The notes under the pieces are model-generated. The model was not told where the DNA came from. It did no database searches and saw only the letters and a list, made by a program, of their open reading frames with translations. DNA of 64,000 nt from Micrasema longulum (lineage: Eukaryota; Arthropoda; Insecta; Trichoptera; Brachycentridae). The first letter of the stretch is position 1; each line of letters begins with the position of its first letter. Both the position numbers and the translations under genes were made by a program. The DNA is taken from assembly GCA_022494885.1 (NCBI GenBank), contig JAGVSM010001389.1:62001-126000 (forward strand). The letters are read 5' to 3'. Positions 1-64,000 of the stretch are shown in pieces.

Positions 1-249
1 ACCCTACACTTCTCAATTTCATTAAAAATGGTCTACTAACTATTTGTGGAATATAGTTAGTAGTTCTAAAATATTTCATATTCATGTAATTCCTTTATAG
101 TTAAAGTTCCTATAGGGTATATTGAAGAACTGTCACATATAAATTATATTATAACATAACATTAAACCTTTGCATTAAATTTATGCCTTTTATTTCGTTG
201 TATATTTTATTTAACACTTATTTTAATGAACTTGTCAGGTTTAGCAATG

Positions 250-355
250 AAAACGCCTAATTTTAGGCGTTTTGAACTTAACTTATTTAAATAAGTTTCG
301 GTTTCAGTTTCAGCCGAAACTAGTACAGAAAACAAAATTCGGTTTCGGCTGAAAA
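250..355. repeat. Cluster of three adjacent inverted repeats
   Basis: Three hairpin-capable units sit back to back. Positions 250-273 form a perfect palindrome with 11-base arms (AAAACGCCTAA, 2-base spacer). Positions 280-297 form a perfect 18-base palindrome (AACTTATTTAAATAAGTT). Downstream, TTTCAGCCGAAAC pairs with GTTTCGGCTGAAA across about 20 bases. Repeated TTCGGTTTC words occur here, a style seen in subterminal regions of some DNA transposons, but no transposon ends were found. The rest of positions 1-1070 shows no gene that I can support. Confidence 0.6.
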
Positions 356-1070
356 TCTTGTTTCGGTTGGTCACTGTTAACTAGCACTGTTCAATTTCGT
401 AACGCCACAAAATCGCCACTGAGTAGCACCTGTTAACGTCACTCAACATCAGCATTCCCGTTTTCATTGTAGTATCCTTCGTCATGTTGTGTTACAGCCG
501 TCACAACAGTTACGTTACAGCGCCGTCTCCAGAGGGATTTTCCTGCACAGTATCTCAAAAGTTGATATATTTTTTATAATAATAAATCGAATGTATTTGT
601 AAATCTTCGCTAAGTGGAGTTTTATCTTTGTGATTGTGACCAGCGCGTTCCCATACAAGACAGGTTGTGCGCTGTACCTATCTACTAAACTTGCCCACAG
701 AATAGTTAGCCTCCGGCTACTGTATCACAATATTTCTCTAAATATTTTTATGGCTATATTTAAACATTGTGCCGCAATATTTTACGTTCTCATTTAAATA
801 ATATCACTTAGATTTTTTTAGAATTCAGTGCCTCTAGCAAAATGAACTATATCGATATGTACGAGTTTGCTGGGCTCGGATAGTACCCGCATAATTCGTG
901 CGAACAATTTCAACCTTGGCTTGTAATATTAGAAAAAGGAAATTTTAAAAATACAAATGAAAGGTACACGGCAAAAACGGGCTCATAAACAAAAATAATA
1001 TTAAAAAATAATTCATTTTACAGGAGGCCAAAATGTTTAATACCTCATTTGTGGGAAACTGGGTTCATAT

Positions 1071-1241
1071 CGAGGCTTTGCTGACAGAATGCATTAAGTC
1101 ATTAAAACATGTTCCGGGATAATCGCCTTTGAACTTTTTTTATTCGTTCAACGCATTATTTCTGCCATAATTTTCTTTTATTTCTTTTTTAAACTTTGAA
1201 AGAGTAATCTTTATTGTAGGCATAGCTTAAAATTATTGAAA
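1071..1241 (+). mobile_element. MITE family A, truncated copy 1
   Basis: Starts with CGAGGCTTTGCTGACAGAAT directly after ATAT. It then follows the reverse complement of the full copy at 2391-2626 through the AGAGTAATCTTTATT internal block, losing similarity near 1241. The other terminal repeat is missing. It is non-coding. Confidence 0.75.
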
Positions 1242-2027
1242 TATATATTTGAAATACTTTTTCTCTTCCGTTCTTCTTCGTTTTCTCATGGCCTTTTCAC
1301 CTCTCAGCTCGGGTGTTCTGGCCAGTGTCGAGTTTTTTGTTTTTTTTTTTTACATATTTACACATGTGTTAGTAATATAATATATACAAGTTAGTTAGTA
1401 AGTATTTAATATAATATATACATATAATAATATAACATATTTTCATTCAGTGTGTATCAGTTAAATTTTAAAATAAAATGCTATTTTTTCAGAATACGGT
1501 TTTGAAATTTAACATACTTTTAAAAAATACAATTTATAACATTTCTTGATTTAAATTTTAACAAAAAGGTTTCAATTTTTTTCCCAAGCTCTTTCTTGTA
1601 CCATTTTTAATATATGTTTTAAACAATTATTTTTTTATACTTAAGCACCCACACACACGCACCCTCTCCCTCACTCATTTACGCATACACACATTAACAT
1701 ACACATGAATACAAACGTCACACACATACAATTACGTAAACTCTTTTCTTATATATTATGTGTCATTAGATTTACAATGATTTTTTTAAATTGGCTTAAG
1801 TATTGTTAATATTTTTCTACTTATTTGGTTATGTAATAGCTGTAAAAATCCCAAGTAAAATAAAATAAAAATGAAAAATAAATATTTACAGCTTAACACC
1901 ATTTACAACTAGATATTTACATAGGATTTTAAATACACGTTTATTGGGTGGGGACAGGAGAATTAGAATATGAATAGGGAATAGGATATTAATATCAGAG
2001 AGGTCGGATAGGAAATTGGGATAACAA
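1242..2027. other. AT-rich stretch without recognised gene
   Basis: Low-complexity AT-rich DNA with a CA-rich tract at about 1645-1735 (CACACACGC, CATACACAC words). No ORF, RNA gene or transposon end could be supported. Confidence 0.5.
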
Positions 2028-2390
2028 TCATTTATGGGGCATCAAATAAAAAAAATGGTTTAAATCTTCCTCATCTAGCTGACATTCGCAAATGGCAGAG
2101 TCACGGACATGGATTCTGAACAGGTGAGAACCATTGCAGCAGTGCCCAATTCGCATTCTGCATATGGAGGATGTCTCAAATTTGTTCAGAATCACTTTGG
2201 AAAGCCGAGGCTTTTCTGTTACATTTGGCTTCAGTTGGAAAATATGTATACCCTTAGCTCGGGAGGAGGCTACCCAATATTCTTGCCATGTGCAAAGTTG
2301 CTTCTCCTTTGTCATAACAAGGAGATCACCCAGGCAGGATCCCCGGAGTGGACCGCCTCCTTTGCTAACGCGTCCACATTTGAAATATAT
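2028..2390 (-). pseudogene. Non-LTR retrotransposon ORF2 3' remnant (RNase H C-terminal region)
   Basis: The minus-strand reading frame holds WQEYW near its start, then RMRIGHC, HLFRI and a CEC..DEEDLNHFF zinc-knuckle-like tail. This is the usual order after the RNase H domain in Jockey/R1-type LINE ORF2 proteins: a W..W helix, RLRIGH, H.HRI, C.C and D..H. About 120 residues survive, with no upstream RT beside them. The left end abuts MITE copy 2, so the last residues of the ORF run into unrelated MITE sequence. It is a 5'-truncated dead copy. Confidence 0.65.
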
Positions 2391-2626
2391 CGAGGCTTTG
2401 CTGACAGAATGCATTAAGTCAAGAGTCTTTATATATTTTTAAATACAGGTGCAAGATGTTGATTTCAAATTTTATGCTATGCCTAGAATAAAGATTACTC
2501 TTTTAAAGCTAAAAAAATAAAAAAAAATATGGGAGAAATAATGCATTGAGATAATAAAAAAGCTTTAAATGCGATTATCCCCCAACTTGTTTTAATGACT
2601 TAATGCATTCTGTCAGTAAAGCCTCG
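2391..2626. mobile_element. MITE family A, complete copy 2 (236 bp)
   Basis: Terminal inverted repeats at 2391-2421 and 2596-2626 match at 30 of 31 positions (CGAGGCTTTGCTGACAGAAT...). ATAT flanks both ends (2387-2390 and 2627-2630), fitting a 4-bp target duplication. The interior is AT-rich and non-coding. It shares the ATAT target and a CATTAAGT motif with the transposase-encoding element at 28392-32230, so it may be a non-autonomous relative. That relationship is inference. Confidence 0.85.
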
Positions 2627-2642
2627 ATATATTAAATATATG

Positions 2643-2904
2643 TTCATCATCATTCCCTTTCCGCACCTAATGGTGCATAGGGCACTGTATTGGTACACCA
2701 ATCGCAGCATATCTCGATCAATTTGGTTACATGGAGGCAAGGTGATCAGTCTTGCGCTTCGGGTACCAGTCCAGGGATTATGAAATATTGTAGTGTGAAA
2801 ACACCCTTTAAAATAAATATTTCATATTAACCATGCCGGGAATCGAGTCCGAGACCTCTTACATGGTAGGCAAACTTTCTGACCATTACGCCACGAGGCC
2901 GACA
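2643..2904 (-). mobile_element. tRNA-derived SINE, family 2
   Basis: The minus strand starts with a tRNA-like head (GTGGCGTAATGGTCAG, then a B-box-like GACTCGATTCC). A body follows with GAAATATTTA, an ACTGGTACC..GAAGCGCAAGACTGATCACC block and CACCATTAGGTG, ending in ATGATGATG-type repeats. Closely similar copies lie at 6580-6755, 38646-38901 and 41008-41275. It is a Pol III SINE, not a tRNA gene. Confidence 0.85.
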
Positions 2905-3004
2905 TCTATGTTCAATATAGTTTTACCACAGAAACTAACGAACAAAAATGCATACTTTATTTTTTTTAAATTCCTTCCTTGAAAAGTCAAAAATAACTTA
3001 TGTA

Positions 3005-3350
3005 TTTCATTATTTTTATTATTATTTAGTTCTATGATCAACATAGCCTAATATATATTTACAACACAATATTTACATCTATACTTATTCTAACATTATT
3101 TATCACTATTATACACTTAATATCCTAATTTATAATATTCACTATTTACACTATTTATTACCTAATGTTTTTCACATATATACTTTTTACATTTCATTTT
3201 AAATATATTTACAATTATTTAATTTTTTATGCTTTCTGGCATTTCCTCAAATAATTGTATTCCCTTGTACATAAGGCAGTTCTGGGACATTGCTTTTGAT
3301 TTCTTTTCCAGTCTTATATTTTTAGATCCTCTTGTTGCATAGTTATTAGA
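3005..3350 (-). pseudogene. LINE 3' end: RT C-terminus plus UTR
   Basis: On the minus strand about 3350-3215 encodes TRGSKNIRLEKKSKAM, then NCLMYKGIQLFEEMPESIKN and a stop. This is the usual C-terminal signature of Jockey/CR1-type reverse transcriptases (Y.G...FN.LP..IK). An AT-rich 3' UTR follows, ending in TAATAATAAAAATAAT-like repeats near 3010. Only the extreme 3' end survives. Confidence 0.55.
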
Positions 3351-3354
3351 GAAT

Positions 3355-3482
3355 ATTATACCTCAATGATGTCGAACCATTGCTCAAAGGTTCTTGGTTT
3401 GATATAAAGTTCCAATTTAACGTCTTAAATCCTTTGTTATTTGTTATGTTACTTTGTGAATAAATAATTTGAATTTGAATTT
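3355..3482 (+). mobile_element. LINE 3' UTR copy
   Basis: Shares ATGATGTCGAACCATT, TCAA.GGTTC..GGTTTGATAT, TTTGTTATTTGT.ATGTTA and a terminal AATTTGAATTTG with positions 28075-28205. The common 3' terminus and independent 5' truncation points are typical of a LINE 3' UTR. Confidence 0.6.
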
Positions 3483-3840
3483 TTAATTTATGAAAGAACT
3501 CATTATTTTTTAGTTTATTTTGAAAATATCTCGGAAGCATTCCTTTAATAATTTTGTTTATTTCATTTTCAGTTTGGAATCAGCAAGAACTCATATAAGT
3601 CACTATTAATATAATTGAAATATAATTTTATATTCTTGAAAAATAAACTCCACTGGCATGTCATATAAATTAGTTAAGAGAGTCATGTAGAAAAAATGTA
3701 ATTGTCTCTATAATATATTGGGTTATGTATTTTAGATACTTTATTTTTTTATAAATACATCTGGTGGATTAATAATATCAACAAGCCGTTTTGAAATGAA
3801 TCTTTTAAAAGCGACCCACTTTAAAAGCACCATTTTGAAT

Positions 3841-3993
3841 CGGGTTGTGGTCCGGTAGCTAGTGTCGTGGACTCACGGATCGAAGGTCCGAGTTTCACTC
3901 TCCACTCTACCACAAGTTGATTCCTGTTTTCTAATTGTGAGTTATTTACAACTCGTTGAAAATGGCACCCTAAATCGAAATGTTTGAGCAAAA
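3841..3993 (+). mobile_element. tRNA-derived SINE, family 1
   Basis: Head CGGGTTGTGGTCCGGTAGCTAGTGT is tRNA-like (A-box TAGCTAGTG), with a damaged B-box (GAGTTTCACTC). The tail CTAATTGTGAGTTATTTACAACTCGTTGAAAATGGC is common to the family. Other copies lie at 8647, 22996 (minus), 40600 and 57219 (minus), with fragments at 38512 and 42915. Confidence 0.85.
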
Positions 3994-4189
3994 TCCTAAG
4001 AACGCAAATGTTTATTTATTTTTTAAAAAGTACAGCACATTTTTAAAACAATGAATAAATGTTTGAATATACACTTTGAAAGCATCAACCTATTTCAAAA
4101 GAAAAAAAAGATATGTATTATTTTACATACATTTTAAATGTGTTCTTTTCCTAACTTCACTGAATTTTTAATAGTATTTTTGTGGGATT

Positions 4190-4890
4190 CTCCGGTTTAT
4201 TTTATGCTTTCATATTTATACCACCAAAACTCTTTATTGCTCACTAGTTCGACCCCATCTAGAATACGCTTCTCCTATTTGGTCTCCATTCTACAGGACT
4301 CATATTGAGTCTGTCCAACACCGTTTTCTAAGAAAAGTGGCATGGTTTGTCGGATTACAAAGGGGTAATTATTCCTATTCTGAAACAGAGCAATCTCTTA
4401 ATCTGTCTTCATTGGAGAGACGTAGAACTGAGATGGACCTTTTATGCATTTTCAAAATACTTAATGCTATAAGTGATGTCCCACCTCTGTTGCAATCAAT
4501 TTCTTTTCATGTTCCCAACCATGTCACCAACAATCAAAATCTGCTATTTATTAAATCTTCTAAGAGCAACTTTTGTTTTTATGCCCCAATGTCCAGAATG
4601 TGTAGATTAGTCAATTCATCACACGACTTGTAATTCTTTGGGATAGATCTTCCGGCTTTTCGTAGATCTCTTCGCGACTAAACAGTGTGGGATGAAGTTG
4701 GATTGGCATGGTTTAGCTCGAAGTCTTATGTCTTTCGTTTTTATGAATATATTGTATACCATTATTGTTTGGCCCTTGTTTGTCTTTGCTACATAGTTTT
4801 ATGTTATTTTTGTTCAGTTTCTTGTATTTATGTTTCTTCGTGTAACTGTTGTAATTGGCTTAGGCCGTATATATAATAAATAAATAAATA
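4190..4890 (+). pseudogene. Jockey/CR1-type LINE 3' end
   Basis: From about 4198 to the stop at 4633 the plus strand encodes a reverse transcriptase C-terminal region: LYCSLVRPHLEYASPIWSP, then IESVQHRFLRKVAW, SLERRRTEMDLLCIFKILN and a final FHVPN...PMSRMCRL. These are the classic motifs after the RT domain in Jockey/CR1 LINEs. A 3' UTR of about 250 bases ends in a (TAAA)n-like tail at about 4876-4890. It is 5'-truncated, as is usual for LINE copies. Confidence 0.75.
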
Positions 4891-5023
4891 TAATATTGTT
4901 TGTATTTTGTAATGCTGTCGTTTCCCCAAATAAACAAAATAACATTTAAAATTAAAATTACAAAGCAACAATCCGTTTTGGTAACAATGACACTATTGTA
5001 ACGTAAGTTGTCGCTGCTTGCAG

Positions 5024-5253
5024 AGAACCTGGCGCCCAGCGAGCTGAAGAAGCTGCGCAACAAGCAGCGGAAGGCGCAGCGGAAGGCCGAGTCGGGGGGC
5101 GGCGGCGCGGCGGGCGGCGGCGCGGGCGCGGGCGCGGGGGCGGGCGCGGGCGGCAAGGGCGGCGGCCACCACGCCAAGCCGCGCGCGCACCACGACGCGC
5201 CCGACCCGGAGGCCCCGCAGCTGGAGGAGCTGGTGCCCGACAAGCTGGCGAGG
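5024..5253 (+). CDS. NAA15: NAA15 exon (first visible), basic linker
   Basis: Acceptor TTGCAG ends at 5023 and donor GTGAGT starts at 5254. The first codon is completed by one base from the missing upstream exon, and the exon ends in phase 0. It encodes the conserved [20 protein letters not shown] helix and then an unusual Gly/Ala run (about 25 residues, AGAGAGAGAGG style, encoded by GGCGCG repeats), a His/Lys-rich patch and [10 protein letters not shown]. In other animals this linker is Lys/Glu-rich. Long antisense ORFs here are mirror images of the GC repeat. Confidence 0.9.
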
Positions 5254-8200
5254 GTGAGTGCCGACCACTAATGATTCAAAAAGATTACTAACCATGTTTT
5301 CGCTCTTAAATTTGTAAACGACTTTATTTTTTAGGTATACTTCGACCGATATTACCAAACAGGCTCCCACGTTAGATATTAGAGGTTGTAAAAAAAATAA
5401 CTGTTATTATAAAACAGTTATTCTTTCAAAACCGTTACTTGGCAAAACAACTTAGGATTTAGTACCCCCTATGAAAATTAAAAATTATGAAACCGTTTCT
5501 TAAATAACAGTTTAATTATGTTTTGTAAAACTTTTCTAGCAGTTGCTTGTACCAGATTTTTTTCCTACCCTGCTCTAAACATACAGTTTAATTTTTGAAA
5601 CTGTAACTATTACTGCTATTTATTTTAAATAACCGAAATGCCCGTTTCTACTAGGTATTTTATGTTCTTATAGTCCCACTCCCGCCTTATATGTTTAAAA
5701 ACAATTTCAATTCAAACTGACGTGCTTTCAGCTCAAAGTTTGTCTCCGAACTGATAAATAAATTAATGTATTAGAATTATTTCACCGGCCGTGTGTCAAA
5801 ACTCCAATACAAATTTCTATGGAGACAGGTGACTCTAGCGTTTTGAAATACTCCCAAAGTTTGATTGAATTACAGTGAAAATTCAATTACTTTGAGGTGG
5901 TTTTTTTTTTTATTTAACATTTAAAAAAATATTTTTAACTTATTTTATCTGGGATTATGAAAGGATTTTTTAATAAAATGTCTGTAACAGGCGCACGCAG
6001 CATAACAGATAAGGCATTTTTGTTATTATGTCTCATGGGACTTTTTTTTATTTGAGATTTCAATCACCTTAAATATTTACCTTACTATCCGTATAGAATG
6101 AACAGTTCGATAATCAGTAATATTGTTTTTGTTGGAGTGACGCTAAGTGATGTTTCTAATATCTGACCCTCAACAGTCGGTCTTACTGTACAGAGTAGAG
6201 GCGTGAACCTGAGCTAATATTACAAACCGCCTTGAAGCATTTGAAATGTGGATCCACCGTAGAATATTGAGAATATCTTGGACGGATATGATAACCAGTA
6301 ATGAAGTATTATGTAGAGCCAATTACGTACAGAACTATTCACCACCATTAAGCTCCGTGTGATATCATATTTTTGCCATGTGTTGAGAAGCGATAAATAT
6401 GTCATACTTTGGTTTGTCGTGAAGGGAAGATTGAGGGACATAGAGGTGTTGGAAGAAAACAGCTTTCCTGGCTTCGAAACATCCAATAATATACCAGTGT
6501 TAGAACTGTGGAGGAACTGTTTCTCACTACTCAGTGTTACATTTTTAAACATTCAACTCAGCGTTTCTCGATAATTTAATACATGAAGGTAAGACGATCA
6601 ATCTTACACTTCAAATATAGATTCCAGGAAAATAAAATATAACAGCGTAAAACCACCTCTTAAAATATTCCACGTCGACCTTGCCATAATCGAACCCAGA
6701 AACTCAAGCATAGTAGGCAAAATCACCGACCCTTCCACTACGATGCAGACAAATCTTCACTCAATTTAATTTTTTAGGATTTTTACCCGAGTTGTCATCC
6801 CGCCAGAAATACTTATCTAGGATTCTAGTTCTGTTTCACCCACAGAACTTTATTCTTCATCCGCCCAGATATGCAAGTTTTATTACAAAATTAGTCTTAG
6901 TCCTCAAGATGGGAAGTATTTTAAACCAGTCGACTTGTAACTCAAAAATAAATATTACAAAGATCTTTATGCCTATCTAGTATTGAAATCACACAATTGG
7001 AACGGTTAGTGCTATGAACAGTGGGTATTTAAAAGTTGCTTCCGAATCGAGTGGGTTGATAGATTTTCTGAACCAAAGATTGATCTGATTAATGACTTTG
7101 ATGTTTTATTTGTAGGTGGAGGATCCGTTAGAACAAGCAATCAAGTTCCTGACTCCTCTTCAGACATTAGCTGCTAACCGGATAGAGACCCATTTAATGG
7201 CTTTTGAAATATACTTTAGAAAAGGTATATATTTTTTATTTATCATGTTCTATGTGCATATGAATAACATAATATAAGAAATGCCCCACCTTCCCTAGAC
7301 ACTTTTTGAAAAAATCTTGAAATATTATTGTATATCCTTAGAACCCTAATCTCCTTTATTTTTTTATTTCTTTTCTTTCCTGGATTCTCTTCCTGTCTCC
7401 TTCCAAACTCATTACCTGATCCCACATTCGTCATCATATAGTATATAACATTAGTATTTTTATTAATAAGTGCAAGCTTTGTCTGTCCCCTGAAAAATAG
7501 CTATTATTTGAAAGTAATTATGTGCATTTATATATATATATATATACTAGCGGACCCATCAGACGTTGTCATGCCCCCAAACGTTGCGCGTTGGCTTGCC
7601 TGCTATTAGCTTGGAAAAAGATTTTTAATTGATAAGTAGGTACCTAGGTACTTGTTTATGGTTGAATACTAAAACATAAAATAAATATTTTTTCAAATAT
7701 GCATTCTTTTTGCAAACATCAAACTCCGGTCTTCTCACCAACAGAGGGATCACTTATCTAGGAATACGATTTTTTTTAATGTATTGAAATTAATATTATT
7801 TAAGTGTTACCAAAAATCAAGTAAAAAGAAATAAATGAGTAGAAATTTTAACGAATTTATGTAAAGAATCTGATTGAGATCCGCAAAAAACAAATGCTGT
7901 TTGTAAACATTCAAAAACAAACTTTTTTAGAGACAAAATAACAACATCTTTCCATTTTTTTTGTAAATGCATTCTCCTCGAATGCAACCCTGGTAGATAT
8001 ATGAATAACATATTTATGCTCCTTACTTCTCTTTTACATATAAGATTGAAGATTTTAATATCTACGAACACGCACAGCGCAAATATATATATTTCTCTGA
8101 AAACCGCACGTAAATCAGTTAAGCCGTTTAGGAGGAGTAAATTTTTATATATATATAATATAGAGATATATATTTTCTTTATTTATTTATATATACGCTC

Positions 8201-11200
8201 AATAGGCATTTTTAAGGACATATTTATCCATAGAAAATTATTATAAAGGAAAATAGAAAGACACAATGGTATTTAGTAGACTTGGTGAGCGTGGAAGCGG
8301 GAGAGAGTTGTTTATAATTGAATTTGATTCAGTGATCGTTTGAAAGAAGACAACTTGTTATCAAAGAAATCAAGACTGGTATGTTTGTTGGCAGACCCAA
8401 GAATTCTGGGCATAGGGGAATGAAAATTATAGTTAGTTCTATGGTTATCAGTATGAAAGAGTAAGTTTGTCTGAGGTTTCTAGTTGGGATATAAATATCC
8501 CATTAAAATGGTACAATTTTTTTCTTTTGACCAGTCTGTTTTATGGTTGGCTGAAAGATATTGCTTTTAGCAATAAGGCCGCCAAAGTGCATATATTTGT
8601 GTACTTAAAGATTTAAATAAAATATACTAACTAATATAAATAATTTGGGTTGTGGTCCAGTGGCAAGTGTTTCAGACTCAAAAATCAGAGGTCCTCAGAG
8701 GAAAATTTTCGCAAAATTAACAGTTTATTTATTTTTAGTAAAAAAAATTCAATGTTTTCTAGTAGGTAAAATGATTTGGTGAAATTTCTTCTCAAAGATT
8801 CTTTTTTCAAAGAGCCATATCTGTTGAAATAAGTATCTCTTAATGTTTAAATAATTTATTTAAAATCAATAAATATTTCAGGTCGTACTGACTAATTCTT
8901 TATCTATTATGCTAAGTTGACCAACCAATTCTCCCCTCTCCCCCTCCTAATATAATGGGGGTCCATGTTGTGTTGCAGGAAAGTTGCTCCTGATGCTGCA
9001 GAGCATAAAGAGGGCCATGAAGCTGGACAGCCTACGGCCGGAGTTGCACGACTGTCTGTCCCGGCTCCATACGGCCCTGGCCGCCTTGACTGCCACCGAG
9101 CAGAAAGACTCCCCCGTGTCCACGGTGCTCCATAGGGCGGCGCAAGAGGTACGTAGCGCACTATTATACAGCAACTTCATTACTACCCTAAATTGGATAT
9201 TGGTGATGAAAAATGCTTTATTTTTTAATACGCTGGCCTCTCAATCTATTAAGCTATGGTTTCCTAATAAAGAGAGTGTTGATTGTGCGATGATTACCAC
9301 GTGTAAGGAAACATTTTTATATCCAATTTCCTGTGGCACCGAACTTCCTCATTTGGGATATTTTTCATTTGTGTTTATCAAAGTTTTGATCAAACTTAAA
9401 ATGCTTACTCTATCTCTATGAATGATGGAACACCTACATTGCTACATATGTTTATTGCTGTCCATAAGCTCTGTAGCTGCGAGACATGCTGGGATATTTA
9501 TTTATTGTACAGCACCCTTGAGGTGATTTTTACAAAAAATGGCGCTATATAAATTATCCAACTATAATAATGGAAGAAATGTGGATGTTTAAACATCGTG
9601 TAACATTCACCATTTATAGGCAGAATGGTGGATGTTACACGGTGTGTAAAATGGCCACTCAAACAAGCCAATGGCATATCATAAGCTCTGTAAATGGCTA
9701 GACTTAAGCTTCTCCTACATTAAAATTTTGCGATACAACATGTCTGATACTGTGTGTTGTTTGTTTTCCAGCTGTTCAAGGGCAAGTCGGCTATAGACAT
9801 CAATGCGGAGTACCTTCAGGGGGAGGAGGCCCGCTCCCTGGCCGGGGCTCTCCAGGGGGCGCGTGTGCTGGCTCGTCTGCAGCCTCTCCAGGCCAGCAGA
9901 GCCCTGGACATCGCCACCAGCCTGGACTACTCCAACTGCAATATACAAGTAAGGAACAAGACCATCTTCAAACTAGCACATCTGATCACAGTAATTTTCT
10001 CTCAGTAGAGCAGCCGTGGTCACGTTGCCAAGATCCGCTTCTGTCTCCAGCGCTTCTGGAGGCCTCCTGAAAAGAGACGCCTGTCGCTTCTGTCACCAAG
10101 TCTGTCCATTTTGTAGGACTTCTTTCGCGAGATTGAGTTCCCTCTGCTCGTCCTCGCACCACCAATTTTTCCATGTTGCCCTTTACCTCGTAACGTGGCT
10201 AGAGTATTAGAGAACAAAAATTTGCAGAGTGGAAGAAATACTCTGTTCTCAGATTAGAGAAGTGTTAGTTCTATGGGTGATACTTCATAAAGAACTCGCA
10301 CGCGTTGAATTAATGCAAACAGAATGCATTAAGTCATTATAAAATATTCCGAGGTAATCGCATTTAAAGCTTTTTTATTCTTTCAACGCATTATTTCTCC
10401 CACAATTTTGTTTAATTTAATTTAAAGAGTAATCTTTATTCTAAGCATAGCATAAAATTTTTAATCAACAGTTTGCACCTATATTTAAATATATAAAGAC
10501 TGTTGACTTAATGCATTCTGACAGTATAGCCTCGATATATTTGGTTTATGACTCACAAGCAAGGTCCTAGGATCGCTTCTTAATAGGTTTAATGTGAATT
10601 ATAATAATAATCAAACAAACCATCACTCTGTTTCCTGTAGAGGTAGGCAGAAAGCATAGAATGCCATACCACTCTGTCTTTGCATACATACCTAGCTTCT
10701 TCTACATCTTCTTATGCCCGCCCGCTGATTATTCTGACTTTTGACATGTGTCAATCTTCAAGTATTTGTTGAATTTGGTCATGCCATGTCTATCTCGGTC
10801 TTCTTTGATTTCTACATCCATCAACATTCGCATTGTAAATCTTTTTAGCCGTTGTTTCGCTGTCCATGAATTATTATTAATTTGACTGGGACATTTTTAT
10901 TTATTTATTTTTTACAGCAATTTACAAGTAATTATTTATATAACAAATTGATTAAGTAGTAAAAGTAAACAAATATATTTTTTATTTTTGCTGTTGGTTC
11001 ATCTAAACTGCCTAACTAGGGATAGCTTCCCCGTTCTAAGGCAGTAAATTATGTATTTTATAATAATATTAAAAAGTAATTACGGTTTTATCATTATGTA
11101 TGAAACATAAGACTAATCCTTTGGCTCTGTGTTATAAGTTATTGAGTTATGCTGAATTTTGTGTACCAATGCATCATTGTATTTTATTTATTTATACATA

Positions 11201-11813
11201 CATATATATGTACCTTAAAGGATAAACCCCAGAGTCACATTGAAAGAAATTTTGTGATGGTGCGATTTCCAAAACATGATAACTTTGAACCAAATGAGAA
11301 CTTTCAACATAAAGTAATAATTATTTTCATAGTAAAAGTGCGTATTAAAATAGCGTAATCTAACTGATGTTTTTTGCACTAAATCAAAGTGGATTTCAGA
11401 TTTTAATTTTAGCTTAAAAATGCATTTATGTGACGAAAGTGATGTAGGGTTTGGCAAACCGGAAAGATTAATATGCTTAAGGCTGTAGTTGGTTCCTTTA
11501 TGGGCAAATTCCTGTTCCAAGGAACCGATTTGTTGTGGAAAAATACCTTTTAGGTATGTTATCAAAATGTTTCGAAAAAATATAAAATCAAAAGAAAGAT
11601 AACTTAGTATGATATTTTGTTTTCCAGTGCTGTACAAACGTACTCCAAGCGATGAGGAATGGAGACTTCGGGGAATGTGAAGAACGAGTGGAGCAATATA
11701 TGGCGAGCTGTCGCCTCAAGTTCCCCTACGCCGCCGCCTTCCGCCTGCCGGGGGAGGACGAGCCGGACGCCCAGCCCGAGCTCAAGGAGAACCACTGCGA
11801 AGGACCCAACTAA
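5024..11813 (+). CDS. NAA15: NAA15/NAA16, auxiliary subunit of N-terminal acetyltransferase A (3' part, five exons)
   Basis: Five exons encode the C-terminal third of the NatA auxiliary subunit, which anchors the catalytic NAA10 subunit at the ribosome exit tunnel for co-translational N-terminal acetylation. The exons are 5024-5253, 7116-7224, 8979-9148, 9772-9948 and 11628-11813. All junctions are GT-AG and phases join without a break. The order of conserved blocks matches the family: [71 protein letters not shown], then a [15 protein letters not shown] end. Exons for roughly the first 590 residues (by comparison with the vertebrate protein) are not in the window, so the gene starts upstream of it or across a very large intron. 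NAA15 and NAA16 cannot be told apart here; insects usually have a single gene. Confidence 0.93.
6220..6550 (+). pseudogene. RTE-type LINE remnant (RT C-terminus), in NAA15 intron
   Basis: Frame 1 gives [18 protein letters not shown] and, after a frameshift near 6355, [18 protein letters not shown] and the relics of GRKQ.SWL. This is the C-terminal region of RTE-like reverse transcriptases (MW.YRR.LRI.W.D, then LGH..R). Several in-frame stops show that it is dead. Confidence 0.6.
6580..6755 (-). mobile_element. SINE family 2, diverged copy
   Basis: The minus strand shows the family body (TGGAATCTATATTTGAAGTGTAAG, GGTGGTTTTACGC) and a degenerate tRNA-like head ending near 6755. It matches 38646-38901 in order but lacks the 3' third. 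Confidence 0.65.
6756..6872 (-). repeat. Conserved 5' extension next to SINE family 2
   Basis: About 115 bases including AGGATTTTTACC, GTTCTGTTTCAC and ATTCTTCATCCGCC. The same block in the same position relative to the SINE head occurs at 38902-39025. Without an attached SINE it occurs at 51335-51470. Confidence 0.6.
7116..7224 (+). CDS. NAA15: NAA15 exon, TPR-like helices
   Basis: Acceptor TGTAG ends at 7115 and donor GTATAT starts at 7225. It encodes 36 codons plus one base: [16 protein letters not shown], then [16 protein letters not shown]. This joins in phase to LAR of the previous exon and to the GGA glycine codon completed by the next exon. It is too short to stand out as an ORF but strongly conserved. 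Confidence 0.92.
7530..8170. repeat. Dispersed insect-type repeat bounded by TA-rich ends
   Basis: Begins after a (TA)n tract with ACTAGCGGACCCATCAGACG and ends with AAGCCGTTTAGGAGGAG before another TATATATATA tract. I recall both end signatures from repeats scattered in many arthropod genomes. No family name is assigned and no coding content was found. Confidence 0.5.
8647..8700 (+). mobile_element. SINE family 1, 5' fragment
   Basis: Only the tRNA-like head remains (GGTTGTGGTCCAGTGGCAAG), ending at the B-box region. It lies in the NAA15 intron. Confidence 0.6.
8979..9148 (+). CDS. NAA15: NAA15 exon, TPR-like helices
   Basis: Acceptor TTGCAG ends at 8978 and donor GTACGT starts at 9149. 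After two bases that complete glycine it encodes [20 protein letters not shown], then a helix pair with [10 protein letters not shown] and [10 protein letters not shown]. It ends in phase 0. Third codon positions are strongly G/C. Confidence 0.92.
9505..9562 (+). mobile_element. L2-like LINE 3' end
   Basis: Shares CCCTTGAGGTGATTTT, ATGGCGCTATATAAATTA and an ATAATAAT-like end with 41868-41960 (minus) and 55560-55615. The 55.5-kb copy is preceded by an L2-like RT C-terminus, which identifies these as its 3' UTR. Confidence 0.65.
9590..9715 (-). repeat. Dispersed repeat family R1 with hairpin
   Basis: The inverted arms CGTGTAACATTCACCATT and AATGGTGGATGTTACACG pair at 17 of 18 positions. The minus strand matches 42296-42390 (TTTACAGGGCTTATGACCTG, AGTGGCCAC, GTGTAACATTCACCATT). 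A related copy lies at 61805-61990. Confidence 0.6.
9772..9948 (+). CDS. NAA15: NAA15 exon
   Basis: Acceptor TTCCAG ends at 9771 and donor GTAAGG starts at 9949. It has 59 codons, phase 0 to phase 0. It begins [16 protein letters not shown] (family: LFG....NFNE.FL) and ends [19 protein letters not shown] (family: RAIELATTLDES..NR.LQ). Confidence 0.92.
10306..10534. mobile_element. MITE family A, copy 3, in NAA15 intron
   Basis: Retains AGAATGCATTAAGTCA at the left and TGACTTAATGCATTCT..CAGTATAGCCTCG at the right, followed by ATAT. The left outermost 15 bases have decayed. The interior matches copies 1 and 2 (AGAGTAATCTTTATT, TAAGCATAGCATAAAATTT). Confidence 0.8.
10616..10875 (-). pseudogene. 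RTE-like LINE 3' remnant
   Basis: Closely similar to 60237-60490 on the same strand (ACCATCAC..CGTTTCCT, CACTCTGTCTTTGCATAC, TCAAGTATTTGTTG, GGTCATGCCATG). The 60-kb copy keeps the reading frame of an RT C-terminus. Here the frame is broken. Confidence 0.6.
11628..11813 (+). CDS. NAA15: NAA15 terminal exon with stop
   Basis: Acceptor TTTCCAG ends at 11627. There are 61 codons and TAA at 11811-11813. It encodes [20 protein letters not shown], then [19 protein letters not shown] and an acidic tail. The family ends with a similar C..LFPYA.AF.PPG segment. The last about 20 residues are shorter and less conserved than in vertebrates. Confidence 0.93.
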   Translation, partial: CCTNVLQAMRNGDFGECEERVEQYMASCRLKFPYAAAFRLPGEDEPDAQPELKENHCEGPN

Positions 11814-11889
11814 CCCCGACCCGCACAACACCGTCTATTCCATCGCTAGCGAAGCGGCAAAACTCTCAACACTCATCCGTCACTGAAAT

Positions 11890-12475
11890 TAAATTCGGAA
11901 TCAAATGAAGAGTGATTTTTCAAAGTGGTCTTAGTTAATAAAGGTCGTTAATTAAGAGAAAGAAACAGTTATTTGCGTTTTGTCCATTTATATCAGATCA
12001 AGTGTTTTAGAATCCAGTAATGCAATCAGACTGATTAAATACATTTTGCTTATTTTTGCTTTGCATTTTTAGAAAAAAAATGGAAATTTTAAAGCTTGTG
12101 TGGAACGTGTAGATCAGACTTAGTGGCAGTTAGTGAGCAAAATTTCTTCCTGGTTATGCAGCTTATGATTCGAGGGTTTAGGATCACAGGAGGGTAACTA
12201 CAAAAATATTTATCGTGAGTTAAGCTTAGTTTCAGTGATGACACATCCATATTTCGGGGTTTATTTCGGAATCTCTTGAAATACGATTATGGCATTACTG
12301 AAACTGAGCCCAACTCGCAATTCAAATGTTTGTAGTCACTTCCCTGAGATCCTAAACCCCCGAATCGTGATTACAATGGCATTCTTACTTTGAAATTCAT
12401 AAATTTTAACTTAGGCATGTTTGAAAAATTACTCTTCAAATGGTGTCAGAATTAGGTTTTTCGTTATTTGTCGAC
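11890..12475. repeat. Long imperfect inverted repeat in the NAA15 3' flank
   Basis: Arms at about 12163-12241 and 12294-12373 pair imperfectly: GATTCGAGGGTTTAGGATC with GATCCTAAACCCCCGAATC, then TAGTTTCAGTGATG with CATTACTGAAACTGA. Outer arms continue: AATGAAGAGTGATTTTTCAAA at about 11905 pairs with TTTGAAAAATTACTCTTCAAA at about 12420. The left side carries about 200 extra bases. A transcript through it could fold into a long hairpin; it may equally be a fold-back transposon. Confidence 0.7.
11937..11942 (+). terminator. Candidate poly(A) signal AATAAA for NAA15
   Basis: AATAAA lies 124 bases after the NAA15 stop. It is the first canonical signal downstream, but in AT-rich DNA such hexamers are common, so use is not proven. 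Confidence 0.35.
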
Positions 12476-15050
12476 CTTTTATCACTGTGCGTTTTAATTA
12501 GAAAATGATCTTATTATCTTTTGCTCTCAATGTTTCTGTATCTTCATTGGAATGTTCAATTCTCATACTGGTTAAGGTTGTTGTATACTGTCTGATGTAT
12601 ATAGTTAATACTTGCATTGAAAGGTCTCGCACCGATAATGAGCAATATGGTGAAGTAAGTATATTTCACAACTGATGTATATTATAATAGAGTGTACTCT
12701 AGGATCAAGTGAAATATATTCCAGAGATCGCATTGTGATGAATATATAAAAATAAAACTAAGGATGTGATATGACAAACAATATGTATCTCTAATTCTAC
12801 CACTGAACATGTTTAACGTCGCTCTTCGCCTTTGTAAAAAGATTTTGTTATTTAGTGAAGTTATGTCGAGAGATTCACTGATTTACTTTTTGTAGTTTGC
12901 GGTTGAATTTGTTATTCCCTAAGACTTCATTAATGTTGCGTAATGTAAATTTTAATAATTCACGTCGTCGTAGTGTACTGTATTTTCTAACTACATATTG
13001 AAGAACATAAGCCGGATTCTGTTAGAAATATGACGACTTCAAATATATTGTAGTTAGTTGCGTATGTTTTAAGGAATGTGGGAAACTCGCAGTTTACAAA
13101 CACTCCGTTTGTAAAGCTACGTTCGGCATAAGCGCAATATTATTGTTGTGTGTTGTGAATTGCGAGTTCTTTCATGTTGTATTATGTAATTATGGACCTA
13201 TATAAATAATCTAGATATTGTTTCTTTGAAATTAAGATCAACATATTTAAACTAGCAGGACTAGATATAAACATATCCTCTTTTTTTTTCATGATACAGT
13301 CCTAATATTTTAAATGTTACCATTTATAAATGGTACTGAATCTCAATGACACCCTGCATTAATTACATAACATAGCAAAAAATCATTTGAATTAACGTGT
13401 ATTTTCACAATGAAAGTGTACTTAAAATGATGTAATAAATCTTCCCATAAATATTTTTTGTAAAAAATCACCTCAAAAGGGTAGCGTCAAAATTTCTACA
13501 AACTTAACAGTTAAAAATGTTGATCTTCTTGGTGAAGAATGAGGATTATCAATTATTATACATATATGTACGGAGATGATTCATTTTGTACAGTGACTAA
13601 TAAATATCGTGTTGGGATATATCATACATTGAGTTAGCCGTTTAAACTTGAGACTGATTCAAAATTAAGCTTATTAGTATCATCAGACTTCACGCTCGGC
13701 CGGGGATGTGATGCAGTTCAGCACATCCCGTAATGCCATCATAGACATACTTAATATTGTATTACTTCAACATCCATGTCATTCATTTATATGAACATTC
13801 TATCAATGTTATATCGTTACCAGGTTTAATATTTTATGAATATCACAATTAAGGTACAAACCGCAATTCCTGATCTGTGAAATTTCATTATTACAGACAT
13901 CCTTTTCTGAGGAATTGGATCCATTTATTTAAACTCTGATTTTAAATTTAAAACAAATTATTTGATTATCATATAAAAAATATTTTATCTATTCATAAAT
14001 ATGTGTATGTATGAAAAATACAGTTAGTTCTGAATTTTTTTTTTCCTTTTTAAATTTTAACCGATTTTATGTATAAATATTATGACAGACTAAGACAAAA
14101 ATTGGTAACGATATACAAACTATATGGTAGGTAACAATGATATATAATGAAATCAAAATAAATAAGAAAAACCTGTTTTAATTAATGCTTTTGGTAAAAA
14201 AATTAGTCTCAATTAATTAGATCAAAGTTTTGTAAAGAGTTCTGGTTTGTCAATTTTGTATTGACAAATTATGGAAAGTCAGGAGTAACGTTCCTGTCCA
14301 AATTGTGTTTGGAAAGTAGGAATGCTCGGTTTAGGAATGGATGTAATGAAACAGTTTTATACCATCAATAAATTTAATGAAAATTTTATATTTCTTTTAT
14401 TTTATACAAATAATTATTGACTATTGTTCATTGAAGGTAAATCTGTAATTATTTTCAAAAGAAGCTCAATTGTAAATATGCAACCATGGTTTTATTCTCA
14501 GAGTAATAAGGCGCCACCGCTGTAGAGCAGCGCATTCGGACAAAAATCAGTTTAGGATTATCTAACACAAATTACCTATAGTTTACAGCAAAGCAATAGG
14601 CCGTAGATACTCAGGTAGAGAATTGCAAGCGCAAACCGAAACCGTCCGTTACACGTTTGTTGTTAAACCAAAACTTTGCAATGCTTTTATTCTATGCAAT
14701 AGAACGAAACAGCTGTGGCACATTATTACTCTCGAGGTTTTATTATTCGCAGAAGTTTCAAGTCAGAGGGTGACAGTGTTCCCCAAAACGAGCAAAAGAT
14801 GTTTTAAACAGCCAAAATCAAATGTCATTAAAAATAGTACAATTAAAGGGGTAGGCCACAAAATCATCGAGCTAAAACGATTCCAGTAAGAAAAGCAGGA
14901 AATAATTTCAAGCCGATTAAATCATAACCTCAAACATTACTAACAATTATTTTTCTTTCATTGTTAATTGATGGCTTAGATGCTCTTGGTGAGATCACAA
15001 AAATTAAATGTAATTTTTCCTTTTCCGGAGCTGCAGACACTTGACTTTAA
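12476..15050. other. AT-rich stretch without recognised gene
   Basis: No conserved coding region found. A small hairpin lies at about 13704-13731 (GGGATGTG, 11-base loop, CACATCCC). An 88-codon ORF at 14623-14889 has no recognisable motif. The first part may belong to a long NAA15 3' UTR. Confidence 0.45.
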
Positions 15051-15059
15051 AAAAATTAT

Positions 15060-15297
15060 ATCAGAAAAGGGCATAAATTATGGTGTGATAATTGGTATTA
15101 TTTTAATATCTCTATGCGAAAAAAACTAGTGAGCGTGGAACCGTAAGATAAATCGGAAAGCCTCAACATAATTTATAAAATTGAAAAAAGGGCAAGTAGA
15201 ATCTAAACATGTTGCTCCATTATTAGCCTTAAAATGGTGTGACAAGAGAGAGGTTCATATGGTAAAAACTGCATTATTGCACAGTGAGCCCATAATT
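15060..15297 (+). pseudogene. piggyBac-like transposase remnant, left part
   Basis: Reading through several frames gives KGHKLWCDNWYYFN, then GTVR..RK, LKKGQVESK, VAPLLALKWCDKREVHMVKT and HSEPI. This order is the late catalytic core of piggyBac transposases (D.W(Y/F)TS, CGT.R.NRKG, L.KG, W.DKR.V..L). The sequence is cut at 15297 by the element starting at 15298 and resumes at 21601. Frameshifts and a stop show that it is dead. Confidence 0.8.
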
Positions 15298-15621
15298 GAA
15301 TCGTCAAGTTGCAAAACCCGCTCTGGCCGAAATCTGTCAAATATGAGATATGAATGACATCTTTTAAAGAAAATTAAATAGCTTCCAAAACAATATTACA
15401 TGCGTAGTTAAACCCGCTCCATTCCATACGAAATACACAAAACGTTTCAAGGTTATCATCAAAACCCGCTCTGGAACAGTTAGCAAGATGCAAAAGCCGC
15501 TGTCGAAAAATCGGCCAATCAGATTTCCTTATTTCGAACAATTCAATATGGCCGTTCATACTTTGTGAGTCAACCGTGTGTGTTTTAGTCCAGCTATCAA
15601 AAGTGTTTTTTAGTGTTTAAA

Positions 15622-15725
15622 ATGGATAATTTATTGAAAAGTGTTGAAGAATCTCTTCCTGAAGCATCGAGGAAACTTTCACGCAATCCACATAGTTGGA
15701 ATCGCAATAAATTACGTGTAGAAAG
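15622..15725 (+). CDS. Element 2 transposase, exon 1
   Basis: ATG at 15622 and donor GTAAGC at 15726; 104 bases give 34 codons plus two bases. It encodes MDNLLKSVEESLPEASRKLS, then NPHSWNRNKLRVE. Length, phase and the final (N)..NW/SW..N...VER pattern match exon 1 of element 1 exactly. This makes the start and splice site credible despite the short ORF. Confidence 0.75.
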
Positions 15726-16202
15726 GTAAGCAAAGTTCATCACTTGTCAACGGCTTTTTATTGTGTTTTTCCATAGGCGGGCGATTCTTTAACCAATATG
15801 TGGTCAACTTTTTATTTTGTTGATATTTACTTTTTTTCTTAAACATTTTTTATTATTGAAAATAAAATAAGAGATATGTGTCGCCTACTTTCAAAATCCG
15901 CCAGATCCAGTTTTATCAGATAATTAAGTATTTACTCTACCGGAATGCTGACTGTGGATTTTATTGTTTAAAATACTAATATACTTGCAAACCCCTCTAG
16001 ATTTCACGTAAAAAATACTAAAAAACAGCGTTGTATTTCAAACTCCGCTAGATCCATGTAACTTGCCTTCAGACCTATATCGGCCAATCAGAGAGCGGGT
16101 ATATTTGATCACATGGTCAAAAATTAAGATGGCTTCATTGTCAGTTTGTCTCTCGTAGTAGTGTTTTGTGCTCTCTTTATTTGTGGATTTTTAGTAAAAA
16201 TA

Positions 16203-16306
16203 ATGTCTGATTTGACAAAAAATGTGCACCAAGTTCCTCCCGAGGAAGCTAGAAAACGTTTGGTTAATAAAAACAACTGGAAAAGAGAAGTGGAACGTCA
16301 GAATCG
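16203..16306 (+). CDS. Element 1 transposase, exon 1
   Basis: ATG at 16203 and donor GTGAGT at 16307; 34 codons plus two bases. It encodes MSDLTKNVHQVPPEEARKRL, then NKNNWKREVERQN. The two leftover bases CG join A of exon 2 to give Arg35. The NW(K/R)(R)...R..N(R/K) pattern is a short basic segment also seen in element 2 and, more divergently, in element 3 (GWKKN.NREN). Confidence 0.82.
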
Positions 16307-16470
16307 GTGAGTCAAAAATTGCTTGTTATTTATATACAGCATGTTCCTCCTTTAGAATAATTACCAACATGGCGTTTTCTTAATAAAAACTTTATTAGGG
16401 ATTTAAAAAAAAATTAAACTAACAAAACTTTTAACTGAAGCAAAACATTGAACAATCAATCTTTTTTCAG

Positions 16471-18175
16471 ATATTCATCGAAACAGTTACCTAGCCTGCC
16501 AAAGTGTAAACACGCAAATAATAACACATTTAAATGTTTAACTGTTTCTATGCAAGAAGTATCCAGAATGCATCGCAATTTTTATAAATCTGCCAATAAA
16601 ATTGATCAGGATAATTATATATTACAGCATTGCCGTACCAAACAATGTAAAAGAGTTCGGCTAAAATCTGGAACCAGAGGCCCTAAAACCATGAGTGTTG
16701 ATTATTACATTACAATCATTAATCCGCGCAAGCAATTAAGAATATGCAAAACTGCCTTTTTGCAAATATTAAATGTTGGTAAAGATAGGGTAACTGGCGT
16801 GTTACAACGCTCTTTTAATGAAACAGGGAGCCTGGCAAAAGAAAAAAGGGGAGGAGACAGAAAAAGGAATATTTTTATCCAAAGACATCGTAGCGTTCAC
16901 ACATTTATCGAGTCTTTGCAAGCAGTTGAACCACATTATTGCCGTACTAAGTCATTAGTAAGATTATATTTACCGCCAGAGCTAAGCATTCGCAAATTGT
17001 GGACTATGTTTAACGAAGTAAACCATGATTTACAAGTTAAACAGTCATTTTTTAGGAAGATTTTTAATAGAAAATATAATGTTGGTTTTGGGTCACCCTT
17101 AAAAGACACCTGCTCTCGTTGTTCTGAATTGAGCATCAGAATTAAAAGTGAGACTGATGTGACAATTAAACAAGAACTGATCACTCAAAAAAGAATCCAC
17201 TCACTAAAAGCAAAAGCTTTTTATGATATGCTGAGAAATAATGAGGACGAAGTTGTAACCATATCGTTTGATTGCCAAAAAAACAATCCATTGCCAAAAC
17301 TTCCAGACCAAGCTGCCTACTTTAGCAGGCAAATTAACTTGTTTAATTTTACTGCTGTTGTTGGAACTTCTAAAAGCTGTCTGGACAATGTTCACACATA
17401 TTATTGGAGTGAAACCGATAACCCAAAGGCATCAAATCAAATTTCAAGCGCTGTATTTCATTTATTATCAACAATTGAAATAAGTAATAATAAAAGAATA
17501 ATAAGACTTTTTGCAGACGGCTGCGGCGGACAAAACAAAAATAGTACACTTATTGGCATGTGCAGTAAATGGCTCCAATCTTATGCGCCACCGCAAATCA
17601 CAAATTTAGAAATTATTTTTCCTATGGTCGGACACTCTTTCTTACCACCTGATAGAGTGTTTGCCCAAATTGAAAAGGAAACGAAAAAAATGTCAATTAT
17701 TTGTGATCCTCAAATATATGTTGATATATTCAGAAAACATGGAAAGGTTTATCATCTTACAGAAGACGTTAATGTTTACAATTGGAAAGATGAAACTTCT
17801 AGAGCATTTAAGCCACCAGGATCTTGGCATTTCAAATTCAACCAAACTAAAAGATTTTTACTGAAACGTGGAAGACAAAATGTGAGCGTGCAAGGAGAAG
17901 AAAATTACAAGCATGACTTTTGTCAACCAAAGTATGTCAATAAAAAAGGAAAAACTTGTAGTGAATTAGAGCCTTCAATATTAAGAAGGGGAAATAAAAT
18001 TACACCAGTAAAAATTAAGGACGTAATTACATTGCTGACCAAGCACTATGGCGAAGATTGGCGTAATCAACCATCTTTACAGTTCTATAAGAACGTTGAA
18101 CAAACGAACGAAAACTTCGCACAACATGAAGATATAGAATGCGTCCCGTTAGTGGAAACTGAAAATTTTGTATAA
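16471..18175 (+). CDS. Element 1 transposase, exon 2 (DUF7869-like core), intact
   Basis: Acceptor TTTTTTCAG ends at 16470 and TAA is at 18173-18175. With exon 1 the product is 602 residues. The N-terminus has a Cys/His cluster (KCKH...FKC), followed by a basic region, PHYCR, and a C..C pair (DTCSRCSEL). An RNase H-like core follows: FDCQKN (Asp302), FADGCGGQNKN (Asp384) and GHSFLPPDRVFAQIEKE (Asp429 and Glu436). These acidic residues fall in the order expected for a DDE/D transposase; the assignment is inference. The C-terminus has TKHYGEDWR. I recall such proteins as common 'uncharacterized' arthropod paralogues labelled DUF7869. The ends of the element argue that it is the transposase. Confidence 0.92.
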
Positions 18176-19244
18176 AGTTGTATACTAATGTAAAACTTGT
18201 TTTTGTATGTGTTACTACATAATATTTTTAATTTTACCTAGAAATGTGTGTATATTACCTTTGCTTTTAGATTATTATGGTTAATATTGTATACCTTACC
18301 CATATTCTTTGATAAAATATTGTGTACTTTTATTTTGCTAATTAAATACATTGATACCTACTAAATTTTTCTTGTTATTTTGATGACACAAATAATTTTG
18401 GAGCAACCTGTATAGCCGAAATGACAATGATTGACAAATTTTAAGTTACTTGCGAAATCCGCCAGATCCTTGACTGTGATTAACAAAACCCGCCAGATCC
18501 AAAAGTGAATATCAATATCCGCTACATCCACATATATTTTTTAATTAACACATCTTTATTTTAAATACTGAAGAATTTTCGAGAAGAAAAAGGCAAAATT
18601 CTTAATTTCAAATTACTGTATTTTAAGATAGACAAATCTTTAAAACATAAATGTTACCCAGAGAATTTTGCATTTTTTGTAAAATCGACTTATATGGATC
18701 TGGCGGATTTTGAAGGTAGGCGACACATATTAAGTCAAATTCAAAACCAAATAATTTTTCAAAGTTAATAGTTAATAGTTTGGTAAAATCAGAGATTAAA
18801 TAATTTTATGTGAAAAATGACAAATAATGGGTTTTATTTACGAAAACTTTTTAAATCATAACTGCTTTTAAACTGCCTTTGTCTATTTAATCATGAAAAT
18901 GATACCTTAACAATGGCAATACAATGTGTCATAAAAATGTCAGTTTTTAATGTTTTGCTTTGTACATAGAGGACACACGGTCATACTGAGCTATCTCCAT
19001 TTTTGACATAATTGAATAATTTCATTGGTTTGAACCAATTGTCAAATAACAAGAAAATGGTTACCAGCGAAATTATTTAAAAAAACTTTAATTGTGATTG
19101 ATTTATAATGTAGCAGTAAATGTAGGTATAGGTAGACACTTCTTACATACTTCGCATGTTATATAGATATATGGAAGATTTGAGTAAAAGTAGTAACTCC
19201 TTAAAATAACCGAAAGCACTACCTACTTTATTTTTATTTTTCAG

Positions 19245-20965
19245 ATATTCTTCTAAAAAATTACCTGAATATCCAAAATGCAAGCACGACTCAAAACAGT
19301 TCAAATGTATAGAATTGAGAGGAAAAGACATTCAAACATTTCATTCGGCATTTTACAGTACAACTGTTAAATTAGAGCAGGATGCATTTATACTCAAATA
19401 TTGTCGTGGAACTGCTGTATCCAATCACAAAAATAAGGATAGAAAAAATAATATTACCATAAAATATGTTGTGCGTAAATATAAAACTGGCGAGCTGATA
19501 CCAGTTTGCCAGAAAACGTTTATGGGGATTCTCCATATAAAAAAAGATAGGATACAAGGGGCTGTTAAAAGAAATCTTTCAAACAATGGCGAACGTATTA
19601 AAGAGCATAGAGGAGGTGATAGATGTAGTGTGAAATTTGATGCAAAGCGTGAGAGTGTGAAAAGTTTCATCAAGAGTTTAAAAGGAAGTGAACCTCATTA
19701 CTGTAGAAGTAAAACGCACAGTAGGATATATTTATCATCGGACCTTAACATTAAAAAGCTCTGGAGAATGTACAACAAAACATTGACAACAACCCCGGAA
19801 TTGCAAGTAAAAGAAAAATATTTTAGGGATATTTTTAATACCAAATTCAATTTATCTTTTGGTTCTCCAATGTCTGACAAATGCTCTACATGCAGTCAAC
19901 TTCAGGAGGATATAAAAAAGTGCACTGATGATCAAGAAAAAAATAAACTTATAACAACGTCCAGACTTCACCGTTTGAAATACAAAGCATTCTATTCTAT
20001 TTTGCGTTGCGATGATCCAAATGTAGTTACAATGAGTTTCGACTGCCAAAAAAATCTTTGTTTGCCTAAATTACCAGATCAATTAGCTTATTTCAGTCGA
20101 CAGTGGAGCATGTACCATTTTTGTAAAGTTGTAGGAAACTCAAAAGCCTCACTCACACCGGACAATGTATTCAGTTATGTCCGGAACGAAACTGTGTTGC
20201 AGAAGGGATCCAACGAGATTTCTTCTGCAGTTTACCATAGGCTTGTGAATACAAATTTTGATTCCTCCATTAACACAGTACGCCTTGTAGCAGACGGCTG
20301 CGGGGGTCAAAATAAAAACACCTCTGATGTGCATGTTACTGAAATGGTTTTCCTGCGCCCCTTCAAATATTGCATCCATAGAAGTTATATTTCCTGTTGT
20401 GGGACACTCTTTCATCCCACCAGATATGGTATTCGCGCGAGTTGAAAAGGTTATAAAAAAACTGGAAAATATTTCTGATCCCGAAAACTACAAAACAATA
20501 TTAAAAGATCATGGCACAGTTTTCAATCTCGGAGAAGAAATACAAGTTTTAGACTGGAGAAAAGAGGCAGGAGTAAATTTAAAGTCACCCGGAAACTGGC
20601 CTTTTAAATTCAACCAAACTAAACGATTTATATTCAATAAAACAAATAGTGGGAAAATCAAATTAAGAGGGGAAATCAGTTACAGAGCAGACACTTCAAC
20701 GGCTGCTTCTGTTACGAAAAAGAATGCCTCCATAACATCGATCAACCCAGGTTTGGTTACTGTAGGGAGCCGACCTTTAAATAGAGACAAAATCAAAGAT
20801 GTCAATAATCTTTTAACAAAACACTATGGTGAAAATTGGCGAGAAAATGAACCATTAAGGTTTTACAAAAACCTAGAATGTCGCCAACACGAAGTGCAAG
20901 TTCAAGATGACACTGATCTTCCCTTATGTGAAGAAAGGGAAAATGAAGTTGCGTGTTGCGTCTGA
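19245..20965 (+). pseudogene. Element 2 transposase, exon 2, one frameshift
   Basis: Acceptor TTTTTCAG ends at 19244, completing AGA and then YSSKKLPEYPKCKH. It is similar to element 1 along its length: HYCRSKTHSRIYL, then FDCQKNLCLPKLPDQLAYFS, ADGCGGQNKN, GHSFIPPDMVFARVEK, and a C-terminal HYGENWRE. The frame changes once at about 20318-20327, between GGQNKNTS and MCMLLKW. Exon length is exactly one base over a whole reading frame, so a single-base insertion explains it. Expected product about 607 residues. Whether this is a real mutation or a sequencing error cannot be told here. Confidence 0.88.
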
Positions 20966-21600
20966 CTTATGACCGAAATTGATTATTTTGAAGGGGATAT
21001 ATACATTTTTTTAAATTAAAGAATTTCGTTTTTTTTTGGAAAATTCCCGTTTATTTTTTATCATAAATGTACATTTATATGTATGTGTTGTAACGTTTCT
21101 TAATTTTCTTTGGTTTTTGTAAGGCAGTTTTAAAAATATTCTTAGAAAAGTTATATTTTTCAGTTCAATTTTATTTTTCATTAATATGTAACAATTTACA
21201 TATTTACGAATTGCTTTTCTTGTAAATGTAACTATTTTTAATACTAATTATTATCAATGTCAATAAATGATTCATTGAGCCGCCCCTGACTTTTAATGTT
21301 TACTGTCCCGATTACAAGTAAGTAGCAAATGCCGCTCCGTTTGAAGAAAAGAGTAGCAAAACCCCCTAAGGAAGACGGCGGGTGTCAAAACCCGCTACGG
21401 TGCAACTTCTAAGGTTAATATTTAATTATTCCTTGCATTTGCTGTAGTTTATCAACTACCTACTTCTTATTTCAGCAATACATGAAAGTCAATGACATTT
21501 TGAATACTCGATTAGCGTTTATTTACATTTCTAAAAGTTTTTGTCGATTTGCTCGAAACAACAAAACTCTTCCAGAGCGGATTTTGCAACTTGACGATTC

Positions 21601-22096
21601 AATTAAGCTAAAATGCATAAAAATTATTATAAATGTATGGGAACAGCGGATAAAGCTGATTTGATCCTCAGTAGTGTAACATGTATGAGAAAATCCTTAA
21701 AAATGGTACAAAAAGGTATCATTTCATTTCATAGATTTGTATTTATTAAATTATTTTTATTTAATTAAATCAGTAACTGGCAAAACAATAACATTTCCAG
21801 ATTTTCAAGAAAACATTACAATGCAACTATTAGCGAAATATAAAATACCAATCATTGGGACACCACATCCCCCGATAAAGGATCACATTCCTGAGTTGAT
21901 TCCGCCGAACCTTAAAAACAAAATGCGGCGAAGACGTCATGTTTGTGGAAACACAAAATTAAAACCAAGAAAACTAAAATTAACTCGATACTTTTGCTCT
22001 TCATGTAATGTAGGATTAAGTCTTAAACCCTGTTATAAAATATACCACACATGTGCGAAATTTGAAGTTCGTTCCATCAATAAACGTCGATTTCAC
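21601..22096 (+). pseudogene. piggyBac-like transposase remnant, right part with Cys-rich C-terminus
   Basis: Resumes directly after element 2: KLKCI, then YYKCMGTADKADLILS, MRKSLKMVQKGIISF, TGKTITFPDF, IPPNLKNKMRRRRHVCG and the C-terminal CSSCNVGLSLKPCYKIYHT zinc-binding segment. The order (NKYMG.VD.AD, then LKWWKK, then C..C.VGLC..PCF..YHT) is diagnostic for piggyBac. Small frameshifts near 21622 and 21770. No TTAA-bounded ends were identified. Confidence 0.85.
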
Positions 22097-22737
22097 CTCA
22101 TAAAATTTTATTATCATGTTTTAAAGAACATGTAAAATGTAAAAAAAAAAAAAAAAACATAAAATAATCGGTAAAACCCATCTTAATAAAAGCGTCCTTG
22201 TACAAACAAAAAATACCTTAGATATGTTTTGTTAATGGGAGCAAACCTTTAACAACTTTCAAAAATTCTTTTTTTTCCTCTTATTCTAGGGCCTTACTTA
22301 TTACATTTCCTTATACCAGGTTTACATTAAGAAATATCTATACCCGATTTGACTATTTATAACTGATGTAAAAAAAAGCTTACTTATAAAAACATTTATT
22401 ACCTGAAATACAATTCACAGGTTATTTTCATGCTTCATTTTTTTAAACAGTCAACACTGATATGTTTTATTGCGCATGCACAGTAACTTTTATAACAAAC
22501 ATCAAAGTCAAATCGAGACTACTGTCAGCGTAACGGAGAAAAAGAAATCAAAATTGGGAAGAAAAGGAGAAGGTAAAAATGAGTTCTTTAGTTTATTTGT
22601 GTTTCTTTTTTTATCACAATTAATTAAAATACATACAAACCTATAACATTTTAGACATTATTAAAACAAATTATTAAAAGGACTTATCTTCCAATGCAAT
22701 GGAAACCGTTTACGTTTAAAATATTTAAAATTTTCAG

Positions 22738-22960
22738 ATTTAACGCTCTTAATTCAAAGGCAAGAGACGCTACTCAACTAAAATCACAGTGGAAAGTATT
22801 GAAAATGGGGGCTTAAAAACGGATTGAAGAACATAGGCGTCGACTCTTTGCCACTGGGGGTGGACCCAAGGTTTCAAGTCCATCCCATGATGACTTGATT
22901 ATGGTGGATTTGTTGTCCCTGGAATTTGCAACGGATTTCAATGAATATGACAGCAACGCC
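22738..22960 (+). pseudogene. Myb/SANT-like DNA-binding domain remnant
   Basis: After a TTTTCAG acceptor-like site the frame reads FNALNSKARDATQLKSQWKV, then LKMGA, a stop, and KRIEEHRRRLFATGGGP. This is typical of the Myb/SANT-like proteins that accompany Harbinger-type transposons (FN......R...QL...W..LK..A......E.....TGGG). One in-frame stop shows that it is decayed. It could be the partner gene of the DDE remnant at 24.9-26.0 kb, but ends that would prove this were not found. Confidence 0.6.
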
Positions 22961-22995
22961 ATATTTTTTTTTTTATAAAAGAAACATTAGCGCTC

Positions 22996-23153
22996 TTTAA
23001 TTTGCCCAAATATTTCAATTTTGGTGGCCATTTTCAAACGAGTTGTAAATAACTCACTATTAGAAAATGGAAAGCAAGTTGGGGTAGAGTGCGGCTCGAA
23101 CCTCGGACCTCTGATCCGGTAGTCCGCAACGCTAGCCACGGGACCACAACCCG
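22996..23153 (-). mobile_element. SINE family 1
   Basis: Full-length minus-strand copy: CGGGTTGTGGTCCCGTGGCTAGCG head, GGTTCGAGCCGC B-box, body with CTAATAGTGAGTTATTTACAACTCG and CCACCAAAATTGAAATATTTGGGC end. Confidence 0.85.
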
Positions 23154-23899
23154 ACTAACATTTAACAATGTATGTAGAAGAAACATTACTTTTATTTTTC
23201 TCTATATTTCCATTACTTCCCTGCATGTATACTTTTGTTATTTGTCTTTCAGAGTACACTACCATTTCCTAATATCAATCCTGCTTCTGTGCCAAGTGAG
23301 GTGAATACATTATCGTGTGGTTTTCTTCATGGTTCTTTAAAAGTACAATATATTGAGTATACTGGAAAGAGGAAAAATTTAAATATTAAATATTTACAGA
23401 GTTACCGTAATACTAGCGAGACAGGTAACCGGAGCGACGTTTCTTTCACAATACCTTTCTTCAATAATCCTTTCGTCTCATCAGTTTTGGCAGAACATTG
23501 ACTGTATTTAAAGCGGAAATACCATTACATTTTATTGGTAGGACATTATAGGTATAACTGCAGGTATACAAAATGCACGTTGTCCGAGCGTTAAGAGTCA
23601 GTTTAGGTGGGAAGTTTGTTGTGTGCGATTGATTTTAAAAAACTAAAATGCCGAACTATCCTAAAAGAACACGAGATAACATCGCTTGAAAATATTCTAA
23701 AAAAAGACATTATTTAGTGCCGTCTCTTATCCAGAATATGTTTATGTGGGATAGCATCTCCCTTCCGGCCGGCGCTACCTAGTTCCTATGCGCTTTTTAA
23801 TATCGTCTTTTTTCTATGGCAACCCTTTTTGTCTCTTAAGTTGGTATTACAGCTGTCACTGGCAGGGGAATATTGTTCCTTTGTTTCAATTGACATCGA

Positions 23900-24400
23900 A
23901 TTTCCATCTCGAACACTGTGGAATCCTTGGCAACGAAAAGGCTCGGGAATCTACGCTCAAGAAGACAGCCCCCGATTTTGCCGATTTTCCGCTCAGCTTT
24001 GCCAAAAGGAAAATAAGAAGCAGAACCCTTCAACTCTAGAACGATCATTATTTAAGTGAACCTACCGGAAGTATAACTAAAATGTTTTTCCCTACCATTT
24101 TCCATGCTTATGATTTCAGGAGAATGCAGAATGCTGGCTACGAGCTCACCCAGATGCCTTTGAGTCATGGTGGGTTTAATGAGCTACCTGCATCGCTTCA
24201 AGCTCTCAGAGATTGACAGCTGCCCATGAGACGATCAAACTCCTCAAGATGTCCCTCACCTGTTGATGCATTGCCCCCTTTTCAGCTTTCAAAGACAACA
24301 GCTGGAGGCGGGATGCAGAAGTCAGTGGAAAGAGTTACAGCATCCTACCCGCGAGGTAAAGAAAGAACCGCGAGGTAGTGTAATTGCTACATGGTTAATA
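23900..24400 (+). pseudogene. LINE ORF2 remnant (RNase H and zinc-knuckle tail)
   Basis: Plus-strand frames give HCGILGNEKARESTLKK and DFADFPLSFAKRKI, the end of an RNase H domain (HCGI.GNE.AD). After 24100 they give YLHRFKLSEIDSCPC, then HLLMHCPLFS and QLEAGCRSQWKELQ (HR.K...S..C.C....T..H.L..CP). The frame shifts several times. 3' flanking sequence up to about 24870 probably belongs to the same dead copy. Confidence 0.6.
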
Positions 24401-24914
24401 TAGTGCAGGCAATTGGTAAAATAAACCAAAGTAGGGAAGAAAATGCCGAACACTCCTCTAGTGGAACGGAAGGCCTGTTGACTACTGCCATCTCAAAGGA
24501 TGATTAAGAGGTTGTCCATACAATTGGATAATCTTCAAAATTTTATCTTTCGAGATAGGAGAACCGCCTCACGCACTCCTTTGATTATCGGCGTTACTGA
24601 GGACGTTGAAATGGTTTCTCAGTCATGAAGGTCTACATGGTGGATCCGGGGTTCAAGGAGTTGTAATTCAGCTCGGAGCTGGCAGCCTTAGACCCTACGT
24701 CGTCCCAGTTAGCCTCCATAGACCGTGCATTGGCTGCTATCACCTACGTTGTTCTAAAGGAAAGAGAACTCGTGCAGTCCTCATTGCAAGAGTAAATTAA
24801 CTGGGGCTACGATGAGGAAACGCCTCTGACCCCTGAGACTGCAGATGAAGATCTTGGATCTCTTTGGGGGACAGTGTTAGTGTTTACCCTATACGAGTTC
24901 ATCGTATTCTGTAC

Positions 24915-26020
24915 CACAAGTGTCAGTGTCACCGTTATCGTTACCATGTACCAAGGTGCCTCGTGTGTTCTCTGTGTCACCCCCAGCTTGCACCGTTACA
25001 CCCGAGCCTTTACCCAGTGCGAGTACATCATATTCTGTACCACAATTGCTCTCTATGTCAGTGTCGCAATGTACCAATATACCTATGCCTTTAAGCCAGC
25101 ATAATAAAGGAATTCAAGTTGGTTTGCACAAAATGCCTACAATTAAAAGCAAATCGACTTCAACTTGTTTGGAGTACAAGACAATTTGCTCACCTATAAA
25201 AAAAAGATCAAAATTAAATTTTGTAAAGAAGATTCTACATCGGTCTCTGCTGTGCCTGATGAAGAAAACATTTCAGATATGTCCATTAAATATAGTTTAG
25301 GTTTTGAAGATCAAATCAACTTGACTTCATGTAACATGAGGGAAAAATTTTGATTTTAAAACTAAATCCTAAATTATGTTTAGGATTACCTAAAAATATG
25401 TACCACCTCATAGAATATAATATAACTTCCAAAGTAAATTGCGACGCTTTGGCTATTATGATTACTCTAAAAAAAATTAAACTTAATGAGTCTTATGCTA
25501 TTCTTGCTCTTCAATTTTGGATGTCGATAAGTACAGTAGGTCAGATATTCACAGCAACGGCGAAAATTCTAGCTCCTTGCTTAAAAGAAATGATTTGTTG
25601 GCTATCTGCTGAGAAAATTAGGTACAAAATACCTATTTCATTCATATCAAGATATTTAAAAGTTCAATAAATTGTCGATTGCTTCGAAATACAAATTGAT
25701 AAACCGTCAGATCCTACAAATCAAACGTTCACTTGGTCTGAGTATAAACATACAAGTACTCTTAAATACCTTTTATCTGCACTCCTGACGGATTGATAAA
25801 TTTTATTTCTTGCGGATATGGTGGACGTGCAACGGACACTGACATAGTTGAAAATAGTGGATATATTAGTCATTTGCAGCCAGGTACTCACATAATGGGT
25901 GACAGAGGATTTAAAAACATATCCAAACTTCTGGAAAGCAAGCAATGCCAGCTCGTGGGACCGCCCAGCGTATCTGCAGGAGTTCAGTGTACACCCCGGG
26001 AAGTGCAGTGCTCATAGGCT
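24915..26020 (+). pseudogene. DDE-superfamily (DDE_Tnp_4-like) transposase remnant
   Basis: Four frames in order: a Ser/Pro/Thr-rich N-terminal part (VSPPACTVTPEPLPSASTS), a helix region (AILALQFWMSISTVGQIF), then IVDCFEIQIDKPSDPTNQTF with WSEYKHTSTLKYLL, then NFISCGYGGRATDTDIVENS and HIMGDRGFKN. This matches Harbinger/IS5-like DDE_Tnp_4 proteins (I.DC.E....P......T.S.YK...T.K.L, then GG..SD...........DRGF). Stops and a frameshift near 25793 disable it. Confidence 0.75.
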
Positions 26021-26035
26021 ACTACTCTGGCAAGG

Positions 26036-26330
26036 TGATTGATTTAGTTGTAAAAAGCAGTTAATGCCAAGTTTGTACATGCTGGAAAAATAAGACTTAT
26101 ACTGAAGAATATCGTAAATGGTTTGAGTATCACGAAAAAGAATGCACAAAGAACCACGAGGGCGTCTTGGGAAAAATGAAGGTTGATGCTATGAAAGAAA
26201 TGCTTTCGACATCAGAAGACAAGTTCGCTGTGAAATATGGAAATTATATAGGTGATGGGGATTCAAAAACTTTCAAGGCCATTCTAGAATTGAATTCTTA
26301 TGGTGATGAGTTGACTGTTATAAAAAGTGA
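26036..26330 (+). pseudogene. Mutator-like transposase fragment
   Basis: The frame reads CQVCTCWKNKTYTEEYRKW, then CTKNHEGVLGKMKVDAMKEM, then VKYGNYIGDGDSKTFKAIL. The NH.G..GKME.DA...MF.RS and GDGDSKTF motifs are characteristic of the Mutator-like transposase-type proteins found in insects and cnidarians. Both ends are cut: the DDE remnant lies 5' and a LINE fragment 3'. Confidence 0.65.
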
Positions 26331-27000
26331 GTGGCTAATGATATAAGATATAAACAATTGTCATCTGACAAAAATCGTGTGTCTCAATGCATCCAAACCG
26401 TCAACTACTGGATGTCATCAAACAGACTCAAACTCAATCCATCTAAAACTGAGCTTCTATTGACAGCGACAAAAAAGCGACAACACCTTTTAGACCGATC
26501 TCCAATTTCAATCACAGGTTGTGATCTTACCCCTAGTGTAAATGTTAAACTACTGGGTGTTCATTTAGATTCAGATCTTTCTCTTCATACTCAGGTCAAT
26601 AAAATGGTAAGTGCTGGGTTCTTCCATCTCCGACAGATCAAATCCGTGCGGAGAAATATTCCTAAAGATGCAATTAAAGTTCTTGTAAATGCTTATATCG
26701 TTTCGCGTCTAGATCACTGTAATGGAATATACGCAAATCTCCCAAAATATCAAACTAATAAACTTCAATTCAATGCAGCAGCAAGGCTTATTACGGGCTT
26801 ATTAAAAAATATTCTCACATCTCACAACATCTTAGAGATTTGCACTGGTTAAAAAGCCCAGAGAGAATAAAATACAAGCTTAGGCTGGACAGTATTCAAA
26901 TCCCTTCATGAAATGGCTCCAAATACCTATCGGTCTTTTGTATTAGGGAAAATACATATCAAAGAAAATCTACTCTTAGGTCAGCATTTGCTGAGCACTT
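26331..27000 (+). pseudogene. L2/CR1-like LINE reverse transcriptase fragment
   Basis: The ORF 26331-26852 begins after the YADD box and reads VNYWMSSNRLKLNPSKTELL, then VKLLGVHLDSDLSLHTQVNK and LVNAYIVSRLDHCNGIYANL. These are thumb-domain motifs of L2-type LINE RTs (WM..N.LKLN..KTE, LGV.LD..L....H). It continues in broken frame to about 27000. The downstream block at 55125-55520 is the same family. Confidence 0.75.
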
Positions 27001-27595
27001 ACTTTGCATTTCTTTCTGTTGGGATCCAAACCCGTCTCCTTAGTTCCTTTTCACCGCATGGCCACATGGCTTCTCCATAATTTTTGGTCTTCTCACGGAT
27101 CAACCATCTCCTTTAAAAATACAGTCCACTTTCCGCATAATGTTATATTTTATTTTCTTATGAAAGATAGAAAAATATCATATTCTATAACATTTCATTC
27201 GCCGTCATACCTACACAAACGATTCACACAAGGAAGGAACCATTCTGAACCCCTTCAATCGCAAAGCAAAGTTGCTTGATTATACCCTTTTCACAGATTA
27301 TTCTGAAAAGCAAAGTCTTATATATGAATCAATCAGACCAGGCAGAGCGACGGGTAATTCTGTTGTCACAGATTTGTGCGTAATCAATTAAAATCCTGCT
27401 GCCTTTGTATTATATAAATTTATACATTTAAAGGCGATCCAGGGGCTTTGTGACACCAGACAACCCGCAATCCTCAAACTTAAAAGTGAGGGAGCACGTC
27501 GGCATCAGTCGGATAGAAGCCTCAGATGACCGCGTGATATTTCTTCAGGGCAGTCGCTTTAAAACCAACTGTGTCAGTGGGAGAAGTTAGACCCT
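27001..27595. other. Unassigned transposon-derived stretch
   Basis: Contains FTDYSEKQSLIYESIRPGRA with NSVVTDLCVIN in one frame, which resembles the tail of transposon-encoded proteins (GR....VVTDL), but it is too short to name. No other gene seen. Confidence 0.3.
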
Positions 27596-27599
27596 CTAC

Positions 27600-28050
27600 A
27601 GGTTATTCTGGAGGTCTTACGCGGGTAGAGGATCTCCTTAAGGGGAAAAGGCGAATCCTTCCCCATCATTTGTCTCCAGAATGTTTCTGGTACCCAAATC
27701 CAACGGGACTACAAGACCTGTCTTAAACCTAAAAGGTTTAAACCAATTCGTGGAAGCAGGAGTGTTCAGCCTGATAAATGTATGGCAGATTCCTTCGGCC
27801 AGTTCTTACAACCAGAAGACTGGATGATAAAAGTGGATCTATCGCAGGCATACTTTCATATTCCAGTAAGCCCTTCTCTTCGAAGGTTTCTGGGTTTGGT
27901 TTATAAGAGACAATTGTACCAGATGAGACGCTTACCATTGGGCCTAAGCTCGGCCCCAAAGATATTTGCGACAGTGAAAAACTGGATAGTACTTTCGAAA
28001 AGAGATTTCGAGTGGTCGTATGCCTGGACGACTTCTTCTTAGTAAATCAA
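27600..28050 (+). pseudogene. DIRS-like retrotransposon reverse transcriptase fragment
   Basis: Frames give [20 protein letters not shown], then [37 protein letters not shown] and RVVVCLDDFFL. The order (P.VNLK.LN, then W....DLS.AYFH.P, then PFGLS.AP..F, then V.YLDD) is that of DIRS/PAT-type RTs, with the catalytic pair as LDD. Three frames are needed, so it is inactive. Confidence 0.65.
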
Positions 28051-28074
28051 TGCCTGTAATGACTTTAAGGTGGA

Positions 28075-28205
28075 AGAGTATTGTCCCTAAATGATGTCGA
28101 ACCATTTCTCAAGGGTTCCCGGTTTGATATGTTGTCCCAAAATACCGCCTCAAATATTTTGTTATTTGTAATGTTATTTTGGTAAAATAAATTAATTTGA
28201 ATTTG
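28075..28205 (+). mobile_element. LINE 3' UTR copy
   Basis: Same 3' terminal sequence as 3355-3482 (ATGATGTCGAACCATTTCTC, GGTTTGATATG, ATTTGTTATTTGTAATG, final AATTTGAATTTG). Confidence 0.6.
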
Positions 28206-28449
28206 GACCAAATGATAATTTTAGGCAAATCAATGAGGAAACAGTCACATTAACATTTAAGTGTCAAAAAAAAACAAGTATGAACAAAAGTTTCAGGCTG
28301 CATATTACAGCGGGCAAATTTAAATTTATAATTTTGCAATTGGACAATATGTGTCATTAAACAAATTTAAAAAGAAAATGATTTCCTATATCGTCGGTGT
28401 AGCGCAAGAAGTCATCAAGTAACATTTTTGGTAAAACTGAGTTAGAAGT

Positions 28450-28835
28450 CAATATGGGTTATTTTTTATGCAAACAATGAGAGCAAGAAGTCATCAATAC
28501 GTTTTTTGCCATAGAACGGCTGTTTTGTGGATGAAAAAAGTCATTAATGTTATAAAATGTTATTTTAAAAAAAAAAGAAATCATCAGGTTACTTAATGAC
28601 ATTTTATTTTCTTTTCAGTATACTTGGGTACATACTCCAACCTTTTTCACCAAAAGTCATTAACTGATTTTAGTGATTTCTTGCACAAATTCCGTTCGCA
28701 CTAAAAGTCATTAACTGATTTTAGTGATTTCTGGCACAAAATTCTGTATGACAAGTGCTTACTCCCTACTTTGCGTCAGAAGTAATCAACCGATTTTAAT
28801 GATTTCTGGCAACACTTTCTTACAACATGAAGTGA
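28450..28835 (+). repeat. Subterminal degenerate repeats of element 3
   Basis: The word AGTCATTAA or a close variant recurs at about 28470, 28538, 28652, 28700 and 28780. The two central units (about 28650-28740) share AAAAGTCATTAACTGATTTT followed by AGTGATTTCT. The word also lies in the terminal inverted repeat (AGAAGTCATTAAGT), as expected for repeated transposase binding sites. Confidence 0.7.
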
Positions 28836-28954
28836 GCAATAAATGATTTCTTGCTTCATCTGTCAGTTGTCATTTTGAGTCCGCCAGTTTAGTAGCACGT
28901 TGGGAGAGCTGTTTTAATCAGTGTTTTAACCTGTTTCTTGTGGAATTCTTCCAA

Positions 28955-29050
28955 ATGACCTTAAATATGAACAGTTTTCGTGCCGGACGCGGGAAAAATA
29001 TGATTTTAGCGGTGATTAATGAAAACCTGCAAAGCAATGATAGAATTTCG
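28955..29050 (+). CDS. Element 3 transposase, exon 1
   Basis: ATG at 28955, 32 codons, donor GTAAG at 29051, phase 0. It encodes MTLNMNSFRAGRGKNMILAV, then NENLQSNDRIS. The alternative in-frame Met at residue 5 cannot be excluded. Confidence 0.65.
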
Positions 29051-29136
29051 GTAAGATTTCTAACCTCACTTTATTGTCTTATAATAAATTGGTTTACGTT
29101 TACACTATTTAACTATGCTTGTATAATCTTCTACAG

Positions 29137-29268
29137 GGCACAAATAAGGACTGTACAATTGAGGATAATGATAATTTACACTTTGATGGGCAGTCTATTG
29201 AGCCATCAACGTCTGCAACTGCACTGCAATATGATTTGTCAGTGCTTGAAAAGGATTTATATATTACA
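29137..29268 (+). CDS. Element 3 transposase, exon 2
   Basis: Acceptor TTCTACAG ends at 29136 and donor GTAAGG starts at 29269; 44 codons, phase 0 at both ends. It encodes an acidic, polar segment (DCTIEDNDNLHFDG) that ends LSVLEKDLYIT. No domain recognised. Support comes from consistent splice sites and an open frame. Confidence 0.6.
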
Positions 29269-29377
29269 GTAAGGTTTAGACTTTAAAAATTTGAAATGAA
29301 ATAAGTACTTGTGTTTAACACGACGTATTATTAGTAGTAGGTAGTCCTGATAATAACTAATCCATTTATTTTTATAG

Positions 29378-31439
29378 GATGATGATGATAGTGTTAAGGA
29401 CCCAGATTGGCAAAATAGCAGTACATCTGAAAAAAATAATGACGCGCCAATTAACGCAGGTAAGAAAAAAAGGAAAACTACACGGTGGTATCAAGAGAAT
29501 AAAGAAGGTTGGAAAAAAATACTAACCGTGAAAATAAGTTTAAATGCTTGCCATACAAAAACTACAAAGGAGTTGCAAAACCTGCCAAGGCTCCGAAACC
29601 CATTCACTGTACTTGTCGTTATAAATGTTCCGACAATTTCTTGGAGGATGATAGAGTTGAAATTTGTCAAGTATATTGGGGAATGGCAGATTATTGCAGA
29701 CAAAAGGATTATATTTTACGCCACGTCATAAAACAAGAGCCAAAGCGGCGCCTATGGGGAGGGATTTCTGGCAAACATCGTACAAGCACATACGCTTATT
29801 TTTTTGAAAAAAATACTGAGAAGATAAGGGTTTGCAAACCTTTTTTTTGAACGCACTCTTAATATTAGCAATGGACCTATTAATAAAGCCTTTGAGGGGA
29901 TGGGAACTCATGGTACATTTCAAGAAAAAGACAATCGTGGGGCCCACCGCCCACATAATAAAACATTTGATGCTGATATAGAAATAGTGAAACAACACAT
30001 TAGTAAATTTCCTACAATGGAATCTCATTATTGTAGGAAATCATCGCCACTACAATATCTAGACAGGAAATTGTCTATTCAAAAAATGTACGAGCTGTAT
30101 TTGCAAGAATGTAAAACACTTATTAGGAACCCTGTGTCGCAATACGTTTATCGGCAAGTTTTTGGAAAATCTTTTAATTTGTCTTTTTATAAACCCAAAA
30201 AGGACCAATGTTTAGCATGTTACAAATACGACCAAGCAAAACAATCAACTGAATGTGCCAATTTTTCCAATATAAAGCTAGAATATGATGCTCATATTGA
30301 GAGGAAAAACAAAAGTTACATATCAAAAGATATTGACAAAAAGAGGGCAAATGAGGATAATACGTTCCGCACGATCATTATTGATTTACAAAGCATTTTG
30401 CAGATCCCTAGTGGTGATGTATCACTTTTGTATTATGTCAGAAAGTTGACACTTTATAATGTCACAATATATGGAGGTCAGCTTCCAAACGATGCATACT
30501 GCTATATTTGGACTGAGTTAAATGGGAAAAAAGGAAGTAACGAGATTGGTACAGCTCTTTCAAAATGGATTGAGACGCTACCGAATTATGTAAAAGAAAT
30601 CAGCATATTTTCTGATACATGCGGCGGCCAAAACCGCAATCAACATATATCAGCACTATTTCTATACCTTACACAAAAAACTCACTTAGACATTGTGGAA
30701 CAAAAATATTTAGAGTCGGGTCACTCCTTCATGGAGGCAGATAGTATGCATAGTGCCATCGAAGAACAACACAAATATATGCCAGCTAATTCCGTCACAG
30801 ATTGGAAAAACATTATGCGTATGGCCAGATCCAATCGTAAGCGTCGTGACATAAAGCCATATGAGGTCGAAGAAATGTCTTTCAAAGACATTTTGGACTT
30901 AAAAGATTTATCTTCCACAATAATAAAAAATCGATCTGTTGACAATGACGGGAAAATAGTTGCTTGGCTCAAAATCAAGTGTCTCCGATACGAGAAGTTA
31001 TCGCCAAATATAATAAAATATAGGTATGACTATGAAGGCAACTATTCAATACTGGATGTTAGCCTGTCTGATGAGAGGCAAAAAGAACTCTTGGAAACAA
31101 GAAAAAGGGCAGAAAAAGAATTAGAGGAAAGTAATCCCCACTTAATAATATCTGAGAAAGCAGTTAGATCCACAATCCAGACAATCTAAAAGAAGAAAGA
31201 TTGAAAATAATGATGCCAGTAGTGTTGAAAACCCTAATAATGTTAATTATAAAACTTATAAGGTAAAAAGGGTGTATAAACGCCCTATCCCGATCACAGA
31301 TGCGAAGAAAAAAGATTTATTGAAATTGTGTCGGGGTGGCGTTATTCCTTGTGAGTTGCATGCGTGGTTTGAGGCATTTCCAAGCACAAGTGGTAAAGAC
31401 TTTATACCGGAACCTATTGAGGAAGAATGTGAAGAATAA
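29378..31439 (+). pseudogene. Element 3 transposase, exon 3, three single-base indels
   Basis: Acceptor TTTATAG ends at 29377; the frame opens DDDDSVKDPDWQ. Features in order: GWKK/N.NREN basic helix, HCTCRYKCSD, ESHYCRKSSPLQYL, FNLSFYKPKKDQCLACYKYD, IIIDLQS, IFSDTCGGQNRN, GHSFMEADSMHSAIEE, then after 31160 SRQSKRRKIE and ITDAKKKDLLKLCRGGVIPC before TAA at 31437-31439. Frame changes occur at an A-run (about 29513-29519, one base short), a T-run (29841-29848, one base long) and an AAA (about 31156, one base long). The net of one extra base matches the exon length (2062), so all three are accounted for. Expected product about 762 residues. Homopolymer position suggests possible sequencing error. 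Confidence 0.88.
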
Positions 31440-31464
31440 AATTACACTGATTGCCATAAAACTT

Positions 31465-31820
31465 TTTGTTTATTCAGACGTGTCCTCTTTTTGTTTGTGT
31501 TTTGTAATAATTATAAGAACTCATGTTGAGATTATTGTGTCAAGACAATAAAACTTATTGTTTATTCAGAAGTGTCCCCTTTTTGTTTGTGTTTTGTAAT
31601 TATTATTCGAACTCATGTTGAGATTATTGTGTCAAGACAATAAAACTTATTGTTTATTCACCAGTGTCCTCTTTTTGTTTGTGTTTTGTAATAATTATTC
31701 GAACTCATGTTGAGATTATTGTGTCAAGACAATAAAACTTATTGTTAATTCACCAGTGTCCTCTTTTTGTTTGTGTTTTGTAATAATTATTCAAACTCAT
31801 GTTGAGATTATTGTGTCAAG
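31465..31820 (+). repeat. Tandem repeat, about four units of 90-94 bp, after the element 3 gene
   Basis: The marker GTGTCC starts at 31480, 31574, 31664 and 31756. Each unit holds TTTTTGTTTGTGTTTTGTAA, ACTCATGTTGAGATTATTG and a CAATAAAACTTATTG near-palindrome with AATAAA. The fourth unit is partial. The copies are highly similar, so the expansion is recent. Confidence 0.9.
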
Positions 31821-32338
31821 TATTTATGTCATTAGAAGCCACCGAATGTGTTTTTTCAAAAATATTTTTAAGATAAATAAAAACAAAACAAAAACTTATG
31901 ATATTTTATTATTGACGACTAGGAATGAACTTTTTACTGCTACAATTCTTACCATTTCATGAAATAATTATTTCGTTTCCAGAACTAATGAATTTTGCCA
32001 GAAGTCATCAAAATATATTTTTTGGATTTTCTTATCATAAATAAAAACAAAAAAATAATAATTTATGTGCAAATAATACTTATTTGCATATTAATTAATT
32101 AATTTAAAAAATTAAGCTAATATCTTTCTATTTTACATAATTATTGCAGATTTAAGGCATAGAAACTTTGGAAGCGATTTGCCAAAAAACGTGAATTTGT
32201 TACTTAATGACTTCTTGCGCTACACCGACGATATCATTCAAAGGGAGCAAATGAAATTGAGTATAGTTTTTTTTATTGTCTTAATGAAATCAATTAAAAA
32301 AACCATACAACCACAATACGCCTCGTAGCAGTGCTTAG

Positions 32339-32698
32339 CTTGCAGTTCTCCCTAGTGTATCAGTGTCTCCTTCCAAAGATTGGAAGACTGTTAAAAACAA
32401 AGGGCGTGTCGTCGTTCGGGGTACCCTGGGAAAGCGGAGGGAAGAGGATAATAAGTTTTATCACTTCTATCTGTTCTATAAGGACACTACGAGCGACGAT
32501 TTGACCTCATTGGTGAGTACCGCCTCATTTCATGTGACAAAGATCGAATCGCGGGGTGACTACTCGTCATTTAAAATCGGAATTACGAAAAATGCTGTAG
32601 ATGTAGTTTTGCAAAGCGAAAATAGGCCGCGAAAATCGTATATTAAAGAGTGGGATGCAAAACCGCAAGATGCGCCGCGACTTCCCTCAGTAAAGTGA
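32339..32698 (+). pseudogene. Jockey-type LINE ORF1, C-terminal part
   Basis: Frame reads SVSPSKDWKTVKNKGRVVVR, then a globular segment (DDLTSLVSTASFHVTKIESR, SFKIGITK) and a stop at 32698. This resembles the C-terminal domain of LINE ORF1 proteins, followed at once by the ORF2 endonuclease start. The 5' part is missing. Confidence 0.55.
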
Positions 32699-32719
32699 CT
32701 AGATCGCGATAATATAACA

Positions 32720-35318
32720 GATGATAAACTGAATTTTTATTATATGAATATTTGCAAGTTGAAAACGAAACGCGAAGATTTTTATAAAAGTGTTTCGGCC
32801 TGTGACCTTGACGTTATAACATTAACCGAAACTTGTTTGAACGATGGCATTTTCGACTCTGAATTATTTGATAGTAATTTTACAGTAGTAAGGCGAGATC
32901 GTGGTGGCCACAGGCAGGGTGGGGGGTGTTTATTGGCTGTGAGAAATAGAAAGAACTTGCAAGTCGAGTGTTTTTCTGTTTTGGAAACGTCGTCTCTGGG
33001 TAAAACTGACATACGATCTCGATATTACGTTCATTTGTGTATTGTATTTCCCTCCGACGAGTGAGACAAATATATATCAACTGTTCTTCGACAGGGTATT
33101 ATCCAGTTTAGAGCTACTTCGGGACATAAGTGTCATTATATTGAGGGACTTTAACCTGCAATCAGCAAAAAACATTAAAAGTATAGAGGCTCACCTCACT
33201 TTTTTGTGCTCAGTGTTGGGCCTTTCGCAGTATAATAATATTTTGAACTCTAGGGGTAGAACATTGGACTTAATATTTAGTAGAAGAGTTATTGGTGTGT
33301 TTCGGTCATTATCACCTCTTACGAGAGAAGATAACTTTCACCCCGCACTTGAATTTTTTTACAATCTGATTGCAGATCGCCCCCGTCGATCCAGACTTCC
33401 CGCGGAGGGTACGGTTAGTCAAAGATGATGGAATTTTCATAAAGGCAACTTTGACCGACTGTACTCTCTCACGGACGGTATCGACTGGGGCGAGATGTAT
33501 AAAATATCAGATATAAATGAAGCGGTACAGTGTTTTTATTGTATTGTTGAAGGTGTATTTGATTCCTGCTTCCCTAGAAAATCTCAGGCTACTGGTGGGA
33601 GGCGATATCTAGGGATATTGTTAGAAACATACAGACTAAGCATTTCTATCATAAAAAGTGGAAAGCTTCTGGCTGTCGCGGTGATTATGAGATGTTTGGG
33701 TGTTACAGATCTGTCGTAAGACGTAGCATTCGATTGGCGTACCGGGAGTTCATTTCCAACATGAAAAGCAACATTTTTCATGATCCGAATACCTTTTGGG
33801 ACTATATAAGGTCACAAAAGGCGGATGGTGGGAATGTTGACTCCATGACATGGGGTGAAAAATTGGTTCAGGGTGCAAACATAGCTGAGGCGTTTGCAGG
33901 TCATTTCAAAACAGTATATAGCAATGATCCTCCGCTTCTGGATGTTAATATTGCTAAGCAATGTTCACAGACCGGTGCACAGTTTATTGATGTTCAAAAT
34001 ATCAATGAGAAGGATATGGCCGACACTATTAAAAAATGAAGTAATACTAATTCTCTCGGACCTGATTTCATTCCGACATTCTTCCTAAAAGGTTGTGTGG
34101 AACTGATCAAAATACCAGTCTGTTTTTTGTATAATTTTGAAACATGGAAGACGTCAAAAGTAACACCTATACATAAAAGTGGATCTAAGTCATCAGTAGA
34201 AAATTACAGACCTGTAGCTGTTCTTTCTGCACCAGCGAAGGTATTTGAAATTATCATATGTAGAATCGTCACTTCCCGAGTAGAGCCATTTATTATTGAT
34301 GAACAACATGGGTTCAGGAAAGGCCGCTCGGTTGAAACCAATCTAATGGTTTTTACAAACTACGTCACGGAAGCTCTGGATGCAGGACATCAGGTAGACT
34401 GTTCATATAATGATTTCGCCAAGGCCTTTGATACTGTCGACCATGATGTCTTATTAAATAAGCTGTATGAGATCGGTTTCTCGGGTGGTATGTTAAAATT
34501 AATGGCGAGCTACCTCCAAAACAGAAACCAATACGCCTCCTACGGTTTATTCGCGTCAGAGTGTTTCCATACTTTCTCGAGTGTCCCGCAAGGCTCTAAC
34601 CTGGGTCCATTGTTGTTCTCAATTTTCATTAATAATATTTAAAATGTAATTTTGAACTCGCGTTTTCTGTTGTTTGCGGATGACTTAAAACTATTCTTAA
34701 AGATTTTCGTCTTCTCCAAGCAGATATATCTAATATATCTGAACAGGGAAGGCGAAACAAACTTAGGTTTAGTGTTTCCAAGTGTTAGGTCACGTCCTTC
34801 ACTAGGGCCCAAAAAACTATTTTTTTTCGCTACAAAATGAATAACCAGAATCTGATATGAACATCAAATGTTAAGGATCTGGGCGTTAGATTTGTGAGCA
34901 CTCTGACATTTCATGAACACATAGAGACAATCAGTGGTAATGCGTTGAAGATGTTAGGATTTGTTCTGCGTACTGCCAGGGTTTTCGAAAATACCCGCGT
35001 ACTAAGAACTCTTTACAACTCCTTGGTGCTAAGTAGACTCGAGAGTGGCTCGATGATTTGGGGGCCACATGAACTGAAGTACTCTCTTATGATAGAGAAA
35101 ATCCAAAAGAAGTTTCTGAAATATCTCTACATGAGAGAGTGCGGGTATTATCCTTGGCTCTACCCGACCGAATTTCTCCAGGGTATGCTTGGCTACAACA
35201 GTTTAGAGACTAGAAGGAATGTGTATTTGACTACGCATTGGTTTGTATATTTTAATATGCTAATATGTCTTCTTGCCCATACTGATCATCGTGGTTTCGG
35301 ATGTGACAGGGTTTAAAG
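32720..35318 (+). pseudogene. Jockey-type LINE ORF2 (endonuclease and reverse transcriptase), decayed
   Basis: An apurinic endonuclease domain is visible: YMNICKLKTKREDF, LDVITLTETCLN, then an ILRDFNL box in which the usual Gly of GDFN is Arg. Then a linker with FRSLSPLTREDNF-like SDH relic and an RT domain with KVTPIHKSG, NYRPVAVLS, HGFRKGRSVETNL, DFAKAFDTVDH, SVPQGSNLGPLLF and LLFADDLKLF (the FADD active site survives). The thumb follows with LVLSRLESGSMIWGPHE and a stop at about 35316. At least six frame changes or stops make it inactive. It starts just downstream of the element 3 insertion. No target duplication seen. Confidence 0.85.
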
Positions 35319-35562
35319 AACACCTGTATAATTGGATTTGGTTGATCCAGTTTATTTGATAAATTTATTTGAAATATACAATTTGGTACTTCCATGCAAT
35401 AATAATCTTTAAAATTCAGTCTAAATTTTTTATTTCTTTTGTCATCATCTAAAATCTTATCTGTTTAATTAAAATATATTGTTTTTTATTTGTAATGTAT
35501 CTCATAATTAATTATTTTGGTAATCATAAAAATATTACATTTTTTTGATAATTTAAATATAG

Positions 35563-35922
35563 GACAGTAAGGAAAAACCACCCGAGCCTCCTGATGGAGA
35601 TTCTATTGCGACAAATGTTATTGTTTCGGAGGATGGCAGAATGTCTCCTGTTATACAGTCTAAACCTAGGCATAAATGTCCCAGGGTTGGCAAAGTATAC
35701 TCCTCGGAAGAAACTCTTCCCACAGTGCTGGGAAACGAAATTAATTCTGACAGGGTATTCGGATTAATTGGAAATGTATTTAAAAGAAAAGAAACTTTAA
35801 TTTACCTATGTGAATACACTGACATATTCCAAAATTATGGCCCAGCAACAAATTTAAATGGTATAGTTAAGGTTTGGAAGAGTACTATACAAGAAAATAC
35901 AAAGCCACCAGACAGCTTTTAA
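35563..35922 (+). CDS. Unidentified exon-like ORF, possible chromo-like C-terminus
   Basis: After an acceptor-like AAATATAG the frame is open for about 119 codons to TAA at 35920-35922. It starts DSKEKPPEPPDGDS, has basic HKCPRVGKVY and ends with LIYLCEYTDIFQNYGPATNL and VKVWKSTI. The last part has the length and aromatic pattern of a chromodomain (YLVKW....WEP..NL....), but key Trp residues are absent. It could be the last exon of a host gene or of a transposon gene. I do not recognise it. Confidence 0.35.
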   Translation, partial: DSKEKPPEPPDGDSIATNVIVSEDGRMSPVIQSKPRHKCPRVGKVYSSEETLPTVLGNEINSDRVFGLIGNVFKRKETLIYLCEYTDIFQNYGPATNLNGIVKVWKSTIQENTKPPDSF

Positions 35923-36379
35923 AAAAATAATAACTTCAAGTAATAATGTTTACTTCAAAGGGGAACCTCACTACAGTAGATCTAGGTGTATTTAAAGCAG
36001 TTCAAAAAAGGAAAACTGCTTTGTTTTTTAATCCGAAACGGATTGAAACAGGAGCAGTGTCCTGGTACTAGCTAAACAGGCACTATGCCTAACCTTTTGC
36101 GAAACCAGTCAACGCGCAGACAGCACAGAGATAAAATGGCAATTGTGCGGAAACACGCGCACTTTCGCTGACGAGGAGATGGATAAAATCCGAAAAAGGC
36201 TCCCATGAAGACCATTAAGAATCGAAATCGTGAGTTAAATAGTTTTTATATCGTAAATCTGGCACGATAACTGATTATCTTGTTTATTTTTTATTAGGGT
36301 TCCTTTTGGCTAACCAACCCTCCCAAAAATAATGCCCATAGCCATCAATACTATTTTTTTGGACCGTCCTATATTTATG

Positions 36380-36860
36380 AATGTATCATCCTGGATAGTA
36401 ATTGTGGCGCCAACAGGCGCGACGTCACGCGGAACGTGTTCGGTGAGCCGACAAGAGCCAAACATAGACGAAAGGAATTACACTAGTCCGACCGAATAAC
36501 CGAAAACGAATGAGTTCTCCTCGAATCGTCCACCGAACCGCACGCACTTCGTGTAGCACCTGAATCGCTTCGTCATCCACGTTTTATCTAAATGTCTAGT
36601 TTTTAGTATTTCGTATTCTACATTAATTAAATAGTCATTAATCAACTCTTGTATTGATTCAGTGTAATAAACATCGTACAAACCGTGAGTACTCTCTTTC
36701 ACTTACTATCGCACCTTACATATACCATTTCAACATAAGGGTTCCCGTCCGTGACTGAGAAGTTAAGGTTACTCTTACGAGGTTTCCTTTGCGGAGCGTG
36801 ACACGCGGACGTTAATCCTTATCAATTTGGTGGAGCACGCTGACGGAAAGCCTACCGGCA
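36380..36860 (+). mobile_element. Possible LTR and primer-binding region of an LTR retrotransposon
   Basis: A GC-richer block contains TGTATCATCC near 36382 and a TAATAAACATCG poly(A)-like site near 36664. At about 36827-36850 it has TTTGGTGGAGCACGCTGACGG, which looks like the sequence found just inside the 5' LTR of BEL/gypsy-type elements. No second LTR or coding region was found in the window, so this may be a solo or truncated copy. The boundaries are guesses. Confidence 0.3.
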
Positions 36861-36899
36861 GTCCCTGAGCGTGCTAACATAACGCCTGCGCCAAAAGGC

Positions 36900-38225
36900 C
36901 CTAGCCACCACACACCAAATAATCATATCTAATAATATAACAATTAGACAATTATAATAAAATCTCGTTGCAGTTTTCTCCTCAGATTCCTTCGATTGAT
37001 ATTTTTGATGTTAAGTAATATAAAATTCTAGTCACATCAATTTTCTATTGTAACATATCATTCATTTCTTTCATCAATCATGATAATTTATTTAGATAAT
37101 GTATTGGTTAATAATACAGCTATTGTGTTATAAGTTTAAAGAGGCACACTTAACTGTATTTTTTTTTATATATAAAAATAAACTCAAGATATTGCGTTAG
37201 TACAAATTCAAAGAGGCAGAATAAATTGTATTGTGTTTGAATTATAAAAATAAACTCTGCGAACACCATTCGAGCGTTAGTAATTTCAATTTCCATACTG
37301 TTCTTCTGGTTGAATCTGCGAGAGATCCCGTGAAGGGGTATACGCTTTTGTTTTTACGGAATTACATTATTGATGACTGACTTGGCTGGTGGTTGCATCT
37401 TGAGGGGGAGGCATGGGAGACTCGATGAGTCAACTTTGATTTTTTAAATTTAACTCGAATCAGAGAATTGATGAAATGACTTTTCGTGGATTCTCACACT
37501 CCCAGTTCAATGCGTCACAGCAGTCAAAATAAAAATTACCGGATGTCGATTATGTTTTAGGTAAGCACTTTGGACCAGACTGGAAACGCTTAGAAAAACT
37601 CAAGTTTTATGCACGTTTTTGAAAAACAAAATTCATTATTTCTTAAGAACCTCTCGAGACAAGAACACCGAAACATCAGCAGAAGCATCTATTGATGTTT
37701 GTGATAAACCATTTCCAGATACTGATTGATTTATTTTAATTTAAACAGTTAATCCTATCTATCTATGTGAAATATTACTACTTATAAAAGCAACATTCTC
37801 TGTGCATGTTAATTTCAGTGTTTTTCAATTGCTTTAAATTTTGTGATCTTTCAAAAGTTTTTTTTTGTAATCTTTACTTATTTAAATAATTGTTTTCCTA
37901 GTAATTTATATTTTTTATTTTAACAAAAATATATTCAAAATAATTGTTTTTTTTTTCCAACCATCAACATTTAGGATTAGAACTGTTGAGATAGCAATAA
38001 TTACACATTGAACTTAAAATGGAAGTCTTTTCGCTATTAGTTTTTTTGGTTTTCCCAAAAACAGTGGTCACGGAGAGTGGCATTTTTGCGTTTAAACCCC
38101 TCAATTGTAATATACAAAATCTATTTTACATTCTATAGGGCAGAAAAATAATATCTTTGTGCAAGTGTGCACTGCGTACATACTGCGAGTACAATAATTA
38201 GAAATGAACACGAGTGGCGAAGTTT
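36900..38225. other. AT-rich stretch without recognised gene
   Basis: No conserved coding region or transposon end seen. It lies downstream of the dCMP deaminase stop (minus strand) and may hold its 3' UTR. Several TTTATT words could be minus-strand AATAAA signals. Confidence 0.4.
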
Positions 38226-38231
38226 GTTCCA

Positions 38232-38319
38232 TCACGTAGACGCAGAGTCCTGGGACGTGACACTTTTGTTGATTTCACTGAAGTCTATGACTATTTTCTC
38301 ATTCTTGGGTACATACTGC
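38232..38319 (-). CDS. DCTD: dCMP deaminase terminal exon
   Basis: Acceptor TTCCTTACAG is above 38319 and the stop TGA is at 38234-38232. The first base completes Trp. It then encodes [20 protein letters not shown] and a short polar tail. The exon is only 88 bases, too short to show as an ORF, but its homology to the animal C-terminus (F.PK..KIVIDF..IN) and phase are exact. Confidence 0.93.
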
Positions 38320-41300
38320 CTGTAAGGAACAAAGAAAACAAAAACTAATTAGAATGTATACTACAACAGAGACGGAGAACATTTTTAGGAAGAAAAAATC
38401 GTGGTTGCATCGGCAAAAATTATTAAGGAGATCAATATAACAATGTACCCCTTGATGAAGGATTTTTTAAACAATTTTTTATTGAAAACTTTTTGCTATG
38501 GCAATATATGTCATTGACACTAGCCACGGGACCACAACCCGGCTTTTATATGAAATTATGAAAGTAAGGCCTACTTTCACTAAAACCTAACAGATGGAAG
38601 AATTGAAGAAATGTGCAAGTTTAAAATGGGATAAGTAAAAAAACAATCATCATCACCATTCCTCTTTCCCCTGTGGTATTTGTGGTGCATAGGGCATCAC
38701 ATTGGTAAACCAAATGCAGCTCATTTAGATCATCTGTTACATGACAGGCAAGGTGATCAGTCCTACACTTCAGGAACAATGAAATATTACAGTTTAAACA
38801 ACTTTTAAATTTAATATTTCACATCCACTCCGCCGGGACTCGAACCCAGGACCATGAGAATGGTAGGTGAACGCATCAACCACTACACAATGAGGCGGAC
38901 TTATCTCCACTCGATTTCCGTATCCAGGATTTTTACCTGAGGGGAGCCATCGAGTCAAAAAAACAGGGTTCTGGTTCTATTTCACACCCAGATCTGTATT
39001 TTTCATCCGCCTGGACACAGAAACATACGATAATAATTGAATTTATATAAAATTATATCATTAATTTTTTAAACATAAAGATATTTTAAAATTGCAGAAT
39101 GATAAATGTTATAGAAAGTTAAGTCATTACTTAAAATAGTAAATGTCAAAAACGCACTGTAAATGCCTTCTTAAGTATTTGTTTAAATATTTACCAATAT
39201 TTAATTTTGGCAGAGTCAAACATTCGTTTGGATGCCAAGGTTTCAACTTTGTGCGCATATTTATCTGAGAAATATACAACTTCCTTTATTCCAGACTGAA
39301 TGATTATTTTAGAGCATTCGTTACAGGGGAACAGTCCCACATAAATGGTGCAGTTCTTAACATCGGCTGAAATCTTGTTTATAATTGCGTTCATTTCAGC
39401 GTGGCAAACTAGAAAAAAGAAATGTATTACAATTTTATAGGTTATTCGTTATTGGTCGCAGAGAGTGAGGGGTTGATGGTTGCTGTTAGATGGCCAACAC
39501 ATGTTTTAATATGAATCGTTCATACATGTTTTTATTGATTGAATTTTTTAAGATCCTTGTGACTTCTTAATCTGTTTTTACGTTTTTTTTTATAAATACA
39601 AATTGTTTACTATATACACATACATTTTTTTAAATTACATCTTTTACTTTGTTTTTTTTTTCTCTTTTTACTTGGTATTTTTGCTATGTTTTTTTAAATA
39701 TGCTTTTTGCTATACACATATATTTATTATTTTACTATGACTTTAAATATGTTTCTTACTATGTATTGTTTTTACTGCGCATTTTACTGGGTTCTTTTAA
39801 AAAAATAAATTACTATGTTTTTATTACATTTATTACTATGTTTTTACTACATTTTTCCTATGTTTTTACTAGATTTTTTACCATGTTTTACTCAATTTTT
39901 GCTGTTTTTCACTTTGTCCACTACCTTTATTATTTTTTATATATTGATAACTGTTTTTTATATATTTTTTTGGCTGTCTTAGAGCGGGGTAAATAACCTT
40001 AGTTAGGCAGTCAAAGCAACTTTGTATAAATTGTAGTTTTGTGAATATAATATGATAATAAATAAATACACAGCGCACGGGTGGTTAAAATCATGTTCTG
40101 CAAACTGTGAATACTCACCATACATATATTTGTTATTGTAATTCGAGACTGAACTTTTTCCCCAGGGATATTCATCATCCAAACACCCGGCAGGCATTCC
40201 GTTGTACCTGGAAATATAATAATTATTATATGATTTATTTTTAATTATTTATACAATGCTAAATGAGATACAGATTGACACATTTATGAAAAATCATCAT
40301 TCCACGTCTGCCAGCTTCTGCGCATCCCCCAAGTCAAGTTCACGTCCCATAGTTCTGACATGTACGGTTGACAGTTTCTAGCTTCCCTGAGACTGCTGGC
40401 AACTAGGGTTGTTTTAAATTCCAGTCAGCTTCACCCTAGGAAGCCTGAAATTGTCTCTGCTTCTCGTTTGATGCTTGCGAAAGTTCTTGTTGCACCTGAT
40501 ACCCTCGAGATCTCACCTGCCCATCCGAGAAATCTGTTTCACCCGAAACAGCGGAATAGCTACTGCAGATAGGGCAACCATTTCAAAGAATCAGAATCAG
40601 GTTGTGGTCCCGTGGCTAGTGTTGCGGACTCACGGATCAAAGGTCCGAGGTTCAAACCCCACTCTACCCCAACTTGATTTTCATTTTCTAATAGTGAGTT
40701 ATTTACAACTCGTTGAAAATGGTCTAAAATTTAAATATTTGGGTAAATTAAACTTTAAAAAAAAATAAAAAATGAATATTTGCCGGCGCTTCAAACTCTT
40801 GATTTTTCAAAAAGAATCCTGTCTTAGCTAAAAAGCAGTAAAAAAAAAAGAACGAAGATTTCAAGTGAAATTTTATTTCAGAAATTAATACAGTATGTAC
40901 AAACAAAATAATGCGATTGTTTCATTAACTTGGAGATTTAGATGAGATTTTACTAGACGGATATTTTTTTTTTTTTAGTATTTAAAAGTTAATATATTCA
41001 CAACTTGTGGGTCTCGTGGCGTAATGGTCAGCGCGTTTGCCTATCATGTAAAAGGCCTTGGGTTCGATTCCCGACATGGTTGATATGAAATATTTATTTG
41101 AAAGGGTGTTTTTACACTAGAATATTTCATAGTCCCTGGACTGGTACCTGAAGCGTAAGACTGATCATCTGACATTCATGTAACAAAAAAATGATCAAGA
41201 TACACTGCGATTGGTGTACCAATGCAGTGCCCTATGCACCATTAGGTGTTGAAAGGTAATGATGATGGTGATTTTATTATTTATTTAAACACTAGGAATA

Positions 41301-43180
41301 TGCTTGAAATTAAAAAATACTTTTCTCAAAGCGATGCCGGCCGCATGCCCGTTTAAACCTTGAAATGCGGCAAACTCCTGTCGTATGGCAACCTCAATTG
41401 CAGACCACTACCTAGCTACAGTTCAAACTTATAAACGGCAAAGTGTTGTTTTTAACATAGATCTTTTCACCACCAAGACGACGATATATGTTATAACTAA
41501 TCACTTAAATCAAAATGCCTTCCTTTTTGTGTCTCAACATTGCGGTAATCAAATCTATCATCGAGAGAATATCCTTTTTTTCTTCATACTTATGGGCACT
41601 GGATTATTGCTAATAATCAGGATTACATAGTTAGGTGATAACTCTTCAATGCAACGTTGTTTAAGGAAAAAAGTTAGAAAAGGTTCTTCTTCGAGAAAAC
41701 GTTTTTTGTAACCGATAACTAGTAAATATATTTTGTGTGATAAAGTACATTGTTAATATTATCCTTAATAACGTTATTAGACTTACGTGTTTTGGAACAT
41801 GTGTGAACATAGTTGCATACTACAAGATGAGCAAATAAAAAAATATGAAAAAGTTGACTTATTATTATGGTTGGATAATTTATATAGCGCCATTTTTATG
41901 AAAATCACCTCAAGGGCAATGTGATTGTTCCTCCCATAGATATATTGTACAAAAAGTTTTAATAAATAAAAAAAATCATAAGTTTGCTGGCCATGTTTAA
42001 GTAAGTTTTTAATGTATTCCAATTCGCTGTTTTATATCAAAAGCAATAAAAAAGTTATATTTAAGTAAATTTTGCATTTTTTTTCAAAACATTGTCTTAA
42101 TTTTATGGTCAACCCAACTATCCAGATTTCTGCATATCCAGATAACGTATGGTACTCGTTGATCTGGATAATTGGAATTTCATCAAAAATGTTTTGAGTA
42201 TGTCCAAATGTTAGTAGACAGGCTCGATTTCGGATTTAGATCTAAATTTGTCACAACAGAGAGAAAAAACATTTTGATAAGGCAAAATAGAAGTTTAGGA
42301 ATTTACAGGGCTTATGACCTGGCATTGGCTGGTTTAAGTGGCCACATTACACACTGTGTAACATTCACCATTCCGCCTATGTTTAAAATTGTTGACTTTT
42401 GTGAAGTAAAAGAGCTGAAACCTTTATCATGGTAATTTAACTTTACTGGCATTGGGGTTCAAACTGTCAGTAGGGTTGCAGCGAGTCACATCTTGCTGGA
42501 GGGTGTGATTCTATAAAATGCTGTGAACGCCCAGTTGTATTCCACTGGCAACAGTATCGACTAGTCTGACTCGTTAGCGTCCACGTTGCGAATCCTGGGC
42601 AATAGGATCACACTCATAACGGTGTGATCACAGCAGATAATGAGGCAAGTTTCTGGTGCCTCCAAACCAGAACCAATCAGCTAAGGGAAGGCAACCCCGG
42701 CAGAAAAATCCACCAGAGAAGGCAATGGGAAACCACTCTGGTCATCTTTTTCTAGGAATCACTATGGCGAGTACATCCAATAAGCAGTTGTCCTGGCTGC
42801 AGAATATAAGAGTAGCGCAAACCGAGATGCTTCCGCTGCAGTGATCGCCGACGTCGGGGGGACCTGACAAGGCACCGCAAGAAGAAGGCATCGTATAATG
42901 GTAAAATAATTGTTAATGTATTATTTACAACACAAAAAATGGCACCCAAAATTTTTTATATTTGGGTAAATCATAAAAGTGCAATTATTTATTAAGGTAA
43001 TAAATACTTCATCAATCAAAGGATATTAACCCTATTCCAACGATTCTGTTTTCTGCGTTGACAATACATGCACCGACTTGTGAGCACGGATCCTTACTCC
43101 GTTTGGCGGCAAGGAATGCTGTTGCCATGAAATATTCTGCCCAATCCAAGTAGTTGAGTCTCTTTTCACATTTTGGTGGC
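38232..43180 (-). CDS. DCTD: Deoxycytidylate (dCMP) deaminase, four visible exons
   Basis: Minus-strand gene for the zinc enzyme that deaminates dCMP to dUMP, feeding thymidylate synthesis. Exons in transcript order: 43180-43031, 40207-40119, 39408-39195, 38319-38232. All junctions are GT-AG and the phases join. Zinc and catalytic motifs are complete: CHAEMN (His plus catalytic Glu) and LFPCNECSK (PCxxC). The N-terminal block [20 protein letters not shown] and QVGACIVN, and the end [18 protein letters not shown], match the animal enzyme throughout. The first visible exon starts mid-codon at Pro-Pro-Lys-Cys, so a short start exon lies upstream (above 43180) and was not found. Third codon positions are A/T-rich, unlike NAA15. 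Confidence 0.95.
38512..38542 (-). mobile_element. SINE family 1, head fragment
   Basis: The minus strand reads CCGGGTTGTGGTCCCGTGGC then TAGTGTC. Only the 5' end of the family 1 head is present, in the dCMP deaminase intron. Confidence 0.6.
38646..38901 (-). mobile_element. SINE family 2
   Basis: Full-length minus-strand copy with tRNA-like head (CCTCATTGTGTAGTGGTTGAT), B-box GGTTCGAGTCC, body and ATGATGATT-type end. Confidence 0.85.
38902..39025 (-). repeat. 5' extension of SINE family 2
   Basis: Carries the same block as 6756-6872: CAGGATTTTTACC, GGTTCTATTTCACACC and TTTTTCATCCGCC, immediately upstream of the SINE head on the minus strand. Confidence 0.6.
39195..39408 (-). CDS. DCTD: dCMP deaminase exon, catalytic zinc site
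   Basis: Acceptor TTTTCTAG is above 39408 and donor GTAAAT is below 39195. It encodes [12 protein letters not shown], then [20 protein letters not shown] and [11 protein letters not shown]. It contains the HxE and PCxxC motifs that bind zinc and carry the proton-shuttle Glu. Confidence 0.95.
39640..39905. repeat. Degenerate TTACTATGTTTTT repeat
   Basis: Imperfect repetition of a TACTATGTTTTTA-like unit in T-rich DNA of the dCMP deaminase intron. The Phe/Tyr-rich ORF read through it is an artefact of composition. Confidence 0.5.
40119..40207 (-). CDS. DCTD: dCMP deaminase exon
   Basis: Acceptor ATTTCCAG is above 40207 and donor GTGAGT is below 40119. The 29 codons encode [20 protein letters not shown], then NNKYMY, flanked by one base at each end (phase 1 to phase 1). 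The family has YNG.P.GC.DD..PW followed by KYPYV. Confidence 0.94.
40600..40753 (+). mobile_element. SINE family 1, well-preserved copy
   Basis: GGTTGTGGTCCCGTGGCTAG head, B-box GGTTCAAACCC at about 40649-40659, CTAATAGTGAGTTATTTACA body, and ATTTGGGTAAATTAAA followed by an A-rich tail. It lies antisense in the dCMP deaminase intron. Confidence 0.88.
41008..41275 (+). mobile_element. SINE family 2, well-preserved copy
   Basis: A-box TGGCGTAATGG at 41017-41027 and perfect B-box GGTTCGATTCC at 41061-41071. A body follows with CTGGACTGGTACCTGAAGCG and TGCACCATTAGGTG, ending ATGATGATGGTG. Confidence 0.88.
41868..41960 (-). mobile_element. L2-like LINE 3' end
   Basis: The minus strand reads CCCTTGAGGTGATTTTCATA then ATGGCGCTATATAAATTATC, as at 9505 and 55560. 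Confidence 0.65.
41980..42178. mobile_element. Partial Tigger/pogo-type MITE
   Basis: Shares TTTGCTGG.CATGTTTAA with the complete element at 48672-48980 and ends TCTGGATAATTGGAATTTC, close to that element's right terminus. The left end is missing. Confidence 0.5.
42186..42432 (+). repeat. Dispersed repeat family R1
   Basis: Contains GTCCAAATGTTAGTAGACAG, TTTACAGGGCTTATGACCTG, GTGGCCACATTACACACTG and an AAGAGCTGAAACCTTTAT end. Related copies lie at 9590-9715, 61805-61990 and 63230-63567. The 87-codon ORF here is not conserved. Confidence 0.6.
42440..42905 (+). other. GC-richer unassigned block, probably retrotransposon 5' region
   Basis: Holds GGAAGGCAACCCCGGCAGAA and AAGGCAATGGGAAACCACTC, wording I associate with 5' regions of LINEs, and two near-repeats of GTGTGATC. 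No protein motif found. Confidence 0.3.
42915..42978 (+). mobile_element. SINE family 1, 3' half
   Basis: TTATTTACAAC, AAAATGGCACCCAAAATT and ATATTTGGGTAAAT in family order; the head is missing. Confidence 0.55.
43031..43180 (-). CDS. DCTD: dCMP deaminase exon (first visible)
   Basis: Acceptor ATATTTCAG lies just above 43180 and donor GTTAAT just below 43031. One base completes a codon from the missing exon, then 49 codons, then GG of a glycine. It encodes [20 protein letters not shown], then [15 protein letters not shown] and ENRIVGI. The donor GTTAAT is a weaker match than usual. Confidence 0.92.
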
Positions 43181-43384
43181 CTGAAATATAAACACAATGA
43201 TTGCAAAAATTATATGAAAATGAATAATAAAGACTAGACTTAACCGCATTGGAACCTTGTTTTACACAGTGGATAGGTTCCACACAGTACTGTGAAAAAA
43301 ATAAAAGTGTACTAAAAATTAACAATGGCGGATAGGTTTCCTTACATAAAAATCATTTCAGGATTGAAAAAAAAATTGTTTACT

Positions 43385-43640
43385 ATTTATTGTATAGTCA
43401 TTAGCGAAGTTCAGTGGTTTTATTTGACAATTTTGATATATTGTATTATCAGCGTTACGATTTTTTAAAGTTTTATATTCCTGAAATAACTCCGCGTGTG
43501 ACGTCAGAGGTACTTTTCCGCTTATTCTCATTCAGTTCTTCCCATCGGTCCATCCATGGCGAGCAAACCGGAAGTCTTCAATAGCTCTCATATCATAGGT
43601 TGATATATGAACCAGTGACGTCATTCAAAGTAGTCCGTTT
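43385..43640 (+). repeat. Dispersed repeat family R2 (TGACGTCA-containing)
   Basis: Shares TATTATCA.CGTTA, AAAGTTTT, ACTCCGCG.GTGACGTCA and a downstream GGAA.TC..TCA block with 52085-52330 and 62580-62830. Non-coding; no clear terminal repeats. Confidence 0.5.
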
Positions 43641-44083
43641 TATAATTGTTTCCGTACATTTTCAGGAAACTTTGCGGCACAATTTATAGCTTCAATTTTT
43701 ACGCACAAGAAAACATTTATTGTATCCAATTTTCCATAGGGCTGAAGTTCCTCAGTGTCGACTCTACTAATGGCTCAGTAGGTAGGTCTATTAACGTGTA
43801 TACACTACGCATAGATGTTTTCAGTCCTGTGCTACAGGTTACAATGTGGTGTAGGGAGTCAATCAAAATCTTACATCCAACATTCGCACACGTGGTCTCA
43901 CTTTGCTCTTCAAAAAGTTGCTTTACAATTTATAATAAAATAAAAGTATGTGCTTACATGAGTTTTGAACACTATTTTTTGAAGATTAAATGAATTACAA
44001 TAAAAAATTAACGAGATTCATTATTGAATATATTCCTAATACAAATGAGAAATGAGCACTGAAGCTAGAATTTATATATAATA

Positions 44084-44785
44084 CAGTTCCGATAATCCAA
44101 ACTAATTGGGACCTGACCTTGTTCGGATTAGCCGAAGTAGCCGTGATAACACAGTTGGAAGCGAAAGATGAGAGCTCTGATGACGACATAGTTGCAGCTG
44201 TCACTCAAGAATCAGCGGTGCGTGAGGAGGGAGGAAGTGATGATGAGCTCGAAAATGACAGAGGAGATGTAGTGTCACACACAGACGGAGCAGCAGTGCT
44301 CAACCTTGCACTACAATACCTAGAGCAACAGGCCACTGCTACACCTGCCGATATAATGTTAATGAGACGGCGGCAAAACTTTGCGTTGTCCAATAGACTC
44401 TCTTCACTGCGTCAAAAGACAATCACCGAGTTTATGTCTTTGAACAAGAAGTATGTATGTATGTACGTATGTAGTACAGGATACAATTTTGTAACTAACG
44501 TTTTAGCCTAAGTTTTTACATTGTTTTGCTAGCCTAGTTACATTGTACTGTACGTAATGTGCTATTAAACGTAAGTAATCAATAGAAAAGTGAACTGTAT
44601 TTAATAAATATTTCATTTGTTTTTAATTGATTTGACAACATGCACTTATTTTCACCCCTTTACATTAATTCCTTAAGAAATGCGTATTTTTGTCACATAA
44701 AAAAACTAATTATTTCGTTTCGAAGCATGTTCGAATTAACCGGACGTTCAAATAACGCGTGTTTGGATTAGCAGGGACTCTATTG
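44084..44785 (+). mobile_element. Internally deleted Tigger/pogo transposon with transposase C-terminus
   Basis: The left end CAGTTCCGATAATCCAAAC and right end (reversed) CAATAGAGTCCCTGCTAATC have the pogo/Tigger style, with TA on both sides. The ORF at 44119-44511 encodes an acidic region (DESSDDDIVAAV) and then LNLALQYLEQQATATPADIM and RQKTITEFM. This is the C-terminal tail of Tigger/Jerky-type transposases (AL..LEQQ..A...D......W....R....QKTI..FF). The DDE core has been deleted, so it is non-autonomous. Confidence 0.8.
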
Positions 44786-45596
44786 TATTTTCACTATGCG
44801 GTTGACAATAATTTCGAGTTGCGAAGATCTTGGATCTTTGTTGTAGGTGGTGAGCTGCAGAGGTGGAGAAGAAGAGGAGTGATCAGTGCGTCGGTGCTTT
44901 TATATGCTCACTTTCGTCACTGATCCTCTGGGTTGCCAACTTGTCAATTGATGTCTATTGATATTCTATTGACAGTTGCCGGTACCTACTTCTGAGGCAC
45001 CACAATTTAACTACCATAATTTCATTGAAAATAGAACAGTAAAATACTTTTGAAATTGTAACCGAGATTATTCACTTTCGTCTTTCCCTTGTGCATCCTT
45101 CTCCTCACGAATTCTAAAAATAAATTAAATAAAATAAAAGTTCAAAATTTGTTATTTTTCATTTTTGTACTGTTTTTTTAAAAACCATGTAAAACGAGGT
45201 TCCAGTGTATATTATAAGCTCACACTGTCTAATAATAGAGGTTCTTGTAATCCACAAATTGTTGATTTTGAGTTTTTAATGTATTTAGTAAACTTGCCAA
45301 ACTTGCCTAACACAAGAGCCAGACTCTTTTTTGGCAAGTTCAACCTTAATTGTTCCATTTTTTTATTGCATGTTTTGTTTTTTTACGCTAATAAAGGTTT
45401 TCATTGAAAGAATTTTTTTTTTTTAAATATAGAGACTTTAACTTTTGCATTTCCTATTAGAAGACTCATAGAAAAACTTTTATTGAAAAAGATCATATTT
45501 TGGGTACACATAAAAATAAACAAATAATGAGTGTGAATGTTCTTAAATAATATTTTTTTAAAATACCACAAATATTAGTCGTTATTTCAAAACTAA

Positions 45597-45903
45597 AGCA
45601 GAGTTCACGCAAGGACAATACTGTTCTGTCCTAGGTCCGTGAACAGCCTCGACAGCGCAGGACATGACAATGGGACAATACAATATTTTACCCTAGTTCA
45701 ACTGTGGAACGCTGCAAAATTAGAGACATAACGATGCGTGCGGTGGTGGGGGTAAGTCATTGTCCTGCGAAAATAGCCTGCCTGTCTATCTCTAGGACTA
45801 GGACTATGTCTCAGTCCATAGTCATGTCCTCCAAATTTCTGTTCACACTAGGACAATAGGTCCGAAGCAGACACTAGTATCCTGTTCTCGTGTGAACTGC
45901 GCA
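45597..45903. mobile_element. MITE with TAA duplication (307 bp)
   Basis: Left AGCAGAGTTCACGCAAGGAC and right (reversed) TGCGCAGTTCACACGAGAAC form diverged terminal inverted repeats. TAA flanks both ends (45594-45596, 45904-45906). A second inverted pair lies inside (CCTAGGTCCGTGAACAG and CTGTTCACACTAGG). The 3-bp TWA duplication fits PIF/Harbinger MITEs. Confidence 0.7.
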
Positions 45904-45909
45904 TAATAA

Positions 45910-48140
45910 TTACACATTTAATGTTATACTTTGCGGAGAAACGAAAACTCAAGAAATGTTGAACTCTGCATCATTCTGATCTTATCTTTAAATGTGAAAG
46001 CATGTTGAATAAAATAAAATATGTTGATGAATTATCGAGAAAATGCATGCAAACATGCGAGTCAATGGCAAAACAACAAAACATGTGAGATTTTATAAAC
46101 ATGTGAAGAAATCTGTATAACCTTAAAAAAACATTCCTCAAATAACTGCACACTCTGCCCTACACATTATACAAATATTCTAAGATCCCAAGACATGCCT
46201 TATAAACAAGGATTTCATATATTTATGACAACGTTTAAAATAAAAATAACAAAACACTGATTCAATTTTGTCAGGATTTATGAAATATTGTAAAACATAA
46301 CCTACGTGTTTATACTTAGAGATTGAAGACGAGTTTCCTCCATATTTCAGTTTAAAAAAACAATAGTTTTTAAGAGTTGTTGTGAATGTTATCGTAGTGT
46401 AGTGAATAGAGTAATATATTTAAATAAATTAAAACTGCCACACCGCAGTTTTGTCAACACAACGTAGTGAGGTTATACACATACACGTGTAAATACGAAG
46501 CACATGGCACACGGCACCCACAGACGAAAGTACAAAACGGCAACGACAAAATCTCAAATAACGAAACAACTAACAACAATAACCCAATAATATTCAAAAT
46601 TATCGCTATCACTCCAACGACCAAATATTCGTAACTAACGGAAGCGGAAGCGTAAAGCAAGATCAGAGAGACAGAGAGAGCAGAAAAATGTTGCCATTGA
46701 GTTAAACGTTAAAAAATAACATTGAAATCCCTTGCCTCAGCGGATTTATCACTGATAAACGAGGGGAGGGGGGGGGGTACGTATCTAAAAACCTGAAAAA
46801 TGTACAACTCGACAATACATTGACATTTTTTTGGAGAAAGGAAATCAAAATTAAAAATATGTTAACCGTTCTTTTTATTTATATTATTAATCATAACAAA
46901 ATGCAATACGTAACAAATAATAATAGTAATAATTTGTTCCAAAAGTAATATGAATTTTGGCGTAATCTTAGGATAAGTAACTAATAAAACAGTTTTGAAA
47001 TTATATTTTTTACGCAACCCTAAGAAAATTCCATAGTGCCCCGTAGTAGGGGCAATATGGGGTACTTGCTTAGTATTTCATTTATGTGTGCAATTTCAAT
47101 CACTCCAATATTTTGCCTGTTACATCACCATCCAAAAGTAGAAATAAATTATTGCTTAGCGAAGCACTGATTTGTTTACGAAGAAATGTCTCATTGGACA
47201 TCCATCCGCGATAATTACATTATTCTGTGGATTTAGAGAACACGAGTTTGAAATAACTTACGGCTTCCCTTGGCGCATCAACGTGGTCTATGGTACATTC
47301 AACAGTTGTGCTACTTTTCTGAACACTATGCTGCTTTGCTTACCCCATCATGCCCCGTACCCGTGTCCCTGTTATGCCTTCATGTCTAGTAATGGACAAA
47401 TTAATTTTTGTACAAAGCAAAAAATACGATAAATTGATTTTCACTTGAAAATATGTAAGCCATATAGATGTAAAATGTATTTAGAAAAAAAAAAATTCTT
47501 AGTACCTTTTTATATATTTTTTTTGCAGTCACATAAAATTAAATGAAATACAGAGTAAAACGGATTTTTTATTTGAATAAAAAGCCGCGTGCACTTTCTT
47601 CTCTGATCTTTTTCGTACAGCGCCAAATGTCGATCAAAAATGGACTGCCTGTGCAACGTACAGCTAACATTTCAAATTTTACGAATTTTTGGATTTTCCG
47701 TTATGCTCCGCATTCCCACTATGCCCTTTTTCCTTGCTTAAAATAAATTTTAAAACTCTCAACTCTTCGATTTGTCGACTTTTGCGAAGAATCGATGTGG
47801 GTGAGATTCATCTGGCTGAATTACTTCAATCAATCAATGTTGATAACGTCCTGAAATAAATTCAGCCTTGTTCGCAAATATTTGAACATACTCAAAATAT
47901 TACAAGTAAGATGTTGTTTTAGTGTTTGACGTCCAGACAACAGATTTTTGGAAAAAAAAATAGGTACAGATATTGAATGAAAGGTCTTTTAAATTTTATT
48001 TATTAATTAGCTGACATTTTTTATCTTCAATTTTGTTGCAGAAATATTATTACCTATCATCAGGTTTTTTAAATTTAAGTTTCTCACTAATTTTACTCAT
48101 TTTAAATCTTAAAGCCCGCTGGCTCAAAAAAACAGGTGCT
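45910..48140. other. No recognised gene
   Basis: AT-rich. A short block at about 46600-46690 with an AGAGAGACAGAGAGAG tract and a G-run at about 46763-46778 are the only composition features. A GCCCCGTAGTAGGGGC hairpin lies near 47038-47053. A 68-codon hydrophobic minus-strand ORF at 46454-46660 has no supporting evidence. Confidence 0.4.
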
Positions 48141-48149
48141 TGGTCGTTT

Positions 48150-48283
48150 AACTGCAATATTTTATTGTTCCTGGACTGGCAACTGAAGCGTAAGACTGAA
48201 TATCGTACCTTCATGTAAGAGACGATCGAAATATCTTGCATTTGGTTTACCAGTGCGGTGAAAAGGAGATGATGATGATGATT
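48150..48283 (+). mobile_element. SINE family 2, 3' half
   Basis: CAATATTTTATTGTTCCTGG, ACTGAAGCGTAAGACTGA, CAGTGCGGTG and a terminal ATGATGATGATG. The tRNA-like head is missing. Confidence 0.7.
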
Positions 48284-48671
48284 GGTATAGAACGCGGGTA
48301 TTAGTTGGAAGCAGAAGTAAAAAATGTTTTTTTTTTTTTAATTTTCAACACATAAAATTATTCTCCATTCGTGTTGAATGCAAATTCCATTAGGAACTAA
48401 TTAAATCTTAATTCCGGATCTGTAGGCTAAACAAGAAAGTAATTATTTCTGTCAATAATACCTACGTAGATAGTATTACTAAAGAATCTGTGTTGATCTT
48501 TTGTACAAAGCCCGAGGCCTAGATTTCTTGGATTGACATTTTAGAAATATCGGATATACGTGCCTAATTAAAATCAAACAGCTCAAAATCAGGCTGAAGA
48601 AATGCTAAATACAAATTACAACGCATGGTTTGTAAATGGTGTTTGCGTCTTGCCTTTGTCGATAGCATATA

Positions 48672-48980
48672 CAGTAGAACTCTGTTTATCCGAACTCTAG
48701 TCATTCAGATTGCCAAATATTCAAATCTTTATCAGGTAATAAAATATTAAGGAGATTCGATTTAAGTTATTTATTGACAGTTTTTGATGGTATTCCGCTG
48801 TAATGTTATTAATTACCATATCAAAAAAGGAGATCTTTTTTAATTTAATTTAATTGTGCAATTAACTTTGCTGGACATGTTTAAATGAGTTCTTGATATG
48901 ATTACAATTTACTTCGCAGTATTATTAAAAAAAACAATAAAATCCGTCACTTACAAATTCGGATAATTGGAGTTTTACTG
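48672..48980. mobile_element. Tigger/pogo-type MITE (309 bp)
   Basis: Left CAGTAGAACTCTGTTTATCC and right (reversed) CAGTAAAACTCCAATTATCC match with few changes. TA flanks both ends. Non-coding interior. A partial relative lies at 41980-42178. Confidence 0.8.
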
Positions 48981-49243
48981 TATCTATAGTAGAAATAATT
49001 CGAGAAATATTGACCCAAAAATATTTGGGACTGTGGGAAAAATAAGAAACCATTATTAAACCCGAAAGACAAGAACCTTAGGGTATTTTCACAAGCCGGG
49101 AATAACGTTTAAAATATTATATATATTTACAGTGGATTTTTGCGATTCTAATGATATAAATATCAATGTATTCCAAATGAGTTTTTATCAATAATTTTCT
49201 GGTTTAAAAATGATTACATACAAAACGGCTCTCAACTGAGATG

Positions 49244-49284
49244 AATGACGTGATGCTAACTAGCATCACGTCATTTTGACGTCA
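49244..49284. promoter_or_regulatory. Perfect 15-bp-arm palindrome beside a CRE-like site
   Basis: Positions 49244-49258 and 49261-49275 are perfect inverted copies (AATGACGTGATGCTA) with a 2-base spacer. Each arm holds TGACGTG. A full TGACGTCA follows at 49277-49284. This could be clustered bZIP (CREB/ATF-type) sites or the relic of a fold-back element. No gene start nearby supports the promoter reading. Confidence 0.4.
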
Positions 49285-49399
49285 CGCGTTACGACCGCCG
49301 ACATAAACATTGCGTATAAGTTTGGCGCCAAAACGTCATACGTGCCGTTTGTCCCACAGGGCGCATAACGTCTCGTTTTCGGATAATTTTAAATATGCA

Positions 49400-51330
49400 T
49401 ATTTAATCTTTTTAGATTAAATTTATCTGGCGTCGCACGAAAAAAATATTCAAAAAATATATTAATATCGACACCATCGTAATTTTTGTGTACTTAAAAA
49501 TAATAATAATAAAAAAAACTTAAAAAGACCCCATTGAAGCAGTTAACAAATAAAAAAAACTGATTATTGGATGAACAGGACGTACGGCAAGGAAAATAAC
49601 TGATGAACATAAACGTGCGTGTAGTTAAACTTGGGCACCATAAAAAAACCAGCTATGGCGGAACACTTAATCGAAATGGGTCAAATTTTCGCATTCAAAG
49701 CAGAGATTCTGCATGAACTCAGAAACCACAGTGCACGAATAATAAAATAGATAATTGAAATAGACAGAAACCCAAATATCATAAAAAGAGAAGACGAGCT
49801 TGTATAATGTGGTACCCGGTACTAGATACATACATACTACATGAATGTGTCCACTGCCGACTGCGACACGGTACAAACTACTAGTACTTAAACCCTGCAA
49901 TGGTAACTGAAACGTTGTTTCCACCTGCACGTGATCATCCAAAACTAATATAAATAAACTATTACTGCAATTCACCATAGTCGATATTTATTTATTATAA
50001 CGTAAATATCCAAGTTATTTACAAGCCAAGCACAGCTACAAAAGCATCCGATCGAACCGTTATGTTTATGTTGTCAAATAAAACAAAATGGCCACACATT
50101 GGTTGCTAACTAACAAACCAAAATCGCTTGCGTTCTATGAAACATAGTGATAGGGCTTCTCTCTAGGTTACACATTATTACTCTGAGGTTTTTAAAGAAA
50201 TAATGTCAGAATTACACTTAATTTACTCGTGACATCTTAGTATTGTTTTTAAGAAGTTTAAATTATACTGTAATCATATTATTATGTTGTAAAATTCTGT
50301 GTCTTTACTCTAAATAAGTTGTACACATAGAATTAAAAATAGTCCAGAAGGAGCGTAGAATCATATTTGAATACATCGGACTGTGTCCAAAAACCCTCCC
50401 ACTATGCCCCAATTTCACCGCGCGCATTCGTGATGTCGCCGTGTAACGTTGCACGATAAAAATATAATCATAACACAAATGTAAGGTAAAAAAAAGCAAT
50501 CTGTTCTCAAAATTTTTATTGTGCACGCGGAAATATTGATTGATACAACAGAATAGATTAGTAAAGGGTAATTTAATAAGAGTAATTGAATTAATGAACT
50601 TAAAACATAAAATATAAAACAAATTTTATTTTACATAAAACGAATATTTTTATATCATGTCAAATAATATTTGATATTTTAAAGATAATGTCGGTCAAAT
50701 GTCCACCACAGAGTTGTTTAATCTGAGGCCCAATTTTCATTAGTTCTCTCATTAGATGAGCAAAGTAGGGTAAAAAAATTGACTACCCTGGCAACACTAA
50801 CGAAATGTCCATTTTGTTTCTTCGAAAATCTGTTAATGGAAAAATATTTTAATTTTTAAGTTATGCATTTGCTACTTACACACTCATTTGCTAATTACAC
50901 ATGAAATGTGATCCCATCCTGTTTTTTTAAAGATCCTAGCAGTATTTCAACAATTTAAATGGACACAACACGGCATAGTTGAATTCAAATCAGGAGTTGC
51001 GTACTGAGCGACGTCTACAAAGAAACTAATGGGTCAAAACGTAAACCTACTTATTTATGAGTAGTTTAGTCGCCTTCTGTTTGATGTGCGTATGCTGTTT
51101 TTGGACTATTCTTAATTCTATTGTTGTAGGTGTGTTTCGGAACTAAATATTTTTTAGTATTGATATTTTTGTTTATGGGTTTCGTCAAACATTATTATCT
51201 AAGTTTTTATAAATGAGACGAAATTTACAGCGGTTCAGTAGAAGGACTATTAGCGGAATTTTGTATTTTTTTGGCTAAAGGCTGCACATAGAACACTCAA
51301 TTAATTATTCATACTCAACCAATGAACAAC
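49400..51330. other. No recognised gene
   Basis: AT-rich, with minus-strand ORFs of 103 and 105 codons (49667-49978 and 50305-50622) that show no domain or conserved motif. Nothing else could be supported. Confidence 0.4.
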
Positions 51331-51334
51331 GAGG

Positions 51335-51470
51335 GAGCTTTTCTCCAGTCGATTTCCTTTCATTTTAGGATTTTTACCTGAAAGCAACTATCGAGTCGCT
51401 CGTCCGGGGTTCTGATTCTGTTTCACACACATAATGGTATTATTCATCAAACATCCACATGCGACATTCT
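51335..51470 (+). repeat. SINE-2 5' extension block without SINE
   Basis: CAGTCGATTTCCTTTCATTT, AGGATTTTTACCTGA, GGTTCTGATTCTGTTTCACA and TTCATCAAACATCCACATGC match the blocks at 6756-6872 and 38902-39025. Confidence 0.55.
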
Positions 51471-52084
51471 AAATATTTGGTACTTGCAAGTAAAAGAGCT
51501 GAAATCTTTTTTGGTGCAGGTGAGATTCTTTTGAATTATGTCGTCCTAAAGGTAACGCCTGAATGCACTTTTTTAAAATTATACTTGTTTTTTAATCAAC
51601 AATATTTTGAAAACAATACCCCGAATCCTTGTAGATAAGCAATGGCGAAATCCATCAGTGCAGCAAAAGCAAAAACCCTTAGGCTTAATTCACCTAGGGA
51701 TTTTCAAAAATAATGAAAATATCTACAATGTTTATTTATTAAAGACGACACAGTACTCTTCAGAACAAGTTTTTTTTAGTGAGAAGTTGAATCAAATTCG
51801 GATACAATGTTTTTATATGGAATGTAAAATATGGTTTTGTTTTTTGAGTCAAAACAAAATATTTGATTGCTCAAAAATAATATTAGGATGTTTTTCGAGG
51901 ATTACCATGCATAATAGTAATATTTTTATAAATGTTAACAGTTAGGTGACGAAACACCATATATAAACCAAACTAATACGAATGTATGTACATAATCATG
52001 GACTCTAGAACTAGACCCGGTCTTAGTAAAAAATACCAGTTAAAATATAAAGCTTCATGCACACTGATGATCGTGATAATGAGG

Positions 52085-52330
52085 AAGTTTAGTGGTTTTT
52101 AAAATTATTAATAGTCAATCAAACAAAAAAAAACTTATTTATGTATCGTATTATCATCACTATGGTTTTTAAAGGTTTTGTATTTATTTTACTACACCGC
52201 GCGTAATATCACTCTTTGGTGAGTTATTCTAATTGACAAGTTCGTTGGCAAGATTGGCTTCCCGGAAACTAATCATCTACCCGGAATATATGACAACACT
52301 ATATCATTGGGATTTAGAATAACTTATGGC
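52085..52330 (+). repeat. Dispersed repeat family R2
   Basis: ATGTATCGTATTATCATCAC, CCGCGCGTAATATCAC, GGTGAGTTATTCTAATTG and CCCGGAAACTAATCATCTAC parallel 62620-62780 (GTGTCGTATTCTCATCG, CCGCTCGTGACGTCAC, GGTGAGTTCTGCTAATTGG, CCGGAAATCTATCTCAAC). Confidence 0.5.
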
Positions 52331-52339
52331 GTCGTTTAA

Positions 52340-53185
52340 AATAGTTAATTTTTTTTTACGTTTTAGAGAAATGTTGCCGTAGTTACAATTAAATACTTTA
52401 ATTTTTGGCGCGGATAAGAAAACATTTTTTTATCTATTTCTCCTAGCGCAGAACTTCCTTATTTTTAAAATTTCGGAAACATTAAAGTATATTACATATT
52501 ACAGATGAATGTATGCACAAGGCCGTTTTTAGAATTTGTAGATCCCTGGGCCTGTGGTAAGGGGGAATTTTAAAAATGTAACCGGAAAATTTTGATTTTT
52601 AATGCAAATTTCTTACTAAAAACAAAAAATGTACACATTTATGGTACGGTACGTATGCCATGTACCGTAAAAACAGAGGAAAAATTGCATTGCAATTTGT
52701 ACGTAAATGCAAAATATAAGACAATAAATTCATTGGTCTGTGTAAATTGTAAAAAGGGTGGCCTAAGGCTTTTGGTAGGTACATAATATTCCCAAAGAGT
52801 TGAGAGAAAATGTATCTACTAATATGTACCTATATTAATAAAACATCACTAATATTGATAGTTAAGTGTTCACAAAATGCCTACAATAAATATTATTTCA
52901 CTTCATAATTCATATCTATCTGAGGTTTCCTTTTTCTACTTTTAAAAATATAATATAAATTGCTATTACTTTGATAAATTCATATGAGATCCTTTAATTC
53001 TCGGGATTTTTCAGAACTTTTTCAGAGGGGAGTTAAATTCGAATGAGATTTCTAGACTTCTCTCTTCTTTTTGACTTATTTCGGATTTACCGAAATATTA
53101 TTAGCATTACCTATTATAGCAAGCTGTGCTATTTTATGATCTGCAAGCGAAATGAAAATAACATTAATTTCTAACACGAGTGTGC
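52340..53185. other. No recognised gene
   Basis: AT-rich DNA; the overlapping ORFs at 52592-52786 have no motif on either strand. Confidence 0.4.
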
Positions 53186-53189
53186 ACTA

Positions 53190-53750
53190 GCCTTTAGCAC
53201 GCGGATCCGTGGATGCAAATAACTCGGAAATACATCGATGCCACTCTCGCCGTTTCCATATTGTCAAAACTTTACGGCAAGTTAGCCGAGTACGAAGTAT
53301 GAGTATAGCTTTCCAGTCGTGTCATTGACGCGAAAGCGGTCGCCCGCCATTCTACTGACGACTCATCGGGTAACTTTGACCGACGTGGAAATTAGACCGA
53401 CTAAATTTGAATAATTAAATTCGAACGCCTAACGCACCTTAATATAAAAACGCGTGGTTATCTGTCACTTGTACTAAAAAAACACTTAAAATTGACATTA
53501 ATTAATGCAATTTAATGGCCATATTCTATTTCCGTAATATTAAAATCGAAGTGTAATAGTTTTGAGTTTGCTAGGCGGGTGTTGGCAAACGCGCGCTGTT
53601 TGTTCTAATTTTACATACATTTTACTCGAAGCGGAGAATGGACAGCGTGCGGTTTTGTTTATTTTTGTGTGTTTAAAAGTTTCACTAAACATTTCAAACA
53701 TATTAGTATAATAGTGTTGTGACTGCATTCTTCACGGATACACCTAAAAA
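53190..53750. other. CpG-richer stretch, possible promoter or 5' UTR
   Basis: Unusually many CG dinucleotides for this window (CGCGGATCCGTGGATG, GACGCGAAAGCGGTCGCCCG, AAACGCGCGCTG), ending in AAAAAG followed by GTATTT, a donor-like site at about 53751. It could be the first non-coding exon region of a plus-strand gene such as the THAP candidate at 54469. No direct evidence. Confidence 0.25.
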
Positions 53751-54468
53751 GGTATTTATTGTTGTTTATGTATAATATTTCAAAACGCATTTAAAGATAT
53801 TAAAACAACTTTCTTGACGTTTGGGAACAAAATGCTATTTTATAGTTTATTCATGAAATAAACAATGATTACAAATTGTTGATAGAAGCATAGAAATTAA
53901 AAATGTATTAACCAGTAAGATTTAAGTTTAATTTATTATCTATGTATATAAAGTTAGTTAGGTAAATTAGTTTATTTACTTTTACAAGTTTTTGTGTAAT
54001 GAAATTAACCCTGTTTTCCAAATATTTACGTTACTAAGCGAATTAATTCTCGTCAAAATAGTCTTAGGTACTAAATATAAATCATTATTCTTGTATTATG
54101 ACGTGTAAAACCCTGTTTAAACCATCGGCAGGTTGGTTTTGTGTTGTAAATAAACTACCTAAAAAGTCATAGCGTTAATTTTTTTTTATTGTATCCATCA
54201 AACTGGAATCTAGTTAGATTCTACTACTTTATTTTTTATCGTTTTGTTTGTTTTTAATAAGGTAACGACGATGTTTTCTGTTTGAGTATAAAGAAAATTC
54301 ATAAATTAATTACGTGATTTCATGTGCATAGCATTGACATATTAATTTATAGACATGCACTGAGCTCTAAAAAATTATGACATTCAACTCATGCCCAAAC
54401 GCCCAGTCATGCCCGATGCGTTTTTAGTCGTTCTTCGACTAGGCGTGACTTTAAGAATCGAAGCAAAA

Positions 54469-54822
54469 ATGCCTACTTGTGTTATGAAACCGTGTAAAAA
54501 CCTTTCGGATAAACGTTGTAAAAATGATTGTGTAACTTTTCGTTGGTAAATATTTGTTCATGAGTGATTAACAAAACTTAAAACAATTAATATTCAAATA
54601 TAAATCTTATTTCTTGTAAACGTCAAACTACGCCTAGCGGCGCAATTTCGAAGCTCTTCTTAGTTACATTGGTGCACTGATAGGGATACGTTTTTAAAAT
54701 GTAATAAACGTGAGTTAATATTTTCTTTTCGTTCCTAAAAATCCAGCGAAAAGAAATAAACGGATCGAAATAATGAGGAATTTAAGGAAAGAACCCGATT
54801 GGGATCCACCAAAACTTGATTG
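54469..54822 (+). pseudogene. Possible THAP zinc-finger domain (two pieces)
   Basis: ATG at 54469 begins MPTCVMKPCKNLSDKRCKND, then CVTFR, with a GTAAAT donor-like site at 54546. The second piece at about 54735-54822 reads VPKNPAKRNKRIEIMRNLRK, then EPDWDPPKLDC and a stop. Together they have the THAP order (C....C, F..FP....R...W, w.P). No AG acceptor keeps the frame, and the closing C..H is absent. An 8-base direct repeat TTTTCGTT borders the intervening 190 bases, so this may be an insertion rather than an intron. Confidence 0.4.
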
Positions 54823-55124
54823 TTAAGTTGACATTAACTTAAAAAAATTAAAATATTTTTTCTATGTACCAAAAATGAGTATCCTTCAATTTTTGGTAGC
54901 ATATGCATGCTCGTTGAATGCAGCAATGGAATAAATAAACGTAGTAACTATGGGTACGTTTTTATGTTACAACTTTAAAAAAATATTTTTCTCTTTACGG
55001 CATGTCTATGTTTTATATGTCAATGGTTTATAGAGTAAAATAAAACTTTAATCTGAAAAAAATATATATTTAAAAAAATATATTGCAAATTTCTTTAGTA
55101 TCATTTAAAATTAAAATAAATCAT

Positions 55125-55615
55125 CAACCCAGCAGCAGCAAGGCTTATTGCGGGAGTAAAAAAAGATTCCCACATCTCACAACATCTTCGAGGTTTGCAC
55201 TGGTTAAAAAGCCCAGAGATAATAAAATGCAAGCTTTGCTGGACAGTATTCAAATCCCTTCATGAAACGGCTCCGAGATACCTATCGGACCCTTTGTATT
55301 AGGGGAAATACATGTCAAAGAAAGTCTACTTTAGGTCAGCATTTGATTCAGGAAGAGAAAAACTTGTCGAAATCCAGCGCTCCCCAAATTCGGAGATAGT
55401 GCTTTTGCCGTTGCCGGCCCCTCTGCCTGGAACCGATTGCCTTTAAACATACGAATCATCGACAGTCCCAGTCAGTTCAGATCCCAACTAAAATCTCACT
55501 TCTTTAGATTATCATACCCGCAATTTTAAATCAGAAAATATAATATGTCACTTTAGTTAAATCGCCCTTGAGGTGATTTTTCACAAAAATGTCGCTGTAT
55601 AAATTAGTCAAATAT
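55125..55615 (+). pseudogene. L2-like LINE RT C-terminus and 3' UTR
   Basis: Frames give AARLIAG, HLRGLHWLKSPEIIKCKL, FKSLHETAPRYL, then GDSAFAVAGPSAWNRLPLNI and SQFRSQLKSHFF. This is the classic L2-type end (A.RL..G......HL..LHWLP, ....G.RAF...AP..WN.LP..IR....F...LK..LF). CCCTTGAGGTGATTTT and CGCTGTATAAATTA of the 3' UTR follow. The same family as 26331-27000. Confidence 0.8.
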
Positions 55616-55619
55616 TATT

Positions 55620-57210
55620 ATACCTACAATATAATATATGTATAAGTTATTTAATACGATTTGTAAGAAATCTGACGGTATTAGAAAACGTGACGGCAAA
55701 AATGATAACTATAAATATAATCATAATGTTGGTACTTACCTCACGTTCCATGATTTATTTATTCGTTTACAAAAACAGTAAGCAAAAAAAAACAGATAAC
55801 GGATAAAATCATAAGTAAATACAGGTGAAGAGTACAAACATACTTTTAATCGCTTGCCTTAAGCGACAGTGAGATAAACCCGAAATTTCCGAGATACACG
55901 AGCAAAAATGTTAATCAATTTAATAAATTGAACAATAAAATACATATGCATTAGGGCGGGTATATTCCCTTAAGGCAATTTTTTTCTACTACCCAAACCG
56001 TTCAATTTGAGAAAATCAGTGTTATATGAACATATTGTGTTGTATTGTATTGTGGTATATTATAATAATTTCATTATACAAAAAAAGATTGATAAAAAAA
56101 TGTATTTAAAAAAAATAAAAATTGACTTAATATCTACACTATACTATAAAGAGAGGAAAAGAAAGAGGGAGGAGAAAGTAAAAACTCAGTAAAAAAATGT
56201 AAAAGTAAATTCAGGAAATGACGTTTCATACGTGATTTGAATGTAAATATTGATATTAGGGGGTAAATTATTCCATAATCTAGCAGCTACTACTGTAAAA
56301 GAGGAAGCAAGAAATTAGAGCGGTGAATGGGTATTGAAAGGATTATCTCGTTACTTGAACAAATAGTTAGCCCATGCTGTGATGTTGGAAGAGCTCTCTC
56401 AGATAAACAGGTGAAGTGGGATTATTTAAAATACTGTTAAGAATAATAATAAATAGAAGGTGAATATTTCTTCTAGGCCTGATACTGAGCCAGAACTTCC
56501 TAACAAACTAACTAACTTGTATACAGTACCTACTAACAGATGTGTAAATTTATCAAAAACTTGACACCGGCTAGAACACCCCAGTAAGGAGGTGAAAGAG
56601 CTAATACATAAAGAAGAAGAAGAAGTATGTTCTCCACTGTTGTTTGGGCTGGCGTTATTATTTATATATATTTTTTAATTTTATTGTATCATTGTCAGTC
56701 TAACTATGGTCATTACCCAGTAGGTACTAAGACCGGCAGCGTTTTTTTAAATACGTATAGTTTTGTTTTTTTTTATTCGTAAGTACGTTTTTCCCTTTTA
56801 TGACTTCTAACGTAATTTTTTTTTTGCAACACATAATATTACAAGCGGTTAGATATAAACATATATATTTTTTGCCACAATTTTTGTCTTTCTTCAGTAG
56901 TCATTGATTAGTTATAATATTGCTATTTTAATTTATTTTATTTAGCATGCGAAGCACGTCAGAATAGCATGCTTTGCTAATGACAAATGATACGCATTTT
57001 ATTTACATTTTGACGTATGTACATAACATACGAAAGCGATGTTTTATTTTCATAATACGGATGTAGCATTTCCATTACATATTTATTATCAATATACGCC
57101 CAGAGAGCTTTTACATGACAGGTATACAATTAAAATTCTAGCATTTTGTAGTAAAACAAATTAATGTGTAGGTTCTTATCTAATAAACAACAGTTTTTTT
57201 TTCAAATAAA
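55620..57210. other. No recognised gene
   Basis: AT-rich. Contains an AAGAAGAAGAAG run near 56606 and no supported coding or transposon end. Confidence 0.4.
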
Positions 57211-57218
57211 TATTGGCG

Positions 57219-57375
57219 TTCTTATAATTTACCCAAATATTTCAATTTTGGTGGCCATTTTCTACGACTTGTGATTAGAAAATGGAAATCAAGTTGGGGT
57301 AGAGTGGGGTTCGAACCTCCGACCTCGGACCTCTGATCCGTGAGTCCGTAACACAAACCACGGGACCACAACCCG
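57219..57375 (-). mobile_element. SINE family 1
   Basis: Minus strand: CGGGTTGTGGTCCCGTGG head, GGTTCGAACCCC B-box (perfect), body and CCACCAAAATTGAAATATTT end. A 7-base local duplication (ACCTCCG/ACCTCGG) lies near the B-box. Confidence 0.88.
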
Positions 57376-58139
57376 ATTCTGTTTTTTTTTTATTTTTAAA
57401 TCGAATGATATTACTTAATTAAATATAGAATACTGCATAAAAGTAGGCGGGCACATAATGAAATATATTAGGAAAATTATAATAGTTTTAGGCAAAAAAA
57501 AAAGTTCACAGTAGGTATTACTCGTATATTTAAGTGTAAGTAAGCAAAATAGAAAAAGTCAAAGTGATTTTACATCATTCGAATAATGTAAGTTATTTTG
57601 ATTTAAGAATTTTTACTCTAAAAACTGAATATGGATAACGAAACATATCCATTTCTCCATACTCGCTTCCGAGCCAGTGTAGTCTGACGATTGGAGAATT
57701 TGCGAAATAATTCTGTCTACTAGACGCCACAAAAAAGGTAGACTGCAATCTTGTACATCTATTAATTTGGCACTTTTATACTTATCAGTCTCATTTATTT
57801 ATTCTACAGAAAAAAACCGTCGACAATTGTATAATAACATAAAGAAGATACGGTTTAAAGACAGACCAGCGAAGTTTCTAAATAAAAATCATGCATATTA
57901 AATTGTGGTACAACAAAAGGGTGTGTTCATGTGTATTTGTATGAGAGTAAGTGTAGAGGTGTGTTTGGGTGTATTTAGTGAGAGTAAGTGTTCAGGTGTG
58001 TGTAAGTGCAAGCATCATTAAATAGCAAGTGGGATCGTATCGCAGTCAGCAAGAATGAGTCTTAATTTATTTTAAAATAAATTAAGGGGCGTGTTAAATA
58101 TATCAATATATTTAAAAAAAGCATTATAGTTAAAGCAAA

Positions 58140-58400
58140 AACGATAGAGGAAAGAGTGTTGTGCATAGGACACCTTAAGGATTGCCCTCAACTGCTTGAG
58201 AAAATTAAAATTCTTATCCCTCAACGTACAACTCGGCTGCAACAATTGTTTCATGCTGGTATTTCAAGCACGAATAATAATAATAATGCATATTTTGCCA
58301 GAATTTTAAATAATTATAACACGTTTTTTACTGAAATCGATATATATTTCCTCACTTTAAACAAGTTTAAAAAATTTCAGAACCCTAATTTAAAATAATC
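58140..58400 (+). pseudogene. Jockey-type LINE RT C-terminus
   Basis: Frame reads GHLKDCPQLLEKIKILIPQR, TTRLQQLFHAGISSTNNNNN, ARILNNYNTFFTEIDIYF and LNKFKK to a stop at 58398. This follows the Jockey pattern DCP.LL..I.....P...R.......S..R...LYN.....DIF......F. Remote from 4190-4633 in sequence, so another subfamily. Confidence 0.65.
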
Positions 58401-58965
58401 ATTATAATTTAATCTAACTGTACCTACCTAATTGATTTTTTTTACAATTAAATATTGTAATTTTTTTCTCTTATTTGAAAGAAAAAAGGAGGGAGGCCTG
58501 ATCTGGGGTTACTCCGTATGGATCCGCCGGCAAAAAGATTTTGAAGTCAGAGTAAACAAAAATCTTTTTCTTTTATTTTTTTTTATTATAATTGTAATAT
58601 TTTATTTCTTTTTTACGTGTGGAATTATGCGGAGGGGCTATTTAAAGGTACGCTTTTTTCTTTCTTTTTTTGACATTGTATTTAGTAATGTATAGAAAAC
58701 TATAATTGGCCTATAGTTTTGGTTTATTTGTAAATATTTATTTTTTGTTATAATGGCCGTTGTTTTCTTTTAATAAATAAAAATTTAAAAAAATATTTAG
58801 GTTTAGGATCTGATGAAACCTTGGTTTTAGCTAGATAGACTATGGCGTCGTAGTGGTAAATCGTGCGTTAGAGGGAGAAGAAAGACAATATACGTAAGCT
58901 GTGGAGTTCCAGCGCATGCGCAGATATGTAGACCGTTTGTAACGTTACTTTGAGTAAATGCGTAC

Positions 58966-59538
58966 AGTAGGGCCAATTTAATAGGTCACATTTGACACTT
59001 CATCAAAATTTAACAACATAACCTTGTAAGGGCGGTAATAAAATATTATATATTTTTTCAAATTTAGAAGTGCACAATTGCTTAACTCTTTTTCATTACG
59101 ATTACATAGATATTTATTGTAATAATGACAAAAGAAGGTTATTTTACTATTTACTTTCACTAATAAACCATCCTAAACATAATAAACTTTTTCTGTTCTA
59201 AACGAAGGATTTTGGCATCAGTGAACCCTTTTTAAACACTAGGAATGTTACCCGGAAAAATCGAATGTTGATAATTTTGTTAAATTATGTACTTATCTTA
59301 TGTTGTTCCTTAAATTTACGATAGAAAATAATAATGGGAAAGGGATTCGACTCATGATTTTTAAAATAAAATTACAGTACCAAAAGTACTTTTTCATAGT
59401 AACTGAATTCAATACACAAATATTATGTTTGAAGTCCGAATCGATTCTTTTACTTTAATCGATATTTTTAAGCAGGTCACCTCACTATGAAACTAAAACC
59501 GACAAATGTCAAATGTGGCCCATTAAATTGGCCCTACT
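58966..59538. mobile_element. MITE or short DNA transposon (573 bp)
   Basis: Left AGTAGGGCCAATTTAATAGG (58966-58997) and right 59507-59538 pair at nearly all positions, including CACATTTGACA. The interior is AT-rich and non-coding. The duplication is unclear: TAC precedes and ATG follows. Confidence 0.75.
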
Positions 59539-59544
59539 ATGGTT

Positions 59545-60230
59545 ACAAAATATTGATGAAAATGGATATTATTTAGTTATATGCGTGTAATATTAGTACG
59601 TAAAAAAACAGTATGTGAACAAAATCAATGTCCGATTTAGCGTTTCGATCTGGTTTCGATCGCTCGTTTAAAACACCATGTTGGAATTATTATATCATAA
59701 CATTATTAAACGTAATATTTGTAGTAGAAGTTTACAAAATGCCAGTTCTGGTCAGGAGTCAGGAGCCCTGTGTGATCGTGATAATTAGCATTCGTTTAAA
59801 TTTGTGAGCATTTAGCAATTGCTACAGCTAGTGTGAATTCATTCTGAATTCTCTATGCTAATGTTATTAATTCCAAAGTTATATTTATGTATCTACAATG
59901 CTACAAAAGTGTGCAACTACCATATTCACTGAACACAAACAGATACCTACAAGAAAGCTAATTTGACAGTTCATAGTTGTTTTAAATTAAGTAATCTGTC
60001 AAAACGTTAATTGCTGTGCCATTTTTTTATAATGTTATGCATACGTAATTTTGTGTAGGAAGTGAATATTTTAGCTACAACCGTTACCTTTTTTTGCTCA
60101 AATACAACTATTTAAATAATAATTGGATATGACTAACGATTTTCAATGTACGAATAATCGTCGCGCGAATAATTATTTATGATGTGAATTTTCATTTGTT
60201 GATTTTATTAAGGTATAGAAATAATGACAA
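59545..60230. other. No recognised gene
   Basis: AT-rich DNA without ORF, repeat or transposon end that I can support. Confidence 0.4.
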
Positions 60231-60236
60231 ACAAAC

Positions 60237-60710
60237 AAACCATCACGCCGTTTCCTCGTAAGGATAGGCAGAGAGGGTAGAACGCCATATCACTCTGTCT
60301 TTGCATACGAATCTCGCTTCCTCCACATTCATCCACCTTCTCATGCACACGCGCCGATTATTCCGACTTTTGACATGTCCATCTTCAAGTATTTGTTGTA
60401 TTTGGTCATGCCATGCCTTCCTCGGTCTCCCTGTATTTCTGCATCCATCAGCATTCGCATCGTAAATCTTTTTAGTCGTTCTTTCGCTATCCGTTCGCTC
60501 CATGTCCAAACCAACGCAGAGCGCCTTTCTTGATTTTGTCGATAACGCATCTCAGCCTTACATAATGTACGGATCACGACATTTGTGCATCTATAGTACA
60601 TAGTTTTACGAGACATTCGCCCGAGAGATCGCATTTCGACAGCATTCAGCCTACTTTCATTCCTGTTTTTCCAAGTACACACTTCGCTCTTATACATCAA
60701 GGTCGACACC
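60237..60710 (-). pseudogene. RTE-like LINE RT C-terminus
   Basis: The minus strand gives YKSEVCTWKNRNESRLNAVE, then MRSLGRMSRKT and, in another frame, GRPRKAWHDQIQQ, RRVCMRRWMNVEEAR and CKDRVIWRSTLSAYP. This matches the end of insect RTE-type RTs (ESR.NAVEMR.LR...G, GRPR..W.D, R..CM...M.V..A...C.DR..W......YP). One frameshift near 60420. A shorter copy lies at 10616-10875. Confidence 0.75.
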
Positions 60711-60714
60711 GGGA

Positions 60715-61800
60715 CTCCATTTTGAACAGTTAATTTTGCGTAAAATATTAGCAGAAGCCATGACGCATAATTAAATTGACACGACGTTACTAAAGCGAAT
60801 AAAATGGCAATTTCATAAGTGGGTCATCATCGGAAGATCGCCCCAAGCCACCCCGAAGCGTTCATAGCGCTTAAACTAAGTGCATGGAAAATGGGACTCT
60901 TTTTGTTTTGTCTTTTGAGACAAAACATTTATTTTTTGCAACAATTCACGAACCAACTTTGAAATGCACTCTCCTATACCCAGGATACATAGGTATGGAA
61001 ATGAATTAGAACAAATATTCGATATCTTCAATACAAATTCTGTTCATGAATTAAAACGAATTCTCACTCGTTTTTTTTAGAAAAATAATGGATTTATTTT
61101 TAAATATATTATTGAATTTAACTTTGTTTCCTGGAATACGTGAATTTTTATTTCTTTATTTAACATGTTTGGCATAATTTTAAATTGTACATTTTATTGC
61201 CAAATGGCAACTTCTTCCAACCAACTGATGATGATGATTTCACTGAATAGAGGTATTATTTAGTTTTTTTTTTTTTTGTTTTATTGCTCAGAAAACTTTT
61301 TTTTTTAAGTACTAATGTTGTATTAAATATTTTATTATTATTATCTAGTTATTTTCAACTTTACTGTGTTTTATTTATATTTAGTACATAAGATTTTCTC
61401 ATGGTTATTGCTATCTTTATTTAGAAATGTTATGTTTCTTTTTAACTTTTTGTATTATATGTTTACTAAATTGTTTAGTTTTAATTATTCTATTATTTCA
61501 TACTATGTACTACATGACTTTTGTGCACTGCTGTGATTGTTTCTGTAAATTATTATTTTTTTGTAAAAAGTTCTTTGAACCGTTGATGTATAAATAAATA
61601 AATAAAACAAAACAATTTTGAGAAACTAAAAAAACATGATGGTTGCCTCCTAAACTATTGGCATAATACCCCACAACTTCACAGCGGGAAATAACAAATT
61701 ACTTAGGTTCCACAGTCTCCAGTGACAACAATGCAGAGGCAGAAATCAGGAGGAGAATAATGCCTGCTATCCGTTGCTGCTACGCACTTCAGAAAAATTA
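60715..61800. other. No recognised gene; probable LINE 3' tail at about 61589-61610
   Basis: T-rich DNA that ends in GTATAAATAAATAAATAAAA at about 61589, the style of a LINE 3' terminus. No coding part of that LINE was identified. Confidence 0.35.
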
Positions 61801-61804
61801 TGGT

Positions 61805-61990
61805 TTGTCCAAATTTTTGCAGACAAGGACTGGATTCAACTCCCTGGGGAACCGTTAATATTAACATATGACAACAGAGATGAAGAACATTTTAGAGAAG
61901 GTAATATAGAAGTCTAGGCATCTACAGGGTTATGACCTGTCATTGGCTGGTTGAAGTGGCCACTTTACAGACTGTACTTACTGACTTCTG
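61805..61990 (+). repeat. Dispersed repeat family R1
   Basis: GTCCAAATTTTTGCAGACAA, ATCTACAGGGTTATGACCTG, TCATTGGCTGGTTGAAGTGG in the same order as 42186-42380. Confidence 0.6.
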
Positions 61991-62124
61991 GACAAACTCA
62001 AAATATTGTTTAAAAAATTTCAATTAAATTGAATAAAAATATTGCAAAAAATAACGAAACATAATACTCGTGTAATAATTAACATACGACTTTTGAAAAA
62101 AAGTGTCAATAATAATTTATTTTA

Positions 62125-62185
62125 AGCGTAAGGGCAAGGTGATGGTTAGTCTTACGCTTCAGATCTAGTCCAGTAAACATGAATT
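62125..62185 (-). mobile_element. SINE family 2, internal fragment
   Basis: GGTGATGGTTAGTCTTACGC and TTCAGATCTAGTCCAG match the middle of the family in minus orientation. Confidence 0.4.
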
Positions 62186-62579
62186 TATTGTTCCGATGAA
62201 TACTGTGATCTTCTCAACTCTAGCTGATAGACATATACGCACGAATGTGTTTTTAAATAATTATTTATGGCGCGAATCGTAAATGCGTCTAATAAATTTT
62301 CTTTAAGTACTTACCTTCTATTTAAAAGTGCTAGATATAAAACAAACATTAAGCGTTTCTTTGAATACGAAGTGGTTAACGATTATTTATTTCGCTAGTT
62401 AGGTACTTTTCAAAATAAATATGTCGAAATTGAATGGGAATTTCTTGATTTGATAAATGGGGAAATTCAAAATAACTACTTTATTTTAAATTAGCATTCA
62501 TTTTGATTTTTACGATTAGAAAATATATTAAAAAACCCATTTTTTCTTATATTTTTAAAAATATGGTTTTTGTACGTAA

Positions 62580-62830
62580 AAAATATAGATACTAAGCCAA
62601 ATTTTGTTTATAAATAGTTTTATGTGTCGTATTCTCATCGTTATGATTCTATAAAGTTTTTCAATTACTCCGCTCGTGACGTCACAAGTTCTAGTCGGTG
62701 AGTTCTGCTAATTGGTGAGTTGGCTTATCGAAAACCGGAAATCTATCTCAACATTCAATCATTGGTTGATTCGGAAGAAATCGCGCAGTAGTTCGTTTTT
62801 ATTAACATCATTTTTGTTATTTTTCCATAT
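62580..62830 (+). repeat. Dispersed repeat family R2
   Basis: GTGTCGTATTCTCATCGTTA, ACTCCGCTCGTGACGTCACA and AACCGGAAATCTATCTCAAC parallel the copies at 43385-43640 and 52085-52330. Confidence 0.5.
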
Positions 62831-62859
62831 TTCTTCTTCTTCAGCCTTCTGTCTTCCAC

Positions 62860-63110
62860 TGCAGGATATAGGCTAATGGTCAATATGGCAATAATGGTCT
62901 AATGCATACGTAATCACTGGCAGTACACATACTTCATATGTTTTTCTTTTCAGACAAATCGGAATCTCTTTATTTTCACGTATGTGCCTAAGTTTTCCAA
63001 AAGCTGCCCAACTCATTCTTATTAGTCTTGGCAGATCCGCCGTTTGATTTTCTTTGCCCAGTTTTATCTTACGTCCAAGATATATATTTCCATCTACCAT
63101 TTCGAGGTTT
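62860..63110 (-). pseudogene. RTE-like LINE RT fragment
   Basis: The minus-strand frame reads MVDGNIYLGRKIKLG, LPRLIRMSWAAFGKLRHIRE and PICLKRKTYEVCVLPVITYA. It matches the RTE thumb region (YLG..I......EI.RRI...W.AFGKL........P..LK.K.YD.CVLPV.TYG.E.W). Only about 75 residues remain. Confidence 0.7.
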
Positions 63111-63291
63111 TTAATGTTAACAGTGATGATCTTGTTTTCAGAAGCTCAATCATAAATAACTATCGACGTGCTTAAAAACATGCTTAGCATTTGAGCGATC
63201 ACAATGAACAATAATACACATTACAATATTTGAGTTTGTCCAAATGTTCATAGACAAAAGACTGGATTTCACCCCCTCGGGGGTCATTAAG

Positions 63292-63567
63292 ATTAACAAA
63301 TTACAACAGGGATGGAGAATACCTTCTTCAATTCTTCCATATGTTGATTTTAGTGAAGTCAAAAAGCCGAAACCTTTATTTTTCAATATGGTCTAAGAAG
63401 AAGTTTAAAAATTGAAAAATTGTTTTCAGGCGTTGCCTAATATGTGAAATAATTCAGTCAGATGAATCTCTTCACAACAATAAAGGTTTCAGCTCTTTGA
63501 CTTCACTAAAATCAACAGATGGAAGAATTGAAGAAGGTATTCTCCATCCTTGTTGTAATTTGTTAAT
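63292..63567. repeat. Near-perfect inverted repeat, 89-bp arms
   Basis: Arms 63292-63380 and 63479-63567 pair at 85 of 89 positions with a 98-base loop. Arm sequence includes ATTAACAAATTACAACAGGG, CTTCTTCAATTCTTCCAT and GATTTTAGTGAAGTCAAA. Related single-arm words occur in repeat family R1 (42.2 and 61.8 kb) and near 38355 and 38590. Confidence 0.85.
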
Positions 63568-63569
63568 AA

Positions 63570-64000
63570 TAATACACATGCATTTGTTAATAATAATCAA
63601 CGCTCGTGTCGGTTTGTTTTTTGATTTCTTCGTAAATAAATACAGTTAATTAATAACTATGGCGACTGCTTTTTTTAACACTTGGCTTGCCAGCCACCGG
63701 CTAAAAAATCCCACAAAGGCATGGCCTGTTCGTGGGTATACAAGAAAATGTTAATGAATTTTTAGTCCTATAATAAATAATGGACAGTTATAATATTTTT
63801 GTGTAACATAAGAAAGAAAAAATAAAATATTCTGTAAAAGATAATATGGTATTTTTTTAATAGTAGTTAAAAAAAGAAATAAAACATAAAAAAAAACACA
63901 AAAATATTCCTTATTAATAAAGGGTAACAAAATAAATCATAGAAAAAAAAAGTTCATATCTTTAGTTTGAATCCAGGATAGTGCATGTTTTTTAAACGAA
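63570..64000. other. No recognised gene
   Basis: AT-rich and A-rich DNA to the window end. Nothing supported. Confidence 0.4.

Follow-up and report, generated by a model that had tools for sequence, protein, structure and literature searches.

Three DUF7869-type elements in the window

Three elements with DUF7869-type genes lie in the Micrasema longulum window (the whole stretch of 64,000 nucleotides that was analysed), element 1 being nested in the intron of element 2 (Table 1). The preliminary description had assigned to each its own terminal inverted repeats (TIRs), and an inverted-repeat search recovered all three pairs, whose identities are as stated (31/32, 28/29 and 32/33 for elements 1, 2 and 3); the flanks ATAT/ATAT, AATT/AATT and ATAT/ATAT, respectively, are also as it had reported them. 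In the genome the TIR of element 2 matches only this element's own two ends.

Table 1. Positions in the window of the three elements, their parts and two unoccupied relatives of target sites.
Feature	Position	Strand	Remarks
Element 2, left target duplication AATT	15294..15297		sequence and inverted-repeat search
Element 2	15298..21600	+	3450 bp after subtraction of element 1 and a single duplication copy
Element 2, 5' TIR	15298..15326	+	28/29 identical to 3' TIR; inverted-repeat search
Element 2, transposase exon 1	15622..15725	+	GT donor next; continues at 19245
Element 1, left target duplication ATAT	15874..15877		inside element 2 intron
Element 1	15878..18726	+	2849 bp
Element 1, 5' TIR	15878..15909	+	31/32
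Element 1, transposase exon 1	16203..16306	+	
Element 1, transposase exon 2	16471..18175	+	intact; predicted RNase H core with D302, D384, D429
Element 1, 3' TIR	18695..18726	-	
Element 1, right target duplication ATAT	18727..18730		
Element 2, transposase exon 2	19245..20965	+	frames 19245-20445 and 20327-20965
Element 2, 3' TIR	21572..21600	-	inverted-repeat search
Element 2, right target duplication AATT	21601..21604		sequence
Unoccupied relative, target of element 1 copy L006	24175..24288	+	79% over 114 bp, ungapped
Element 3, left target duplication ATAT	28388..28391		
Element 3	28392..32230	+	3839 bp
Element 3, 5' TIR	28392..28424	+	32/33
Element 3, transposase gene	29509..31189	+	split: frames 29509-29850 / 29900-31189
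Element 3, 3' TIR	32198..32230	-	
Element 3, right target duplication ATAT	32231..32234		
Unoccupied relative, target of F534 copy L034	35249..35332	+	single ATAT; 93% over 85 bp, ungapped

The two exons of the element 1 gene, joined across a GT-AG intron of 164 bp, give the 602-residue protein that had been claimed, and the Amyelois protein P0003, also of 602 residues, matches it in the N-terminus and in the exon join. The core motifs (D302 in FDCQ, D384 in DGCGGQNKN, D429 and E436 in GHSFLPPDRVFAQIE) were found as described and recur in the three gene copies, of which, however, that of element 2 is frameshifted near 20320, which breaks exon 2, and that of element 3 is split. The one further genomic copy of element 3 that was seen (L027, contig C2533), likewise flanked ATAT/ATAT, has an open frame of 643 codons.

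With a curated cut-off of 26 bits for Pfam PF25273 (DUF7869), the proteins of elements 1 and 3 score 31.1 and 32.1 bits, and those of F534, F664, C1411, C1176 and L027 are also above the cut-off; the F452 protein scores 20.2 and lies below it, and the Pfam profile search gave no PF25273 match for the F603 protein or for the two frames of element 2. The Pfam model appears to start after the first putative catalytic Asp, which suggests a reason why the function was overlooked.

Two homologue searches yielded 459 and 311 matches, and among the best 120 of each many are called 'uncharacterized' or 'DUF7869 domain-containing' where they are named. Two pattern scans of bacterial and archaeal genomes gave 113 and 62 pattern matches and no relative by tblastn; the viral contigs searched held no relative, NCBIfam had no match for the two proteins searched, and the best match by sequence in the PDB (E 1.1) was unrelated.

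Predicted core and candidate catalytic residues

The structure prediction and fold search proposed in the preliminary description were run on two divergent family members. The AlphaFold (AF2) models (pLDDT 89 and 87) both have a canonical RNase H core in which the first acid lies at the end of strand 1, the second at the end of strand 4 and the third on the helix that follows strand 5, and the 50 matches listed per model (VIA-align) are all retroviral integrases, Mos1, Metnase/SETMAR or IstA. The retroviral integrase core (HIV-1, SIV, RSV) has the same RNase H order. In integrase alignments whose start coincides with strand 1 or lies just ahead of it, model residue 260 corresponds to integrase residue 57 and model residue 213 to 58; provided that strand 1 is ungapped, D302 falls on integrase D64. 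Some of the structural alignments reach into the integrase N-terminal domain. The integrases differ in that they have no sequence match to DUF7869 proteins in the PDB and in that a DUF7869 element is a DNA transposon with TIRs; a further difference is the spacing of the acids, D384 lying 82 residues after D302 and D429 45 residues after D384.

In the alignments D302, D384 and D429 are nearly invariant, and E436 is also conserved. The earlier proposal of D302, D384 and either D429 or E436 as catalytic triad agrees with conserved acids in predicted RNase H positions and was not refuted by the models; D429 is the better candidate for the third position by its place on the modelled helix. In both models the helix that follows strand 5 has D429 as its third residue, ~10-12 residues beyond the strand, and E436 as its tenth; we take the position of D429 past strand 5 to be close to that of E152 in HIV-1 integrase. 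That E436 is the third catalytic residue (DDE instead of DDD) we consider unlikely, but it has arguments on its side: the third residue of DDE enzymes is usually Glu, E436 is kept in 74/74 sequences of alignment A1 and 67/67 of alignment A4, and in one A4 sequence D429 is replaced by Glu. Besides the helix positions, protein P0207, where Asp replaces E436, speaks against it.

Four nearly invariant residues, H155, C214, C217 and H243 (numbered as in the 567-residue exon-2 protein), may coordinate zinc beside the core.

Genomic copies and their target-site duplications

Copies were surveyed in one 584-Mb genome, the window's own, in which six further DUF7869-type families were found. Eight elements measure 2849-4033 bp, and some F664 copies are longer than the 2.8-4.0 kb of wholly resolved copies. 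Element 1 has 8 both-ended genomic copies, the other seven being 98.9-99.8% identical to the one in the window, and such near-identical copies with open frames in a single genome provide material for ordinary transposition assays. That the scattered 'uncharacterized' paralogues are transposon-encoded, as had been predicted, is supported by the 72 DUF7869 matches obtained genome-wide at Pfam level: the match pattern places 50 in TIR-bearing families, and for 46 of the 72 at least one TIR was read directly. Among the other 22 matches, 21 have open frames of <245 codons and 10 have stops; TIR scans of the flanks of L015 and L018 (up to 1500 bp) gave nothing convincing. The copy on C441 (L043), with 9 stops, has terminal repeats that agree in 32/32 positions but no duplication.

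Copies of TIR words in gene-sense direction, summed over eight families, number 31 on the 5' side and 22 on the 3' side, where 9.2 and 7.7 are expected from first-order Markov sequences (not exact shuffles), so that the repeated subterminal words noticed earlier are indeed above chance. These repeats point one way at both element ends: they share the orientation of the gene and of the 5' TIR and hence oppose the 3' TIR.

Identical 4-bp flanks were found in 44 of the 52 both-ended copies of six multi-copy families, contrary to the outcome, named beforehand as adverse, that most genomic copies lack TIRs and duplications. Shuffled flank pairings gave 14-19 identical pairs on average and never >31. 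Not counted in the 52 are the one-end copies L009 and L037 (contig ends), C2681 and C4062 (second end absent from the expected place) and C1411, as well as C457, C4603, C1466 and C5123; also outside are element 2, C1176 (AAAT/AAAT, from a scan that demanded a match) and C4486 (TAAT/ATAT), which when added give identical flanks in 46/55. C2484 and C3182 have a common left flank and are therefore not independent there. In a joined-flank test the target sites of two copies matched unoccupied relatives without a gap at the junction (Table 1); for the site of element 1 within element 2, a search with 500 bp of adjoining intron matched only itself.

The claim of W4 duplications held for the identity over 4 bp but was too strict in composition, since 32 of the 44 identical pairs are W4 and 42 are ANNT; 20 are non-palindromic. 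The duplication is likely to be 4 bp rather than 2 bp. With ANNT in 42/44 pairs, some probability, although a rather small one, stays with a 2-bp duplication beside TIRs that start with T and end with A, A-NN-T being merely the target motif. The middle two flank bases agree in 48/52 copies as compared to all four in 44/52, single outer bases differ in C802 of element 1 (ATAT/ATAC), C3369 of F534 (CTAT/ATAT) and C322 of F452 (ATAT/ATAC), and genome-wide all exact F534 TIR ends have a T just before them. Of six non-W4 duplications, the five that are ANNT (AGAT, ATGT, ACAT, ACTT and AAGT) are compatible with both lengths. In favour of 4 bp, however, C1913 of F603 (TAGA/TAGA) and C180 of F664 (TTTT/TTTT) have the inner T and A replaced and still agree in four bases, C4062 of F603 has ATAA at the single end read, and Sola2, the best-fitting known group, is described with 4-bp AWWT duplications (PMC3627910).

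TIRs, short target duplications and recent multi-copy spread make these loci mobile elements, and the DUF7869-type proteins, with their RNase H-like predicted core and three conserved acids, are very probably the transposases of cut-and-paste DNA transposons of 2.8-4.0 kb when wholly resolved. Transposons can carry passengers, such as Fanzor1 in Sola2 elements (PMC3627910), but that the DUF7869 proteins are passengers or host genes on elements mobilised by another enzyme is most improbable in view of the modelled transposase fold with its acids, of the DUF7869 gene being the longest frame in those element copies for which such frames were listed, and of the TIRs seen next to 46/72 matches. As a transposase, the protein would bind the TIRs plus the repeated subterminal words and bring both ends together; D302, D384 and D429 would hold the metal, the element would be excised, its 3' ends would be joined, with an offset of 4 bp, to the target strands at AWWT-like sites, and repair by the host would produce the 4-bp duplication. 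An AWWT-biased duplication together with an integrase-like core opens this mechanism to direct test, and the recognition of DUF7869 proteins as transposases lets genome projects mask them.

Relation to Sola and other known transposons

Mos1 and Metnase, among the structural matches, belong to Tc1/mariner; mariner duplicates TA (PMC10741241), whereas matched flanks such as ACTT, AAGT, AGAT, TAGA and ATTT have no central TA, and membership in this group was rejected. Kolobok and piggyBac share 4-bp duplications and DDD/E transposases with the DUF7869 elements, but both target TTAA (PMC9587614 for Kolobok), and TTAA occurs in 0/44 identical flank pairs, so that these were rejected too.

A separate, uncatalogued superfamily apart from Sola is a possibility that we rate well below Sola itself. 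The literature search found no paper naming DUF7869, the papers on the core motif strings are, judged by title, not about transposons, and none on Sola together with DUF was relevant among the matches listed. Pattern scans revealed no bacterial or archaeal relative, whereas Sola is reported from bacteria (PMC10741241); such scans, however, detect close relatives only. Somewhat more doubtful still is the narrower proposal of a distinct uncatalogued superfamily whose ends are distinguished by the one-directional subterminal repeat arrays, which, if true, would give end pairing a direction. In a profile search that took eight divergent members as input, 7995 candidates were scored and only 4 proteins returned, which gave no link to dictyostelid Sola2.

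Most likely, the group is Sola, of the Sola2 type, a membership that is probable on the features described for Sola. For Sola and Sola2, AT-rich 4-bp duplications, TIRs (11-1124 bp), a DDD transposase and a size of 2-9 kb are given (PMC3627910; PMC10741241), the Sola2 duplications being AWWT (ATAT, AAAT and ATTT in Polysphondylium; PMC3627910). The DUF7869 elements agree in their AT-rich, AWWT-biased duplications, identical over 4 bp apart from the small probability left to 2 bp, in TIR length (tens of bp; 29-33 bp for the three elements of the window) and in size, which argues against a separate superfamily; the core would agree as well if D429 is the third catalytic residue, as its helix position favours. 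They differ in that Sola2 TIRs are described as 12, 13 or 21 bp long versus about 20-39 bp in the DUF7869 elements, and that the Dictyostelium Sola2 transposase has 888 aa versus frames of ~530-670 codons. Insect proteins listed as of 'unknown function' thus become likely cut-and-paste enzymes, with a probable home in Sola, a little-studied group.

Three elements in the window and their nesting

An inverted-repeat search of the window returned the three claimed end pairs (rows I2-I4), and together with the window sequence it bore out the terminal inverted repeats (TIRs) and the ATAT, AATT and ATAT flanks that the preliminary description had given for three DUF7869-type elements. Absent from that description is the nesting of element 1 within element 2. 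Since a GT donor closes exon 1 of element 2 and an AG acceptor precedes its exon 2, element 1 lies inside an intron of its own distant relative, the splice sites of which were kept intact; the intron measures 3519 bp with element 1 and 666 bp if element 1 is removed. A 602-aa protein of Amyelois has a start similar to that of the element 1 protein and an exon join identical in place.

Features in the window
Feature	Position	Details
Element 1	15878-18726	TIRs 31/32 identical; ATAT copies
Element 1 putative transposase exons	16203-16306 + 16471-18175	product 602 aa
Predominantly gene-sense subterminal TIR words (examples)	15910-16530, 18080-18694	oppose 3' TIR
Element 2	15298-21600	TIRs 28/29 identical; AATT copies
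Element 2 exon 1	15622-15725	GT donor at its end
Element 2 exon 2	start 19245	AG acceptor just before
Element 3	28392-32230	TIRs 32/33 identical; ATAT copies
Tandem units downstream of element 3 gene	31456-31820	92 bp, four units, 95% alike
Frames resembling non-LTR retrotransposon, ~130 bp past element 3	32363-35316	judged from translations alone
Unoccupied relative, target of element 1 copy L006	24175-24288	79% over 114 bp; ACCT vs ATTT
Unoccupied relative, target of F534 copy L034	35249-35332	93% over 85 bp; single ATAT; overlaps the retrotransposon-like stretch

TIR-derived 11-mers (at most 2 mismatches) were counted in eight families, over 616 bp inward from each TIR. In gene sense there were 31 on the 5' side and 22 on the 3' side (9.2 and 7.7 expected), in the opposite direction 14 and 7 (9.0 and 8.7 expected), so that the arrays tend to the same orientation at both ends despite the inverted TIRs. 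The bias is not uniform: family F664 adds little, and the 5' sides of element 3, F452 and C1176 are mixed.

Copies, families and target-site duplications

The 584-Mb assembly containing the window was surveyed for further copies and yielded six additional families, F603 to F592 in the table below, whose names come from frame length or contig. The seven other both-ended copies of element 1 share 98.9-99.8% identity with the window copy; beyond these eight and a copy cut by its contig end (L009), its TIR (at most 3 mismatches) recurred as a single end in contig C86. Element 3 has one additional copy, with an open frame of 643 codons, and for element 2 no TIR ends besides its own two were found in the genome.

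TIRs, flanks and Pfam PF25273 (DUF7869) matches by family
Family	TIR	Identical 4-bp flanks	Non-identical flanks (contig)	PF25273 matches
Element 1		7/8	ATAT/ATAC (C802)	9
Element 3		2/2		2
F603	CGTCGCCTCGGG	4/4		
F534	GAATACCAG	19/21	ATAT/AATA (C934), CTAT/ATAT (C3369)	26
F664	CGCTCCTTTAA	5/9	AATT/ATAT (C1280), GTAT/AAAG (C5031), ATGT/ATTT (C2484), ATAC/ATAT (C3290)	10
F452	CGTCGTCAACGGG	7/8	ATAT/ATAC (C322)	
C1176	GTGACTTATAG			1
F592 (C1411, C4486)	CTGTACC			2

When genomic copies were scored for TIR plus 4-bp duplication, as the preliminary description had proposed, identical flanks were found in 44 of the 52 both-ended copies from six families. Shuffling right flanks among copies (20,000 shuffles) gave a mean of 13.6 identical pairs (maximum 22) when pooled and 19.2 (maximum 31) within families. 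For F603, F534 and F452 the agreement is an independent test because the element edge was first set where between-copy identity stops, further copies being read at the TIR. Twenty of the 44 pairs are non-palindromic and hence direct duplications that do not belong to an extended inverted repeat. Among copies not counted in the 52, the flanks of element 2 are identical, as are those of C1176, but there the scan had required a match; those of C4486 (TAAT/ATAT) are not. The F664 copies in C2484 (L085) and C3182 (L107; ATGT/ATGT) have a common left but a different right flank, so one of them, e.g. C2484, may be rearranged; alternatively, the contigs may overlap.

A duplication of 4 bp is probably the better reading. 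The pattern ANNT, found in 42 of the 44 identical pairs, would in every case also suit a duplication of just the two inner bases, set between A and T, if the TIRs start with T and finish with A; the middle two bases are identical in 48 of 52 copies, three copies from three families mismatch at an outer base only, as 2 bp would allow, and genome-wide no exact F534 TIR end was found to follow any base but T. However, in F603 C1913 (TAGA/TAGA) and F664 C180 (TTTT/TTTT) inner and outer bases changed together, which a 2-bp duplication could produce only if the TIR ends had mutated to match, and the single end read of F603 C4062 shows ATAA; the 2-bp reading is therefore unlikely.

For 20 insertions, 200 bp from each flank were joined with one copy of the 4-bp duplication retained and compared with a set of DNA sequences. 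Two matched an unoccupied relative; these two relatives lie in the window and align ungapped across the junction. For the other 18 none was found in the DNA compared.

Two further structures were seen. The F592 element in C1411 (L093, 351-1042) contains a palindrome of ~690 bp, 94% self-complementary, and in C441 (L043) a broken DUF7869-like frame lies between inverted repeats 32/32 identical (CCCCCAGTTTTAGAC...), without a 4-bp duplication.

The DUF7869 protein and the comparison with Sola

Searched with the Pfam model PF25273, this genome yielded 72 matches over cut-off, whereas 14 control genomes yielded none. By match pattern 50 were assigned to TIR-bearing families, and at least one TIR was read for 46; the 22 not assigned have open frames below 245 codons, except that in C789, and stops in 10. 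The F603 protein has no Pfam match and that of F452 falls below cut-off, so the protein family is wider than the PF25273 entry. Protein P0241, which shares 72% identity with a portion of P0236, a DUF7869 protein, bears PF04236 (Tc5 transposase C-terminal domain); this hints at a domain fusion. Named homologues (best 120 of 459 and best 120 of 311) come mostly from moths, butterflies and beetles; true bugs, a katydid and a limpet are also represented.

The elements belong to the cut-and-paste transposons, with the DUF7869 protein most likely acting as transposase, a reading already put forward in the preliminary description and supported by element anatomy, duplications, unoccupied sites, recent spread, the predicted fold and conserved acids. 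The protein would bind element DNA, excise the element and transfer its strands in a staggered manner into the target; it may also bind zinc. In a search of one open-access library we found no publication linking DUF7869 to a transposon.

Sola is described as having a DDD transposase, 4-bp duplications, a length of 2-9 kb and variable TIRs (PMC10741241), Sola2 as having AWWT duplications such as ATAT, AAAT and ATTT (PMC3627910), and moth elements termed Sola as joined to baculovirus DNA (PMC4735498). Judged by such printed features, membership of the DUF7869 elements in Sola is reasonably probable. They fit the descriptions of both Sola (PMC10741241) and Sola2 (PMC3627910), their 4-bp duplications and DDD core being probable.
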